64,000 nucleotides of DNA, taken from NCBI GenBank assembly GCA_039707465.1, contig CM077646.1, forward strand, positions 81,802,715 through 81,866,714, given 5' to 3'. The stretch is from Rhabdophis nuchalis (lineage: Eukaryota > Chordata > Lepidosauria > Squamata > Natricidae). The notes beneath the pieces were generated by a model. It searched no databases. It worked only from the letters and a program-made list of their open reading frames with translations, and had not been told where the DNA came from. The position numbers and the translations under genes are program-made. Of the stretch, positions 1-64,000 are shown one piece after another. Each line of letters begins with the position of its first letter. Position 1 is the first letter of the stretch.

Positions 1-1475
1 GGAACAATGTGTAATAGCAACAGCAAAGAAAATTGAAAGGTATGAAGGACAAATAAAACAATATTGCAAAAATGTCCATAAGATCTTCAAGAAACCAACA
101 CCTCTTCTACCAGTCCCTTGATGAAAATCGAGTCCAAACTAATGGAGTCCAAACTATTGTATTATTGAATTAATGTTCACCCATGTAAAGAAAAAAACTT
201 TTGAACTTTTGGAAAGAACTGTGGGAAAACCCAGTGGAATACAACAAAACTGCCTCCTGGATCAAAGATATTTAACAACAAACAACACGAAACAAAATGG
301 AGAATATTGCAATAATAACAGACATGGTTGCAAAACATGCAAAAAAAGGTCAAGAACTGGAGTGCAACTGACCTGGACAAACTGCATGGATACTGGCTAA
401 AACACCTGACCAGCCTCCATTATGGCCACTCAATTTGATGAAATGCTTCAAAATGCAACAAGCGAAAAATGGTTAACAACTGGCCGAACATACTTGATAA
501 TGAAAGATTCAAAAAAGGGCACAGAACGAAGCAACTATCACCCAATTACTTGTCTGCCAACAACATTCAAACTTTACAAGAATACTGTTCAACATTGCAT
601 TAATTCTACTGACAATAATCCTATAAAACACAAAACTGGGATACCAAATCTTAAGCCAATATGGCAAGATAAACCATCTACTATACATGGATGACTTAAA
701 ACTGTATGCAAAAAGTCCTACAGAATTTAATATTCCACACAGCCCAACTGTTCTGCAGTGATATCAGAATAAACTTTGGACTTGAAAAATGTGCCATATT
801 ATCCATGAAATTAGGAAAAATGGAAAAAATAGAAGGAATAGAACTGGGAAGCAAGCATTGTGAAAGCATTAACAAAGGATGATGGTTACAAATGCATAGG
901 CATATTGGAAGCAGATAAGGCTTGAATGGAAAAATGAAAGAGCAAAAGGAATACATCAGAAGGGTCTGCAAAATACTAAAATCAAAACCGAATGCTGAAA
1001 GCATAATTAAAGCCATTAATACATTGGCAGTTCCGGTGATATGCTACCCATCTGGAATCATCAACTGGACTGTGGCTGAACTGGAAAATTTGTACTGGAA
1101 AACATATAAAGTTTTGAATATGTACCACGCTTTGCAGTCGCGAAGTGACGTCAACAGGCTATACCTGCCAAGAAGAATAGGTGGCAGAGGACTATTGCAA
1201 GTCCATCAAATTGTAGAAGAAGAAAAGCAAAGTTTGGAGGACTAGGTGAACCAAAGTACAGAAAAATTGCTGCAGACTGTGAAAATGGAGAACATTATTA
1301 AAACAACAAAAACAAAGGCAGAATATAAGGAAAAACAGCTAGATGACAGATTAAATAGATGGAAAATCAAAGCTTTACATGAACATGAAAATTTACAATT
1401 TGAGTATAAATCTGAGCAGCCTAAAATGAATGTATTTCAGAAAAAAGAATATTTCTCATTTCAATTTCTGTAACT
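1..1475 (+). mobile_element. R4/Dong-clade LINE, degraded
   Basis: Old non-LTR retrotransposon, broken by many stops and shifts. Readable pieces in order: KIERYEGQIKQYCKN near 35-80; NPVEYNKTASWIKDI near 228-272; a reverse-transcriptase start with the motif NYHPITCLPTTFKLYK at about 530-580; AINTLAVPVICYPSGIINWT followed by AELENLYWKT near 1010-1110; and DVNRLYLPRRIGGRGLLQV at about 1148-1204. The NYRPITCLPT-like motif and the GGRGLLQ block are, from family knowledge, typical of R4/Dong/Rex6 LINEs that use a restriction-enzyme-like endonuclease. The YADD segment and most of the C-terminus are missing or unreadable. It lies in SYN2 intron 5 in antisense orientation. A separate R4-type 3' end lies at 51180-51695. 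Confidence 0.75.
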
Positions 1476-1677
1476 TTAAAAACACCGGGAATGTTTTCCC
1501 CCATTGTAGAGGGAGTCAAGTATTTTATATAAGTAGACATCTTTGTCCTCATAAAACCAGTGACACTACAGATAAAACAAGAGGATGGTACACAGATAAA
1601 ATGAACACATGGATTATTATAGCGGTCTCTTTCAGATGCAAAAGGAATAGAAATTTATGTTTATTGTTTGCTCTTAC

Positions 1678-1767
1678 CATTTCCTTGTGATTTGGATAAT
1701 AGGTTTGTTCAATCAGAGGAAATTTCTCTGCTCCCAAGGATCTATAGATGGACACCAATTGGGCAAA
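1678..1767 (-). CDS. SYN2: SYN2 exon 5 (synapsin C domain)
   Basis: Exon of synapsin II, a neuronal phosphoprotein that coats synaptic vesicles and tethers them to actin. On the minus strand a pyrimidine tract ending in TAG precedes the exon and GTAAGA follows it. The 90 bases give 30 in-frame codons starting [12 protein letters not shown] and ending [11 protein letters not shown]. As known from the family, this segment sits in the C domain just before the ATP-grasp part. It joins in phase 0 to exon 4, whose last codons are PWV, giving the synapsin run PWV-FAQL. The sequence [17 protein letters not shown] fits synapsin II better than I or III as I recall them. The next exon lies left of the window. 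Confidence 0.93.
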
Positions 1768-2165
1768 CTACAAAAAAACAAACAAATCCCAAAACATTAA
1801 ATTCCAAAGACAGTTAATATAAAAATTATCTCAGCACTCCTCTGCAATCCTCTAATCATTATCAATCAAAATCTCAAGATCTAAATTCTGAAATGCCTTA
1901 GTGCCTGCCAGATTATTATCTAATGAAAAAGAAAGCAGAAAGGAACAGAAACAGCTTTACATTAATAACCTATCTATAAATATTATCTAGATTTTCCTTT
2001 ATAGCAATACTTGAATACAGCTCATCTACAATGTTTATACAATTTGCTTTTTAATAGGGCTATCATTAAGATTTAGTGCCAACTCTCACCCCATATTTAA
2101 TATGAGTTCATTTATTCCATACTTCCTTATTTTTATTCAATCTTGTAACTGCAATAGACTTCTTA

Positions 2166-2192
2166 TACTACTACTACTACTACTACTACTAA
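2166..2192. repeat. (CTA)n microsatellite
   Basis: About nine CTA units immediately left of a hAT element; its last bases form part of that element's target duplication. Confidence 0.9.
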
Positions 2193-2193
2193 C

Positions 2194-2622
2194 CACGGGT
2201 GGACTCCTGGGAGTTCAAGGGGTTTGGGAGAACCTCTAGCTAAGATTCTGTGCCCCCCAAATCTCACTCCTGGCTGGCCCTGACCACCCTGCCCTGTCCT
2301 TCCCAGGAGTCCCCATGTGGGCTGTTTTGGATGCAGGTAAGTGCAGAGTGCATGTGGAGGCTTGGAGAGGATGAAAAATGGGCCTATCAGAAGTTAGGGA
2401 AGAACAGAAACCGGCCCATTTCCAGCCTCCAGAGGACCTCTGGAGCCTGGGGAGGCTGTTTTCTTCCCCCGGAGGCTTGAGGAATGCCTCTGGAGCCTGA
2501 GGAGAGCAAAAGCGCACCCCCGCCATGGTGCAGGAGGCCAACTAGGTCGGGCCCACCATGGCCACGCCCACCCAGCAACCAGGCAGAGAACCCCTTGCTA
2601 AAATCTTTGTAATCTACCCCTG
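2194..2622. mobile_element. hAT-type MITE, 429 bp
   Basis: The left end reads CACGGGTGGACTC and the right end is the inverse of CAGGGGTAGATTA, an imperfect terminal inverted repeat. It is flanked by 8-bp duplications CTACTAAC and CTAATAAC with one mismatch. An 8-bp duplication and a CAG-type end indicate the hAT superfamily. The interior is GC-rich and non-coding; the short open frames in it have no recognisable domain. Confidence 0.75.
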
Positions 2623-2639
2623 CTAATAACTGAATGATA

Positions 2640-3610
2640 TATCTATAGTCACAGTATTTCCTCCCAAGTTTACATAACTAAAGCAAATGTATAGCACAGA
2701 GGTTGCAATAAGTTCTAATTATACATTTATGGACAAATGAGACAAGGTATCATTCATTTAAAAGCATGAAACACTTTTAAAAGTTAAATTGCAAGCATGG
2801 GGTGGTTGAGGATCAATAGATCCTCTCATGAGAAAAGAGACCAAAAGAACATGGAGGTGTTTTTTTTCTATCTAAAACCATGCCTGAAAGAGCAATTTTC
2901 CTACTCATGATTGGGCATTGGATTTTCCTGATCTTTGTCTCGGTCCATTACCTAGTTTATCAGATTAGTATAGGGCTGGGGAGGTTTAACTCTTTGTAGC
3001 ATCTGGTATTTGCATTTGGAAAGAGCTAATTACTTCCAGTATCTTTGTTCCATTGGGAACCATCAGATTATTGAAGCAAATTTGTGAATTGATTTTGCAA
3101 TGTTTATGAAAATAAATTAATTTCTTTATTGACAATCTCATGTACTCTGCTCTTCAAAAAGATGGGAGAAAGTGAGAGTGAGAAAGAGAAGTGTGTTTTA
3201 TTTATTAAACAATTTTTATTTATCTTGCTTCCTTTTCTACTTTTCTTCTTTAACTTTGTAAAAACATGTTTAATATAAATTATATAGAGATATAAATACA
3301 GATAACAGCCTCATGGGATGAACAAGAGAAAACTCCAGGCGTAATCTCCAGACTGCCTGGCTGTATTAACATTTTGATACATTTTAATAATCTCTCTCTT
3401 GTCACTGGAAAGTAAATAAACACAGGCCATGGAAACCACAATGTCAGATTAGTACCCATTGCCACAATCTGTTCATATATAAATAAAGACAAGGTTTTGT
3501 CCCAAAGGAAGAGATAATATGTAGCCAGACAAACCGTGGGCATCTCAATAATATATTTTTTGTGATGCAGTGTCTAACTTTTGTTTCTACTGGCCTTCTG
3601 GTACTATTTA
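2640..3610. other. Intron 4 DNA, nothing recognised
   Basis: AT-rich sequence without a recognisable repeat family, RNA gene or exon. Confidence 0.6.
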
Positions 3611-3847
3611 CCCTGTTTACTTGAAAATAAGACCTCCCCAGATAATAAGCCCAATCAGGCTTTTGAGCACGTGTGCTAAAATAAGCCCTCCCTGAAAATA
3701 CTGCAACACAGCAGTAGCCCTGAGGTGACCACGCTTGCTGCCTCCTGCACTTCAAAAATAAGACCTCCCCAAAAATAACGCCAAGCACTTATTTTGGGGG
3801 GGGTCAAAAGAAAATAAGACCCTGTCTTATTTTTGGGGAAACACAGT
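3611..3847. mobile_element. Short DNA transposon with CCCTGTTT ends
   Basis: The left end reads CCCTGTTTACTTGAAAATAA and the right end is the inverse of a close match, CTGTGTTTCCCCAAAAATAA. Internal copies of AAAATAAGACCTCCCC also occur. This is the layout of a non-autonomous cut-and-paste element; the superfamily is uncertain because no clean target duplication is visible. Confidence 0.6.
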
Positions 3848-4427
3848 AGTAACAGGGCTTTTGACTAAATCGGGGGGTTCTGCAGTCGTTAAAGTGCAGT
3901 AGACATGGTGAAACATGTATTGCACTGGATAAAGGTTTCTGAAATACTGGGGGCAGCACAGAACAAGACTCCGGTTCAACCTGAGAACATTGGAATTTGT
4001 CCCAATTTTGGCTCTTGTCCTAAATAATACTTCTAGGCTGACAGAGCAATTGGACAAAATCCTTAAACGGTTCCAAAGTCTGGTATCTATACTGAACTTG
4101 CTTAGTAGGCTTTTTGGGTGAATGCGATGAGACACCTAGCCAGCAGTGAAATAAAAAAAAATGGAGATAGAACGAACATTTACATGTAACTGCCATTTAG
4201 GCTTAACAAGTATTGTATCTCTTGTTAATTTTACATTTTTAAAATCATAATTTTAATCTGTCATGTTAGAGTATTTTATAACTGTAGGGTTTTTTTACTC
4301 TAAAAATCTGGAAAACTGGTTTTTTATACAAAGGATTAGGTAAAAGATAAAAATATTTTGATTTTAAAAGTAAATCAAAAGGCAGTTATTGCAAATGCCT
4401 GCAGCCTTTTTAAAAATAGCAGGAATA

Positions 4428-4723
4428 TAGTGGTGGGTTCGGGATCCCATTGCAACCGGCATGGTGCAATGAGGCCCGGCGTCTCCCACATGCACGCATG
4501 TAGCACGCATGCACGCACACACACGTATGCGTCCTTATCTTTGCGATGCCTCCGCAATGCTACAGCTGCTTGGTGGAGCATTGGGCAGGAGCCATATGCT
4601 TTGTGCATGCATGGAAGCCAAAGACTCAAATGCAGGTAAGGAGCTGTACCGTAATGGTACCTGGTGCTTCTGGCAGGCACCAGTACACCCATACCGGAGC
4701 GTACTGCCTGCAACCCACCACTG
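4428..4723. mobile_element. hAT-type MITE, 296 bp
   Basis: Left end TAGTGGTGGGTTC and right end the inverse of CAGTGGTGGGTTG, so the first base has mutated from C to T. Perfect 8-bp target duplications CAGGAATA flank it at 4420-4427 and 4724-4731. The interior has runs of ACGCATGC-like repeats and no coding sequence. Same TIR family as the elements at 9336, 40709, 43343 and 50476. Confidence 0.88.
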
Positions 4724-4731
4724 CAGGAATA

Positions 4732-5454
4732 ACACATTATACCTCTTAAGGTAGAGAACTGGTTGGTTTTGTCTTGAATGCCAGCAGGAAAAAATTATAA
4801 CCTCACATTAACTTTCTACATTCAGAAGTGATTTTATTTGCATTGCAACAAACAAACAGAGACTGCAAGGAAAAGCAATGGAGAGATGAATCACGATTAC
4901 TGTACATAAAGTTTTTCATACAGATTCTCCTATTTATGTTTATAGTATTATCATCCAGAATAATAAAAAAATTGAAACATGGGAGGTACTACTAGCTAAG
5001 TAGTAGTACTATTTTTAAGGTACTTTTGTTCAGCTCCCTTACCCACTGTTTATTTCATCATGTTCTCTGAACAGGCACTTTTTATTAATAATGCCCACTT
5101 CACTAACTTTGTACAAAACTGATTACAATTCTTTTATCTGCAAATTTTTGAGAAACATGGTAGTAAAAAAAAGCAAGAAAATGAAGTAAAGATTATGAAT
5201 ATTAAATGTTAAGATATTAAGCATTAAACATTCATAGTAATTAAAAAGCATCAAGGAACATATTTATATTATATAAGGCTTTGAGATGCAATCCAAATGT
5301 AAATCTTTCAATAAACATTTGTATGTGCACAGGGGCAAACATTGGGCTAAATGGTACTCATTTTCCTTTCCTTTCCCCAATTCGACATTCAAATATGTTG
5401 TTCTTCAATTATACAATTAAATATATGATTGTTGAATTATGATTTGTTACTTAC
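4732..5454. other. Intron 4 DNA, nothing recognised
   Basis: AT-rich; contains only a short imperfect palindrome of TACTAC and GTAGTA blocks near 4986-5010. Confidence 0.6.
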
Positions 5455-5611
5455 TACCCAGGGCTTGTCACAAAAGTTGTAGATTGACTCTAGAGAGTTA
5501 ACACTTGGGATGCTTGCATAATGCATTCCAATAATTAAGTTACGAAAATCTTCATTTTCGGCCATGCTGAACGAGTGTTGCCGGACAAGAACAAAGTCAG
5601 GCTTGAATGAC
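5455..5611 (-). CDS. SYN2: SYN2 exon 4 (synapsin C domain)
   Basis: Exon of synapsin II. Its acceptor reads CTCTTTAG and its donor is a perfect GTAAGT. The 157 bases supply the last base of a codon split with exon 3 and then 52 full codons, including [30 protein letters not shown] and [14 protein letters not shown]. These are hallmark synapsin C-domain stretches; AENEDF and [13 protein letters not shown] point to synapsin II. Some positions differ from the mammalian form I remember, such as HSFSM for HAFGM. No stop or frameshift is present and the splice sites are intact, so the gene looks functional here. Confidence 0.95.
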
Positions 5612-6332
5612 CTAAAGAGAATTGAGTTTAATAGCAAGCAAACAAATATATTAGAAACTTACTAGAGCTATGGGGGCTACTGAATTAGAACAGGCTGATT
5701 AAGATTACATCTAGAGGAAATTATATTGAAAACTGGGTATGCATCTTTAAGCCAGTGCTGACTCCTAATGACAGCCTAGACAAGTCCTTATATTTTTCTA
5801 GACAACATTTTGGAAATGGTTTGTCTTTCATAATTCAAAGTGGGACAGATCTATGCGTGGGAGATATATCCAATATTGTGAAAATATCAAATATGGTTGC
5901 TAAGGGTAGTACTGTAGTTGTCATAATAGTGTGACATGGTAGCCATTGTATAGATACAACTCTGGTCTGGAAGGGAATAGAAATGTTAAAAGCAAAAGTA
6001 TTCTTAACATGTTTAAGATATTGTAAAGATAGAAGACTTTTTCAAGGAATAAATTAAAAATGGATTGGCAAGTTTGAAAATCTTTGAGGGAGCTCTCCCT
6101 TTAAGATTTTAGTTAAGAGTAGAGAAGGGAGGGGAAAGTGACAGAGCTAGAACCGAAGCACAGAGTTGTCACCATGACCAGAACTCTATTTCAAAAGGGA
6201 AGTAGAGGTTTGTGGTTCTGGAATAACATCCAAATAGGGGACTCTTACAATTTCTCTTGTGGTGAATAGTGTATTTTGCTGAGGTGATTCATCAGAACAA
6301 TGAAAAATTCCTCTCAAATAAAAGAAAGAAGG

Positions 6333-6481
6333 CTAGGAGAAAGTAGAGGTAGAGCTCTTTCCTCACAAGCAGGAGGTTGTGAGTTCGATCCTAAGTAGAG
6401 GCACATGTAGTGTCTCCTGCTTGGACAGGGGGTTGGACTAGATGACCTGCAAGGTCCCTTCCAACTCTGTTAATCTGTTAA
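6333..6481 (+). mobile_element. tRNA-derived SINE with CR1-type tail
   Basis: The head contains a B box GAGTTCGATCC at about 6380-6391 behind a tRNA-like stretch GGTAGAGCTCTTTCCTC. The tail GGTTGGACTAGATGACCTGC, then GGTCCCTTCCAACTCTGTTA, is the 3' end of CR1 LINEs. A tRNA head joined to a LINE tail defines a SINE mobilised by that LINE. A second copy lies at 19268-19402. Confidence 0.8.
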
Positions 6482-6676
6482 ACAATTATTTAATTTCATT
6501 TGTAGTTATTGGTTGTGTTGGTTGTGAAAGGAATTTCACTAACTAGCAGGCATGAAAAAATATTGAATGTTGGAAACTGGTTGAAAAAAAAAAGGAATTC
6601 AGGCAAATTTGTTTTGAAGGCTACCATTTTATAGGTAGTTAGAGGGTGAGGCTTCTGTTATCTAAGTCAGAATGTT

Positions 6677-6781
6677 TTGATATTTATTTATTTATTTTAT
6701 TAAATTTATACCCCGCCCTTCTCCTTGTTAGGACCCAGGGCGGCTATTCTCCTTGTTAGGACCCAGGACCCAGGGTGTCTG
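6677..6781 (-). mobile_element. L2-type LINE 3' terminus
   Basis: Reverse of the tail CCGCCCTGGGTCCTAACAAG followed by GAGAAGGGCGGGGTATAAAT, the same 3' end seen on the long L2 at 45960-49470. Part of it is tandemly duplicated (CCTTGTTAGGACCCAGG twice). Only the tail is present, a heavily 5'-truncated insertion. Confidence 0.75.
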
Positions 6782-6928
6782 TATAAATATACTTTTTATG
6801 CAGACACATACCCATCCTTCTGATGGAACATGACCAAAGCCAGTAACTGATAAATTTTATCCTGAGCTGAGGGTAAAATGAAAATGAAGATCCATGATAA
6901 AGAGTGATGTTAAAGTCATAATTTAAAG

Positions 6929-7052
6929 CAGGGGTCTCCAACCTTTGCAACTTTAAGTCTGAAGGACTTCAGCTCCCAGACTTCTCCAGCCAGCAAAGCT
7001 TCTGGGAGCTGAAGTCCTTCAGACTTAAAGTTGCAAAGGTTGGAGACCCCTG
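6929..7052. mobile_element. hAT-type MITE, perfect 52-bp palindrome arms
   Basis: The two arms, 6929-6980 and 7001-7052, are exact reverse complements over 52 bases and begin CAGGGGTCTCCAACCTTTGC. The loop is 20 bases. Perfect 8-bp duplications ATTTAAAG lie at 6921-6928 and 7053-7060. Perfect arms suggest a young insertion. A transcript of either strand would fold into a long hairpin. Confidence 0.93.
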
Positions 7053-7060
7053 ATTTAAAG

Positions 7061-7857
7061 GTCTGTTTATTGTAAAGCGTATTCTCTTCCCTAATTTTCT
7101 CTCATAGGACCAAAAAACTATTAACACTCAATTTGTTGCCATCTGTGAGATCTGGAAAACATTTTAACACAGGATACTAATTTAGAACTACTTTATGTTT
7201 TCAATCCTTCTGCTTTATCACACCTTGTTTCACATATAACATCTACTTCTGTTCAAATAGACTTTCAATGACCTATTAGTCAGAGAAAACCAATAACTCT
7301 TTAACTGTTTCATTCATAGTCTCTCTAGAGCAATTATACGCATTCCAAGATTTTACAAGTTTGTTCTCAGGAATATTGAAAGATGTTTTTTTCTATTCGT
7401 TAAATCATACTTGCACATCTGAAACCGAGGAAGAGAAATTTAGCAGCACAAAATAGCATAGTTTTCTTGAAAAAGACATGGACAAAAACTGCTTGTTAAC
7501 CTAATAGATTGGGGGTTTTTTGCCATCCAGCTGTGCCAGTTCTTGATGAACATATACTGTCCAGTAGATAAATCTGTTAGCCTAAACTTCAAATGAATTA
7601 GAACAAAGTGAGATGCTATTAGGTTATTTTATCTTAGATATTGAATGGTTTGGGCTGTTTGCTACTTATGAATTTATCAAGAAGATGAATAAATACCTTA
7701 ATTACATTATCCATTGACCTGGATGTACCTTGCCTGTAAAACATGGATGAACCCTGAACAGATTCTATTCTAAGAAAAAATGTTATTCATGATCATGTTT
7801 TATATTTATTTATGTTAACCTTAATTCTGAAAGTCAAATAAAAGTAAAATAACTTAC
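7061..7857. other. Intron 3 DNA, nothing recognised
   Basis: AT-rich sequence between a MITE and exon 3, with no recognisable repeat family. Confidence 0.6.
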
Positions 7858-7949
7858 TTGACAACTTTAGTGCCATTTCGAAAAGCTTGCACATTTACAG
7901 AATAATTCCCATCAGCATGAGCTATCAAACTGACCTCTGAAAATTGTGC
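7858..7949 (-). CDS. SYN2: SYN2 exon 3 (synapsin C domain)
   Basis: Exon of synapsin II, 92 bases, acceptor TCTTTCAG and donor GTAAGT. It encodes AQFSEVSLIAHADGNYSVNV followed by QAFRNGTKVV and the first two bases of the codon completed by exon 4. The matching mammalian stretch is AEFSELNLVAHADG followed by RNGTKVV. Phase 0 at the start and phase 2 at the end agree exactly with exons 2 and 4. The spacing of about 2.2 kb to exon 4 and 3.0 kb to exon 2 holds only repeats and unrecognised AT-rich DNA. Confidence 0.94.
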
Positions 7950-8499
7950 CTGAAAGATTAAAAAATACATAAATGAACCAACTAGTTTTAAGGTGCTAGT
8001 CCACATGTAACTTCTTTGGACATATGAAATCTGAACAAATAGCATCTAACAAAGTTTGCTCGAAAATATTATTTTATGCTTGTTTTCTTACAGACGTTGT
8101 TACATATTTACAGAACAGGGACCTGCTTTTTCATATGAAAAGTAGAAGGAATGCATAAGTGGAAAAGTAATAAATATTTCTGGGATGTTGCCATGTACGA
8201 AAGAAAAATTTACACATGTTTATATTATGAAGAAAGGTGTCATAAAATGTATTGTAAAATTACTATCAGCACTAACTTTAAAAAATTCAAATCTCTTGGT
8301 AGATCTACCCATACATTCATGATCAAGTTGTGTTGCCTATAATGATCCTGTTTGATGTCACTTGTCCCATTCTGGCAAAGGTACACCCTGAAGGTATCCT
8401 TTCCCTTGCCCATTTTTCACCCTGCAACTTCCTTGTTTCAATACTTTTGCTCCAGGGAGAATAATTCTGCAGCCAAACTCCAACTCTCACCTAGAAAAG

Positions 8500-8591
8500 A
8501 ATGAATGAATGAATGAATGAACATATTCATTCATTCATTCATTCATTCATTCATTCATTCATTCATTCATTCATTCATTCCTTCATTCATT
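8500..8591. repeat. Inverted tetranucleotide microsatellite (GAAT)n-(ATTC)n
   Basis: About five GAAT units at 8500-8521 are followed after ACAT by about sixteen ATTC units. Because GAAT and ATTC are complementary, the locus can fold into a hairpin. Confidence 0.95.
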
Positions 8592-8961
8592 CTGGATGCT
8601 GCATGACTATAATGAACTTACCTTTCCTTGGCAGTGGCAAACAATTTAGTCAATATTTATATTTCTAAAACTACCTTCCAAAAGTTCATCCATAATTTCT
8701 GTCCCTTTTAAAAGAGGCATTCGTAAAGAAACATTTTTACATTCATCTATATTCAGCAGAACATTTCCACCTATTCTTCATAGAAGATTCCATGCATGAT
8801 TTGACTCACTTCACAACAGCTAATTCTAAGGCTTGTGTCTGTTTACATAGAGGGAGTGCCAATAATGTAAACTACTTTCTTGCTGCCTATCTCTATAGCT
8901 ACCAGTCTAGCAACAGTTCCCATTAACTGCCACAGCAGTTACAGATGTCAGGAACTCCAAA

Positions 8962-9256
8962 AGGAGTGGGTTGCTGCCAGTTTTACTACTGGTTCACAAC
9001 TGCTGCAAGCACGCCAGATGCACACTGCATGTGTGCGCGTTGGTCAATGTAAATTTTTCTTTGCACATGCACAGAAAAATGTACAGTGAACTGCGCTTGC
9101 ACAGTTACTAAAAACCAAAGTGGCGGTGGCCCAGGGGCAGTGAAGGAACTGGTTCGGAGGCATGGCAGACCTGGGTCGCTGCTGGTTCTGTGACCCAGGC
9201 CTGAATTCCACTACCAGTTCAGCCGAACCGAGCTGAACCGGAAGCAACCCACCAAG
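8962..9256. mobile_element. Degraded hAT-type MITE
   Basis: Begins near AGGAGTGGGTTGC and ends near the inverse GCAACCCACC, with internal ACTACTGGTTC and GAACCGAGCTGAACCGG blocks like the other GGTGGGTT-end elements. No target duplication could be found, so the boundaries are approximate. Confidence 0.55.
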
Positions 9257-9335
9257 GCTTTTTCCTGGCACTGTTCACTGGTAGATTCATATACTGTAGT
9301 TCCAGTTGTTCCTTTTGTTGATCCTATATTTGGAG

Positions 9336-9510
9336 CAGGGGTGGGTTTCAAATTTTTTAGAACCTACTCTGTAGGTGTGGCCTATTTTGTGGATGTGGCT
9401 TGGCAGTCATGTGACAGGTGGGAGTGGCCACCTTTTAAAATGTGGTGAAACTCATTTAACAATGCTCTTGCTTAGCAACCAAAATTTTGGACTCAATTAT
9501 GATGATAAAT

Positions 9511-9583
<73 letters not shown>

Positions 9584-9756
9584 TTTCCTTTCTTCCTTCC
9601 TTTTTTCCTTCCTTTCCTTTCCTTCCCGTTGGGTCACTGGCAGCGGTGGGCCAGATTTACTTCCAGGTACGCCGGTGGAACCCCCTCTCACCGGTTCTCT
9701 AAATTTCACCAACCGGCTCTCGCGAGTAGGTGCGAACTTGCAGAAACCCACCCCTG
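9336..9756. mobile_element. hAT-type MITE carrying a (TTTC)n tract, copy 1
   Basis: Ends are CAGGGGTGGGTTTC and its exact inverse GAAACCCACCCCTG. Perfect 8-bp duplications ATTTGGAG lie at 9328-9335 and 9757-9764. The middle (about 9511-9585) is a TTTC microsatellite. The segment just before it (about 9433-9505) resembles the end of the Tigger-like elements at 44404-44793. The long serine/phenylalanine or lysine/glutamate open frames here are translations of the microsatellite, not genes. A second copy lies at 50476-50901. Confidence 0.93.
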
Positions 9757-9764
9757 ATTTGGAG

Positions 9765-10952
9765 GTTTCCACATTCACTGTTTCCCCAGCAATCTACTAG
9801 TTTTGTGAGCATTCAGCCAGCATGACAGTCCCTTATCTTCAGCTTCAGCTCTTCTTTCCATGCATCTTTTATTCTTCCTATTTTATATTTCTTTTTTCAC
9901 CTCTTAAACCATCTGTTCCATTCACTTTCTCTTGCAAATCCAACATTAATTAAATCAACAAAAACTGAAAATAATATACCATGTCATTACAATTATCTTC
10001 ATTCCCCCTCCAAACAAATGTGATTATTATATTATAGCCCTAAGTAAATGTAATGTAGTTTTTACTCATTAGGCATATTCTTTTAATTAAAATGTGTTTG
10101 TGCAACAAAAATAATCAAATGAAAAAAGGTAATTTATAGGCACAATAAAAAAAATTATGTCGCTCTTCTAATATTTGGGAGGATGATTACAATTTTATCT
10201 GCTGCATTAAACGTTGTTAGATGTTGAAACAGAAATATGGTTTTGATCCTATTTACATGAAAAGCAAATTGTGGAAGTAAAGAAAGAGCAAGATTTTTAA
10301 AAAAATTAAAAAGTGTATCTTTCTTTCTCTTCTTCTACAAGTGAATCTGAACAAATTATATAAAAACAAGGAAGGAACACACTTCCATTTGATCTCATAG
10401 GAAGACTGAGCAGAAGTGGTAAAAACTCACTGGCCAACTAATCATGTTCATTTCTAAGATTCCATTACTTACTCCCCATCAGTTTTGTCCATATGTGGGC
10501 TATAATGCAATTATGTTTGAGAATAACAATTTTCTTGCAAAGTAAAAAAAAACCCATCAAGTTTATGAATATTTTCTGAATCATCTATATTAGAAGTGAC
10601 AGTAAGGCATATGAATTTATTAAAAGTTTCACTGTCTTAATAAACACCAATACCTTTAATAGAAGAATGTAACTTTCCATTTAGAAATGACCAGTAAGCA
10701 GACTTAAAACTATTGTTTAAAACAATTATGTTAAAGAAAATCCTTGTCAAGTGTTCTTAAAAACATTTTATTACTGCCTCAGTAACCTCAAAAAATTAAT
10801 ATTTTATTCACTGTATTATATAATTTCATTATTTACACTGTATCAAAAATAGTTTTACATGGTGCCAACTTATTCCATTCTTAATACTCTGAAATAATAC
10901 TTAACGCTAAGAAAAATTATATGAATAATAAGACAGTAATCATTTTTAATAC
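9765..10952. other. Intron 2 DNA, nothing recognised
   Basis: AT-rich, no exon, RNA gene or repeat family that I could name. Confidence 0.6.
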
Positions 10953-11010
10953 CTGCTCGACTTTGATGTCATATTCCCCATGGACTTTTTTCCCACGAAA
11001 ACATTTGGTC
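10953..11010 (-). CDS. SYN2: SYN2 exon 2 (start of synapsin C domain)
   Basis: Short exon of 58 bases, acceptor CTATTTCAG, donor GTATTA. After one base that completes a codon begun in exon 1 it encodes TKCFRGKKVHGEYDIKVEQ, 19 residues. The CFRGKKV and DYDIKVEQ-like pattern is characteristic of synapsin II; synapsins I and III have different residues around this GKK as I recall. The donor is weaker than those of exons 3 and 4 (GTATTA rather than GTAAGT). Exon 1, which would hold the A and B domains and is GC-rich in other vertebrates, is not in the remaining 53 kb, so intron 1 runs past the window. Confidence 0.92.
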
Positions 11011-11105
11011 CTGAAATAGAAGAATTCTCATTAAAATAAGTTGTAAGTAAATGAGCAAAATCACACTGGTATTTTAAAAGCTGTCTTTTAGCAATTTATT
11101 TAATA

Positions 11106-11430
11106 CAGTTAGTTCCTGACTTACTACCATATTGGAGGCCAGAATTTTTATCAAGTCATGATGATCATAAATCAAAGCGCCTGTGGGACTGCCTTGATTT
11201 TATAACTTTTTTTGTGGCAGTCATTAAATGAGTCATTCATTCTTAGCACTTTTTGCCACAAATAGGCCAAAAAAGGCCAGCAAAAAACATTGCTACGTGG
11301 CTGTAGAATGCTGCAACCAACCATAAAAATGAGCCAGTTGCCAAGCATTGAAAATACTATTGGAACTGAGGAATCAAGTTGTGACTAGCTTTTGGAAGGG
11401 TCTGCTCTAAGTTTGAATAGTCAGTAAGCA
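11106..11430. mobile_element. Degraded Tigger-like DNA transposon fragment
   Basis: Starts after a TA with CAGTTAGTTCCTGACTTAC, a decayed form of the CAGGTAGTCCT end seen at 24028-24389. The right end is not clear. Confidence 0.45.
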
Positions 11431-11994
11431 ACAAAGTGATGACTTTCTTTACATATTTAATTGAATCATTGAATTTATTGAATAAATTTAACCTATTTCT
11501 ATCCATCTGTCTATTGTGAAAATTTGACTGTTAGTATTACTAAGAATCTATTATACTTTGGATTATGGACTTATAGTACAACAACGGAGCCCAAAGGCTA
11601 GTATATTTGAGTTCTGAAATTTCCTTTTCCAGAAGCCCTTTGTGCTGTAGTTCTGGTCTGCTGCCTTTGCATAGCATATTGCTTCCTACTCTTATCTGTA
11701 CAGGAATATCCATGATATAAATATGAGTCAGCCCTTACAAAAACATTCTTTCACTTGGAGAGACAGGAAGAAATGGAGAAAATCAACACTGCCCTGACTT
11801 GACTTTCCTGCGTTTAAGAGGAGTGGAAGGAGAAACTCTATTCTTATAGTCTATATTACTGTTTCCTGGCCCAGCCTATCTCAAAGGGCTGATACTATCT
11901 TTTAAAAAAAAAAAACTAATTTGGTGATTGATGATTTAAAATTGAAATGCAAAAAAGTGACATAATTTCAAAAGTGCAACCTTACATGTATGAG

Positions 11995-12222
11995 CAATAG
12001 CACTTAGACTTACATACTGTTTTCCAGTGCTTTCCAGCCCTCTCTAAGCAGTTTACAGAGTCAGCATATTTCCCCCAACAATCTGGGTCCTCATTTTACT
12101 GAACTCGGAAGGATGGAAGGCTCAATCAACCTTGAACCAGTGAGATTCAAACTGCCAAACTGCTGGTACCTGGCACTCTACAGAACTGGCCTGCACACTA
12201 CGCTACCACGGCTCTCCTATGT
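11995..12222 (-). mobile_element. tRNA-derived SINE
   Basis: On the minus strand a tRNA-like head (GTGGTAGCGTAGTGTGCAGG) with a B box TTTGAATCTC is followed by the body CCTTCCATCCTTCCGAGTTC and the tail CTGTAAACTGCTTAGAGAGG. A sister copy at 39588-39816 has the same order. The head is worn but the parts are collinear. Confidence 0.75.
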
Positions 12223-12954
12223 AACACATATACATATGATTAAGGATTCATGCTTTCCCTCTTACATTGGGAAACAGACCAATCCCATCAGAGATAACAA
12301 AATCAAACTTTATTTTAAAAAAGAGGACCAATGTAACCACACTATTTAACTTACTTTAAAAACTAGGGTATACATATAGTTACTACCACACTGGGAATGA
12401 AAGAAAAAACAAACTAATGAATTTTTATTTTGTCTCATTTCATAGACATCATCCATTGCTCTGTTCTAGTTTTTTTTTTTTTTAAATCAATTGTATGGCA
12501 GATTTAAGTATCAGAGTTTCTGGCTATATGACAAAAAGCATCTTTCCCTCATAGGGATATGAATTCCATTTTTGGCCAGCAGTGTGCAGCATTCTAAAAA
12601 TCTGAACAATATGATAGTTACAAAGCAGTATATTCAATTGAGATTAAATAATATTCTTAAAGTAATATTATTTCTGACTGATTGAATTAAACAACTGATC
12701 TCTGGTATCTTGTTTCATGCGATTTCATTTTTAAATTAAACATTAACACAGAAAATCAAATTATTTCATTTGGGTTTTAACTAACAAAATTGAATCCCAA
12801 CTGCTAATTATACCCAGATTAATTAAATGCTAAAATGGAAAAATATATTTCTCATCCTTTAGGATTAAAGATCATTCTTGGCATCGTGTTATCACATACT
12901 TCTCAATTTCTAGTTCAGAAATTTAGAAACCTAATATGTTACTAACTTTTTAAA

Positions 12955-13010
12955 TGTTCATTTACTGACAATTAAGTGGCATGTTCATTTACTGACAATT
13001 AAGTGGCATA
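12955..13010. repeat. Tandem duplication, unit about 27 bp
   Basis: The block TTCATTTACTGACAATTAAG followed by TGGCA occurs twice in direct succession. Confidence 0.9.
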
Positions 13011-13217
13011 TTTACAGTTATTAATTATTCCCAGCATTCTGTCTTGGGTAATTTGTAGCTATATTAAAATATATTTATTTAATATATTGAACATGAACAT
13101 GGAAAAGATGGAATATTAAACATACAAAATGGAAAAATGTTATTTACCGCTACTATATAAGATAAAGGTAAAGGTAAAAGCATATTATCATCAAATAACA
13201 GCAACGACTAATTAATT

Positions 13218-13271
13218 TTAGAGGGGGCGGTTAATAAATCCAACTTAAATAAATAAATAAATAAATAAATA
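13218..13271 (+). repeat. LINE-type tail with (AAAT)n
   Basis: GAGGGGGCGGTTAATAAATC followed by AAAT repeats resembles the 3' tail of the L2 copies (GGGGCGGTCTAGAAAT). Too short for a firm family call. Confidence 0.4.
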
Positions 13272-13349
13272 TTGATTTATGAATAGCCTGATCCTATTTC
13301 ATCAATAAGTTAGAAATGCCCTTTTCCCAGTAAGTCACATCACATCATA

Positions 13350-13502
13350 TCGTCCACAGTGATGGATGCTTCCAGAGGGTGAAAAACAGCCAAAAATCAG
13401 TTGAGCAGCATGCGTATACGCGCTTGAGCAGACAGGGCAACACCTCACGTCCCCTCAGAAATGGCTCTGCATGCCACCTCCATCCTATCATCCGCCTACC
13501 TA
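13350..13502. mobile_element. hAT-type MITE fragment (CAGTGATGG family)
   Basis: CAGTGATGGATGC near the start and an internal block GACAGGGCAACACCTCACGT shared with the element at 35251-35524. Confidence 0.5.
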
Positions 13503-15064
13503 CTTACTTATTCAGAATTAAATACCAAATAGCAATGTTGCTTTTCAATGAAGTGTTCAGAAGTATATAATCAAATAATATAATATATAATTAAATATAA
13601 CAATATTATAGTATATAAAATGAATATAATAAAAAGCAAGTATGTAACTAAACTAATGTCAAGGGCAAGAAGTCAGAAACCAGGATACAGTTCAAAAGTA
13701 TTCTAAGTTTATTTAATGCTACCTGTATGCAAGAATCTGAACTACTAATAGTCAAGGCAAAGTGGTGCCAGATAAATGGATTTCAATTGGCGGAGGGAGG
13801 GGGCTGGATTTGGGTCTGTAATTGGAGCACAGACTCCAAACTAACAATGCATTTGACCCTGCCATTAGGTTCAGCCTGTTCATCAACATTCGGAAATACA
13901 AAATGTTATTTTTTTTCTCACTTTAATCCTCTACATTTTGCTATATGGAACTCAAGATTCAATTATTTTCTGAAAAATATATTTATTAATTGAAATGAAT
14001 ACTGTTTTTATACCTAATTTATAGAACAGTTTATAATATGCATAGTTAAATACTTCCAAATCCTCTTTTGGTGGAAGATATTTAAAATTTATTTAAGAAT
14101 ATTTAATTACAAATCTCAAATATGTTTCAAGGGTCACATTAATTTTAATGATGGGATTCCTTGGAGCAATGGGAATTTGAAAATAGTTAGGCTGTTTTAA
14201 TGAATAACAGAAAAAGCTGTGTTCAAAGTCTCAAGCATTTCTTTTGAACAATTTTCAAAGCATGCAAAGCCTAATCTATTGAAAACATGAAATATATCAG
14301 AAATATATCAGAATTATATCAGACATGACTAGATTTCTGATGTGTTATTTGTATTTCAGAAACAGATATACGATAGATACACACAGATACTCTGTATGTG
14401 TGTGCAAATATCTATTTTTATATTTTATCGATACATTTGTCATTCTTCTATACAACCTAAGTAAAACTTGTAAAGAAAAAACTACACAAAATTTATTAGT
14501 AGGGTTTTCTTCAAGCTTGCAGCTACAGGAAATAAAACCACAAATGGAATTATGACAGTTTTTCAACAATAATATATTTTACTAGAGTATATTTTCTATA
14601 AATAATTGGACTCCCTTATTATTACTATTGCTATACATTTTCTAGCAAAAATATATATACAATTTCTTGTATGACAGTCTAAAGACAATGTTATGACATG
14701 ATAAAATGTAATAATGATCTTAAAAGGAACAGGATTATCTGCTACATGCCTTGATTTTTGGTAATTTGCCAGTACTACAAGATTTTATTAATGAATTACA
14801 ACAAAGGACTTAATAAACTTAAGGTTGAAAGTAAGCCTCTTGTGTAAGAAACTATATTTAAAAGAGATTATAATAACTAAGCATTTCCCATTTAACGAAT
14901 GGATCGCTAAACAACAAAAGTATTATGGAGTCCAATTTACCGCTGCTATTCCAAATCTTTTTTGAATTGCTTCCTTCAGAGAAAGTATAAATCCTACAAG
15001 GAAATATATTTTTAAATATGTTATGTTCAATAAATATTACTCATCAAATTATCAGTGATAATTC
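13503..15064. other. Intron 1 DNA, nothing recognised
   Basis: Very AT-rich, including ATAT-rich stretches near 13570-13620. The short open frames show no domain. Confidence 0.6.
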
Positions 15065-16590
15065 TTTTTTTAAAATAAATGTTTTATTAAACACATAATA
15101 AAACATTGGACACAGTGTAACCGTCCTGGAATTGTCTTTGCCATACATATTCAAATATAAGTTAAATATCATAATCACCTTGCTTATTTACATTTGGTCT
15201 ATTCAGTATTTACAAATATAAAAACATCTTACTTCAATCCATATTACTTTCAATATTGTCTTATCCACTTTCACTCTGTTATAGTTACATACATATTTCT
15301 AGTTTTCCATTCTATAAATCCTAGTCATTTCTTATTTTAGGTCCCTCTTCTCTATTCCAACCATCGATAAAATTTATTCCAGATCTTACAGTATTTTGTT
15401 TTGCTTTTATTCTTCAATTCCCACATCAGTCTATCCATTTCAGGGCAAGTCAGAATTTTCCTAATCACTTCCTCTTCTTGTGGAATTTCTCTGTTTTTCC
15501 AGTTTTGGGCAAAGACCATTCTTGCTGCCATTATAATAGGTATTATTAAATAGGTTACCCCCTTGTTATATTTGTCATTCATAATTCGCAAAAGGAATAG
15601 TTCTGGTTTAAATTCTATTTCCTCTTCGGTGAACTCTGTTAACCACATTTGAATTTTCTGCCAATATTATTTTGCTTTTTTACATGACCACCACATATGG
15701 TAGTATGTGTCTGATTCATGATCGCATTTCCAACAATTTGGTGGTAAATTTCTAAACATTTTTGCTATTCTCATTGGCGGAAGGTGTCATCTATAAAACA
15801 TTTTATATAAATTTTCTTTAAACGGTATTGCCAATGTTATTTTTCTATTTCTTTCCCATAATTCTTGCAATTTTTCCAATTGCACATTATATCCAATATT
15901 ACATTGTTTACTTAACCTGCTCTTCTTCCATTTTATAATCCAATAAAAAAAATATAAAGCTTCTTTGCCAATTTATTATTTGTCCCCAAAAATATCTTAT
16001 CTATTGTCATTAGCTCCCTATTGAAAGATATAAAAGAGTGGGACATCAGTAGTGTGATTGGATTTGTAAATAGGACCACCATTTCAATTCTACCGCTTGT
16101 TCTTCTAGTTCTTGCCTTGATTTCAATGCCCCTTCTTTGTTCATTGTATCCTTATAAGTAATCTGCTTTCCCTGATTGATAAAATTTGGATGCACTAACG
16201 CTTCTAACGTGGATAACCAAATCAGAGCCTTGCTATAAATTTGCTGCTTATATTTATTCCATATCTCCAATAACGCACATCTTATAAAATGTCTTTGAAA
16301 GTATTGATGTGCTACTTGTTTCAAGTACCATAGAAATGTGTGTTATCCTAGATGTAAATCGTGGCCCTCTAACATTAGCAATCTTTTATTTTTTAACTCT
16401 ATCCATTCTTTTACCCAGGTGAGCATTGTTGCTTGGTGATATAACTCCCACTCGTACGCAAAATCCTCCTCTTTCTTTTACATCTTGCAAAAGTTTAAAT
16501 TTAATACTTTGTTTCTTCCCTTGCCAGATGTATTCTGGTGTCATTTTATTCAGATTTCCAAAATACTTTTAGTGATAATTCTTCTTTTCT
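15065..16590 (-). mobile_element. L1 LINE, 3' part of ORF2 and 3' UTR
   Basis: 5'-truncated L1 on the minus strand. Collinear L1 ORF2 C-terminal pieces can be read: FKLLQDVKERGGFAYEWELY near 16500-16440, ALLEIWNKYKQQIYSKALIW near 16270-16210, LELKWWSYLQIQ-like text near 16080, a CWKCDHESDTYYHMWWSC zinc-knuckle-like motif near 15740-15690, and ARMVFAQNWKNREIPQEEEV near 15530-15460. Several stops and shifts show it is dead. The 3' UTR continues to about 15065. Confidence 0.8.
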
Positions 16591-16919
16591 TAGAATATCA
16601 CACTATTCTTCTGTACCTATTATATAGGTTCCAAGTATCTTAGATACCACAATTTCTTGTTGCTTTCTGCTATTTTTCAAACAGAGATTCAAAGTTGAAT
16701 TTATTGTTATCGTATCTTTTCAATGAATGGTGAAAGGTTCTAAAAGAAAGAATATATAAAAGTGGTGATGGTTGAAATAATTGAGAAACAAACATATCAA
16801 CTGGTTGTGACACATCAGTTAAAGAAAGAAAGGATTACTCGGATTTTTTTAGGACAAGTAAGAAAAACAAGTTTCAGGCAGAGAAATCCTCAAGATGACG
16901 CCTAGATCTGGGTAGTGGA

Positions 16920-17275
16920 GAATTTTTAAAACCTAGGTTGTATCATAAACAAAGCCTTGATGAAACAATGATCGCAGATTCTTCACGAAGTTTATGTTCT
17001 GTAACGGTGGCACCATCATTATCTCTTGGGAATATACAAGGGCAACTGCAAGAATTGAAATGAAGAAGCGGAGAGCACCACCCCTACCAGTTATTCCATC
17101 CTTTTCTATTGGGAAAGCTGAGAGAGAAGAAAAAATGCCAAGTGCGATTCCTCAAAGTTCATTGCAACAAGAAACAAAAAAGAAAAAGAGACGTGCTCCT
17201 CTTCCACCAACTCCTAAAATGCCAAACAGATTTGAAGAAATGGATAATAAAAGACAAAGTACAATTGATCCTTTT
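16920..17275 (+). pseudogene. Fragment of a cordon-bleu (COBL/COBLL1)-like coding sequence
   Basis: Two adjoining frames read like cellular protein. The first (about 16932-17062) contains YHKQSLDETMIADSSRSLCS and VAPSLSLGNIQGQLQELK. After a one- or two-base shift the second (about 17060-17270) contains MKKRRAPPLPVIPSFSIGKA and ETKKKKRRAPLPPTPKMPNR. Paired KKRRAP motifs followed by prolines are the KRAP motifs of the cordon-bleu actin-nucleator family, as I recall it. No good splice sites flank it and the frame is broken, so it is best read as a retroposed or transduced gene fragment inside SYN2 intron 1. The parent gene is inferred; other proline-rich proteins remain possible. Confidence 0.45.
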
Positions 17276-17432
17276 CAACTTTCATTTGTCGGCCATTTTA
17301 TTTCAACTGTCATTTGTCGGCCTTTTCATTTGCCTGGAGAGAGATTCCTATTGTGGCTATCACTGCTTTCTTTATTCCACCTGGCGCTCAAACCAATTTC
17401 ATTGTAATTTTATTATTACAATGACAATAAAG

Positions 17433-17482
<50 letters not shown>
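17276..17482 (+). mobile_element. Retroposon 3' end with (ATT)n tail
   Basis: A TCATTTGTCGGCC block occurs twice, followed by TTTCATTGTAATTTTATTAT, CAATGACAATAAAG and about sixteen ATT units. The AATAAA-containing end plus simple tail is a LINE-type 3' terminus. It directly follows the cordon-bleu-like fragment, so the two may have inserted together. Confidence 0.5.
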
Positions 17483-17499
17483 GATAGAAACATTATCCC

Positions 17500-18100
17500 T
17501 ACTTTATTAGAATTCCATAAAAATAGAATTCATACTTTGTTAAGAATTAAGATATTAAGGATTAAGATAGAATGGAAACCTGAAGTCTTCCTATTAGCAA
17601 TAGTGTCTGCGAAATATAAAAAAGAAATCCAGTATTTAATAATACATATAATTACGGTGGCAAGGATTGCTTTTGCCCAGAAATGGAAAAATAAACTAAT
17701 TCCAAGTGAAGATGAAATAATAAGAAAGGTTATGGACTGTGCTGAAATGGACAAATTAACTAAAGAAATCCAGGGTAAAGAAGAATCAGAATTCTATCAG
17801 ATATGGGATAAATGGTATAGGTGGATGGAGGAAAGAAATAAGAACTAATGAAAGAATACAGCAAAACTTAAAAACAGTAGTTATGAGTAAAATAAGAGGG
17901 TTTAGAATGGTGAAATCCAAATGAAATATAGCAGATGGGGAAACAATATAAGATGAGCGGCTTCGATTAATAATTGCTATTAGAAAGAACAGGAAGTTCT
18001 TGTTCGTATTGTATGGTGTAAATGTAGTGTATGTCTAAGTTTTGTGTGAGTGTATTTTATATGTTTGTAAATAAAATTTATTAATTTTAAAAAATATATA
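17500..18100 (+). mobile_element. L1 LINE, end of ORF2 and 3' UTR
   Basis: 5'-truncated L1. The readable C-terminus includes KPEVFLLAIVSAKYKKEIQY, ARIAFAQKWKNKLIPSEDEI, RKVMDCAEMDKLTKEIQ and a closing WDKWYRWMEERNKN, which aligns with the minus-strand copy at 15065-16590 (ARMVFAQNWKNREIPQEEEV). The 3' UTR runs to about 18100, ending in an A/T-rich tail. Confidence 0.78.
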
Positions 18101-19267
18101 ATATAAAAGCTGTTAGCGACTCCAATGAAAGGAATTATCAAATTTTTAATACAACATTTCTTTCTTTGGTTAGAACAAAATTAAAATCAAAGGTTTAACA
18201 CCACTTTACACTTCCAAAAAAAATTTATATATATGTTTCTGTAGTGTACTGATTAGTAAATATTATAAAGCTTTGCTTCTTTCTTGGGATATTCCATTTC
18301 CTAATGAAAATTCAGAAGAAAACTATTCGTTTTGTTAGAGTTGTTCCAATGGTATTTGTAGAGAACAACCTGAAGTTCTGAGATGGTTTCTGCTGCCCCC
18401 TTGTGTAAAAAGAAATGGACACCAAGCCATTTTTGCCATTGCATATAATAAATGATTAGTAGTCTGAAAATTCAGACGCAAGATTTTATCTGCTTTTTTT
18501 ATATTCAAAATCTGTGCTTTATTATTGAGACAACCATCCTTGTTCTCTTTTTTCTTATGTCCCAGAAATAAAATAAATTTCTATGATCATATTATTAAAA
18601 CATAAAATTAATTCATAACTTGCAGAGAGTAAATTCACATCAATTAGTATTCATCCACTCTGGGAAAGAACAAGAATAGACACTGTTGTTCAGTATTGCA
18701 TTCCTTGAGTTTTTCCAGATCACTGGAGTTGAGAAATCCTGAATGATAAGTGTGATTATAAATGTAATAATGACAATAAATGGAAAGGGTATCTCTGTGC
18801 CTGCCTTACAGGAACCAAATTAGATTAGTATATGTTATTTTTTTAAAGTACCTTGCTCATTTATTTTAAATATTCCACTTTGCTTTCTTTTGTAAACACA
18901 TTCAAATGAGCTTACAGATAGCATAATATAATTAAACAATAAATATAAAATAAAAAAGGGGGATTTAAATGAGAGCAATTAAAAATATTTGTAAGTTAGA
19001 TGACACAACTTCTGCTAACTGCATGGGTGAAAGCTTGGCTATTGACCAGTCTTTTGCTGTTTCAAGTAAATCCCAGTAATTGCTTCTTTTCACCCAATTC
19101 ACCCAATTCATCTAACTTATTCATTATCCTTCTTCTAAGATTTTATTGTGATTTAATATTGTATTATTTGCACCATTTTTTTTAAAAAAAAGCTTATTTA
19201 TTATTAATTAAAAAGGTATTTTTTGTGATAAATGTATTTTGGTGTTTAAAATACTACAAACCTGCTG
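18101..19267. other. Intron 1 DNA, nothing recognised
   Basis: AT-rich, no named repeat or gene. Confidence 0.6.
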
Positions 19268-19402
19268 CTGTGGCCTAAAGGGGGAGCTCTCGCCTCCCAA
19301 TCAGGAGGTTGTGAGTTCAATCCTAGATAGAGGCAGATGTAGGGTCTCCTGCTTGGGCAGGGGGTTGGATTAGATGACCTTCCAACTCTGTTAATCTGTT
19401 AT
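19268..19402 (+). mobile_element. tRNA-derived SINE with CR1-type tail
   Basis: Same structure as 6333-6481: tRNA-like GAGCTCTCGCCTCCCAATCA, B box GAGTTCAATCC, then the tail GGTTGGATTAGATGACCTTC. The head is slightly 5'-truncated. Confidence 0.78.
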
Positions 19403-20024
19403 ATCTATTAAATATGTATTATATTTATTACATTTATAAATGTTCCAGTATATGTGGATACAATACTGCCAACTAAATTTGCTCCAGTTAATACACTGAC
19501 AATAGGTTCTTATGTTGTTGTCCTGCACAGAATGATTCAGTAATTTTAAATAATACATTGTAGAAGAGCTGAAACATATAAATTTAAGTATAGATTTATA
19601 GATTCATAAAGATAGGAGGCATTTTGGTCATTCCTGCCTCTATTTGTTCACCTGCCTTATAGGTACAGTAGGCCAAACATTATTTGGAAAGTAAAACATT
19701 TCCTGCTTAGTAAGCAATAGACAGAAATGGTAAATTGCAAGATAACAGAACTTATTCCAAATTTGTTTAAAGGATCTATCACCCTAATGTAACATTTAGA
19801 AGCAATGCTTGCTATTTAATATGCAAAATTACCAAAGAAATGTTTTAATGCAGGAAGCCAAGTAACTACAACAGACTACAATCAGACATTTCTACTTTAT
19901 TTAAACATTTCAAAATCAATCTGCTTTGCATACATTGTATATTTTCTTCTTCTTTTAATTCTTTTAAATTGCATCTCAGAATAACCGCTGCATAGATTAT
20001 ACCTATGAAAACAAGATTGATTAG

Positions 20025-20579
20025 TGTTGTGGCCCAGCAGGGACCGGCTGAGCTGATGTTCTTCTGATAGTGAGGAACAATATGAGTCTGCCCTGGAGGC
20101 TGAGGAAGACCCTGGGGAGTGTTTGGAGTCACAGCAGGGACCAGAGAGGCTGGTTGGCCATTAGGAGGCACCTGAGTCATGGAACAGTGGGGAAGACCAG
20201 AGTCAGTTTGTCCCTGACGCTAGAATGCGAAGAGCTGAGTGGCGGAGGCAGCAACTCAGGAGGCAGACTCACAGAAGGTGATTAGGCACCAGGTGGTTGT
20301 TGATTGGCCCCTCCCAGAGAGCTTATAGGTGAGGCGATGGGAGGGGACATTTGCAGGAAACAACCGTTCAGTGAAGGAGTCATGAATGTCCGTGTGAGTT
20401 GAAACCTGTGCCTGTTCAGTTTCCTGTGAGTTTGAAGGCTTGTGTGAAAGTTCGCTGCGAAGCCAAGCCTGTGCCTTGAGTTTCTGGGCTTTCAGTCAAG
20501 GGACTGCTTATCTTGCTTAATAACAGTGGCAAACAGCCAAGTTTGGGTTCTTGTTTATTCCGAAGCCACGGACAGAACA
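20025..20579. mobile_element. Probable solo LTR, 555 bp
   Basis: The block starts TGTTGTGGCC, ends AGAACA, and is flanked by GATTAG (20019-20024) and GATTAA (20580-20585), a 5-6 bp duplication. A TG...CA block with a short duplication and no internal genes fits a solo LTR left after recombination. A GATTGGCCCC box followed by CTTATAGG could be promoter elements on the plus strand. The open frames inside have no retroviral domain. Superfamily not assigned. Confidence 0.6.
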
Positions 20580-20845
20580 GATTAATATCCTAGTTTAGGA
20601 ACTTTCTTCAATCCTATTTTAAATAGGAAAATTAATTATAAATCAGAGAATGATTAAAGTTTTCTTTAGCATAACATGACACAAGTTCTTACATGGGAGT
20701 TTAAATACAATTTAGCTTCTTCTACCAATATACTTTAAAAGTGTAGGTTTTTTTCAGTTTAATGTTTTAAAAAATAATTTTACTTTGAAATAAATGTTTA
20801 GAATTGTATTTTGCAAGTTGAAAATCAATTAGAGAATGAAAAGCA
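20580..20845. other. Nothing recognised
   Basis: AT-rich spacer between the LTR and the L2 tail. Confidence 0.5.
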
Positions 20846-23122
20846 ATATTTTTTATTTTTGTTTTATTTTATTTACATTTATATCCCACCCTTCTCCGCA
20901 GAGGACCCAGGGCGGTGCACAGGAAATTTAAAAAACATACAGAGTACAAAATAAATACACAATTTAAAATATAAATTAAACCTATGCTAAAAAACCCAAT
21001 TTTAAAATACCCAATTTAAAACTATTCTAAAAGTCCCCATGGGAGGTTAGGCTAGGCCGGCTTGTTGGAATAAGTATGCCTTTAGACATTGGCGGAAGAG
21101 GCGGAGGTCGGTGATGGTACGTAATTCGGGGGGTAGGTCGTTCCAAAGGGCTGGGCCCGCCACAGAGAAGGCTCTTCCCCTGGGTGTCGCCAGTCGGCAT
21201 TGTCCGGCCGACGGCACCCTGAGGAGGCCCTCTCTGTGGAAGCGTATCGGTCTAAGGGATGTATGGGGCAAGAGGCGGTCTCGCAAATAACTAGGCCCCG
21301 AGCCATGGAGCGCTTTAAAGATGGTCGTCAAGACCTTGAAGCGCACCCAAAAGACCACAGGAAGCCAATGCAGCTCACGCAGGATCGGTGTTATGTGGGA
21401 GCATTTAGTGGCTCCCGTAATCACCCGCGCGGCTGCGTTTTGGACTAACTGTAGCTTTCGAGTGCACCTCAAGGGAAGCCCCATGTAGAGAGCATTACAG
21501 TAGTCGAGTCGGGACGTCACGAGAGCTTAAGTGACTGTGTGGAGGGCAGCCCGGTCCAGTAAGGGGCGCAATTGGCGCATCAGGCGTACCTGATGAAATG
21601 CCCCCCTGGCCACGGCCGCCACATGGTCTTCCATGGACAGCCGGGGATCCAGGAGGACACCCAAATTGCGCGCCCTCTCCACGGGGGCCAGTGTTTCACC
21701 CCCAATGGCCAGAGTTGGAGTAATCTGGCTGAACTGGGGTGCCGGAAACCACAGCCACTCAATCTTGGCAGGGTTGAGCTTGAGTTTGTTACCACCCATC
21801 CAGATCCGTACGGCCTCCAAACACCGGGACAGCACTTCGACGGCATCGTTGGGGTGGTCTGGGGTGGATATGTACAGCTGAGTGTCATCAGCGTACAGAT
21901 GGTACTCCACCCCAAAACCACGGATGATCTCACCCAGCGGCTTCATATATGTGTTGAAAAGGAGGGGCGAGAGGACCGACCCCTGAGAAACCCCACATAC
22001 GAGAGGCCTCAAGGTCGACCTCTGCCCTCCCGTCAACACATATTGCGACCGACCAGAGAGGTAGGATGAGAACCACCGCAGAACGGTGCCTCCCAGCCCC
22101 AACCCCCCCAGTCGGTGCAATAGGATACCATGGTCGATGGTATCAAAAGCCGCTAAGAGGTCTAATAGGACTAGGATAGAGGAATACCCTCTATCCCGCG
22201 CCCTCCAGAGATCATCAACCAACGCGACCAATGCCGTCTCGGTGCTGTGACCGGGTCGGAAGCCGGACTGGCACGGTCTAGATAATCAACTTCCTCCAGG
22301 TGTCACAGGAACTGTTGGGCTATCACACTCTCAACAACCTTCACCAAAAAGTGAAGGTTGGAGACCGGACGATAGTTCTCTAATAATGCCGGGTCCAGGG
22401 ACGGCTTCTTGAGGAGGGGCCTCACTACCGCCTCTTTCAAGACGGCAGGTACGGACCCCTCACTCAAAGATGCGTTGACAATGCCCTGGAGCCAGCCTCG
22501 TGTCGTCTCCCAGGATGCCAGTAGAAGCCAGGAGGGACACGGGTCCAATAAACATGTGGTCGCCCTAAGCTTCCTTGACAACCTGTCCATATCCTCGGTG
22601 TTAACAAACTCAAACTCCTCCCAAGAAGGAACCTCAAGACTAGTCTCGGACAGTCCCACAGGACCACTGGCGATGGAGGGTAGCTCATTCCGAATCCAAG
22701 TGATTTTCTCCTGCAGATAAATCCCAAATTCCTCTGCTCGCCCTTGTAAAGGGGCTTCCCGCGGCCTCTGATGAAGGAGGGAGCGGGTCACCCAAACAGG
22801 GCGGCAGGGCGGTTATCTGCGGATGCAATAAGTGTCACAGTACTCCCGTTTGGCCACCCTAATCGCCACTAAGTAAGCCCTAATATGGGTTCTCACTAGT
22901 GTTCGGTCGGCTTCGGAGCGAGAGGTTCTCCATCTGCTCTCTAGGCGTCTCTTGTGGCGCTTCATCCCCCGAAGCTCCTCAGGGAGCCTGGGTGGTTCGA
23001 CGCCGCAAGAGAGGCCGCAAGGGCGTGACTCGGTCCAAGGCCCCCATGGCCGCACTCAACCATGCGGTCACTAGGTCCTCAGTCGAGTCGCGAGGCAGGG
23101 TCACAGGAACCTCTCCGGAATA
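20846..23122 (-). mobile_element. L2 LINE, 5'-truncated, inactivated
   Basis: Minus-strand copy of the L2 family at 45960-49470, lacking the endonuclease half. Four broken blocks cover the linker and the RT. The block at 21527-22231 holds AFDTIDHGILLHRL, GVSQGSVLSPLLFN (P changed to S in the usual GVPQGS) and YADDTQLYIS. The block at 21047-21520 holds the C-terminal SRLDYCNALYMGLPLRCTRK and GRAFSVAGPALWNDLPPELR. Stops and shifts separate the blocks. The 3' end carries the GCACCGCCCTGGGTCC tail near 20900. Confidence 0.88.
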
Positions 23123-24027
23123 TAACGAAATCAAATGCTAATTATGCCAATTACTACTGTAAATGTGTTACATTTTGACTCAGAAATTTCCCAGAAGTCA
23201 CTTCCCAGAGAATACAATAATTATTTTTCTGAAGCAGATTTGGAAGACGGGGAGGGAAATTTATGTTAAGATTAGAGTTAATCTTCTATCCTAGTATTTA
23301 GGAGTTCAGGTTCACTTCTTGAATTCTGACCATTGTAACATTCATTTTGTAACACCTATCCTCCAGATGGCACGTAAAAAAGAGTACAATGTATAAACTC
23401 ATGCTTCAAAATAACTGATAATTAAAGCAGGATTGGAATGAAAGCTTAAATGAATAATAGAGAACTGATCATTTTGGGAATTCAACAGGAACAGGGAATC
23501 CTTATACAAATATTAAGAATGAGATTAAAAATTGGGGAACGTCACATATATCTAACAGTAATTTTAAAAACTTTTGACATCTTTGGTTGGAATAAAATGT
23601 TTATTATGGCAGGCAGCAATAGTTTTAGTTTTGAAACAAAATTTATATATAATTTTAAAAAAATATTAGACAATGAGATGTTTTTGGCTCGAGTTCATGA
23701 AAGCTTATGCCATAATAAATATTTATGGTTCACTAAGCTCTGTTGATTTTGCTTTCCTCTCTGGAAATTAAAAAAAGAGCATCAGTGTGCAGACAAAATG
23801 CTATAATACACAGTACAAGATTTAGACATGGAGAGAGAATAAGAAGAGCTTGAATGCCCAGAAGCATCTGTTGGAAAATCAGAGCCATTTCTATCCATCT
23901 CTACTGAGCAGAAAGATTTAAGAGCCTTCACCATCGTCTTCTAAGCACCAAAATAAGCCCAATAAAGTAAGCAAATGCATGCATACGTACAATACCTGTA
24001 TTCAAAATAAGTCTTTTGGATTTTGTA
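23123..24027. other. Nothing recognised
   Basis: AT-rich intronic DNA; no named repeat. Confidence 0.6.
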
Positions 24028-24389
24028 CAGGTAGTCCTGATTTGCAACCACAATTGAGCCCAATATTTTCACTGGTGAGCAAGGCAGTTGTTAAGTGAGT
24101 CATGCCCCATTTTGTGACCTTTTATTGTTGTTAAGCCAATCACTATAGATGTTAAGTGAATCATCTGATTGTTAAGGAATCTGGCTCCCCCAGATTATTG
24201 ACTTTGCTCGTCAGAAGCTCCCTAGGAAGATTGCAAATGACCCATGACCCTGGAATGCTGTAACCATTGTAAATACATACAAGCATCTGATCATGTGACT
24301 ATAGGGATGCTGTCACAGTCTTAAGTGTGAGAACTGGTCATAAGTCATTTTTTTTTCAATGCCATTGTAACTTTGAAGAGGACTACCTG
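24028..24389. mobile_element. Tigger-like (Tc1/mariner) MITE, 362 bp
   Basis: Ends CAGGTAGTCCTGATTTGCAA and the inverse GAGGACTACCTG, flanked by TA on both sides (24026-24027, 24390-24391). A TA duplication fits Tc1/mariner. No transposase. Relatives at 11106 and 44404. Confidence 0.75.
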
Positions 24390-24391
24390 TA

Positions 24392-27300
24392 TCCCACCAG
24401 TGCATTTTTTTAAATTTCAAAATCCAGACCAAACTGCAAGAACGTTTTAAGAATAGCTATTGTGGGATTTTATTTAACTACCGCGGTAAATATACTCCAG
24501 GGGCGAAAAGGAAGGCAGCTACCTCAAGTTACTATCTGTACTTATTATTTCTTTTCTTAAGATCACAGTCTATAAGTCTTTTGCATTAATAGCTATAAAA
24601 TAAAGCCTACCCTGTGGAGGTTATATGGCTTAACTAAAATCTATAGGTAGATTTCCACCGTGCTCTTCTATATTCCACATTTCTCCTCTACACAACAGAT
24701 ACTCCTAACACCATATCTCCCTTTAAGTGGTTTGACTCCACTTCTCATCTTCTTCATTTTCTGTACAGTTATTGACGTTCAGGCCCTGTGAAGAGTTCCT
24801 GTGACTGATTATTTGAGGCATTCGATCATAACTATATCAAAAATGGTACAACAGTGTTACAGTGTGGGCAGTTTAATTTTCACTTTACTTCCTGGTGATC
24901 CCAGTTATGGAATTCACCTTTTTCATAGTTGCTATGCACTTAGTTGAGTTCCCTTTTGAATTATTTCTTATTATCATATTACACTTTTTCCCTTAGAATT
25001 GCTCTTCTTTATTTTTCCTGACCTGGGCTGTAAAAACCAAGCCAACAGCTAGAGGGCAGGAAAGACATTCAGAAAACAAACTCTGACTGAGTCTAGCCTA
25101 TCTTGCAAACACATGTAATTATGGCTGAACTTCAGAAATTAAACGTGTGAGCCCAATCAAGGCCAGTTAGATATAGACTGTGTAAACAAATGCTTATGAA
25201 ACATATTCATTTTGAAATGGCTCTATATATTTACCAAGTGACACAGATGCACTCTGTAAAATAACCGACTGATTCTATAGTAGGAAGAAAGATTTACAAA
25301 ATTGAATGACTCAGTTACATCTGTGAAAATGCGCCAGCTGCAAATAGATATATATATGAATAAGACTGTGTTAAATCATATATGGAGAAATAATATTCAG
25401 AATTACTGGCATTCAAACTAAGGGCTTAAATATCCAATTCTAATCCAAACCCTTCTACTTTGTTATTGTGAACTTCTTTTCTTTCTATAACATCAGTCAT
25501 TGATTTAAAAGAATAGCAGATTATTTAGTTGCACGCTTAATAGAAACATATCATCATAAAATGAATTTTTGAAAATTTATCTAATTCAGAGGATAGCTGA
25601 AAATTCTGCAGCTCAATATTAAGTTTAATGGCCTTAGGAGAATGAAGCGAGGACTAAAGATGGGATAACTGGCATGTAAAATATGTCAGGAAGAGGTGGC
25701 ATAGAAAATGTTTCAGAAGAGCCCATCCCTACCTATCTAGAGAGTAAAAGGAAAGAAACGGAGAAATAATTTCAGTCTTGCACGATTGGTTAATATGATC
25801 TTACAACAAATATAGTGGTTGTGCTTCTTGAGTAGAATACCTCAGGGGCAACAATTCTGTGGTACACTGTATGTTCTTATATAACAGGGCGCTCTTAATC
25901 AAGGTTCCAGGTACCTCATGACATATAGGTAGGCTACTCATCACATGTACTTAGGTTACTCAGGCTCAGGATAGTGTTGGGTGAAGATTACATTCCTATC
26001 CTGTTGATGGAAACAATATCCACCTTACCCACAAAATTAAGAATTATCATGTCTGGGATGACAAAAGAAGAAGATATTTCTGTCTTTTGGATCTATCGCT
26101 ATAATTATGAATTGCAGACAAATATACTACACTGGTTTCAAAACAGAGTTTTGTTCTGGCTGCAGTTAGATAAGTGACATGTATAGATTTGTATAGATTG
26201 TATATGTATATGTATAGATTTGATATTTTTGTTGTTTTCAGCTAAATCATTCTATCTGTAGGTTAAATAATATATAAAACTGCATAAAAACATATAACAA
26301 ACAATGCTTCTGCATTGTAGAATATTGCTGAGAGTTGAAGCCAAGCTAAGAAATAATTATGAACTAATGAAACGTACAGCCCGTATGTAATTTATCCACC
26401 TACTCTTGGCAGGAATACATGCCCTGTAATTTGCAGATCTGAATATTAAAAAGTCTCAAACTGAATCCCTAGCATTTCTTTTTAATCTGCATAGTACCTC
26501 AGTTTTGTTGCACAACACTTTGGAAATGTCTTTTTCATCAAATGTCAGACCAAATGAGCAGATCCTCAAACAGTTGCCTATTAAAAATTATTTTTAAGTC
26601 TTCAGTATTTATTCCTGTTGTAAAGCCCTCTTCTGAATCACACATTTACTAAGGATTTCTCTATGTAATTACTGTAAGTTTCAGAAAACTAGAAGACTCA
26701 AACTACTTCAGGTTAGGCTGAACTTGTCAAGAAAAGGAAATCTTTGGAATAAATTACACATCCTGGGTGTAGAATTCTATCCATGGTTGTCTGTAAAAGC
26801 AGGTGGGTGGATCTATACTATATGGCATATCCGTTTCCCACAATAATCATTGTGTATAAACAAAACACAGCCTAGTTGTTTCCAGTCTTCAATAACATGC
26901 TAGCAATTAAAATGCAAATAATGGGTTATAGTCATAAAGTACAAGTTGGTTTGTGTTAATATTTAAATCCTTTCATTTTTTTAAAAAAAATGCTTGTGTT
27001 TTCAATCTTTTTCTGCATTCTGTGTATTTCAACACTGGGGAAAAAGGTACAATATAACTGAAAAAGAAAAGAGCAATAGAACACCAGCAACAATAACAAA
27101 AAGAATAGAGATAATGATAAACAAAAGGATAATGAATATTTCTTTGTATTAAAGCAATGATTAAAATACTAAAAAGAAATAGTTACCATTTGTGTCCTAG
27201 GGCACTGGTGTTTTAAGATAATTATTTCTAGATTTCTCAGACTGTTTTTATTGTTGTTATTAATAACTTGTGATTGACTTCTAAATCTAATTACATTTAG

Positions 27301-27790
27301 AATGGGAAAAAGTTCTGTCTGTAAATTTTTATGACTGAAAAGTGATGGAAAATTGTGAACTGGCATTTGTCTGGTATTCTTAGGCTTAATGGACATTTTA
27401 CAAATGAAGCTTGATTGGTGTTTTTAGTCTTTTACTCAATAGCAAAACAATCAAAAGCATCTGTAGTTTTTATAGAGCAAAATATTTCCATATTTATTTA
27501 TATGTATAATTTGTGTTCTTAGACTGCCCATCTCACTATAGGAAGGACTCTTATATTAGCATATATAAAATTATATATCAATATATAAAATTAAAATATT
27601 AAAGTTGATTTAACATTAAAAAATATAAGATTATAAAATTGTAACAATTTCAAAGAGCCAATAAATTCAAGAAGACAATTTAACCCTATTAAAATTGGTT
27701 AATCAAGGTTAATCAAAGCAAAGAAAGGCCTCTCATGGCAGCAACCAGTCCCACAATTGTATGGTCTTTTGTGACCCTCCCTCACAAAGC
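24392..27790. other. Nothing recognised over 3.4 kb
   Basis: AT-rich intronic DNA. I saw no exon, RNA gene or clear transposon end. It is the longest repeat-poor stretch in the window. Confidence 0.55.
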
Positions 27791-27794
27791 TGCA

Positions 27795-28070
27795 GAGCCA
27801 GGTTTTGATCCCCTTATGGAAGGCCAGAAGAATGGGATCACAGCTCATCTCTGGAGGAAGGATATTTCATAAGGCAGAGGCAATAATAATAATAATTTAT
27901 TATATTTATAAACCGCCCAGTCTCCCCGAAGGAACAATGGCAGAGAAGGGTCTCTTTGTCAGTCAGAATTCTTTGACTGACATGGTCTGCAACACACTTT
28001 TTCTGCCAGATTCAGTGGGATGAGCTGAAATGATGGGGCAAAGCCCCATGTCATGTATGACTTCTAAGTG
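27795..28070 (-). mobile_element. LINE 3' end fragments, family uncertain
   Basis: The plus-strand text AATAATAATAATAATTTATT followed by ATAAACCGCCCAGTCTCCCC is the reverse of a GGAGACTGGGCGGTTTATAA tail, at 27877-27945. It seems to sit inside an older LINE-like fragment. Low certainty. Confidence 0.4.
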
Positions 28071-29750
28071 ATGACCAACACTTGCTGAAATTTCAGATAA
28101 TAAATTATTTTTGTATAAACAATTAGAAATATACATTACTAAAAAGAGTTATACACCGTGAGGTTGAAGTTTATTACTTTTTCCCCAGCTGCTTAAAATG
28201 AGACTGATGAAGTGCCATGGCATTTCATCAAAAAGCTTTCTAGGTCATGCTGGAATGTGTCCTAACTCATGTTATTTTTATAACAAAGTGACCTTAAAAA
28301 CTGTTCTAGGAATTTTTAAAAGGCTTTTTCTAGACTGTATAATCTCAGAAATAGTGAGGTTTACAGTAAAATCCAAGAATCTAATTATTATCTGCACGAT
28401 AACCCAGCAAGACGGAGCATCAGATTCCTAAGTGATTCTGTTCCCAAATGATTCTAGCCCTAGATGGAGCAGTGGGCACTTAATCAATTTTTATACTCAG
28501 AGACACATAAACTTTTCTTGAAAAACAAGCTGTGAATTGGGCCCTGTAGTGGAGTTCTGCATCAGGATCTGATTCTTCAGTAGTTCTTCATCAGTGGGCC
28601 TTTCTAACACCCCTCATTAAGGTCAGAGTGACTGTCTGAGATAGCCATTATAACCTGACCTCTTTAGGGATTTTGACTGAAGGTGTTCCATGCTAATACA
28701 GTGTGCTAGGAATAAGTCAATTGTGTAGGAGAGAGAGAGAGAGAGAGAAGCTGGAGCAGAATTTTTATAACTTTCAGAAGTTTAATAGGAAAGTACATAA
28801 AAACATGTAGCCCATCCTTTTAATGTATATGCATTAGGTCAGGTGGCTTATAATAGCTAAGCATCAAACTTAAAACACCAATATAAATAAAACCCACAGC
28901 CAAGGTGGGGACACTATATATAAATATAATCTTCAAAAAAATATTATTAAGAAAGGTGTATGATATTTTGGGTCCAAAACAACACTGTTGTGATACTGTA
29001 AAGATAGTAATTTTCAATACCACATGCTCTATGGATGACCATTTCATAAGAAAACATCCATGGGAGAATTCATCTTAAAATGTACAACATTTTGGATGGA
29101 TTTAAAAAAGACCAAAATTTCTTATCACACTATATGTGTAATTACTATTCAGTCAGATATAATGTCTATAATGTCATGTTTGACTGCTCCATGTTTGATC
29201 AAAAGCCTTTCACCTTTCTCTTACTATTTTTCTTTTTACTATTTACTATTTAATTTACTATTCACTTCTTTCTCTTTTCCATCCCACGGTTATGTTGCTA
29301 TCATACTCTTCTCACAGAATTATATCCATGCCTCTGGTGAGGTGGAGTGTAATTCACTAATATTTGTATGCTGTAATAAATCTGTTAGGCTTTAGAGTAC
29401 ATCAATGCTTTATTATTTCTAAAAATATTATTTATGTGAAAAAGTATAATGAAGTATCAGAAGAGAATCAGAGGGGGATACTTTTAACATTTCACTGGAT
29501 AAATCTATATAAGGTACTCTTGGGAAGACTTTCGTACGGTCCTGTGCAACTCATAGAGGGGAAAGGGACAAATTAATACCTTACAAATTACTGCAAGCCA
29601 CAAAGGGATAGTTGTGTCCTGATCAGTTGTTCAGTGGCAGCAGTGATGGAACTGACAGTGTCTAGGAGGCACTGGAAGCTCTTGGCAGCTTCTGATTCAG
29701 GGCAGAAGTGGCTGCAAATCCAAGGCAACTGCAGGGCTGGATAACTTTGG
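28071..29750. other. Nothing recognised except a (GA)n run
   Basis: A short GA microsatellite lies at 28729-28749. The rest is AT-rich with no named element. Confidence 0.55.
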
Positions 29751-30250
29751 TGTCAGGGTTCCAAGTAACACCCCTAATGAAAGAAGGCTATGAGGCTTGA
29801 GTTTCCTCAAAGTTCCATTTTATTAGAGATGCCATATTGGCACATCTGGGAAAAACCGAATCTGAAAGCTTCCAGGTTTTACCCATCCAAATGAAAGTCC
29901 AAGCCCCTGCCCAGCACCCACATGTCCGTCACATGGCCCAATCATGCACCATCCGAAACTGGAGATCTCAGTCATCTTATCACAGCTGCAAGGCAAAATG
30001 GCCGTGACTTTCTGAGAAAGAATGTTATTTTGACTATATGTAACCCACACTCTGTATAATCCCCCCTTCTTTTTCCCCACAGTAGAAAATGTGGCAGGCC
30101 TGAAGTCCCAAAGGTAAAAGATGGCTTCCAGGTCTGAGACTTGAGGTGGCAAAACCGGAAGGAGTAGATTGATGATTTTCCAAAAATCATCAGCAGTTGC
30201 ACAAGGTTGAGACCTATGAGTGGCATGTTGTGCAGGCGTATTATGTTGTG
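29751..30250 (-). mobile_element. Possible LTR remnant
   Basis: On the minus strand the block ends CCAAGTAACACC-complement text finishing in CCCTGACA, with AATAAAATGGAACTTTGAGG about 60 bases upstream as a possible poly(A) signal. No matching left boundary or target duplication was found. The 205-codon minus-strand frame here starts outside the block and has no recognisable retroviral domain. Confidence 0.35.
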
Positions 30251-31019
30251 TGTGCCTATATTTGACCATGCCTTCATCACACAAAAAAACCCTCACAGTA
30301 AATGACTCCTCTCTTTGCTGTTTATGTGTCTCTTCATTATAGAAACAAGCAGCCCTTAAATTTAACATAACCAAAATCAAATTAAAGATTATAGCGTGAG
30401 TGTGTTGATTCACATCAACTGATGATGCAACACATATCATAGTCTAAACAGGCATTGACATATAATTAGATGATTTGATCCTTTGACATCCCTTACCACT
30501 CCTTTATCACTAATGTAAAAAATAGCGGCTTCAGTTGAACTGAAATATTATTTGCTTGGACATACTTGAATTATTATTCATTTAGAGAATAAATAATAAT
30601 AAATTATTTCGGGCAACATTACCTAATTATTGAGACACAATATTCCTGCACTTCTATGCTATTCAATGCAAATGCTGCAGTTCTGCCATTCCATAGATTA
30701 AAAAGAGCTACGGATGCCAAAATATCTCTTTGGTGATAAGAAAACCATACACCTGATATATTTTGTGTTAATACCATAGCTTGTTAACATTCATTCACAG
30801 CATCTGGATAGCATGCTTATTAGCATAGCTTATCTTTGTTAGCAGCATCTTCCTAAAGACATGTATTTAGCTGACTCATAAACTATTTTTAAACCCAATC
30901 CCATATCACGGTATGGTATATCACAGTATGCAGTTTTTAAAAAGTTGTACTGGAAATACGTTAAATGTCACAATGCTAGTGACTGATGACCAAATATTTA
31001 TTTAGAACTAGAATAGAAT

Positions 31020-31381
31020 CAGTGGTAGATTCAGCTAGTTCATATCTATTTTGGAGAACTGGTTGTTAACTTTCTAAGCAGTTTGGAAAACTGGTTGTTG
31101 GAAGAAATTTTATTTTGTTTTTTCCCGCTTTACAGGGCTAACCCTGTAAGGAAGGCAGGAAAGAAACATTCTGGTGTTGTTTCTAGCCTAATCTTTATTG
31201 CCCTGCTTACAGAAACTGCCTTTCTGGTTAACTCTTATTGTATTGTAACAGCTAAGGCCCATCAACCTGAGTGACATTGAGTTGATCACGCCCACATGGT
31301 CATATGATCACCAAGCCACGCCTACCCATCTGGTCATTAGGGCAGAGAAACAGTTGTTAAATTATTTGAATCTCACCACTG
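31020..31381. mobile_element. hAT-type MITE, 362 bp
   Basis: Begins CAGTGGTAGATTCA and ends with the inverse-like TGAATCTCACCACTG. Perfect 8-bp duplications AATAGAAT lie at 31012-31019 and 31382-31389. Non-coding. Confidence 0.9.
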
Positions 31382-31884
31382 AATAGAATATGCCCTAAAT
31401 TAATTTGGTCAGATAAGTTGCTATTACAACATTAAAACAGCGATCAATTTCCACAAATACCTTGTCATAGGAAAACTTTCTAAATCATAGGTAAATTAAT
31501 TTCAGATTAATTTCAGAAACAAGTAATTGAGGTTTTACAGTTTACAAAGTAGTATTTTAAAAATTTGAACAGCCGTAATTGTGAAAAGGTGAAACAATTG
31601 GATACTTCTTGCTTTAATGCCTGCAGAAGAGAAGAGGATGGGCTATTAGCAAGTGGCATCTGAGGGGCCCTAGGAAGACAGACTTATCTGCCATGACAGT
31701 TGCCCTACAGAGCATCACCCTCCCTCCCCATCCTGTTATTGAAAAGAAAGGTTCACCTATTTTTGCCACACACAAATAAGTTGTTTTGGACCATTTTTCT
31801 AAATGAATCAATGGACCAGTATAATGCTTTTGATTCATTTGTTTAACTGGATTCTCTTTCATTTTAAGACTTGTATGGTAAATA
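31382..31884. other. Nothing recognised
   Basis: AT-rich intronic DNA. Confidence 0.5.
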
Positions 31885-31990
31885 GAACAGAACAGAACAG
31901 AACAAAACAGAATTCTTTATTGGCCAAATGTGATTGGACATATAAGGAATTTGTCTTTGGTGCATATGCTCTCAGTTGAGCAAATCAAGT
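31885..31990 (-). mobile_element. Retroposon 3' end with pentanucleotide tail
   Basis: (GAACA)n followed by GAATTCTTTATTGGCCAAAT. Read in reverse, an AATAAAGAATTC end is followed by TGTTC repeats, the layout of a 5'-truncated LINE. Family not assigned. Confidence 0.45.
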
Positions 31991-32589
31991 TGAACAAATC
32001 AATTTAGGGACAGTTGTTGACTGAAGCTGTGTGATTGGTCTGCAGTAGCTGCACCTATCTAGAAAACCTAGATAGAAATCAAAGGGGGGGGGCTTATGTG
32101 TTTCAACAAACTAAACACAAACTAAACCTGAGAGCATGTGTAACATCACACTCTCTTATCCCTCAACATCAGGCTTAGGGGATAACCAGTTGTTCAGTTC
32201 CTGTCACAACCAATGAATCAACACTTGGGTTTTTTCCTTAAAAAAAACCAGTCCTTGCACTTGCAGGAAAAATGCTAGAAAGAAGAGTATATTAACTGAA
32301 TAAACATGCCTTCAAACCACTGAAAATATTAAAGAAAACAACCGAAGCGTGACTTATGCAGTACAGTACAGTACAAAAAAAATATAGCTGTTTATATTCC
32401 ATGAAATGCTAAAGGCCAAACTGCATGTTTTAATGAAATGTTTTCCTGCAATACATTTATTTTCGATAGAAATAAAAAGTAACAATAAAAATAACATTTG
32501 AAAATGATAGAATTTGTGGGGACTTTCAAAGGGGTACTGAAATTAAAGTTATCTGCTAACCATTTCCCCATTGAGTTTCTACTACTAAA

Positions 32590-32660
32590 AGCCAAACTGC
32601 CCTTGTAGCTTTCCCAGTTAAAATAGAATGGTTGCAGGAAATGGGTATGTCTAGTTTAAT
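32590..32660 (+). mobile_element. CR1 LINE 3' region, left piece
   Basis: TTGCAGGAAATGGGTATGTC followed by TAGTTTAATGAAAAG is the CR1 3' region. It is interrupted by the ORF1-only element and resumes at 34712. Confidence 0.6.
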
Positions 32661-32679
32661 GAAAAGAAGGACTAGGGGA

Positions 32680-34692
32680 CTTCCGGTATCCGGCTCCAGC
32701 GGAGACGGGCGAGCCTAGGGCTCGCTCGCCGCTTTGTTGCCTTTTCTGCCCCCCCAGGGGGGCGAAACTCTCCGGTTACCGGAGGTTTCCCGCAGGGTCG
32801 GCTCAGAGGGAGCGGCCCTCGTCACGGCGGTGGGGAGGGCGCTCCTCTCTGCGACCTAGGAGGAGAGGAACATGCTAGCGGGGGTTTTTTCCTTCCCCAA
32901 CGGCTGTCGGTGCCATTCGCTTTAATGGAGAGGGCTGAACGGAGAGATCGGGCGGATCGCCGAGGCTTCAGCTGCGAGAGAGAGTGAGTTTAAAAGAACA
33001 CCTTTTTTTCCTTGCTGCCAGCCAGGCTGAACGGACTGGGAGGGGGGTGTTTAATTTAAAAAAAAAACCCCTCGGATTTAAGCGGCACGTTAAAATGGCT
33101 TCTCTGCAAAGAGAAAGCGGAAACTTTCACTCCGGACGGTCTTTAACAAGGGAAAGTGGATTGTGACTTTCTGCAACATTGTTTCTAGGTCTGGCTGAGC
33201 TTAAAAAATTTCTTTTTTTTGCTACTCTCTCCCTCTGGCTGCGAGATGGGCGGTGGAAGTGGCTTCACTTTGTCCCTTGCCTGACTATTTCAACTAAGGA
33301 AAATTTCCAGCGTCTCTTTGAAAGCAGGACTCTCTCTGGATTTTTGAAATTTTTTTTCTTTTGATGGATTTGTGACTTCTTCTCTGGAATACCTTCGTTA
33401 TTATTATTTGCTGATTTGGGAAATTGTGTCTCTTTTGGTTTCTGAATGGTTTGCAACTTCACAGCCCTGAACTGAACTGAGCTCCTGGTTTGCCCCACCA
33501 GCCCCACCCGGAAAACGCCATCTTGGTGGCAGTGACTCTAACTTTTAACCATGGCACAAGAAGCAGCACTTGTAAATTTGGAACAAAGGATGGCTTCTCT
33601 TGAAACTTCTATGCAAACTTTGATATTAGAAATAAAGGCCCAGAGGGCTGAAAATAGTACTTTTAAAAAGGAACTATTGGATACCCGGAAGCAAGTGTTG
33701 GAGAATACACAGAAGAATGAAGAATTGGAAGGAGGGCTGGAGGGGGCTAAGGGAGAGATTAAAAATGTTTCTAATGAGGTGGGGGAAATAAATGGGCATG
33801 TGTCTAGGATAGATATGGAAAGAATGACATATTTTTTGAGATTTCAGAATGTTCTTGAGGAATCTGGTGAATGCCTACCTGATCTTATGAGTACAATTTT
33901 AGCAGACTATTTACAAAAACCTAAGGATGAGATCAGGGGGGACATTGACCTAGCCTATAGAATTAATTCTGCATATGCCAGGATGAATGAAGTGCCTAGA
34001 GAGATACATGTGAAATTTGTTAGAAGGTCAACCAGAGAGGAAATCCTGAAATTGCAGAGAGAAAGTCCATTAATTTACCAACTAAAAACGGTCACTATCT
34101 TGAAGCAGATTCCTAGAAAGATTCGAGATGCAAGACGGAAATTTTCCTTCTTGTCTAAAACATTGTTTGATCACGGGATTTGGTTCAAGTGGGTGACACC
34201 CGAAGGGATGCTGGTGTTCTGGGAAGGAGGAAGAGTGAGGATTAAAACAGTTGCTGAGGCGGAAGCCTTTCTTAAAAAACATTCCTCTGCCCTGGGGGAA
34301 GATCCAGGGGGGACGGAGGGGGTCACGGCCCCGCCCGCGGGGGGCCAGGGGGGAGAGAAAGAAGATACAATAGCCAAAAGACTTAGATCAAAAAAATAAC
34401 TTTGCCTTGATTTTTCTTGAACAATTTTGTATAATATTTCTATCCGGACTTTTTGTAAATGTCTGACAGCATGGAAGGGAGAATTTAGGTAAATGTACTT
34501 GCTTTCATCTTGTAGTGGTATGGAAAATGTTTTCTATGTTAACTTTTTTTTAATGTGTATTTTGAGGTCTCGGAAGGTCCGACGACTCTGACGTGAATGC
34601 TCTCAAAATTTCTTTCTAACCATTACCCTATCCTGTTAAAAAATGTAAAACCAATAAAACTTTTTCAATAAAAAAAGAAAAAAAAAAGAAAA
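32680..34692 (+). mobile_element. ORF1-only L1-type element (HAL1-like), copy 1
   Basis: A complete retrotransposition unit of about 2.0 kb with 19-bp target duplications, GAAAAGAAGGACTAGGGGA, at 32661-32679 and 34693-34711. Order: GC-rich 5' leader starting CTTCCGGTATCCGGCTCCAG, one intact ORF1 (33551-34399), a 290-bp 3' UTR with CCAATAAAACTTTTTCAATA, and an A-rich tail. No ORF2, endonuclease or RT is present between ORF1 and the tail. It inserted into a CR1 copy, splitting it. Copy 2 at 54521 has the same junctions, so the missing ORF2 is a property of the family. The likely mobiliser is an autonomous L1 acting in trans (inference). Confidence 0.9.
33551..34399 (+). CDS. L1-type ORF1 protein, intact (282 aa)
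   Basis: RNA-binding chaperone-like protein of L1 elements. ATG in a strong AACCATGG context. Residues about 5-95 are heptad-rich and predicted coiled coil (trimerisation in known ORF1p). Residues about 95-170 match the RRM-like part, with MTYFLRFQNV, DLAYRINSAY and VPREIHVKFVRRSTREEIL corresponding to the LRIxG, HR and PRHIIVKF blocks of L1 ORF1p. Residues about 180-250 match the C-terminal domain (VTILKQIPRKIRDARRKFSF). The tail is Gly/Pro-rich and ends in basic KRLRSKK. No stop or frameshift. It is 269 of 282 residues identical to copy 2; six of the thirteen differences lie in residues 168-179. Confidence 0.9.
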   Translation: MAQEAALVNLEQRMASLETSMQTLILEIKAQRAENSTFKKELLDTRKQVLENTQKNEELEGGLEGAKGEIKNVSNEVGEINGHVSRIDMERMTYFLRFQNVLEESGECLPDLMSTILADYLQKPKDEIRGDIDLAYRINSAYARMNEVPREIHVKFVRRSTREEILKLQRESPLIYQLKTVTILKQIPRKIRDARRKFSFLSKTLFDHGIWFKWVTPEGMLVFWEGGRVRIKTVAEAEAFLKKHSSALGEDPGGTEGVTAPPAGGQGGEKEDTIAKRLRSKK

Positions 34693-34711
34693 GAAAAGAA
34701 GGACTAGGGGA

Positions 34712-35062
34712 GATATGATAGCAGTGTTCCAATATCTCAGGGGTTGCCACAAAGAAGAGGGAGTCATGCAGTTGTATACATTTGTTTATCACTCCAAAGC
34801 ACCTGAAGGCAGGACAAAAAGCAATGGATGAAAACTAATCAAGGAGAAAATTAACCTAGAACTAAGAATTTCCCCGACCGTTAGAACAATTAAATAATGG
34901 GACAACTTGCCTCCAGAAGTTGTGAATGCTCCAACACTGGAAGTTTTTAGGAAGAAATTGGACAACGATTTATCTGAAATGGTATAGGGTTTCCTGCCTG
35001 AGCAGAGGGTTGGACTAGAATATCTCCAAGGTCCCTTCCAACTCTGTAATTCTGTTATCTAT
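34712..35062 (+). mobile_element. CR1 LINE 3' region, right piece
   Basis: Continuation of the CR1 interrupted at 32660: GATATGATAGCAGTGTTCCA, GGAAGTTTTTAGGAAGAAAT and the terminal GGTTGGACTAGAATATCTCC then GGTCCCTTCCAACTCTGT. This is the 3' UTR and end typical of reptile CR1. Confidence 0.82.
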
Positions 35063-35250
35063 TTTGCATTAACAGGACCAACGGCCTGGAGAATTCTCAA
35101 TATTCTTCCTCTGCAGTATTCATACTTGTATAAATTTGTTTATCACTCCATTCTTCAAATGCTCAGACATTAAAGTTATTCTCACCCCCACCCCACTCCA
35201 CTTCCATATCCATTGAAATAGCATGACTAAGTATACTTATTGACTTAGTC

Positions 35251-35524
35251 CAGTGATGGCAAACCTTTTTTGGCTCATGTGCCAAAAGCAGGGGGAGCGA
35301 AGGGGGGTCGTGTGCAGGCACACATGCATGTGCTTTACCCCTCTGATTTGCTCGTAGGGTCATTTTTCGCCTTTAGGGAAGCCTCCAGGTGAAAAACGGT
35401 CTCAAAAGAAGGCTGAAGTCAGCTGGAAATGCGCGCTGGAGCTGACAGGGCAACACTTCGCGTGCCCTAACAAATGGCTCCGTGTGCCACCTGTGGCACC
35501 CGTGCCATAGGTTCGTCATCACAG
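35251..35524. mobile_element. hAT-type MITE (CAGTGATGGC family)
   Basis: Left end CAGTGATGGCAAACCTTTTT; right end GGTTCGTCATCAC resembles its inverse. The flanks ACTTAGTC and AGACAGTC agree at only 5 of 8 positions, so the target duplication is doubtful. Non-coding, with TGTGCCA and TGGCACC blocks. Confidence 0.7.
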
Positions 35525-35999
35525 ACAGTCTTTCAAAAAGCTATCAGAGTATTAATGTTCTAGAAATTTTCTTTTCTATATTTGCCTCTCTCACATATCC
35601 TGGCATAAAATTACCTCCTACCACATCCTGACATGGGATTGGCTCCCCAACACATCAATCAACATATAATTAATATTTTCAAGTGGCTATAATCTCATAA
35701 TTTTTTCCTTATGTATCACAACCAATTCATGTATCAACAATGTACATTTTTAGCTAGGATTTCCTTTGTTTCAATTGGTTTCATTTTCACTTGCTACATT
35801 GAAAAAAAATTATTACCTTGTTTCCATTAATCATGTGGTTTGAAGATATATATCTGGAAATCTTTATAGACTGCAAATAATAAGAAGGTCATACACCCGT
35901 AAGCAAAGACCATTTATATTGGAATATTTCTCCAATTACAACCTTTATCATTTATAACTTTCTTCTCAGCACATTTATTTAGTAATATTCCTTTAAAAT

Positions 36000-36175
36000 C
36001 AGAATCAAGCTGGAAGGGACCTTGGAGGTCTTCTAGTCCAGCCCCATGCTCAAGCAGGAGATCCTATACCATTTCAGACAAGTGACCATCCAGTCTCTTT
36101 TTTAAAACCTCCAGTGATGAAGCACCCACATCTAAAGGCAAGCTGCTCCACTGGTTAATTGTCCTCATTTTACTT
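36000..36175 (-). mobile_element. CR1 LINE 3' end
   Basis: Reverse of the CR1 end: AGCTGGAAGGGACCTTGGAG then TCTTCTAGTCCAGCCCCATG and CTCAAGCAGGAGATCCTATA. Confidence 0.8.
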
Positions 36176-36639
36176 CAGTTTCATCCTAAATAATTTTCAT
36201 TTTGAATCCCATGGCTTTCCATTTTCTAAAGCAATTTTTATTTCCATCAAAATAAATGTGCATTTTCTCTATTTTTTGATCTTATCTTTTACTTGCTCTC
36301 TTTGATCACATTCTTCTCAAATATTTTGACTATAATTTATAAACTATAAAATATCTTTCATTCCATTTTCCTTCCCCCCCCCACCCCCTAAGCATTATCT
36401 TATAGGAACAGTTCTTCACCCACAGCCTGTTTTACTTTATCATCCTACTAAGCATCTTTTTTCATGATTCCTATTAGTGTAACTCTATACAAATCTGTGT
36501 CACTCTGCCAATGCAATTCTTTTCATTCTGTTTGAAGCCGCTTCCATATCATAATTCCCTACGGCAACTCATTCTACTGGGAGATTAAACTGTTTCATTT
36601 CATTTCATACAAGCTGCTATCACAGGTCTCCATTCTGCC

Positions 36640-37030
36640 GGCCTGGAAAGTTGTAAAAAAACCTAGAAAAATTTCAATTACATATAACAATCCAGAAAAT
36701 TTTAAAGATTAATTTGGAATTGAAACTAAAGACTTTCTTTTTGGGACTGATGGATATGAATTTGCAAAAAAACTTTGATTTTGTATATGACAACTGCAGA
36801 AAGATTATTATATGCACAAAAGTGGATATTCAACTTTACTCACAATGGAGGAATGGATGGTGAAGATGATGGAAGTTGCTAATTGTCCAACTTGACAATT
36901 TTAATTAGATACAGAACATTGTTTAAAATTAATGCTGTTTGGAAACCTTTTATTGACTTTTTGAGTGAAATAGAAAAAATGAATTTATGATGCATGGTTG
37001 CAATTAGGAAACAAATAGGTTATAAAAAGG
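36640..37030 (+). mobile_element. L1 LINE, end of ORF2
   Basis: Degraded L1 ORF2 C-terminus in shifting frames: KDYYMHKSGYSTLLTMEEWM then VKMMEVA, which matches the AQKWxxxxxPTMEEWxxKMMEVAEM pattern of vertebrate L1. Several stops. L1 3' UTR-like T-rich sequence resumes after 37170, beyond a CR1-like insert. Confidence 0.6.
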
Positions 37031-37074
37031 TAAACAATGTGTAACCACAAACTAAGAGTTCATATATTTCTGAA

Positions 37075-37172
37075 GCAAATGGGGAGCCACTGTGTGAGAC
37101 AGAATGCTGGACTGGATGGGCTGTGGCCTGTTCCAGCAAGGCTGTTCTTATGTTCTTATGTTCTTATTTGTA
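37075..37172 (+). mobile_element. CR1-like 3' end with TTATGTTC repeats
   Basis: GGAGCCACTGTGTGAGACAG, GCTGGACTGGATGGGCTGTG and CCTGTTCCAGCAAGGCTGTT are followed by three TTATGTTC-type octamers, the 8-bp terminal repeat of CR1-type elements. Confidence 0.7.
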
Positions 37173-38988
37173 CTTATAATTGCTGTAAAAGAAAATTGCA
37201 AGTAACTTTATATTCTTTTTTTTCTTCTTCTTTTGGATTTCTGTAGTTTTATCTTTGTTCTTTTCTTATTTTTCTTATTTTTTTAAATTCTAAATATTAG
37301 TTTTCATGTTAGACTTTTCATTTTAAAATTCTAACAAAGTTATATTTTAAAAATAAGTATAAGATACAGCCATTATAATAAATTGTATGTGTGCCTGTGT
37401 GTCTGTGTGATCCCAACAGAATGAAAACTTCTGGGGTTCTCGACAAAATCTGACCTGAGAAAGAAGATTGCTATGGGGAGCCAGTCTTGTTGTTTCTCCT
37501 TCTTTCTCCTTTGTGACATAGAAACCATTAAGTAGTGGCTGCTGGAACTAGAAAAGGGAGTGCCGGAAAGCAGCTGTGTGAAATCTCTAAGGCCTGGATC
37601 CACACAGAAGGGAGCCTATAGAGGCTGTTAGGAAAAAAGACAAGGATTGGAGAAGAATGGCTGGTATATTTCTGTTGTGAGAAACAGCCAGGGGCCCAAG
37701 TATTTGGAGGAAGCAGATAGAAGAATCAAATGGGGGACTTAGAAAAAGGAGAGGGGGAGAAGAGCTAGAAAAGTAAACATTGGACATATGCTGTGAAATA
37801 ATAAAAGATACAAGAAATATTAACAGAAATAAGTGAAAAGATACAAGAGAATAGGAAAGCTGAATTGAACTGAAGTAGGAAGTGAATGTCACTTTCCAAA
37901 AGCAAGCTGCAGATCTTTCAGAGACACATAAATGAATGGGTTGTGAGACAAATTATTTTATCCATGGTCCTTTCAGGAGGTTGAGGAACGCAGAAGGTGA
38001 TTAGCTGTACTGTACTTGCACAAATAGGGACTCATGTTATCAATAATAGTCATGTAACACTGGAATTACATATTTTGGGAGGATATAAAGCTGAATGCAT
38101 TCAAATGCTTATCTTGGTTTTAAAAAGTTATTTTAATACAGCAATAAGTAGAATTCAATTTCAGGAAAAGTTAATGGGAATAGGAGTGCTAGTTGGTGGT
38201 ATTTCCTAATACTGGAGATATCATTCTTTCTGTCACTGGAGATTCTGTTATTCTGCTACTAAATACACACAATTCCAACAAGGGAACACCATGAAAATAA
38301 TCTCTCAGAGATTAGTCAGTTATCATGAATAGGTTTCCAGTAGCCTCCTTAATGCATATAGTATTCAATTAAGTTGATTAACAAATACATTATTTGTCAA
38401 GCCTGTGTGACAGACTGAAAAAGAAATCAGATAACAAGATTATATACTGTACATTTCTATAAAATACACCAGTACTATGTTTGATCCAATGATTCGGGCT
38501 GATGATAACATTCGCATTAAAAATAGGTGCCTTAAATCCCTTTGATCTGCATGCATTTTATTGCTTCCAATAGCACAGGTGTCTGTTCTGAATCTGAATG
38601 ACATAATGAGCCCAAACTCTTGCTTAATAAACAATATTTAGAAGGATAATAATGATCTCATGTACACCCTTACTACCTCCGTGACTTCTACAAACAGAGC
38701 CGAAGTGTTTTACTATGGAAAGTAATAACATTTTAGGAAGGCATAAAGCTAGTGGACTAGCTATCCTACAAAAAGGCTTTTTAAAAAATATGTCCTTTGT
38801 ATATCATAGAATACAAATGGAAAATGGATCTATGTGTGAGAGAGGAGGGCAGAAACTGGGGGCAGGGTGAAAATAAGAATCAGCCTAGAGTCCCTATATA
38901 CTAGTTATAGGTGAACTAAGTCCAACTCTCCTTGAGTGCATAATTCTAAGTAGGTGCTGACCATTAGTTGAGAAGATTCTTGTGAATA
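37173..38988. other. Nothing recognised over 1.8 kb
   Basis: T-rich at the left (possibly L1 3' UTR), then AT-rich unique-looking DNA. Short minus-strand open frames lack domains. Confidence 0.5.
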
Positions 38989-38996
38989 CTGTAGAC

Positions 38997-39276
38997 CCAT
39001 GATGGCGAGCCTATGGCATGCATGTCAGAGGTGGTACATAAGCCATATTTGCTAACCCAGCAGTCCTCAGCTCCGGCGTGCATGTGCGTTCTGGCCAGCT
39101 GATTTTTGGCTTTCCATAGGGCTAGGAGAGGCCATTTTTGTCCTTCCCAGGCTTCAGGAAAGCTTCTGAACCTGGGGAAGATGAAAAGTCCCGCTCCGTG
39201 TGTGGTGTGTGTGTGGGGTCATGCGCGCATGCGCAGGTGAATGGGCAGACCTTTAGAAAAAGGTTAGCCATCACTG
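38997..39276. mobile_element. hAT-type MITE, 280 bp
   Basis: Left CCATGATGGCGAGCCTATGG, right GGTTAGCCATCACTG, the inverse of CAGTGATGGC. Perfect 8-bp duplications CTGTAGAC lie at 38989-38996 and 39277-39284. Confidence 0.9.
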
Positions 39277-39587
39277 CTGTAGACAATAGCCATAAATTAG
39301 TTTAATGGATTCTTTGTGTGTGAGGACGTGGACTGATAGTATCATATGCATTCAGCAAAGAAAAGCTATTATGCAAATTAATGGAACAGAAATGTGTTAT
39401 TACTATGCAGACAAATACCCCATTTAAGCAACCATAAAGTGATCAGCTTTGACAATATAAAAAGTAAATGAACACGGATAGCATATTATTTTTTCATAAC
39501 AAAACATAACTAATATAAGTATAAAAAATAACAGAAATACAAACGATCCATCTACACGGCATTTTTAAAGCTAAACATGGGGAAAGC

Positions 39588-39816
39588 ATTATAGCAATAG
39601 CAATGACACAGATTTATATACCACTCCACAATGCTTTACAGCACTCTCTGAGCAGTTCACAATGTCAGCATATTGCCCCCAACAATATGGCTCCTCATTT
39701 TACCGACCTCGGAAGAATGGAAGGCTAAGTCAATTTCGAGCCCATCAGGATCAAACTCCAGACTGTGGACAGAGTTTGCCTGCAGTACTGCATTCTAACC
39801 GCTGTGTCACCATGGC
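39588..39816 (-). mobile_element. tRNA-derived SINE
   Basis: On the minus strand: head GCCATGGTGACACAGCGGTT then AGAATGCAGTACTGCAGG, B box GGAGTTTGATCC, body CCTTCCATTCTTCCGAGGTC, tail GTGGTATATAAATCTGTGTC and a short CATTGCTATTGCTATAAT end. Near full length and better preserved than the copy at 11995-12222. Confidence 0.85.
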
Positions 39817-40439
39817 ACCAGAATGACAAACGATACATACTGTATGTATTTCTGAAGGAGCAATATTTTTAGATGAATCTAGCAGAATAAATCACTTATT
39901 ACTTAAGCCATAAAAATGTCTTGGTGGTTACAATTCAGCAATATCTCTGGTCCTCAATGCCTCCAATTATATTTCTTACACCCACCTTTGCTTATTTTCC
40001 CGCACAGAAAATTATAGATACCTTTTTGACGTCGGAGTGTAACAAAATGGTTCCTTTTGTGTTTAGGTATGCACAATTCATACAACTCTAAGTATTTAAA
40101 ATTCTAAGCAAGTGCAAAATAGTATTTTTTTTTTAAAATATCTCCTAAATGCAAATCTCATTGTTCTCTGTCTGTACAGCTCAAGGATTTATAATAATTT
40201 AACAGATGCAGTCTGACACAAGTCAGCAAATAGTAAAACTGGGATTAAAAAATTGTCATTGAACAGACAGTGGTTAGTTTTCTTAGAATAAGATGTAAGA
40301 TTTTTTTAAAAGATACTCAAATTTTATGTGTTGTACTGAAATGACATTTCTAAAATAAATAACATGTTAAATAGTACATCTAGGCAAAATGATAGAACTG
40401 GCAATGTAGCAGTGCCATCAAAATTCCTTTATTACTATA

Positions 40440-40645
40440 CAGTAGTACCTTGGAACTCAACTGCTTTGAAACTCATCGAATTTGGTATTCAACACACTTT
40501 GATGTGAAAATTTTGTCCCTGTACTCAACACATAAGCTTTAACTTGTCAGTGTCGGCTTCCTTGTGACTCACTACATTATTTCTTGCATGAAAAATCTGC
40601 TTGTTACTCATCATTTTTGGTACTCAACGTGCCTCCCAGAACCAA
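40440..40645. mobile_element. Tc1/mariner-like MITE
   Basis: Starts after TA with CAGTAGTACCTTGGAACTCA. The TTGGTATTCAAC, TTGTTACTCATC and TTGGTACTCAACG blocks repeat the TACTCAAC theme. Right boundary approximate. Confidence 0.5.
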
Positions 40646-40708
40646 ATAAGGATGAATACCACTGAAGTTTTATTATGTTTTTTTCTAAGGCTTCTGAGAG
40701 CATCAAAA

Positions 40709-40942
40709 CAGAGGTGGGTTCCAGGCGAACCGGTAGTGGATTTTTTGACTGGATCGCCGAACCAGTAGGCACGTCTGGCTGGCCATGCCCCCAAATCAGT
40801 TCCCTGGTCACCCATGCCATTGCCAGCATGTTTTTTACTCCTTTGTAATTGTTCTGCACATGCGCAGAGCAATTTTTTGGCAACTGCGCATGCATGCATA
40901 CGGTGCATGCAGCGAATCAGCCGTAACGCCAACCCATCCCTG
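40709..40942. mobile_element. hAT-type MITE, 234 bp
   Basis: Left CAGAGGTGGGTTCC, right AACCCATCCCTG. Flanks CATCAAAA and CATCAAAC differ at one of eight positions. Interior contains GAACCGGTAGTGG and TGCGCATGCATGC. Non-coding. Confidence 0.82.
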
Positions 40943-40950
40943 CATCAAAC

Positions 40951-43334
40951 ACAGTTCTCATCCTATACTGACTGGGTTAAAATAGCATAGTGTCATAAAA
41001 AACAGAAACAAATTAGACCACTCTAAATTATTTTGCTATACAACATCACTTTTGAAATTTCATGACTGGATGGAGTTTGACCCAAGCTCCTTAGTCGAAA
41101 CCCTAAACACAGGTAGACAGAAACATTATAGTATTTTGTTAGTTTTGGTAAAAAGAAGCCTGAAGAAGATAAAATTGTGCATGTTTCAGAGTGATGGTGA
41201 GCAGAAGTTTTTCAGAAGATCAAGAGAAATCCTAGTATCTACCTCCTTAACCTCCAAGGAGTAGAATGGGAATCAAAACAAATTTGCTGCCTTCCTTGCT
41301 CAATATGCACTCACATAGTATCTTCCTGAGACCTGCTTTCCCAGTGGTAAAACTCATGTAAAATTTATAACTAGCTCAGTGATTGAGGTAACAATAAAAT
41401 TGGTAACTCCCCCTTATTCAGAACAGTGTGGTCATAAAAAACAATAGATTTTATAGCACACAGAAAACTAAATTTGTGGTTGGTCTAAGGATTGTGAACT
41501 ATGGCTTATGACCAATTTCAAGTCTGAGACCTTTTATTTTGTATGCTGTAAATCGTCCAACAGAAGGCAAGACAAGCTAAGAATCAGTAATTTAGAAAAA
41601 GAATTGGAAAATTTAGTGAGTCTGTCTCATAAATTATGCCAGTGCAGCAAACTGCTACTTTGAATATTTCAGATACAGGATTGATGGGGAAACATTCAAG
41701 ATAGGAGGTTGAACAACAAAAAATTCCATTGAAGCCCAGAGAATTGTTTACAATAAGGAGAGGAGGTCTGGAACGCTTTGTGATATTGACAGAGAGTTTC
41801 TGTCTATGCTTAATTTAAGGAGTGGTTGGTCCTTCTTTGGAGTCTCTGCTGCTGAGCTTTCTTTGGTTGCAGCATGATTTAGAATGAGGTATTCTCCCTG
41901 TCTCCTTATCAGAATTAGTGAACAGCTGCACTGAGTCAGATGCATTACTCATAACCTATGACAGTTTGTTGTCTCTTGAACTGCAGGTGACAGTCTGGTA
42001 AGTTCTCACAGTGGTCCACAACAGATTGGAAAAGAGAGACAAGGGTTGGAGGAAATGCAGAACTGTGAGATTCTGTGGCTTCCATAACTGCACATTTAAT
42101 CTTAGCCCTTCACTATCCAATGTCAAATACAGAGCTAGCTTGTCTAAAGGATTTTTTTTGAAAATAATTTCTTGATAAGATTTCAAAGACTACCTTCATA
42201 TGTTCTTATGTTCTCCCTCGTCCCCTGGACAATACTCCCACCTTTGTCAAAAAGGATGGTTCTGTCTACAGTATGTGCAGTCCACGATTACTTACTCCTG
42301 AACTCTCTAGTAGTTAGAGATCACTATCTTTGATTCTTACTATGAAAAGTTTGAATATACAGTAATGCCCTAAGATTGGTATTTTTCATGATTTTCTGCT
42401 TGAGTTCTTAATAGTTCATTTAAATGATTTGCTGATTTATTCTGAAGATCCTATCCTCCATACTTTATGTTCAAGTTCAGACAGTTCTTTAATAACTTTA
42501 TGGCATCAGTCTCTACAATAAATTAAAAAAATGCATCTTTAACTTCTCCTGTCAAACTATTTGGCTTTCCACATTTCCATCAAAAGTATTCAGCTAGGAT
42601 AGAGTTCATTTTGTTGTGGGCTCTCCTCCTACATATATCAAGTATATTCAGCATTTGGGAAGCTTTGCCAGTTTTTTAAGCTAGGTTTATTCTTCATTAT
42701 TCATCCTACTCAAGTTCCATTTAAGTGAAATACTGAAGACAACTCAATCTGGCATTTACTTTTCAGCCCCTTTTCTATCATCCAGATCTCACCTACTTTT
42801 TTCTCTCTACAAATTGGTATTTCTGATTTTGTCTTGGAAATCGTGCATCTACAGTCGGCTTCAAAGTCTAATAGTAACTTAATTACCTTTGCATTTCTAT
42901 CCTGGCAAGTTCTGCTTTTCAGAAGGAACTATGATGTTTTAAACAAAACTGAGAAACCTTTGCAGCATTCGCTGTTTTCTTGAAATACTGAATACCTCAC
43001 AGAGATTCAAACAGCCACAAGAATTTAGAACATCTATAAATATTTCACAATCTTGTGCTGTGCCACAAGGTCATGATTTTCTCATTTACTTTCAAATGCA
43101 TGTCTACCTTGCACAATGAGAAACTTGGGGCTTCATAATGTAAGTATAAATATTTTTACCTTGTAATTTTCTTCCAACCTCAACTTTATGGGCTGGAAAA
43201 CTTTAGCTTCTCTCTTCTAAAACCTGGCCAGCCTATCTTGTGAAAAATTTGGGGCCAAATGGGAGAGTACTTCTTTAACTGACTGAATCCAGGTTCTAGC
43301 AAGGTAATTGGGCTAAACTATAACCTTTACTTGT
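40951..43334. other. Nothing recognised over 2.4 kb
   Basis: AT-rich intronic DNA without a nameable repeat, apart from a short TATGTTCTTATGTTC at 42198-42213. Confidence 0.55.
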
Positions 43335-43342
43335 GGTTGAAT

Positions 43343-43494
43343 CAGTGGTGGGTTTCCATTTTTTTTCTAACAGTTCATGCATGTGTGACTCTTCTGCGCA
43401 TGCGCAGAAGCATCCAAGAGGGTGGGTGAAGTCTCCTGCTGCCGCTACTACCGGTTTGCCCAATGCGGGCCGGACCAGGAGCAACCTACCTCTC
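43343..43494. mobile_element. hAT-type MITE, 152 bp
   Basis: Left CAGTGGTGGGTTTCC, right GCAACCTACCTCTC, flanks GGTTGAAT and GGTTGAAC with one mismatch. Interior carries a TCTGCGCATGCGCAGA palindrome. Confidence 0.8.
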
Positions 43495-43751
43495 GGTTGA
43501 ACTCACATACTGTATAAGAAGTTATTTTTGTGGCAGTGCTCTTATGAAGTCAAATAATATTTAATGGAGCAAGATGTCTAAAAGCACAGGTGCCTATCTC
43601 TTGGAAATTGTTTTCCAAAAATATACCTCAGAGCAAAAAGATAGTGCATCATCTTTTCCATCTACTTTTGTGGAATAAAAAAAGGAAGAAATAATGGGGG
43701 AAGGTGCGCATTATGTACAACTGATTAAGGTTACTTCACATAACACAGATA

Positions 43752-43802
43752 AATGAATGGATGGATGGATGGATAGATAAATGATAGAGGGGGGGGGGGA
43801 GG
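43752..43802. repeat. (ATGG)n and poly(G) simple repeat
   Basis: Five ATGG units, ATAGATAAATGATAGA, then a run of eleven G. Confidence 0.85.
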
Positions 43803-44403
43803 CAGAGAGGCAGGCAAGGAGATAGACGATGTGCCATTAAATTGGTTTCAACTCTTAGTGATCAGATAAATAAATCTTTTCCAGGATAATGTGTCCCTAT
43901 TTGGGTCCTTCAGATCCTTCACCCTCCTTTCAATAGTCTGCTCATTGTTGCTGTAATTGAATCCATCACTTTGCTGTTGCCCCTCCTATTCTTTCCTTTC
44001 CTTCCACTTTCTACAGGATTTAGACTTATCTCAAAAGCTAGTTCTTTGCATAATGTGTTCAAATATGATAATTTTAGACTGATCATTTTTCCTTGAATGA
44101 GAATTAGATTAATTGAATCAATTGGTTCTGTTATCCAGTAGTCTGTTTTCCATGATATTCTCAGGAGTCTTCTTCAATCTCAAAGTTTAGAAGTCTAACT
44201 TTGCATCCATAGTATCACAGGAAAAACTGCTGCCTGCACAATTCTGATCTTTTAGGTATAAAGACATCCTCACTTCTAAATATCTGTTTCAAGACCACAT
44301 TATCTATTCTACAAAGTGCTAGTCTGAGGTGCATGCCTTCACCTTGGTTCCTTTACTGTTGGCGATCCATCCTAAAAGGCAGAAGCTATCCACCACTGCA
44401 GTA

Positions 44404-44793
44404 CAAATAATCCTCACTTACAACCATTCATTTAGTGACCATTCAAAGTTACAGCATAACTGAAAAAAGTGATTTATGACTGCTTTCGCACTTATGACCA
44501 TTGCAGCATTCCCATGGTCACTTGATCAAAATTTGGATGCTTGGCAACTGATTCATATTTATGACGGTTTTGTGTCCCGGGATCATGTGGTAAGCTTTTG
44601 TGACCTTCTGACATGCAAAGTCAATGGTAAAGCCAGATTCACTTAGCAACCATTACTAACTTAACAACTGTAGTGATTCACAACAACTGTGGCAAGAAAG
44701 ATCGTAAAATGGAGGTAAAATTCATTTAACTGCTGTTTCACATAGCAACAAAAAATTTGGGCTCAACTGTGGTTGAAAGTCAAGGACTACTTG
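44404..44793. mobile_element. Tigger-like MITE, about 390 bp
   Basis: Left TA then CAAATAATCCTCACTTACAA; right TTGAAAGTCAAGGACTACTT as the inverse. Internal CACTTAGCAACCATTACTAA and CATTTAACTGCTGTTTCACA. Same family as 24028-24389, more diverged. Confidence 0.65.
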
Positions 44794-45795
44794 CATTTTC
44801 ATTATCAATTGGAAGGCTAGTTGCTGAACCAGTTTTCATGAATTTGGTTTTCTTTGTATTTAACATTAAATTCTTTTCACTGTGCTCAGATGGTTGCCGA
44901 TCATTAGCATTTTCTGCTACCTGAATAGAATAATCAACATAGTGTAATAATTAATGTTTCTTCTTCCAGTTTTAAAATCATTTTCATCTTCTTCCAATCC
45001 TGTTTCCCTCAATATGTATTCAGTATATAGGATTAATCAATGAATCAATGAATAGAAAGTGCATAGCCTCGTTTCCCTTTTCTGCTGATCCATAGAAGCA
45101 GTCTATGGTTTCCTGACCTGGGTATAGATTTCACATACGAGATGTTCTACATCATTTTTCTAAGCACATTTCATAACTTGATATACTGACATTTCAAAAC
45201 ATTTTCTTTCACAAATACAAGAAGATATATACTGTATTTGCTTTTGCAGTCACCTTTTTCATTTTTTTAGGTGAGTCATATTACTAGGTTTGAGGATATT
45301 ATTGGAGATAGGATTGCAAAGTTTTGCATAAATTTTCAATAATACAAAATAAAATAAACCTATTTAGAGTCATTACTTTCATTTTGGAAATTTAAGATTG
45401 TACAATTTTAAGAAGGTAAAAGTGGACATAAATTTATCATAGGAACATAAATTTGTCATGAAATGCAGAGTGCTTTGTCTAAAACTCTATCCAAAAAAAT
45501 GCTGCATGTATAATTTGTCTCTTTCTTTTGCAGCTTCAAATAACTCAAAACATTAATCCTGATTAAGAAAGGCTAACTGAGAATTATACAGGATGTGAGC
45601 CCAATGCTGAATCGTGGAAATACTTGTTTAATGTACCCAAGCCGAATTTCCCTAGTTTTTCTTTTTCATTGAAATCCTGTGTCACATATCACATTATTCA
45701 AGACAGGTGCAAAAACTATGAACAGAAAAAAAGCAATAAATCTCTGCCCAGAGTTAATCTTAGAAAGATGCTGAAAAGTACCATGATTCTGCATA
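44794..45795. other. Nothing recognised
   Basis: AT-rich intronic DNA. Confidence 0.55.
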
Positions 45796-45873
45796 ATATG
45801 TAAGAGTCCCTTCAGGGAGAGGGGGCGGTCTAGAAATCAAATCAAATAAATAAATAAATAAACTCTATCTGAC
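45796..45873 (+). mobile_element. L2-type 3' tail
   Basis: GAGTCCCTTCAGGGAGAGGG, then GGCGGTCTAGAAATCAAATC and (AAAT)n, the same tail type as the L2 at 51697-54310. Confidence 0.65.
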
Positions 45874-46003
45874 ACATGGATTTTGATATAATTTAACTGA
45901 ATTGCTATATATATATTGGATTCTCTTTCTAACTAACTAACTAACTAACATTAACTTGCAATTACGTTCCCCTGGTGTATGCAGCCTTCGTGTTCCCCTA
46001 GAA

Positions 46004-46414
46004 ATGTATTCGAGGCGTGACCTCCTTTGCCTGCGAGATTCTGCCCTCTCGCAGGCTTGGCCCCCTAGTTTAACTCGGGCCCATCTCGAGGATGGACTTA
46101 TTGTTCCTGAGAGGTGGGCGAAGCGCAAGCTCAGGGGGTTTCTTTTTAATTTTTTAATTCGGATTTTAGGGGGTTCCAGGGAGGAGGGAGGGGATAGTCA
46201 GGTGGGGGGACACCAAATTATAAGGCCGGCCGGCGGAAGTAGAGAAACGGAGGAGGGGGAAGGGGGTTCGTTGCCACTGAGGTATTCTCCATCAATTCGG
46301 TCTTGGGGAGGGGCAGGGGCAGTGGGAGATGGGATGGACATCGGTTGGAGGACCGTGGCCGCTGGTTACAGGCGGTCACGAACTCCGACCTCCCATGCTC
46401 CCATCGCAGACTAG
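46004..46414 (+). pseudogene. N-terminal block of the L2 polyprotein, shifted frame
   Basis: Starts at an ATG with MYSRRDLLCLRDSALSQAWP and SLTRAHLEDGLIVPERWAKR. The YSRxxLLxLRxS opening is the usual N-terminus of L2-type proteins, as I recall it. This frame differs from the downstream endonuclease frame and stops at 46414, so a single-base shift between about 46140 and 46430 probably broke one original ORF. Confidence 0.6.
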
Positions 46415-49266
46415 GTGGGCAAGAACCACAGACCCGGGGCCCTAGGCTGATGCTATGCAACGCCAGGTCCGTGGTGCAAAAAGCCCCCCTCATCCATGAC
46501 CTTGTGTCAGAGGGGGACCCGGACCTGGTAGGTATTATGGAAACCTGGTGGGGCCACGAGGGAGGACATCCCCTCGTAGAAATGTGCCCACCAGGATACC
46601 GAGCCTTCCATCAGCCTAGGGCCCTAGGGAGGGGTGGGGGGGTGGCGATTATGGTTAGGGAAGGTCTTGAGTCAAAGGAGACCACGATCCCTCAGATGAC
46701 CGTGTGCGAGTCCCTCCTTGTGAAGTGGGGCCTAGGGAGGCAGTTGGGCGTGTTAGTTGTATACCTGGCTCCTCGCTATACAACAACAGCCCTGCCCAAG
46801 CTCCTAGAGGTGATAGCCGAGGCGGCGGTGGAGACCCCCAGACTGTTAGTCATGGGGGACTTTAACCTGCCATCAGCAGGCGAAACCTCTGGGTTAGCTC
46901 GGGAGTTCATGGCTTCCATGACAGCCATGGACCTGACCCAAGTAGTTGTAGGCCCTACCCACGAGGGCGGACACACCCTGGATCTAATCTTCGTCTCGGG
47001 ACAGTGGAGTAGTGATCTGGGAATAGGGGATCTAGTCATCACACCCCTGTCATGGACAGATCACGCTCTCCTTCGGCTCGACTTTCCGATCACCGCACCT
47101 CACTGCGGGGAGGCGGAACCGGACATTCCTATATGGTTCCGCCCCACGCTCCTGATGGACCCGATAAGGTTCCAAAGGGAGCTTGGGCCAATTCCTGTGG
47201 ACTTGCCCCGCGACTCGACTGAGGACCTAGTGGCCGCATGGTTAAGTGCGGCCACGGGGGCCTTGGACCGAGTCGCGCCCTTGCGGCCTCTCTTGCGGCG
47301 ACGAACCACCTGGGCTCCTTGGTTTACCGAGGGGCTTAGGGGGATGAAGCGCCACAAGAGACGCCTAGAGAGCAGATGGAGATCTTCTCGCTCCGAAGCC
47401 GACCGAACACTAGTGAGAGACCATATTAGGACTTACTTAGTGGCGATAAGAGTGGCCAAACGTGAGTATTGTGCCACTCTTATTGCATCCGCAGATAACC
47501 GCCCTGCCGCCCTGTTTGGGGTGACCCGCTCCCTCCTTCAACAGAGGCCGCGGGAAGCCCCTTTACAGGGTCAAGCAGAGGAATTTGGGATTTATCTGCA
47601 GGAGAAAATCACTCGGATTCGGAACGAGCTACCCTCCATCGACAGTGGCCCAGTCGAGCGGGCCGAGGCTGTTCTTGTGACACCATCTTGGGAGGAGTTT
47701 GATTTTGTTACCACCGAGGATATGGACAAGTTGTCAAAGAGACTTAGGGCTACCACATGTTTATTGGACCCGTGTCCCTCCTGGCTTGTACTGGCATCCT
47801 GGGAGACGACACGAGGCTGGCTCCAGGGCATTGTCAACGCATCTTTGAGTGAGGGGTCCTTGCCTGCCGTCTTGAAAGAGGCGGTAGTAAGGCCCCTCCT
47901 CAAGAAGCCGTCCCTGGATCCAGCATTATTAGAGAACTATCGTCCCGTCTCCAACCTCCACTTTCTAGTGAAGGTTGTTGAGAGTGTGGTGGCTCAACAG
48001 TTTCCGCGACACTTGGAGGAAGTTGATTATCTAGACCCGCGCCAGTCCGGCTTCCGACCCGGGCACAGCACCAAGACGGCATTGGTCGCGTTGGTTGATG
48101 ATCTCTGGAGGGCACGGGATAGAGGATATTCCTCTATCCTAGTCCTATTAGACCTCTCAGCGGCTTTTGATACCATCGACCATGGTATCCTATTGCGCCG
48201 ACTGGGGGGGTTGGGGCTGGGAGGCACAGTTCTGCGGTGGTTCTCATCCTACCTCTCTGGTCGGTCGCAATATGTGTTGACAGGGGGGCAGAGGTCGGCC
48301 TCGAGACCCCTCATATGTGGGGTTCCTCAGGGGTCGGTCCTCTCGCCCCTCCTATTCAACACATATATGAAGCCGCTGGGTGAGATCATCCGTGGTTTTG
48401 GGGTGGGATATCATCTGTACGCTGATGACACTCAGTTGTACATATCCACCCCAGACCACCCCAACGATGCCGTCGAGGTTATGTCCCGGTGTTTGGAAGC
48501 CGTACGGATCTGGATGGGTGGTAACAAACTCAAGCTCAACCCGTCCAAGACTGAGTGGCAGTGGCTTCCGGCGCCCCGGTTCAGCCAGATTATTCCAACT
48601 CTGGCCATTGGGGGCAAAACACCGGCCCCCGTGGAGAGGGCGCGCAATTTGGGTGTCCTCCTGGATTCCCGGCTGTCTATGGAAGATCATGTGGCAGCCG
48701 TGGCCAGGGGGGCATTTCATCAGGTTCGCCTGATGCGCCAATTGCACCCCTTACTGGACCGGGGTGCCTTACGCACAGTCACTCAAGCACTCGTCACCTC
48801 TCGACTCGACTACTGTAATGCTCTCTACATGGGGCTCCCCTTGAGGTGCACCCGAAAGCTGCAGCTAGTCCAGAACGCAGCCACGCGGGTGATTACGGGA
48901 GCGCCTAGACACTCCCATATAACACCTATCCTGCGCGAGCTGCAGTGGCTTCCTGTGGTCTTTTGGGTGCGCTTCAAGGTTTTAACGACCATCTTTAAAG
49001 CGCTCCATGGCTCGGGGCCTAGTTATATGCGAGACCGCCTCCTGCCCCATACATCCCTCAGACCGATACGCTCCCACAGAGAGGGCCTCCTCAGGGTGCC
49101 GTCGGCTGGACAATGCCGACTGGCGACACCCAGGGGGAGAGCCTTCTCTGTGGCGGGCCCAGCCCTCTGGAACGACTTACCCCCTGAACTCCGCACCATC
49201 TCCGACCTCCGCCTCTTCCGCAAGTGTCTGAAGACACACCTATTTCATCTAGCCGGCCTAGTGTAA
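46303..49266 (+). CDS. L2 endonuclease-reverse transcriptase, long open frame
   Basis: Open for 987 codons, though the first codon is TTG; the first ATG is at residue 50 (MLCNARSVVQKAP). The AP-like endonuclease spans residues about 48-260: NARS, METWW (catalytic Glu), GDFNLPS near 184 and SWTDHALL near 250. The RT follows at about 530-790: NYRPVSNLHFLVKVVES, SGFRPGHSTKTALV, LLDLSAAFDTIDHGIL near 620, GVPQGSVLSPLLFNTYMKPL and YADDTQLYIS near 706, all catalytic residues present. The C-terminus holds SRLDYCNALYMGLPLRCTRK and GRAFSVAGPALWNDLPPELR. AFDTIDH and YADDTQLYIS place it in L2, not CR1. Intact apart from the N-terminal shift. Confidence 0.88.
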   Translation: MGRGRGSGRWDGHRLEDRGRWLQAVTNSDLPCSHRRLGGQEPQTRGPRLMLCNARSVVQKAPLIHDLVSEGDPDLVGIMETWWGHEGGHPLVEMCPPGYRAFHQPRALGRGGGVAIMVREGLESKETTIPQMTVCESLLVKWGLGRQLGVLVVYLAPRYTTTALPKLLEVIAEAAVETPRLLVMGDFNLPSAGETSGLAREFMASMTAMDLTQVVVGPTHEGGHTLDLIFVSGQWSSDLGIGDLVITPLSWTDHALLRLDFPITAPHCGEAEPDIPIWFRPTLLMDPIRFQRELGPIPVDLPRDSTEDLVAAWLSAATGALDRVAPLRPLLRRRTTWAPWFTEGLRGMKRHKRRLESRWRSSRSEADRTLVRDHIRTYLVAIRVAKREYCATLIASADNRPAALFGVTRSLLQQRPREAPLQGQAEEFGIYLQEKITRIRNELPSIDSGPVERAEAVLVTPSWEEFDFVTTEDMDKLSKRLRATTCLLDPCPSWLVLASWETTRGWLQGIVNASLSEGSLPAVLKEAVVRPLLKKPSLDPALLENYRPVSNLHFLVKVVESVVAQQFPRHLEEVDYLDPRQSGFRPGHSTKTALVALVDDLWRARDRGYSSILVLLDLSAAFDTIDHGILLRRLGGLGLGGTVLRWFSSYLSGRSQYVLTGGQRSASRPLICGVPQGSVLSPLLFNTYMKPLGEIIRGFGVGYHLYADDTQLYISTPDHPNDAVEVMSRCLEAVRIWMGGNKLKLNPSKTEWQWLPAPRFSQIIPTLAIGGKTPAPVERARNLGVLLDSRLSMEDHVAAVARGAFHQVRLMRQLHPLLDRGALRTVTQALVTSRLDYCNALYMGLPLRCTRKLQLVQNAATRVITGAPRHSHITPILRELQWLPVVFWVRFKVLTTIFKALHGSGPSYMRDRLLPHTSLRPIRSHREGLLRVPSAGQCRLATPRGRAFSVAGPALWNDLPPELRTISDLRLFRKCLKTHLFHLAGLV

Positions 49267-49470
49267 CCTCCATACTGACTATTAGATAGTTTTTAAACTT
49301 GGGATTTTAATTCGGTTTTTAGCGCAGGGTTTATTTATTAGAATAAGTATTTTAAATTTCATATATTTTATATATTTTGTATGTATTTTAACATCCCTGT
49401 GCGCCGCCCTGGGTCCTAACAAGGAGAAGGGCGGGGTATAAATTTAATAAATAATAAATAAAATAAATAA

Positions 49471-50467
49471 TTCCAAATTCCACATCTTCTCATTAGTTTA
49501 CATTCACTGTTAACATCATGCTATCTTATTCCTAAATGTTTCACTTCCAAAAGCTTTGTATGTATGTATTTTTCTTTTTTATTAAACACATAACAAGTCC
49601 TATGAATACAAACACTACAGAGCAGCATATTTGTGATTTGCACATCTTTATACTGACAACCTGGCAAAATCAAAATAACAGCAGAAATACTTTTGCTTCT
49701 CTCCATCCTTCCTGGACACTCTGTGTGTATGTACATTGCACTTCCATTGCAAGGAATGACTGAGACTAAATTTAGACATGCAAAATGACTGGTAAAAACC
49801 AGAACTGCCAACACATCCAATCACTTCCAATTTGTAGATATAACAGAAGGCTTTAAATAAAGACGTATTCCCACTATCCCCTCTGCCCAAGGCCTATCAT
49901 ACCTCCTCTGGGGGCTTTAAAATATTGCATTTTTCTCCTTGGTGCTGGAAAGATGCTGGAACGAAGGCAGGAAGCAATGCTTGAGTTCATCCTCCATGGA
50001 TGAATTCCTCTCTCCAACAGAAAGATCTGCTAAGGAATCATGTTAGATCTAGGGCAGCTTTCAAGGGACCTTGGGGTTGCAGTTTAATTGTTAAGAGACT
50101 TTGGAATCCCAGAATGTATAAAGAAAAATAAACTCTCAATAACTAAAAGCTTTTCTATTCAATCTATCTTCTAAATAAGATACCTTTACATTCAGTTATA
50201 GATGCAGTGCATACCTACAAAATGAATTATAACTTTACAAAGAAGCCCCATTAAATTTTAACAAACATTTTAAAAATACTTTGTGTAATCTGGCTTTAAA
50301 AAAATAGCTACTACTATCATCTGTATCAATACTAAAATGCCTTGATGAAAATGTATTCTATTGCTATGCATTAATGGAGGTGACCTGATTCCCTAAGTTT
50401 CTAGGCTTCCTCCCATGGTACTATAAGAGCAAATTTCAATAAATGGTTGTATGACCATGATAGGTTA
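49471..50467. other. Nothing recognised
   Basis: AT-rich intronic DNA between an L2 and a hAT element. Confidence 0.55.
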
Positions 50468-50475
50468 CTTCTAAC

Positions 50476-50651
50476 CAGTGGTGGGTTTCAAATTTTTTAG
50501 AACCTACTCTGTAGGTGTGGCCTATTTTGTGGGCGTGGCTTGGCAGTCAGGTGACAGGGTGGGAGTGGCCACCTTTTAAAATATGGTGAAACTCATTTAA
50601 CAACGCTCTTGCTTAGCAACCAAAATTTTGGACTCAATTGTGATGATAAAT

Positions 50652-50727
<76 letters not shown>

Positions 50728-50901
50728 TCCTTTTCTTTTCTTTCCTTTCCTTCCTTCCTTTCTTTCCTTCCCGTTGGGTCACTGGCAGCGGCGGGCCAGA
50801 TTTACTTCCAGGTACGCCGGTGGAACCCCCTCTCACTGGTTCTCTAAATTTCACCAACCGGCTCTCGCGAGTAGGTGCGAGCCTGCAGAAACCCACCACT
50901 G
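50476..50901. mobile_element. hAT-type MITE carrying a (TTTC)n tract, copy 2
   Basis: Ends CAGTGGTGGGTTTC and its exact inverse GAAACCCACCACTG. Perfect 8-bp duplications CTTCTAAC lie at 50468-50475 and 50902-50909. It matches copy 1 at 9336-9756 on both sides of the TTTC tract (about 50652-50730). The repetitive open frames here are microsatellite translations. Confidence 0.94.
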
Positions 50902-51179
50902 CTTCTAACCTTCCCTGAAATATTCAGGGAAGGTTAGAAATATTCAACTCTCTCCTCCTTCATTTGAGAGGCAAAGTGTCAAGAGTGTTTCCCTTTTGTA
51001 ATAGTCCTATAGCAGTTGGAGCAGTAAGCATGGAAGCATTACATAAAACTCCAAGCTGATCCTTCTTAAAGCAGCCTCAGAATGTTTCAGCTGCCCAGGA
51101 ATACCATTCCAATCTTTCCCAGTATATTATATGGTGCATGCAAATTAAATAATAACAACAACAAGAAGAAAAGCAGGTG

Positions 51180-51695
51180 AACAAGCAGGTGACCACCTAA
51201 TTAGCTGCTGCAAGATCGCACAGACTGACTACAAACAAGGCCATGACAAAACAACAAAAATGCATTGGAGAATATGGAAGAAATGCCTTTTGCCTCCAAG
51301 CAAGAACTGGTGGGACCAAAAAATAGACAAAGTAAACAAAAATGAAGAAGTTAAAAGGCTCTGGGATTTTAGAATTCAAATAGATAAGCACCTGCTGCAT
51401 AACAACCAAGCCTAAATGGTTGATAGGAAAGACATGGCAATACTTGGAGTAGCAGAACTGAAGAGAAAGAACTCGAGAAGATCACAAAATACAAAGACTT
51501 GCAAATAGAAGTTGAAAAACTGGCAAAAGGAAGCAAAGATAGTACAAGTAGTACTTGGGTGCAATCCCAAAACAATTGGAACATCACTAGTACATCATCA
51601 GCATGAACAAAATCACCATCAGACAATTACAAAATGCATCTTTACTTAGAATAACTTACATTCTACAATACCTTTATCACCATCAAACAACATTT
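51180..51695 (+). mobile_element. R4-type LINE, C-terminal end
   Basis: Readable blocks: KMHWRIWKKCLLPPSKNWWD, NEEVKRLWDFRIQIDKHLLH at about 51330-51392 and RRSQNTKTCK-like text. The order WxxxKxxLxxxxxWWD, then EEVKxLWDFxIQxDKHL, matches the end of R4/R2-type proteins that carries the restriction-like endonuclease. Frames are broken. It ends where the L2 copy begins. Confidence 0.65.
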
Positions 51696-51696
51696 G

Positions 51697-54310
51697 GCAG
51701 TGGAGACCCCCAGACTCTTAGTCATGGGGGGACTTTAATCTGCCATCGGTGGGCGAATCATCCGAGGTAGCTCGGGAGTTCATGGCTTCCATGACGGCCA
51801 TGGACCTGACACAATTAATTCAAGGCCCCACCCACGAGGGTGGACATACACCGGATCTCATCTTCGTCTCTGGCCAGTGGAAAAGTGATCTGATTATAGG
51901 GGATATAGCCATCACACCCTTGTCATGGTCAGACCACTCACTTCTCCGGCTCGACTTTCCAACCGCTACTCCCCTCCGCGGGGAGGCGGAACCTGAGTCA
52001 CCAATCTGGTTCCGCCCCAGGCGCCTGATGGACCCTGATGGGTTCCAGGCGGCGCTTGGGCCACTTCCTGTACCCCTGGCCCGTGCCCCGATGGAGGACC
52101 TCACGGCCGCATGGAATAGTGCGGCCGTGGGGGCCTTGGATCAGGTCGCGCCCTTGCAGCCTCTCTTGCGGCGGCGAGCCACCCTGGCCCCTTGGTTTAC
52201 CGAGGAGCTGAGGGTGATGAAACGCCACAAGAGATGCCTAGAGAGAAGATGGAGGTCTACCCGATCTGAATCTGACCGGACACAGGTAAGAGCCCATTTA
52301 CGGACTTACATTGTGGCGCTGAGAGTGGCCAAACGTCATCATTGTGCCACTCTCATAGCATCCGCAGATAACCGCCCTGCCGCCCTGTTTAGGGTGACCC
52401 GCTCCCTCCTTCAACAGAGGGTGCGGGAAGCCCCGTTACAGGGTAGAGCAGAGGAATTTGTGATTTATCTGCAGGAGAAAATCGCTCAGATACAGAACGA
52501 GTTAGCCCCCATTCATGGCCCAGTGGGTTGCCACGAGGCGGATCTTGTTTGGGAGGAGTTTGACTCCGTTACTTCCGAGGATATGGACAGGCTACATGGG
52601 CGACTGCGAGCCACCACATGTTTATTGGACCCGTGTCCCTCCTGGCTTGTACTGGCATCCTGGGAGGTGACACGAGGCTGGCTCCAAGAGGTTGTCAACG
52701 CTTCTTTGAGGGAGGGTTCCTTGCCTGCCTCCCTTAAAGAGGCCATGGTGAGGCCCCTCCTGAAGAAGCCCTCTTTAGATCCAGCTCTTTTAAACAACTA
52801 TCGTCCCGTCTCCAACCTTCCCTTTTTGGCGAAGGTTGTCGAGAGTGTGGTGGCACAACAGTTTCCCCGTCACCTGGAGGAAGTTGATTATCTAGACCCG
52901 CGCCAGTCTGGCTTTCGGCCCGGGCATAGCACCGAGACGGCATTGGTTGCATTGGTCGATGATCTCTGGAGGGCCAGAGATGGGGGTTGTTCCTCCATCC
53001 TGGTCCTATTAGACCTCTCGGCGGCTTTTGATACCATCGACCATGGTATCCTATTGCACCGGCTGGGGGGGTTGGGGGTGGGAGGCACTGTTTTGCGGTG
53101 GTTCTCCTCCTACCTCTCTGGCCGGTCGCAATTTGTGTTGACAGGGGGGCAGAGGTCGACCTCGAGACCCCTCACATGTGGGGTGCCTCAGGAGTCGGTC
53201 CTCTCGCCCCTCCTGTTCAATACATATATGAAGCTGCTGGGTGAGATCATCCGTGGTTTTGGGGTAGAGTACCATCTCTACGCTGATGATACTCAGCTGT
53301 ATATATCTACCCCAAACCATCCCAACGATGCCGTAGCGGTGATGTGCCAGTGCCTGGAAGCCGTGCGGGTCTGGATGGGAAGTAACGGACTCAAGCTCAA
53401 CCCGACCAAGACCGAGTGGCTGTGGTTTCCGGCTGCCCGGTTCAACCAGCTGTCTCTATCGCTGGCCATAGGGGGCGAACATCTTGCCCCTGTGGATGGG
53501 GCGCGCAACTTGGGTGTCCTCCTGGATTCCCGGCTGTCCATGGAAGATCAAGTGACAGCCGTGGCCAGGAGGGCGTTTTACCAGGTTCGCCTGGTTCGCC
53601 AGTTGCGCCCCCTATTGGACCGGGATGCCTTTCGCACAGTCACTCATGCTCTCGTGACATCCCGACTGGACTATTGTAACTCTCTCTACATGGGGCTCCC
53701 CTTGAGGTGCACCCGGAGGCTGCAGTTGGTCCAGAATGCAGCCGCGCGAGCAATAATGGGTACCACAAGGTACACCCATGTAACACCGCTCTTGCGCGAG
53801 CTGCACTGGCTACCTGTAGTCTTTCGGGTGCGCTTCAAGGTGCTAGTCATCATCTTTAAAGCGCTCCATGGCTCGGGACCTAGCTATCTGCGGGATCGGA
53901 TTCTGCCTCATACTTCCTCACGGCCGATTCGCTCCCACAGAGAGGGACTTCTCCGGGTGCCGTCCACCAGACTTTGTCAGCGGGCGACGCCCAGGGGAAG
54001 GGCTCTCTCTGTGGCGGGCCCTGCCCTCTGGAACGACCTCCCCCCCGATATTAGAACTACCATGGACCTCCGTTCCTTCCGTCTGAAATTGAAAACGCAC
54101 TTTTTCTGCCTGGCCGGCCTAGGGTAGCCTCTTACCACAGTATTATAGGGTTTAGGGTTTTAGTGATTGGTTTTGGGGAATTTTAGCGCAGGGTCTTATT
54201 GTTTAATGTGTTTTTTAACTGTTTTGTATATTTATTGTTTTAATTTTCCCTGTGCACCACTCCGAGTCCTCTTGGGGAGAGGGAGCGGTCTAGAAATTAA
54301 ATATTATTAT
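51697..54310 (+). mobile_element. L2 LINE, 5'-truncated
   Basis: Starts inside the endonuclease domain (GTGGAGACCCCCAGACTCTT, matching 46830 of the longer copy) and runs to the tail GAGAGGGAGCGGTCTAGAAA followed by TATTATTATT. An extra G in the run at 51726-51731 shifts the frame just before the conserved DFNLPS text. It belongs to the GGTCTAGAAAT tail type, unlike the GGGGTATAAAT tail of the 45960 copy. Confidence 0.9.
51749..54127 (+). CDS. L2 reverse transcriptase, open frame of 792 codons (5'-truncated)
   Basis: Open from a GTG inside the endonuclease region to a natural stop. It keeps the SWSDHSLL endonuclease end near residue 60, NYRPVSNLPFLAKVVES, SGFRPGHSTETALV, LLDLSAAFDTIDHGIL near residue 425 and YADDTQLYIS near 510, then SRLDYCNSLYMGLPLRCTRR and ALSVAGPALWNDLPPDIR. 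One key change: the usual GVPQGSVLSPLLFN reads GVPQESVLSPLLFN, replacing a conserved glycine in the RT. With the catalytic half of the endonuclease missing, this copy cannot be autonomous. Confidence 0.85.
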   Translation: MGESSEVAREFMASMTAMDLTQLIQGPTHEGGHTPDLIFVSGQWKSDLIIGDIAITPLSWSDHSLLRLDFPTATPLRGEAEPESPIWFRPRRLMDPDGFQAALGPLPVPLARAPMEDLTAAWNSAAVGALDQVAPLQPLLRRRATLAPWFTEELRVMKRHKRCLERRWRSTRSESDRTQVRAHLRTYIVALRVAKRHHCATLIASADNRPAALFRVTRSLLQQRVREAPLQGRAEEFVIYLQEKIAQIQNELAPIHGPVGCHEADLVWEEFDSVTSEDMDRLHGRLRATTCLLDPCPSWLVLASWEVTRGWLQEVVNASLREGSLPASLKEAMVRPLLKKPSLDPALLNNYRPVSNLPFLAKVVESVVAQQFPRHLEEVDYLDPRQSGFRPGHSTETALVALVDDLWRARDGGCSSILVLLDLSAAFDTIDHGILLHRLGGLGVGGTVLRWFSSYLSGRSQFVLTGGQRSTSRPLTCGVPQESVLSPLLFNTYMKLLGEIIRGFGVEYHLYADDTQLYISTPNHPNDAVAVMCQCLEAVRVWMGSNGLKLNPTKTEWLWFPAARFNQLSLSLAIGGEHLAPVDGARNLGVLLDSRLSMEDQVTAVARRAFYQVRLVRQLRPLLDRDAFRTVTHALVTSRLDYCNSLYMGLPLRCTRRLQLVQNAAARAIMGTTRYTHVTPLLRELHWLPVVFRVRFKVLVIIFKALHGSGPSYLRDRILPHTSSRPIRSHREGLLRVPSTRLCQRATPRGRALSVAGPALWNDLPPDIRTTMDLRSFRLKLKTHFFCLAGLG

Positions 54311-54520
54311 TATTATTTACCTCTACCAAGTTCTTAGGAAAGGCTTGATAGTTGGATTTAAAAAAGCCAAATCCAGTCTAAACATCTTCTTGATTGTAAC
54401 CAACTATAATAAAAATACACCACCTGAATACCATCAGCAGTCACCATCAATCAAATGCTAAGGGCAGTTTTATTCTGAATATTTTCCATCTAGAGACCAT
54501 CAAAAAACAACATCAATATC

Positions 54521-56450
54521 TGGCTTCCGGTTCCGGCTCCTGCGGCGACGGGCGAGCCTAGCGCTCGCTCGCCGCTTTGTTTCTTCTTCTGCCCTCCAAC
54601 GGGGGCGAGACTCCTCTTGTTTGAGGGTCTCCCGTAGGGCCGGCTCGTCGGGGGGCGCGCCCCCCACGGCGGTGGAGGAAGCGGCTCCCGGCGCGGCTCA
54701 GGTGAGGGAGAACATGCTAGCGGGGGGTTTTCCCTTCGTCCAAGGAAGACGGCGCCATTCACAATTATGAGGAGGGCTGATCGGCTCAGTCAGAAGGACT
54801 CCCGAGGCTTCAGCTGCGAGGAGAGAGTGAGTCTTTAAAAAACCCCTCGGATTTAAGCGGCACGTTAAAATGGCTTCTCTGCAAAGGGAAAGCAGAAACT
54901 TTCACTCCGGACGGTCTCTAACAAGGGAAAGTGGAATGTGACTTTTTGCAACATTGTTTCTAGGTCTGGCTGAGTTTAAAAAAATTCTTTTTTTGCTACT
55001 CTCTCCCTCTGGCTGAGATGGGCGGTGGAAGTGGCTTCTCTTTGTCCCTGCCTGATTATTTCAACTAAGGAAAATTTCCAGCGTCTCTTTGAAAGCAGGA
55101 CTCTCTCTGGATTTTTGGGGGAAAAAATTTCTTGATGGATTTGTGATTTCTTCTTTGGAATACCTTCGTTATTACTATTTGCTGACTTGGGAAATTGTGT
55201 CTCTTTTGGTTTCTGAATTGTTTGCAACTTCACGGCCCTGAACTGAACTGAGCTCCTGATCTGCCCCACCAGCCCCACCCGGAAAACGCCATCTTGGTGG
55301 CAGTGACTCTAACTTTTAACCATGGCACAAGAAGCAGCACTTGTAAATTTGGAACAAAGGATGGCTTCTCTTGAAACCTCTATGCAGACTTTGATATCAG
55401 AAATAAAGGCCCAGAGGGCTGAAAATAGTACTTTCAAAAAGGAACTATTGGATACCCGGAAGCAAGTGTTGGAGAATACACAGAAGAATGAAGAATTGGA
55501 AGGAGGGTTGGAGGGGGCTAAGGGAGAGATTAAAAATGTTTCTAATGAGGTGGGGGAAATAAATGGGCGTGTGTCTAGGATAGATATGGAAAGAATGACA
55601 TATTTTTTGAGATTTCAGAATGTTCTTGAGGATTCTGGTGAATGCCTGCCTGATCTTATGAGTACAATTTTAGCAGACTATTTACAAAAACCTAAGGATG
55701 AGATCAGGGGGGACATTGACCTAGCCTATAGAATTAACTCTGCATATGCCAGGATGAATGAAGTGCCTAGAGAGATACATGTGAAATTTGTTAGAAGGTC
55801 AACCAGAGAGGAAATCCTGAAAGCGCAGAGAGAGAAACCTTTAACTTATCATCGAGAAACGGTCACTATCTTGAAGCAGATCCCTAGAAAAATTAGAGAT
55901 TCAAGAAGGAAATTTTCCTTCTTGTCTAAAACCTTGTTTGATCACGGGATTTGGTTCAAGTGGATGACACCTGAAGGGATGCTGGTGTTCTGGGAAGGAG
56001 GAAGAGTGAGGATTAAAACAGTTGCTGAGGCGGAAGCCTTTCTTAAAAAACATTCCTCTGCCCTGGGGGAAGATCCAGGGGGGGCGGAGGGGGGCACGGC
56101 TCCGCCTGCGGGGGGCCAGGGAGGAGAGAAAGAAGATACAATAGCCAAAAGACTTAGATCAAAAAAATAACTTTGCCTTGATTTTTTCCTGAACAATTTT
56201 GCATAATATTTCTATCCGGACTTTTTGTAAATGTCTGACAGCATGGAAGGGAGAATTTAGGTAAATGTACTTGCTTTCAACTTGTAGTGGTATGGAAAAT
56301 GTTTTCTATGTTAACTTTTTTAATGTGTATTTTGAGGTCTCGGAAGGTCCGATGACTCTGACGTGAATGCTCTCAAAATTTCTTTGTAACCATTACCTTA
56401 TCCTGTTAAAAAATGTAAAACCAATAAAACTTTTTCAATATAAAAAAAAC
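54521..56450 (+). mobile_element. ORF1-only L1-type element (HAL1-like), copy 2
   Basis: Same architecture as the copy at 32680: leader starting near CTTCCGGTTCCGGCTCCTGC, intact ORF1 (55322-56170), 3' UTR with CCAATAAAACTTTTTCAATA and an A-rich tail. Target duplications of 15 bp, AACAACATCAATATC, lie at 54506-54520 and 56451-56465. The leader lacks about 70 bp found in copy 1 (around 32990-33065) and the first 300 bp are more diverged than the rest. No ORF2. Confidence 0.92.
55322..56170 (+). CDS. L1-type ORF1 protein, intact (282 aa)
   Basis: Second intact ORF1 of the family, with the same AACCATGG start, coiled coil (residues about 5-95), RRM-like blocks (MTYFLRFQNV, AYRINSAYARMNEVPREI) and C-terminal domain. 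It differs from copy 1 at 13 residues. Residues 168-179 read AQREKPLTYHRE here against LQRESPLIYQLK there. The REKPLTY text is closer to the REK pattern common in L1 ORF1p. Basic tail KRLRSKK is unchanged. Uninterrupted reading frames in two separate insertions suggest the protein was still being made when the copies moved (inference). Confidence 0.9.
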   Translation: MAQEAALVNLEQRMASLETSMQTLISEIKAQRAENSTFKKELLDTRKQVLENTQKNEELEGGLEGAKGEIKNVSNEVGEINGRVSRIDMERMTYFLRFQNVLEDSGECLPDLMSTILADYLQKPKDEIRGDIDLAYRINSAYARMNEVPREIHVKFVRRSTREEILKAQREKPLTYHRETVTILKQIPRKIRDSRRKFSFLSKTLFDHGIWFKWMTPEGMLVFWEGGRVRIKTVAEAEAFLKKHSSALGEDPGGAEGGTAPPAGGQGGEKEDTIAKRLRSKK

Positions 56451-56465
56451 AACAACATCAATATC

Positions 56466-57285
56466 AATATTGCAGGTCTTTTGGAAGGACTCAGTACCTG
56501 GATAAAAATGCTAAATCTATATAGCTGGCTGACTGTGCAACCAATCATAACAATCCTCAAGACTTTCCCCCAGATCAGTCAAGGGGTTTTGAGTAGCAAA
56601 CTGTAAAGTATACCAATATTTTCCCAGTCTATCACCCTGTCCCAACATCTGATAGAGGTGTTCTGGTGGTCAGCAAGACGAAATTCTAAGAAATCGATGG
56701 TTTTACATGTCTCAACCTATCAGTTGAGTTTGATATTACTACATAATAGATATGTCCTATAACATAAATTTACATATTGGGTTATTTCAGGACAATTATA
56801 AAATATTAGTAAAATTTCTAGTGAATTGTAAAACCCCATAAAAACAACATGCACAGATTTCTTATCCAAATACCTGTAGTATATTTTGTTTTCTTTTTCT
56901 GTTTATTTCTGCTGTCAAAATTCCAATAGAAAGTAAGAACTCCAACTGCTCTAGATGTATGTATTTAATATTAAAAACAAAAAAATGGATAACCTTGCTG
57001 ATAGATCTTATTTTTAAAAGAATGTAACAAAAGCAGTTGTGAATTATTGAAGAATAGTATAATGGTATACAATTATACGTGACCGAGATGTTACTCTCCT
57101 TGGTAGTCCATGTAAAACAACACCTCTTCTATTTGTCTTGAATATTGTCATTAACAGGCAACTTTATTTTAATCTCTAAAGTAATCCTGCATGGGATGCT
57201 TCTATACTTAAAATAATTGTCTCATCTTGTTTAACCCTGAAATCCCTCTTTGCCAAACTCTCAAGCTAATAATCTTTGGAAATTA
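56466..57285. other. Nothing recognised
   Basis: AT-rich intronic DNA. Confidence 0.5.
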
Positions 57286-57632
57286 TCAGTCATCCAGGTC
57301 ATGATTGTCCCAATGGTGCTCTTTCAGGAGGCAACTGGACTTTGTATTTTCTTTGAAAACAAGGAAGAAAGTCCAGTTGCCTTCTGAAAAAGTACCTTTG
57401 GGACAACCATGACCTGGATGTCTGAGAATCTCCATAGTCTTTTAGCTATTCACTTTGGGATGAACATTCTTCAAATGGTGTGGGAGTATGAACAGATTTC
57501 CAGAAAAATTGCAGACTACAGAAACCATTTGCACTTCAGTTTGAAATGCAGAAAACACAGGCTCATCCCCAACAGCCTGCGCCTGTCTTCAACAGTGAAG
57601 GAACATAGGACAGAAAACATCCTGCAACCAAG
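57286..57632 (+). mobile_element. Penelope-like element, left relic
   Basis: Opens with an inverted repeat: arms 57290-57343 and 57368-57421 pair at about 50 of 56 positions (AAAGTCCAGTTGCC and ACCATGACCTGGATG). Behind it a frame (about 57424-57630) reads ISRKIADYRNHLHFSLKCRK followed by HRLIPNSLRLSSTVKEHRTE, like the N-terminal part of Penelope/Neptune polyproteins, as I recall it. The RT and GIY-YIG endonuclease are absent. The repeat GGGACAACCATGACCTGGAT is a terminal sequence I associate with vertebrate Penelope copies. Confidence 0.55.
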
Positions 57633-57633
57633 A

Positions 57634-57866
57634 AGGCTCTTTACTTTACTTTTACTTTTATTAAATTTCTATCCCACCCTATCTCCCACAAAGGGACTCA
57701 GGGCGGCGCACAGGAACTTAAAATCCAAAAATACAAACAATAAAAATCTACAAAATTTAAAACTACAATTAAACAGTTTAACCCGTGCTAAAAAGAGAAA
57801 ACAATTAATTTAAAACCCAGCTCTAATAAATATGGTTGTAGCAGCTATGCCAGGCCAGCTCCACAC
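57634..57866 (-). mobile_element. L2 LINE 3' end, inserted in the Penelope relic
   Basis: Reverse of TGCGCCGCCCTGAGTCCCTT and the AGATAGGGTGGGATAGAAAT tail. At the right it reaches the AGCTGGCCTGGCATA text equal to the AGCCGGCCTAGCATAA protein end of other L2 copies. Confidence 0.7.
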
Positions 57867-58110
57867 ACATTTGCACTAGTGAGGTGACTTTGAGGACAAA
57901 GATAAACCAATGACTCTCTAAAAGAATGCAAATGACCAACTGTCTGAAAGGAGGTATAAATCCTTCCATTCCCTACCATCCAGTCAGAGCTGAAGAAGCT
58001 TCTTGGATGAAAAGCCAAATGTCTTCAAAGAAAAAAACAAGAAAGTACAGTTGCCTTCTGAAAAAGCACCTTGGGGACTCTCAAACTAACATAACTCAGA
58101 AGGAAGCTGA
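57867..58110 (+). mobile_element. Penelope-like element, right relic
   Basis: GAATGCAAATGACCAACTGT, GGTATAAATCCTTCCATTCC, CAGAGCTGAAGAAGCTTCTT and GTACAGTTGCCTTCTGAAAA. The last repeats the arm sequence at 57368, as expected for Penelope terminal repeats. Together with 57286-57632 it looks like one internally deleted element split by an L2 tail. Confidence 0.5.
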
Positions 58111-58178
58111 ATTCACCAGCGGAGGTAACATATATATATATGTTACATTTTTGAGCTGATCAATAAATAAGTGAGGGA

Positions 58179-58225
58179 GACTAATATAGATCTATTTCAA
58201 GCTTATTAGCTCTCATCAGCTGGCC
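58179..58225 (-). ncRNA. Hammerhead ribozyme, inverted copy, partly decayed
   Basis: On the minus strand: GGCCAG, core CUGAUGA, stem II GAGCUAAUAAGCUU, GAAA, short stem III UAGAUCUAU, then A at the cleavage position, giving AUA, still an NUH triplet. The stem I partner reads UUAGUC instead of CUGGUC, so stem I is weak. Likely slow or inactive. Confidence 0.7.
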
Positions 58226-58523
58226 ATACCCTTTACTGGGATTCGAATCGGGGCTGTATTGCATGCCAGGCAAGGAGCCTAGCACTTTAGCCAAGCTGGC
58301 TCTCTCTCTTTTAATTTATTGATTAGCTCATAAAACTAACACACATATCTAAAAGAATTACACAATATAATTCTTGGCTTGCTGTCTAGATGGTCTCTGG
58401 TGATGAGCCGAAAGGCAGGAAAGGAAACAGTATGTCTCCTCCCTCAATTGGGGCCTATTAACAGGTTGTTGTGAAACAATTACCTATACTAATATACCCT
58501 GTCTCAGCTGATGCAATAGGGGA

Positions 58524-58595
58524 GCCGGCTTGGCTAAAGTGCTAGGCTCCTTGCCTGGCATGCAATACAGCCCCGGTTCGAATCCCAGTAAAGGG
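58524..58595 (+). promoter_or_regulatory. tRNA-like Pol III promoter, direct copy 1
   Basis: A box TGGCTAAAGTGC at 58531-58542 and B box GGTTCGAATCC at 58575-58585, 44 nt apart start to start as in intronless tRNAs. It ends just before the hammerhead. Confidence 0.8.
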
Positions 58596-58598
58596 TAT

Positions 58599-58645
58599 GG
58601 CCAGCTGATGATAGCTAATAAGCTTGAAATAGATCTATCCTGGTC
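58599..58645 (+). ncRNA. Hammerhead ribozyme, type I, direct copy 1
   Basis: Stem I GGCCAG/CUGGUC (6 bp with one G-U), core CUGAUGA, stem II with AAUA loop, GAAA, stem III AUA/UAU closed by GAUC, cleavage triplet AUC with C at 58639. The only change from copy 2 is U for G as the first base of stem II (UAGCU), which turns a G-U closing pair into U-U. Confidence 0.85.
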
Positions 58646-58863
58646 TCTAATTTAATTTATTGATCAGCTCATAAAACTAACACACATATCTAAAAAATTA
58701 CACAACATAATTCTTGGCTTGCTGTCTAGATGGTCTCTGGTGATGAGCCGAAAGGCAGGAAAGGAAACAGTATGTCTCCTCCCTCAATTGGGGCCTATTA
58801 ACAGGTTGTTGTGAAACAATTACCTATACTAATATACCCTGTCTCAGCTGATGCAATAGGGGA

Positions 58864-58935
58864 GCCGGCTTGGCTAAAGTGCTAGGCTCCTTGCCTGGCA
58901 TGCAATACAGCCCCGGTTCGAATCCCAGTAAAGGG
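58864..58935 (+). promoter_or_regulatory. tRNA-like Pol III promoter, direct copy 2
   Basis: A box 58871-58882, perfect-consensus B box GGTTCGAATCC 58915-58925. At exact tRNA positions 28-31/39-42 a 4-bp anticodon stem (TTGC/GCAA) closes the 7-nt loop CTGGCAT with T33 and anticodon GGC. D and acceptor stems are decayed, so this is tRNA-derived, not a functional tRNA. Confidence 0.82.
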
Positions 58936-58938
58936 TAT

Positions 58939-58985
58939 GGCCAGCTGATGAGAGCTAATAAGCTTGAAATAGATCTATCCTGGTC
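58939..58985 (+). ncRNA. Hammerhead ribozyme, type I, direct copy 2 (all core bases present)
   Basis: A self-cleaving RNA motif with every conserved position: stem I GGCCAG pairs with CUGGUC; core C3-A9 is CUGAUGA; stem II GAGCU pairs with AGCUU around an AAUA loop; G12-A15.1 is GAAA; stem III is AUA/UAU (A15.1 to U16.1) closed by GAUC; the site is AUC, cleaving after 58979. The very short stem III is typical of the minimal hammerheads of Penelope-like elements and retrozymes. Fold derived by hand; no kinetics implied. Confidence 0.9.
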
Positions 58986-59165
58986 TCTCTCTAATTTAAT
59001 TTATTGATCAGCTCATAAAACTAACACACATATCTAAAAAATTACACAACATAATTCTTGGCTTGCTGTCTAGATGGTCTCTGGTGATGAGCCGAAAGGC
59101 AGGAAAGGAAACAGTATGTCTCCTCCCTCAATTGGGGCCTATTAACAGGTTGTTATGAAACAATT

Positions 59166-59300
59166 ACCTATATATACATATATACATATACTGTATATTG
59201 TATGTATTTGTGCTTGTCTCCCTCTCTCCCCCCACCTCTCTGTCTCTCTTTACCCCTCCCTCCCTTTCTTCTCCCCCCATCTATCAATTAAAATTTACAT
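59166..59300. repeat. (TATACA)n and pyrimidine-rich simple sequence
   Basis: TATATACATATATACATATA followed by CT-rich sequence (59214-59282). It terminates the hammerhead array. Confidence 0.8.
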
Positions 59301-59629
59301 ATATGCACACTACAGAACATTAAGTGTAAAATATTTTTTTTAAAGAGTAAAAAATAAAAATGTTACAAACTACTTTCCTGCGTTTTTTGTTACTGTTTTT
59401 CAGAGAAATGGCTTTAGCAGTTTAAGTTTTATGAGTAATATTTTGCCTTGATTTGTTTTTTTTTTAATTAAGACTTCTGCAGCCTGAATGCCAAAAACAA
59501 ATCAATTGATTGTGATCTATGGATGATAAATCTGGCCCGCAGGCCTTGAGTTTTACACCTACGGGATTAATTTTACCAAGTGTTTATTATCATATAGCTG
59601 TGATGAGATTTTATCATTTGTTTGTTTGT

Positions 59630-59960
59630 ATTAACTTGTATGCTGCACATCTCATCAGAGGTGACTCTAGATGGCTTACATATTTAATTTAATTATCAAA
59701 TTAATAATTATTAAATTAAATATAGGGATATTTAATTATCCCTATTGGACTGTCAGGCTAGTTGGCACAGCTTGTCTTCAAGGCCTTTTGGAAGGTCAAA
59801 AGGGGGAGCAGATCTTACCTCAGAGAGCAAGATGTTCCAGAAGGTGACATAAAAGGCTCTTTTTCTGATCCCCGCTGGCTGAAATTTCCAGGCTGATGGG
59901 GATTTATAGCATGTCCTTTCTGCTAGTACGCATGGGATGAGCTAATCCCATTGAGGTGAG
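59630..59960 (-). mobile_element. L2/CR1-like LINE fragment, old
   Basis: On the minus strand a broken frame reads KRAFYVTFWN and EVRSAPPFDLPKGLED, resembling the RAFSxxxPxLWNxLPxxLRxAP C-terminus of L2-type LINEs. It is followed by a 3' tail like TGTAAGCCATCTAGAGTCAC. Confidence 0.4.
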
Positions 59961-59983
59961 CTGGTTTCTCAGATATCCTAGAT

Positions 59984-60166
59984 CAGGGGTCTCCAACTAC
60001 CAGTCTGTGGACAGGTACTGGGTTGCAGCATGCCAGAAACCAGGACCTGAAAACAAGTGAAACCCCATCCATGGGATGCAGGCAGCATGCCAAACCATGC
60101 TCCCTCTGGCACATGGAAAAACATCTCTCCACTGAACCAGCCCTGGTGCCCAAAAGGTTGGGGCTG
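59984..60166. mobile_element. hAT-type MITE, 183 bp
   Basis: Left CAGGGGTCTCCAAC, interior AGTCTGTGGACAGGTACTGG, right AAAAGGTTGGGGCTG. Flanks TCCTAGAT and GCCTAGAT match at 7 of 8 positions. Confidence 0.8.
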
Positions 60167-60407
60167 GCCTAGATCGTCATGTAATAAAACAGGAGAATTG
60201 AAGGGCAGAGTCTTGTCAAGATTTCCTAGCTGAATGGCCTTGTCTCCTGAACCAGATTCCCATAGCTGAGATATGTTAATGAATCTCTTCTGTAGAATGG
60301 GGTTAACAAGCTATATTTCATGTACTGTATAGGTTTCGGACTTAGGCTAATCAGTGTTTTGAAAAAGGTTCTGTTATGAAGGGTGTGCAGTCAAATACCA
60401 TCTATTG

Positions 60408-61382
60408 CAGTGATGGCAAACCTTTTTGGCATCAAGTGCCAAAAAGGTTGTGCGGAAATGTTGCCCATGTCTGCACACTCATTGGGGCCATGCTCTGGTA
60501 AAGCCAAACTTCTGAGTTTTAGCACACATGTGCATCTCATGAAGAGCTGACCGGTGCACATGTGCAGGCCAGTTTTTGGCATTGCCAAAACACCTCTCCT
60601 GCGTGAGCTGCACTGACTGCCTGTGGTCTTTCGGGTGCGCTTTAAGGTTTTGATGACCATCTTCAAAGCGCTCCATGGCTCGGGGCCTAGTTATATGCGA
60701 GACCGTCTTCTGCCCCATACATCCCTTCGTCCGCTCCGCTCCCACAGAGAGGGCCTTCTCAGGGTGCCGTCGGCCGGGCAATGCCTGTTGGCGACACCCA
60801 GGGGAAGGGCCTTCTCTGTGGCGGGCCCTACCCTCTGGAACGACTTACCCCACGAACTACGTACCATCTCAGACCTCCGCCTCTTCCGCCAGCGTCTTAA
60901 GATGCACCTTTTCCAACAAGCCGGCCTAGCATAACCTCCCGTTTTGACCGTTTCTTAGATAGTTTTAATTTGGGGGATTTTATACTATTTTAGCACAGGA
61001 TATATTTAATAGTTTTTTAAAATTTTGTACTTTTGTTATATTTGTTATGTTTTTAAATTTCCTGTGCGCCTCCCTGGGTCCTTTTTGGAGAAGGTGCGGG
61101 GTATAAATTTGAATAAACTAAACTAAACTAAACACGGGAAGGGATGGCGCTCCAAAGAAGCCAAATTTCCAGTTTCTGGTGCACATATGTACCTGACAAT
61201 CAGCTTGCTGGCACACAAATGCACACCAGTTTTCAGCACTGCCATGTGGGTAAAGGACAGCTGATCATTGCATGCCCATACATGCCAGAAACCCAGAAGA
61301 CAAATAGGCAAGGCCGTGAGTGCCAGGAGACATGGCTTTGCATGTAACTTTGGGCATGCTTGCTATAGATTCGCCATCACAG
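60408..61382. mobile_element. hAT-type MITE (CAGTGATGGC family) split by an L2
   Basis: Left half 60408-60589 starts CAGTGATGGCAAACC; right half 61137-61382 ends ATTCGCCATCACAG, the inverse. Both halves share GTGCACATGTG/GTGCACATATG type text. The L2 piece at 60590-61136 lies between them, so the hAT element is older. Confidence 0.7.
60590..61136 (+). mobile_element. L2 LINE 3' end with open C-terminal frame
   Basis: Heavily 5'-truncated. The frame 60623-60934 reads VFRVRFKVLMTIFKALHGSG and GRAFSVAGPTLWNDLPHELR and ends at a natural stop. 3' UTR and tail GTGCGGGGTATAAATTTGAA then (AAACT)n. Nested in a hAT element. Confidence 0.85.
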
Positions 61383-61534
61383 ACCTTCAGTATCACTAGC
61401 ATATGTAATTTGATATCTAATCTTAACAGCTTTATATGCAGTATTCCTTCCAACTCGGATTATTTGATCCCTCAGATATGCATATGATATTTTTCCATTT
61501 CAAAAATGCTTTTAAGACCTGCATATATGGTTTA

Positions 61535-62018
61535 GGTTTAGGTTTAGGTTTATTGGTTTTTTATACCGCCCTACTCCCGAAGGACTCAGGGCGGTGTACA
61601 TCCAAAATAAAAAACAAATATATAAAAGTAGGAAAAATCTTTTAAAAAACATCATTAAAATATTGGCCAAAACGTGGAAAAAAACCCAAACTAACCCTAA
61701 TTAAAATAATAAAAATTTAAATTTAAAATTTAAAAAACATGCTTTATGCCAGCCCGGCTTGTTGAAAGAGAAAGGTTTTGAGACTGCGGCGGAAGGTGCG
61801 TAAGTCAGGGCTAGTTCTTAATTCCGGGGGCAATTCGTTCCAGAGGGCAGGTGCTCCCATGGAGAAGGCTCTCCCCATGGGTGTCGCCAGTCGACATTGT
61901 CTAGCCGACGGCACCATGAGGAGACCCTCTCTATGGGAGCGTACAGGCCGGTGGGAGGCTCTCAGTGGCAGAAGGCGATCTCGTAGGTACCCATGTCCTA
62001 AGCCATGGAATATGGAAT
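61535..62018 (-). mobile_element. L2 LINE 3' end
   Basis: Minus-strand C-terminus YLRDRLLPLRASHRPVRSHR and GRAFSMGAPALWNELPPELR (61744-62015), then a 3' UTR and the CCGCCCTGAGTCCTTC tail with a terminal (TTTAGG)n-type repeat at 61530-61552. Confidence 0.85.
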
Positions 62019-63479
62019 ACTCAGCAATAAAAATGAACAATCACCCATGTCTGACTTATAAGATGGTCAAAATTTGCCCAATGTTGTCACAGTGGCCACA
62101 GATAAAGGCAACATACTCTAATTTTTCATGCTACGAATGAGACCAGGAGTGGGGTAGAAACTGGGCAACACCAAATGGCTTTATCAGACTTTCAGTTTAA
62201 TTAAAGGATAGTTAACCTATTTTAACCGTTTTCACTTATTCAGCATGGTTCTTCCTTGTTTATTTATTTTTAATTAAGATGAAATTTAGAAAAAAAAAAT
62301 TCAACACAGCTTGGAGACCAGAGTTGGTATTTGGGCTTGGACTGGATCCCTAATAAGAGAAGGTTGGCAGAAAATAACATAGTATTGGAACAGAGCTTTC
62401 TGCTAAGGAGCCAAGGTCACAGACAACCTCATGGACCAATCTGGTTTGGATTAATTGTCATGCTTCTATCAGATGATGATAGGTAAACTTGCAATTTGTT
62501 TACATAGAACCATTCTCACTTCCTGTTTCTAGTGGCTCCCAGCTGCCAGCTGGGATTGGTCTTTGCAGACAAAAACATAACAGGGAAAGCAGAGAATTTG
62601 AGTCGATGCCCAATGCTGCACCAAAAGGAGTTAGCTAGAACCAATAAACTTGTGACAAATTTCCAATATATATTTCATGTATCTTATTGACACTTATTTA
62701 GCTGATTTGGCACTGCCAGTGACAGGATAAATTTGAGCCCACATATACCGTTATGAACATTTGTTCAATAAATAGACAGGTTCCAAAAGCCGCCACTTAA
62801 ATATTCAGAATTACTTATGATATACCAAAAGAGATAATATTCCCTGGTAGATAGATAGCATTCCATGGTAGTAATGGAGTAGCAATTATACAGCATATAG
62901 AAAAGCATATTCCTGTTTTTTCTCCATCTATTCAGTCTATCAATTAAGCAGATACTATTATAGTAGTCATTCCCAACATTTCTTTATATAGAACAGCAGT
63001 TATGCCATACATTATAAAATGCAAAATACAAAGATAAAAAGAATGCTATTCCCAAAGTACTATTTCCAGACTTAAAATAATAAGCACATACATCTGTCAG
63101 ATGTCAGATGTTAGTTATAATAACACAAGTAGCCATGGGAACAGACATAGAATTCTTTGTCTGTTTTTATGTGGTGCTTTCACAAATACACTTAACATGA
63201 ATGACCATTGAATTTTCTTATTCTTTTGTAGTTTTATTAGGCAATTGATTTGGGAATGGAGGTGTTCTTTTTGAAGAATTGATGTTGGCTATTGTTCAGA
63301 CCCCTGACTTTTTATTCTTCCTTTTCAGGAGCTCTCAGAAAGAGCTCTAATTGCACATATCCAAGGTACATTATATAAATACATGGTGGCTTGCTTTCCA
63401 TAATGCAAGGTATGGTCTGAAGCCATTCCTGTAGAAGTGCTGCAGCAAATGCAGAAGAGTTCTCCTTTTCTATAAAATC
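62019..63479. other. Nothing recognised
   Basis: AT-rich intronic DNA without a nameable repeat or exon. Confidence 0.55.
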
Positions 63480-63590
63480 AGCTGAGTAGCACGCACATGC
63501 ACGCTAGAGCTGAGGGCTGCCATGCCAGAAAATATGGCCCCATGTGCTACCTATGGCACACATGCCATAGGTACATCATCATGGGTATAG
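63480..63590. mobile_element. hAT-type MITE fragment (CAGTGATGGC family)
   Basis: Shares CACGCACATGCACGCTAGAG, TATGGCACACATGCCATAGG and TACATCATCATGGG with the right half of the 35251-35524 element. The left end is missing. Confidence 0.5.
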
Positions 63591-64000
63591 TGTGTGTTTG
63601 ATTCCTCCATCCCTTGTATGAAAGTTCTTTGAAGGAAGTTGCTTTTCTTATAAAAATAGAAGACAGAAATTAAAGGCAGACTAGAACATGGAATCTGATT
63701 TAGGTAAATAAGAAGATGGCAACTAGGATACAATCCAGTTACTAAAGGAGAGAAACATCATCTTACATTCCTGCTATAGAAGTGCTGCAGAAGATGAATG
63801 GAACAAACTATCCCACTCTATCAAATTGGTCAAATTTGTTGCAAGCTAAGGGTTTGTATGTTGATTTCTAAACAAGGTAATCTGAGTTCACAGGTATATT
63901 GCATACAGCTTGTTGAAAAGCTGAAACATGAAAAATAGTTGAAAATTTGACTAAACCCAGAAAGTTATAACTAAGCATTAGAAACATTTTAAAAAGTGTA

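Follow-up and report, generated by a model that had tools for sequence, protein, structure and literature searches.

The repeat considered here, in which a tRNA-like head stands just upstream of a hammerhead ribozyme, raises the question of what kind of element it is and what has moved it around its genome. It lies in a 64-kb stretch of DNA (the window; C4:81802715-81866714) of an assembly of 1.92 Gb in 348 contigs. The unit, of some 340-350 bp in total, is composed of a tRNA-like head with A- and B-box-like sites, a type I hammerhead and a body of about 220 nt; Tandem Repeats Finder reports for the window a 340-bp unit in 2.5 direct copies, with 97% matches, at 58302-59172. Unit positions are numbered from u1 = 58640, the first base past the predicted cleavage site, and the features of the locus are as follows:

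58131..58302, minus strand: inverted partial copy of 172 bp, 5'-truncated, block u223..u53
58177..58231, minus strand: hammerhead of the inverted copy, with a damaged stem I
58239..58249, minus strand: B box of the inverted copy, one mismatch to GGTTCGAATCC
58303..59172, plus strand: direct array of about 2.5 units, with its 3' end at unit position u189, followed by AT-rich sequence
58531..58541, plus strand: A-box-like TGGCTAAAGTG of copy 1, read from the sequence
58575..58585, plus strand: B box GGTTCGAATCC of copy 1, an exact match
58593..58647, plus strand: hammerhead of copy 1, with a U-U mismatch at the base of stem II; predicted cleavage after 58639
58640..58979, plus strand: predicted self-cleaved monomer of 340 nt, bounded by two successive predicted cleavage sites
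58680..58686, plus strand: AC-rich stretch ACACACA, unit positions 41-47, inside the window array
58871..58881, plus strand: A-box-like TGGCTAAAGTG of copy 2, read from the sequence
58915..58925, plus strand: B box GGTTCGAATCC of copy 2, an exact match
58933..58991, plus strand: type I hammerhead of copy 2, with a full core; predicted cleavage after C17 = 58979

The inverted copy and the direct array are joined head to head at 58302/58303; the 3' end of the former faces left, away from the array, and passes into a short TA repeat, and the inverted partner is part of the same insertion as the direct array. Within each complete head, 44 nt lead from the start of the A-box-like site to the B box, and 30 nt from the start of the B box to CUGAUGA. 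An A box and a B box 44 nt apart, followed by a hammerhead, had been reported in a preliminary description of this DNA, and this is borne out, with one mismatch in the A box. The window's list of open reading frames contains none of at least 90 aa that overlaps the repeat; thus, the unit is non-coding and lacks a reverse transcriptase and GIY-YIG endonuclease of its own. The predicted monomer folds at -98.2 kcal/mol (z = -2.39).

The core of a hammerhead comprises CUGANGA, GAA, the A15.1-U16.1 pair and H17, and it is surrounded by three helices, of which stem III is closed by a loop in type I. Every one of these core bases is present in copy 2 (58933-58991): stem I pairs GGCCAG with CUGGUC, stem II pairs GAGCU with AGCUU (the basal pair being G-U), stem III pairs AUA with UAU, and C17 is 58979. 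A strict descriptor, with a fixed core in which position 7 is free and with minimum lengths of 5 bp for stem I and 3 bp each for stems II and III, has a single match in the window, at 58945, in keeping with the earlier claim that the second direct copy retains all the core bases; it finds no site in 5767 random 64-kb sequences, generated as single strands by a first-order Markov model. The hammerheads of copy 1 and of the inverted copy fail this descriptor, and two of the three window copies are damaged. The Rfam hammerhead families at their gathering thresholds, among them the Hammerhead_1 model that had been proposed as a check, give no match in the window or in 12 other loci. In a relaxed search (E up to 10, on 1.2 kb of the window), all three window copies score best, among the hammerhead families, with Hammerhead_HH9 (RF02275), at 29.8, 23.9 and 15.2 bits (E = 3.9e-5, 0.003 and 1.9, respectively) against a gathering score of 52; the six copies listed span 15.2 to 34.0 bits, the top score overall being that of locus L022. 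Model R1, which was built with copy 2 included, scores copy 2 at 89.2 bits, copy 1 at 84.5 bits and the inverted copy at 76.2 bits. The folding energies of single hammerheads are close to those of shuffled sequences (z from -1.3 to 0.2 for six copies) and are not used as evidence. Two damaged copies out of three, Rfam scores below the cutoff and single-sequence folding no better than that of shuffles are what a hammerhead-like fold due to chance or decay, and without a role, might present.

Relatives elsewhere in the genome allow this reading to be weighed. A 463-nt query gave 3354 candidates, of which 40 were scored, yielding 96 matches on contigs C1-C5, C8 and C17. Of the 34 stretches taken, 31 are dispersed loci; the other three come from a single array on C1 (within 218.587-218.641 Mb) and are packed with units. 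As the loci are the best matches to the query, their length and intactness are biased upward. A search with nhmmer, using head, hammerhead and tail, returned 210 matches in the 34 stretches plus the window, 163 of them near full length, with 75 of these 163 within the C1 array pieces. Four groups were set by hand from the hammerhead letters, A, B, C and D containing 111, 18, 12 and 4, respectively, of the 145 rows kept once two array pieces and gapped rows had been left out. The median likeness is 66% between units of groups A and C, and 96% between units from different loci that lack the C mark. A ranking of the groups by age was abandoned, as copies of A are 96% alike across loci (median), yet for C the units of two arrays reach 97%. 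The element is, then, multicopy and dispersed in this genome, and no LTR-like pair was seen in the fetched loci; exact-pattern searches found nothing in viral contigs, prokaryote contigs or paper texts. The tandem units of the window and the long C1 array, in which 70 of the 75 hammerhead stretches are identical over 67 nt, would also suit a tandem satellite with a fossil hammerhead, spread by duplication at the DNA level, after the manner of the SINE-derived satellites that are common in squamates (passages cited of PMC10702118).

For the hammerhead itself, the 191 copies of usable length among the 210 rows were reduced to 77 distinct sequences and aligned. Standard pairs occupy 96.7% of the 1071 cells formed by 14 hammerhead pairs in these sequences. 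Changes on both sides are found at six of the 14 pairs, spread over all three helices, and in 36 cells, where shuffles give 5.9. The score for covariation is 0.146, compared with 0.087 when shuffled and 0.006-0.055 when slid, the shuffles being of a kind that leaves relatedness among the copies in place. In stem I, GCCAG/CUGGU becomes GCUAG/CUAGU in group B or GCCAA/UUGGU in group D; in stem II, GAGCU/AGCUC becomes GGGCU/AGCCC and, in one copy, GGACU/AGUCC; in stem III, AUA..UAU becomes AUG..CAU in group C. That the changes lie in different helices and in different groups argues for several separate events. The core was tallied for the 75 of the 77 distinct hammerheads that were parsed: CTGATGA is present in 59, position 7 alone is changed in 10 and other core changes are seen in six, such that most of the core variation involves the permissive position 7. 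GAA is kept in 63 and lost in 12, H17 is C, A or U in all 75, and 52 pass all core and stem tests; a further outer stem of 3 bp is fully paired in 66, with G-U allowed and without a control. Moreover, when the majority letters of group A are set against those of group C, 46 of 53 positions agree in the hammerhead (87%) and 181 of 286 in the rest of the unit (63%). The compensatory changes in all three helices, a core that varies mostly where variation is permitted, the greater likeness of the hammerhead block between groups A and C and the absence of descriptor matches from the random 64-kb sequences all speak against a fold that is accidental or decayed, and we consider this very improbable. 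The within-genome comparison settles what the single-sequence Rfam score left undecided: covariation among the aligned copies outweighs the sub-threshold hammerhead scores, and on this basis the hammerhead is judged to be real. Near 58418 and 58758, GGUGAUGAGCCGAAAGGC..GAAAC has the look of another, decayed hammerhead; this candidate was dropped because its C3 is altered and the group C version is without the core.

Against TRGCNNARYNG, which we take to be the A-box consensus, TGGCTAAAGTG has one mismatch; among the 97 group A copies scored, the A box has one mismatch in 93 and two in the other four, and is perfect in none. The B box is kept more widely: with up to two mismatches and no more than 60 nt upstream, it accompanies 95 of the 103 dispersed hammerheads found by their core pattern (81 of 103 with up to one mismatch) and all 75 of those in the C1 array, as compared with 1.2% of random window positions. 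By group, up to one mismatch is seen in 105 of 108 copies scored for A, 11 of 16 for B and three of three for D; in group C, two of 11 B boxes have at most one mismatch and nine of 11 have two, so that all 11 carry one or two. The window head is not called as a tRNA by ARAGORN or by Rfam at gathering thresholds. In group B, positions 972-1041 of L018 score 35.2 bits with the Rfam tRNA model (cutoff 29) and run into the hammerhead at 1037-1091; this is the sole Rfam tRNA match among the 12 loci searched. From these matches we infer that the head is tRNA-derived, and that group A would have lost the cloverleaf and kept the promoter-like boxes. The head and the hammerhead recur together across this one genome in four groups, in agreement with the fusion proposed in the preliminary description, and, going by this recurrence, the tRNA-like head belongs with the hammerhead. 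In the sense strand, a T4 run is missing from all 72 array units and from 34 of the 41 dispersed units; a missing T4 terminator was rejected as a signal, as chance gives the same 58% of the time per unit, which is not significant.

The ends of the insertions were examined in 33 blocks of at least 400 nt from 31 places, the window included (L024 fell below the length cut). The 3' ends of 23 of these blocks lie at u43-53, five lie at u184-197 (among them that of the window, at u189) and five lie elsewhere; the two zones, which were picked after the ends had been viewed, jointly hold 28 of 33 ends, for which the binomial chance is 3e-27. The commonest 3' end among the dispersed copies corresponds to the AC-rich stretch at u41-47, which is internal to the window array. 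This main end reads ACTAACACACA and gives way to repeats of CA, TA or CATA type, and many A, B and D tails, together with several C tails, keep ...AACACACA or AACACA there. Under a strict pattern, a microsatellite is present in the 40-nt 3' flank of 25 of the 33 blocks, compared with 0.23% of random window stretches; the 3' flank of the window copy is AT-rich and fails this pattern. There is no A tail at the copy ends: CA and TA repeats are found there, as either target or tail. The 5' ends of the blocks are variable, and in 17 of the 33 an inverted piece of the same repeat lies within 40 bp of the 5' end, head to head; for only nine of these 17 partners does the outward end fall in one of the two zones.

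The CA tracts are oriented with the sense strand, CA being found in 19 of the 33 3' flanks and TG in two. At four loci (L009, L015, L029 and L031), sense-strand CA is present at both outward ends, which is not expected from one pre-existing CA target, and the notion that all of the CA repeats are targets was dropped, which makes the explanation favoured below slightly less likely. They may instead be a product of copying, through slippage at the AC-rich start; alternatively, they may mark the annealing of a primer there. Sense CA repeats past the 3' end are also what a self-made tail would give, and, with the tRNA-derived head and the L2/CR1-like ORFs that are plentiful in the window (by eye), they lend something to the idea of an ordinary tRNA-derived SINE with a CA-type tail, moved by a LINE of L2, CR1 or Bov-B type, in which the hammerhead is incidental. 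Such an element would not be expected to end inside the unit, in blocks that are longer than one unit, nor to have a second end zone at u184-197 or head-to-head pairs in 17 of 33 blocks, and no LINE with this 3' end was noticed in passing; we regard this origin as unlikely, the more so in view of the hybrid at L010 described below. The satellite reading, in turn, is at odds with dispersed insertions that have preferred 3' ends and head-to-head partners, and with subfamilies that are only about 66% alike by unit and yet keep the hammerhead through paired changes; it seems to us, if anything, a shade less probable still.

The sequences that lie beside the copies suggest a different partner. At L010, the 5' end of a minus-strand retrozyme is followed by a 33-nt patch of sense retrozyme (u191-223) and then by an open frame (L045:2-706), whose match to GIY-YIG is below the cutoff (E = 0.0008, 20.1 bits, cutoff 22.6). 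One of the 36 homologs of this frame combines RVT_1, PF26215 and GIY-YIG, which we take to be the architecture of Penelope-like elements (PLEs), and four more have RVT_1 and PF26215. The nearest named hosts are squamate: the snake Ahaetulla prasina, with 88% identity over 47% of the query, and, among further homologs, the agamid Phrynocephalus, with 56-75% identity; these protein matches are the basis for placing the host among the squamates. The succession of retrozyme, patch and PLE frame therefore points to a single insertion that holds both, and L010 is taken to be a retrozyme/PLE hybrid, with the retrozyme on one side and the PLE on the other. A second candidate, L044, has a PLE beside retrozymes with another repeat at the join, and it was not counted as a hybrid.

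Of the 31 loci, seven have PLE coding hits and 18 have a 140-nt PLE 3' end, of which there are 38 occurrences in all. Nineteen of these occurrences reach the end of the query (this class being simply the end of the 140 nt), 14 stop at query positions 95-115 and five stop elsewhere; a repeat hexamer lies within 30 nt of 27 of the 38, under a looser pattern and without a control. Within 60 bp of one another, PLE 3' ends form seven head-to-head pairs and no tail-to-tail pairs. The 64-kb window, which served as the sole background control, contains no PLE 3' end. A search of the genome with PF01541 gave one match at E <= 0.001 among the 150 scored of 1267 candidates, probably since the score of the PLE domain falls close to the cutoff or under it. 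Nearness alone could reflect a shared taste in targets; the main reason for naming a PLE as the partner is the architecture common to retrozyme and PLE ends. Indeed, the insertion footprints, with an AC-rich internal end, head-to-head copies and two alternative ends, fit the type described in the passages cited for PAc, a PLE of Anolis (PMC11167929). According to these passages, PAc cuts and extends both strands of AT-rich targets, its reverse transcription starts internally, in an AC-rich stem loop, and its two start sites bound a tail of 30-40 bp. Insertion by PAc in vitro is reported there to be unaffected by hammerhead mutations and, therefore, cleavage may not be needed; the hammerhead of this PLE is reported to require the PLE protein.

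The explanation that we favour, and consider likely, is that this family is a non-autonomous, tRNA-headed non-LTR retrozyme, probably mobilized in trans by Penelope machinery. Pol III would start at the head and read through the tandem units, and the hammerhead would cut the transcript into monomers of about 340 nt, the ends of which would suit ligation into circles by the host tRNA ligase, as occurs in vitro for other animal retrozymes (passages cited of PMC7229834). The reverse transcriptase/GIY-YIG endonuclease of a PLE would then bind the RNA and cut both strands of AT-rich DNA, and each strand would serve to start copying within the RNA, at the AC-rich spot, where slippage might give rise to CA repeats. 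The outcome of such two-strand copying would be two 5'-truncated copies, head to head, and copies longer than one unit would derive from a circular or an uncleaved, multimeric template.

Schistosoma Sm-alpha SINEs and animal retrozymes had been put forward in the preliminary description as the nearest known designs, and aptly so. The fixed insertion ends, the inverted partner within the same insertion and the Penelope-like neighbours are additional to what was described there. The metazoan non-LTR retrozymes of axolotl, mussel and coral (PMC7229834) are likewise multicopy and carry a type I hammerhead; the passages cited describe low-GC tandem units of 150-450 bp, without LTR, PBS or PPT, and the window family shows the same trait of a non-coding type I hammerhead in tandem units of 150-450 bp. 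Those passages name neither a genomic promoter nor a reptile, whereas the window family has a head of tRNA origin immediately before its hammerhead, and its copies are inserted in a PLE-like pattern. Sm-alpha and Sj-alpha are described in the cited part of PMC2770079 as SINE-like, derived from tRNA-Gln and hammerhead-bearing, with more than 10,000 copies; Sm-alpha has the head and hammerhead design in common with the window family, the likeness considered being one of design, and it differs in its phylum and tRNA source, with no PLE insertion signature in those passages. The Poseidon-type PLE of Anolis, PAc, which carries hammerheads in its pLTRs, is alike in its tandem units and hammerhead and, going by the footprints, in an internal AC-rich start of reverse transcription, the extension of both strands and two alternative ends (passages cited of PMC11167929). 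The targets of PAc are AT-rich; those of the window family may be so too, given the repeats beside its ends, although the CA tracts among these may be made during copying. Unlike PAc, the window family encodes no protein, has a hammerhead with three full stems in place of the minimal PLE form, and has a tRNA-like head.

Tandem repeats with some of these parts are also described in squamates and newts. The Squam1-3 SINEs and satellites of squamates have tRNA-derived heads and tandem forms, Squam3 having a CORE domain, an L2-type end and a length of 218-239 nt (in two geckos, 267-271 nt for Squam3B3); sSat units are of 70-290 nt, compared with some 340-350 nt with a hammerhead here, and in these features, as described in the passages cited of PMC10702118 and PMC7983390, they differ from the window family. 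The cited parts of PMC6155905 and PMC10702118 report, separately, the tandem PolIII/TAN repeat of Cynops, of about 360 bp and with a tRNA-like part, and newt satellite DNA in tandem units of a few hundred bp with a hammerhead; both are compared with the window family by description only. HH9 (RF02275), by contrast, is an intronic hammerhead of amniotes, whereas the window family is mobile and scores below 52. That HH9 is nevertheless its nearest family fits, albeit without proving, a published proposal in which intronic hammerheads arose through the domestication of retroelements (passages cited of PMC6155905). In the titles and abstract openings of open-licence PMC papers, we found no squamate retrozyme with a tRNA head, and an earlier listing of hammerheads in reptile repeats, for instance in the founding papers of 1998, 2010 and 2014, is possible; in the same open-licence literature, hammerhead, ribozyme and Anolis occur together only in PMC11167929.

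The mover of animal retrozymes is described as unsettled in the cited passages of a review (PMC7761336), with PLEs and Terminons as likely candidates and no motif in the retrozyme repeats that points to a partner. The genomic footprints of the window family match those of the sole PLE reported in the cited passages to be active in vitro, itself from a squamate (PMC11167929), and, therefore, the idea of this partner is directly testable with an existing protein. The design of a tRNA head with a hammerhead, as in the Sm-alpha elements of schistosomes, is now found in a vertebrate, and a mobile hammerhead in a reptile offers a comparison for the conserved intronic hammerheads. A fuller picture, which we put forward tentatively and hold to be less likely than not, would be that of a vertebrate retroelement with a Pol III transcript that cleaves itself to yield circles of about 340 nt and that a PLE enzyme mobilizes in trans, copying from both strands of the cut target; elements of this kind would also be the source of the HH9-type intronic hammerheads of amniotes.

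The retrozyme, a tRNA-like head with a B box and a type I hammerhead, forms tandem arrays elsewhere in the same genome, both as a long array on one contig (C1) and as short arrays of the group C subfamily:

L033-L035, G000 C1, within 218.587-218.641 Mb: retrozyme array, units of 342-347 bp
L016:59-1312 and L040:2256-3167: short tandem arrays of group C, units of 342-346 bp

The three stretches fetched from C1, 25.9 kb in all, are completely occupied by array units, and the ends of the array were not found within them. Of its hammerheads there (n = 75), 70 are identical over 67 nt, and a B box is present with all 75. The group C units make separate arrays, which are ~97% alike between L016 and L040 and have a compensated hammerhead; group C and group A units are ~66% alike.

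The unit also holds a second motif:

window 58418-58448 and 58758-58788: GGUGAUGAGCCGAAAGGC..GGAAACAGUAUGUC

It looks like either a hammerhead that has decayed or a GNRA hairpin that has been conserved; close to it, GATGGTCTCT and TGTCTCCTCCCTT are strongly conserved between groups A and C.

Several other features accompany the repeat in the window:

46243-49266, 51722-54127 and 21047-22812: long LINE-like open frames, the longest of 1007 aa
33542-34399 and 55313-56170: a pair of closely similar frames of 285 aa each, separated by 21.8 kb
57253-57458: 102-bp inverted repeat, arms 78% complementary and separated by 2 bp

Judged by eye, the LINE-like frames appear to encode an endonuclease and a reverse transcriptase of L2/CR1 type, and the paired frames look like LINE-1 ORF1 proteins. 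Further copies related to the LINE-like frames are present at other places in the window. The inverted repeat sits to the left of the retrozyme.

Penelope-like elements (PLEs), the proposed mobilisers, contribute inverted pairs of their own:

L011:568-879 and 1170-1451: head-to-head PLE 3' ends, TA-rich repeats on the outer sides

Many PLE remnants close to retrozymes resemble such bare tails. Head-to-head insertions of the retrozyme at four loci (L009, L015, L029 and L031) carry CA repeats in sense orientation at both outward ends, as if the repeat were produced during copying begun at ACACACA.
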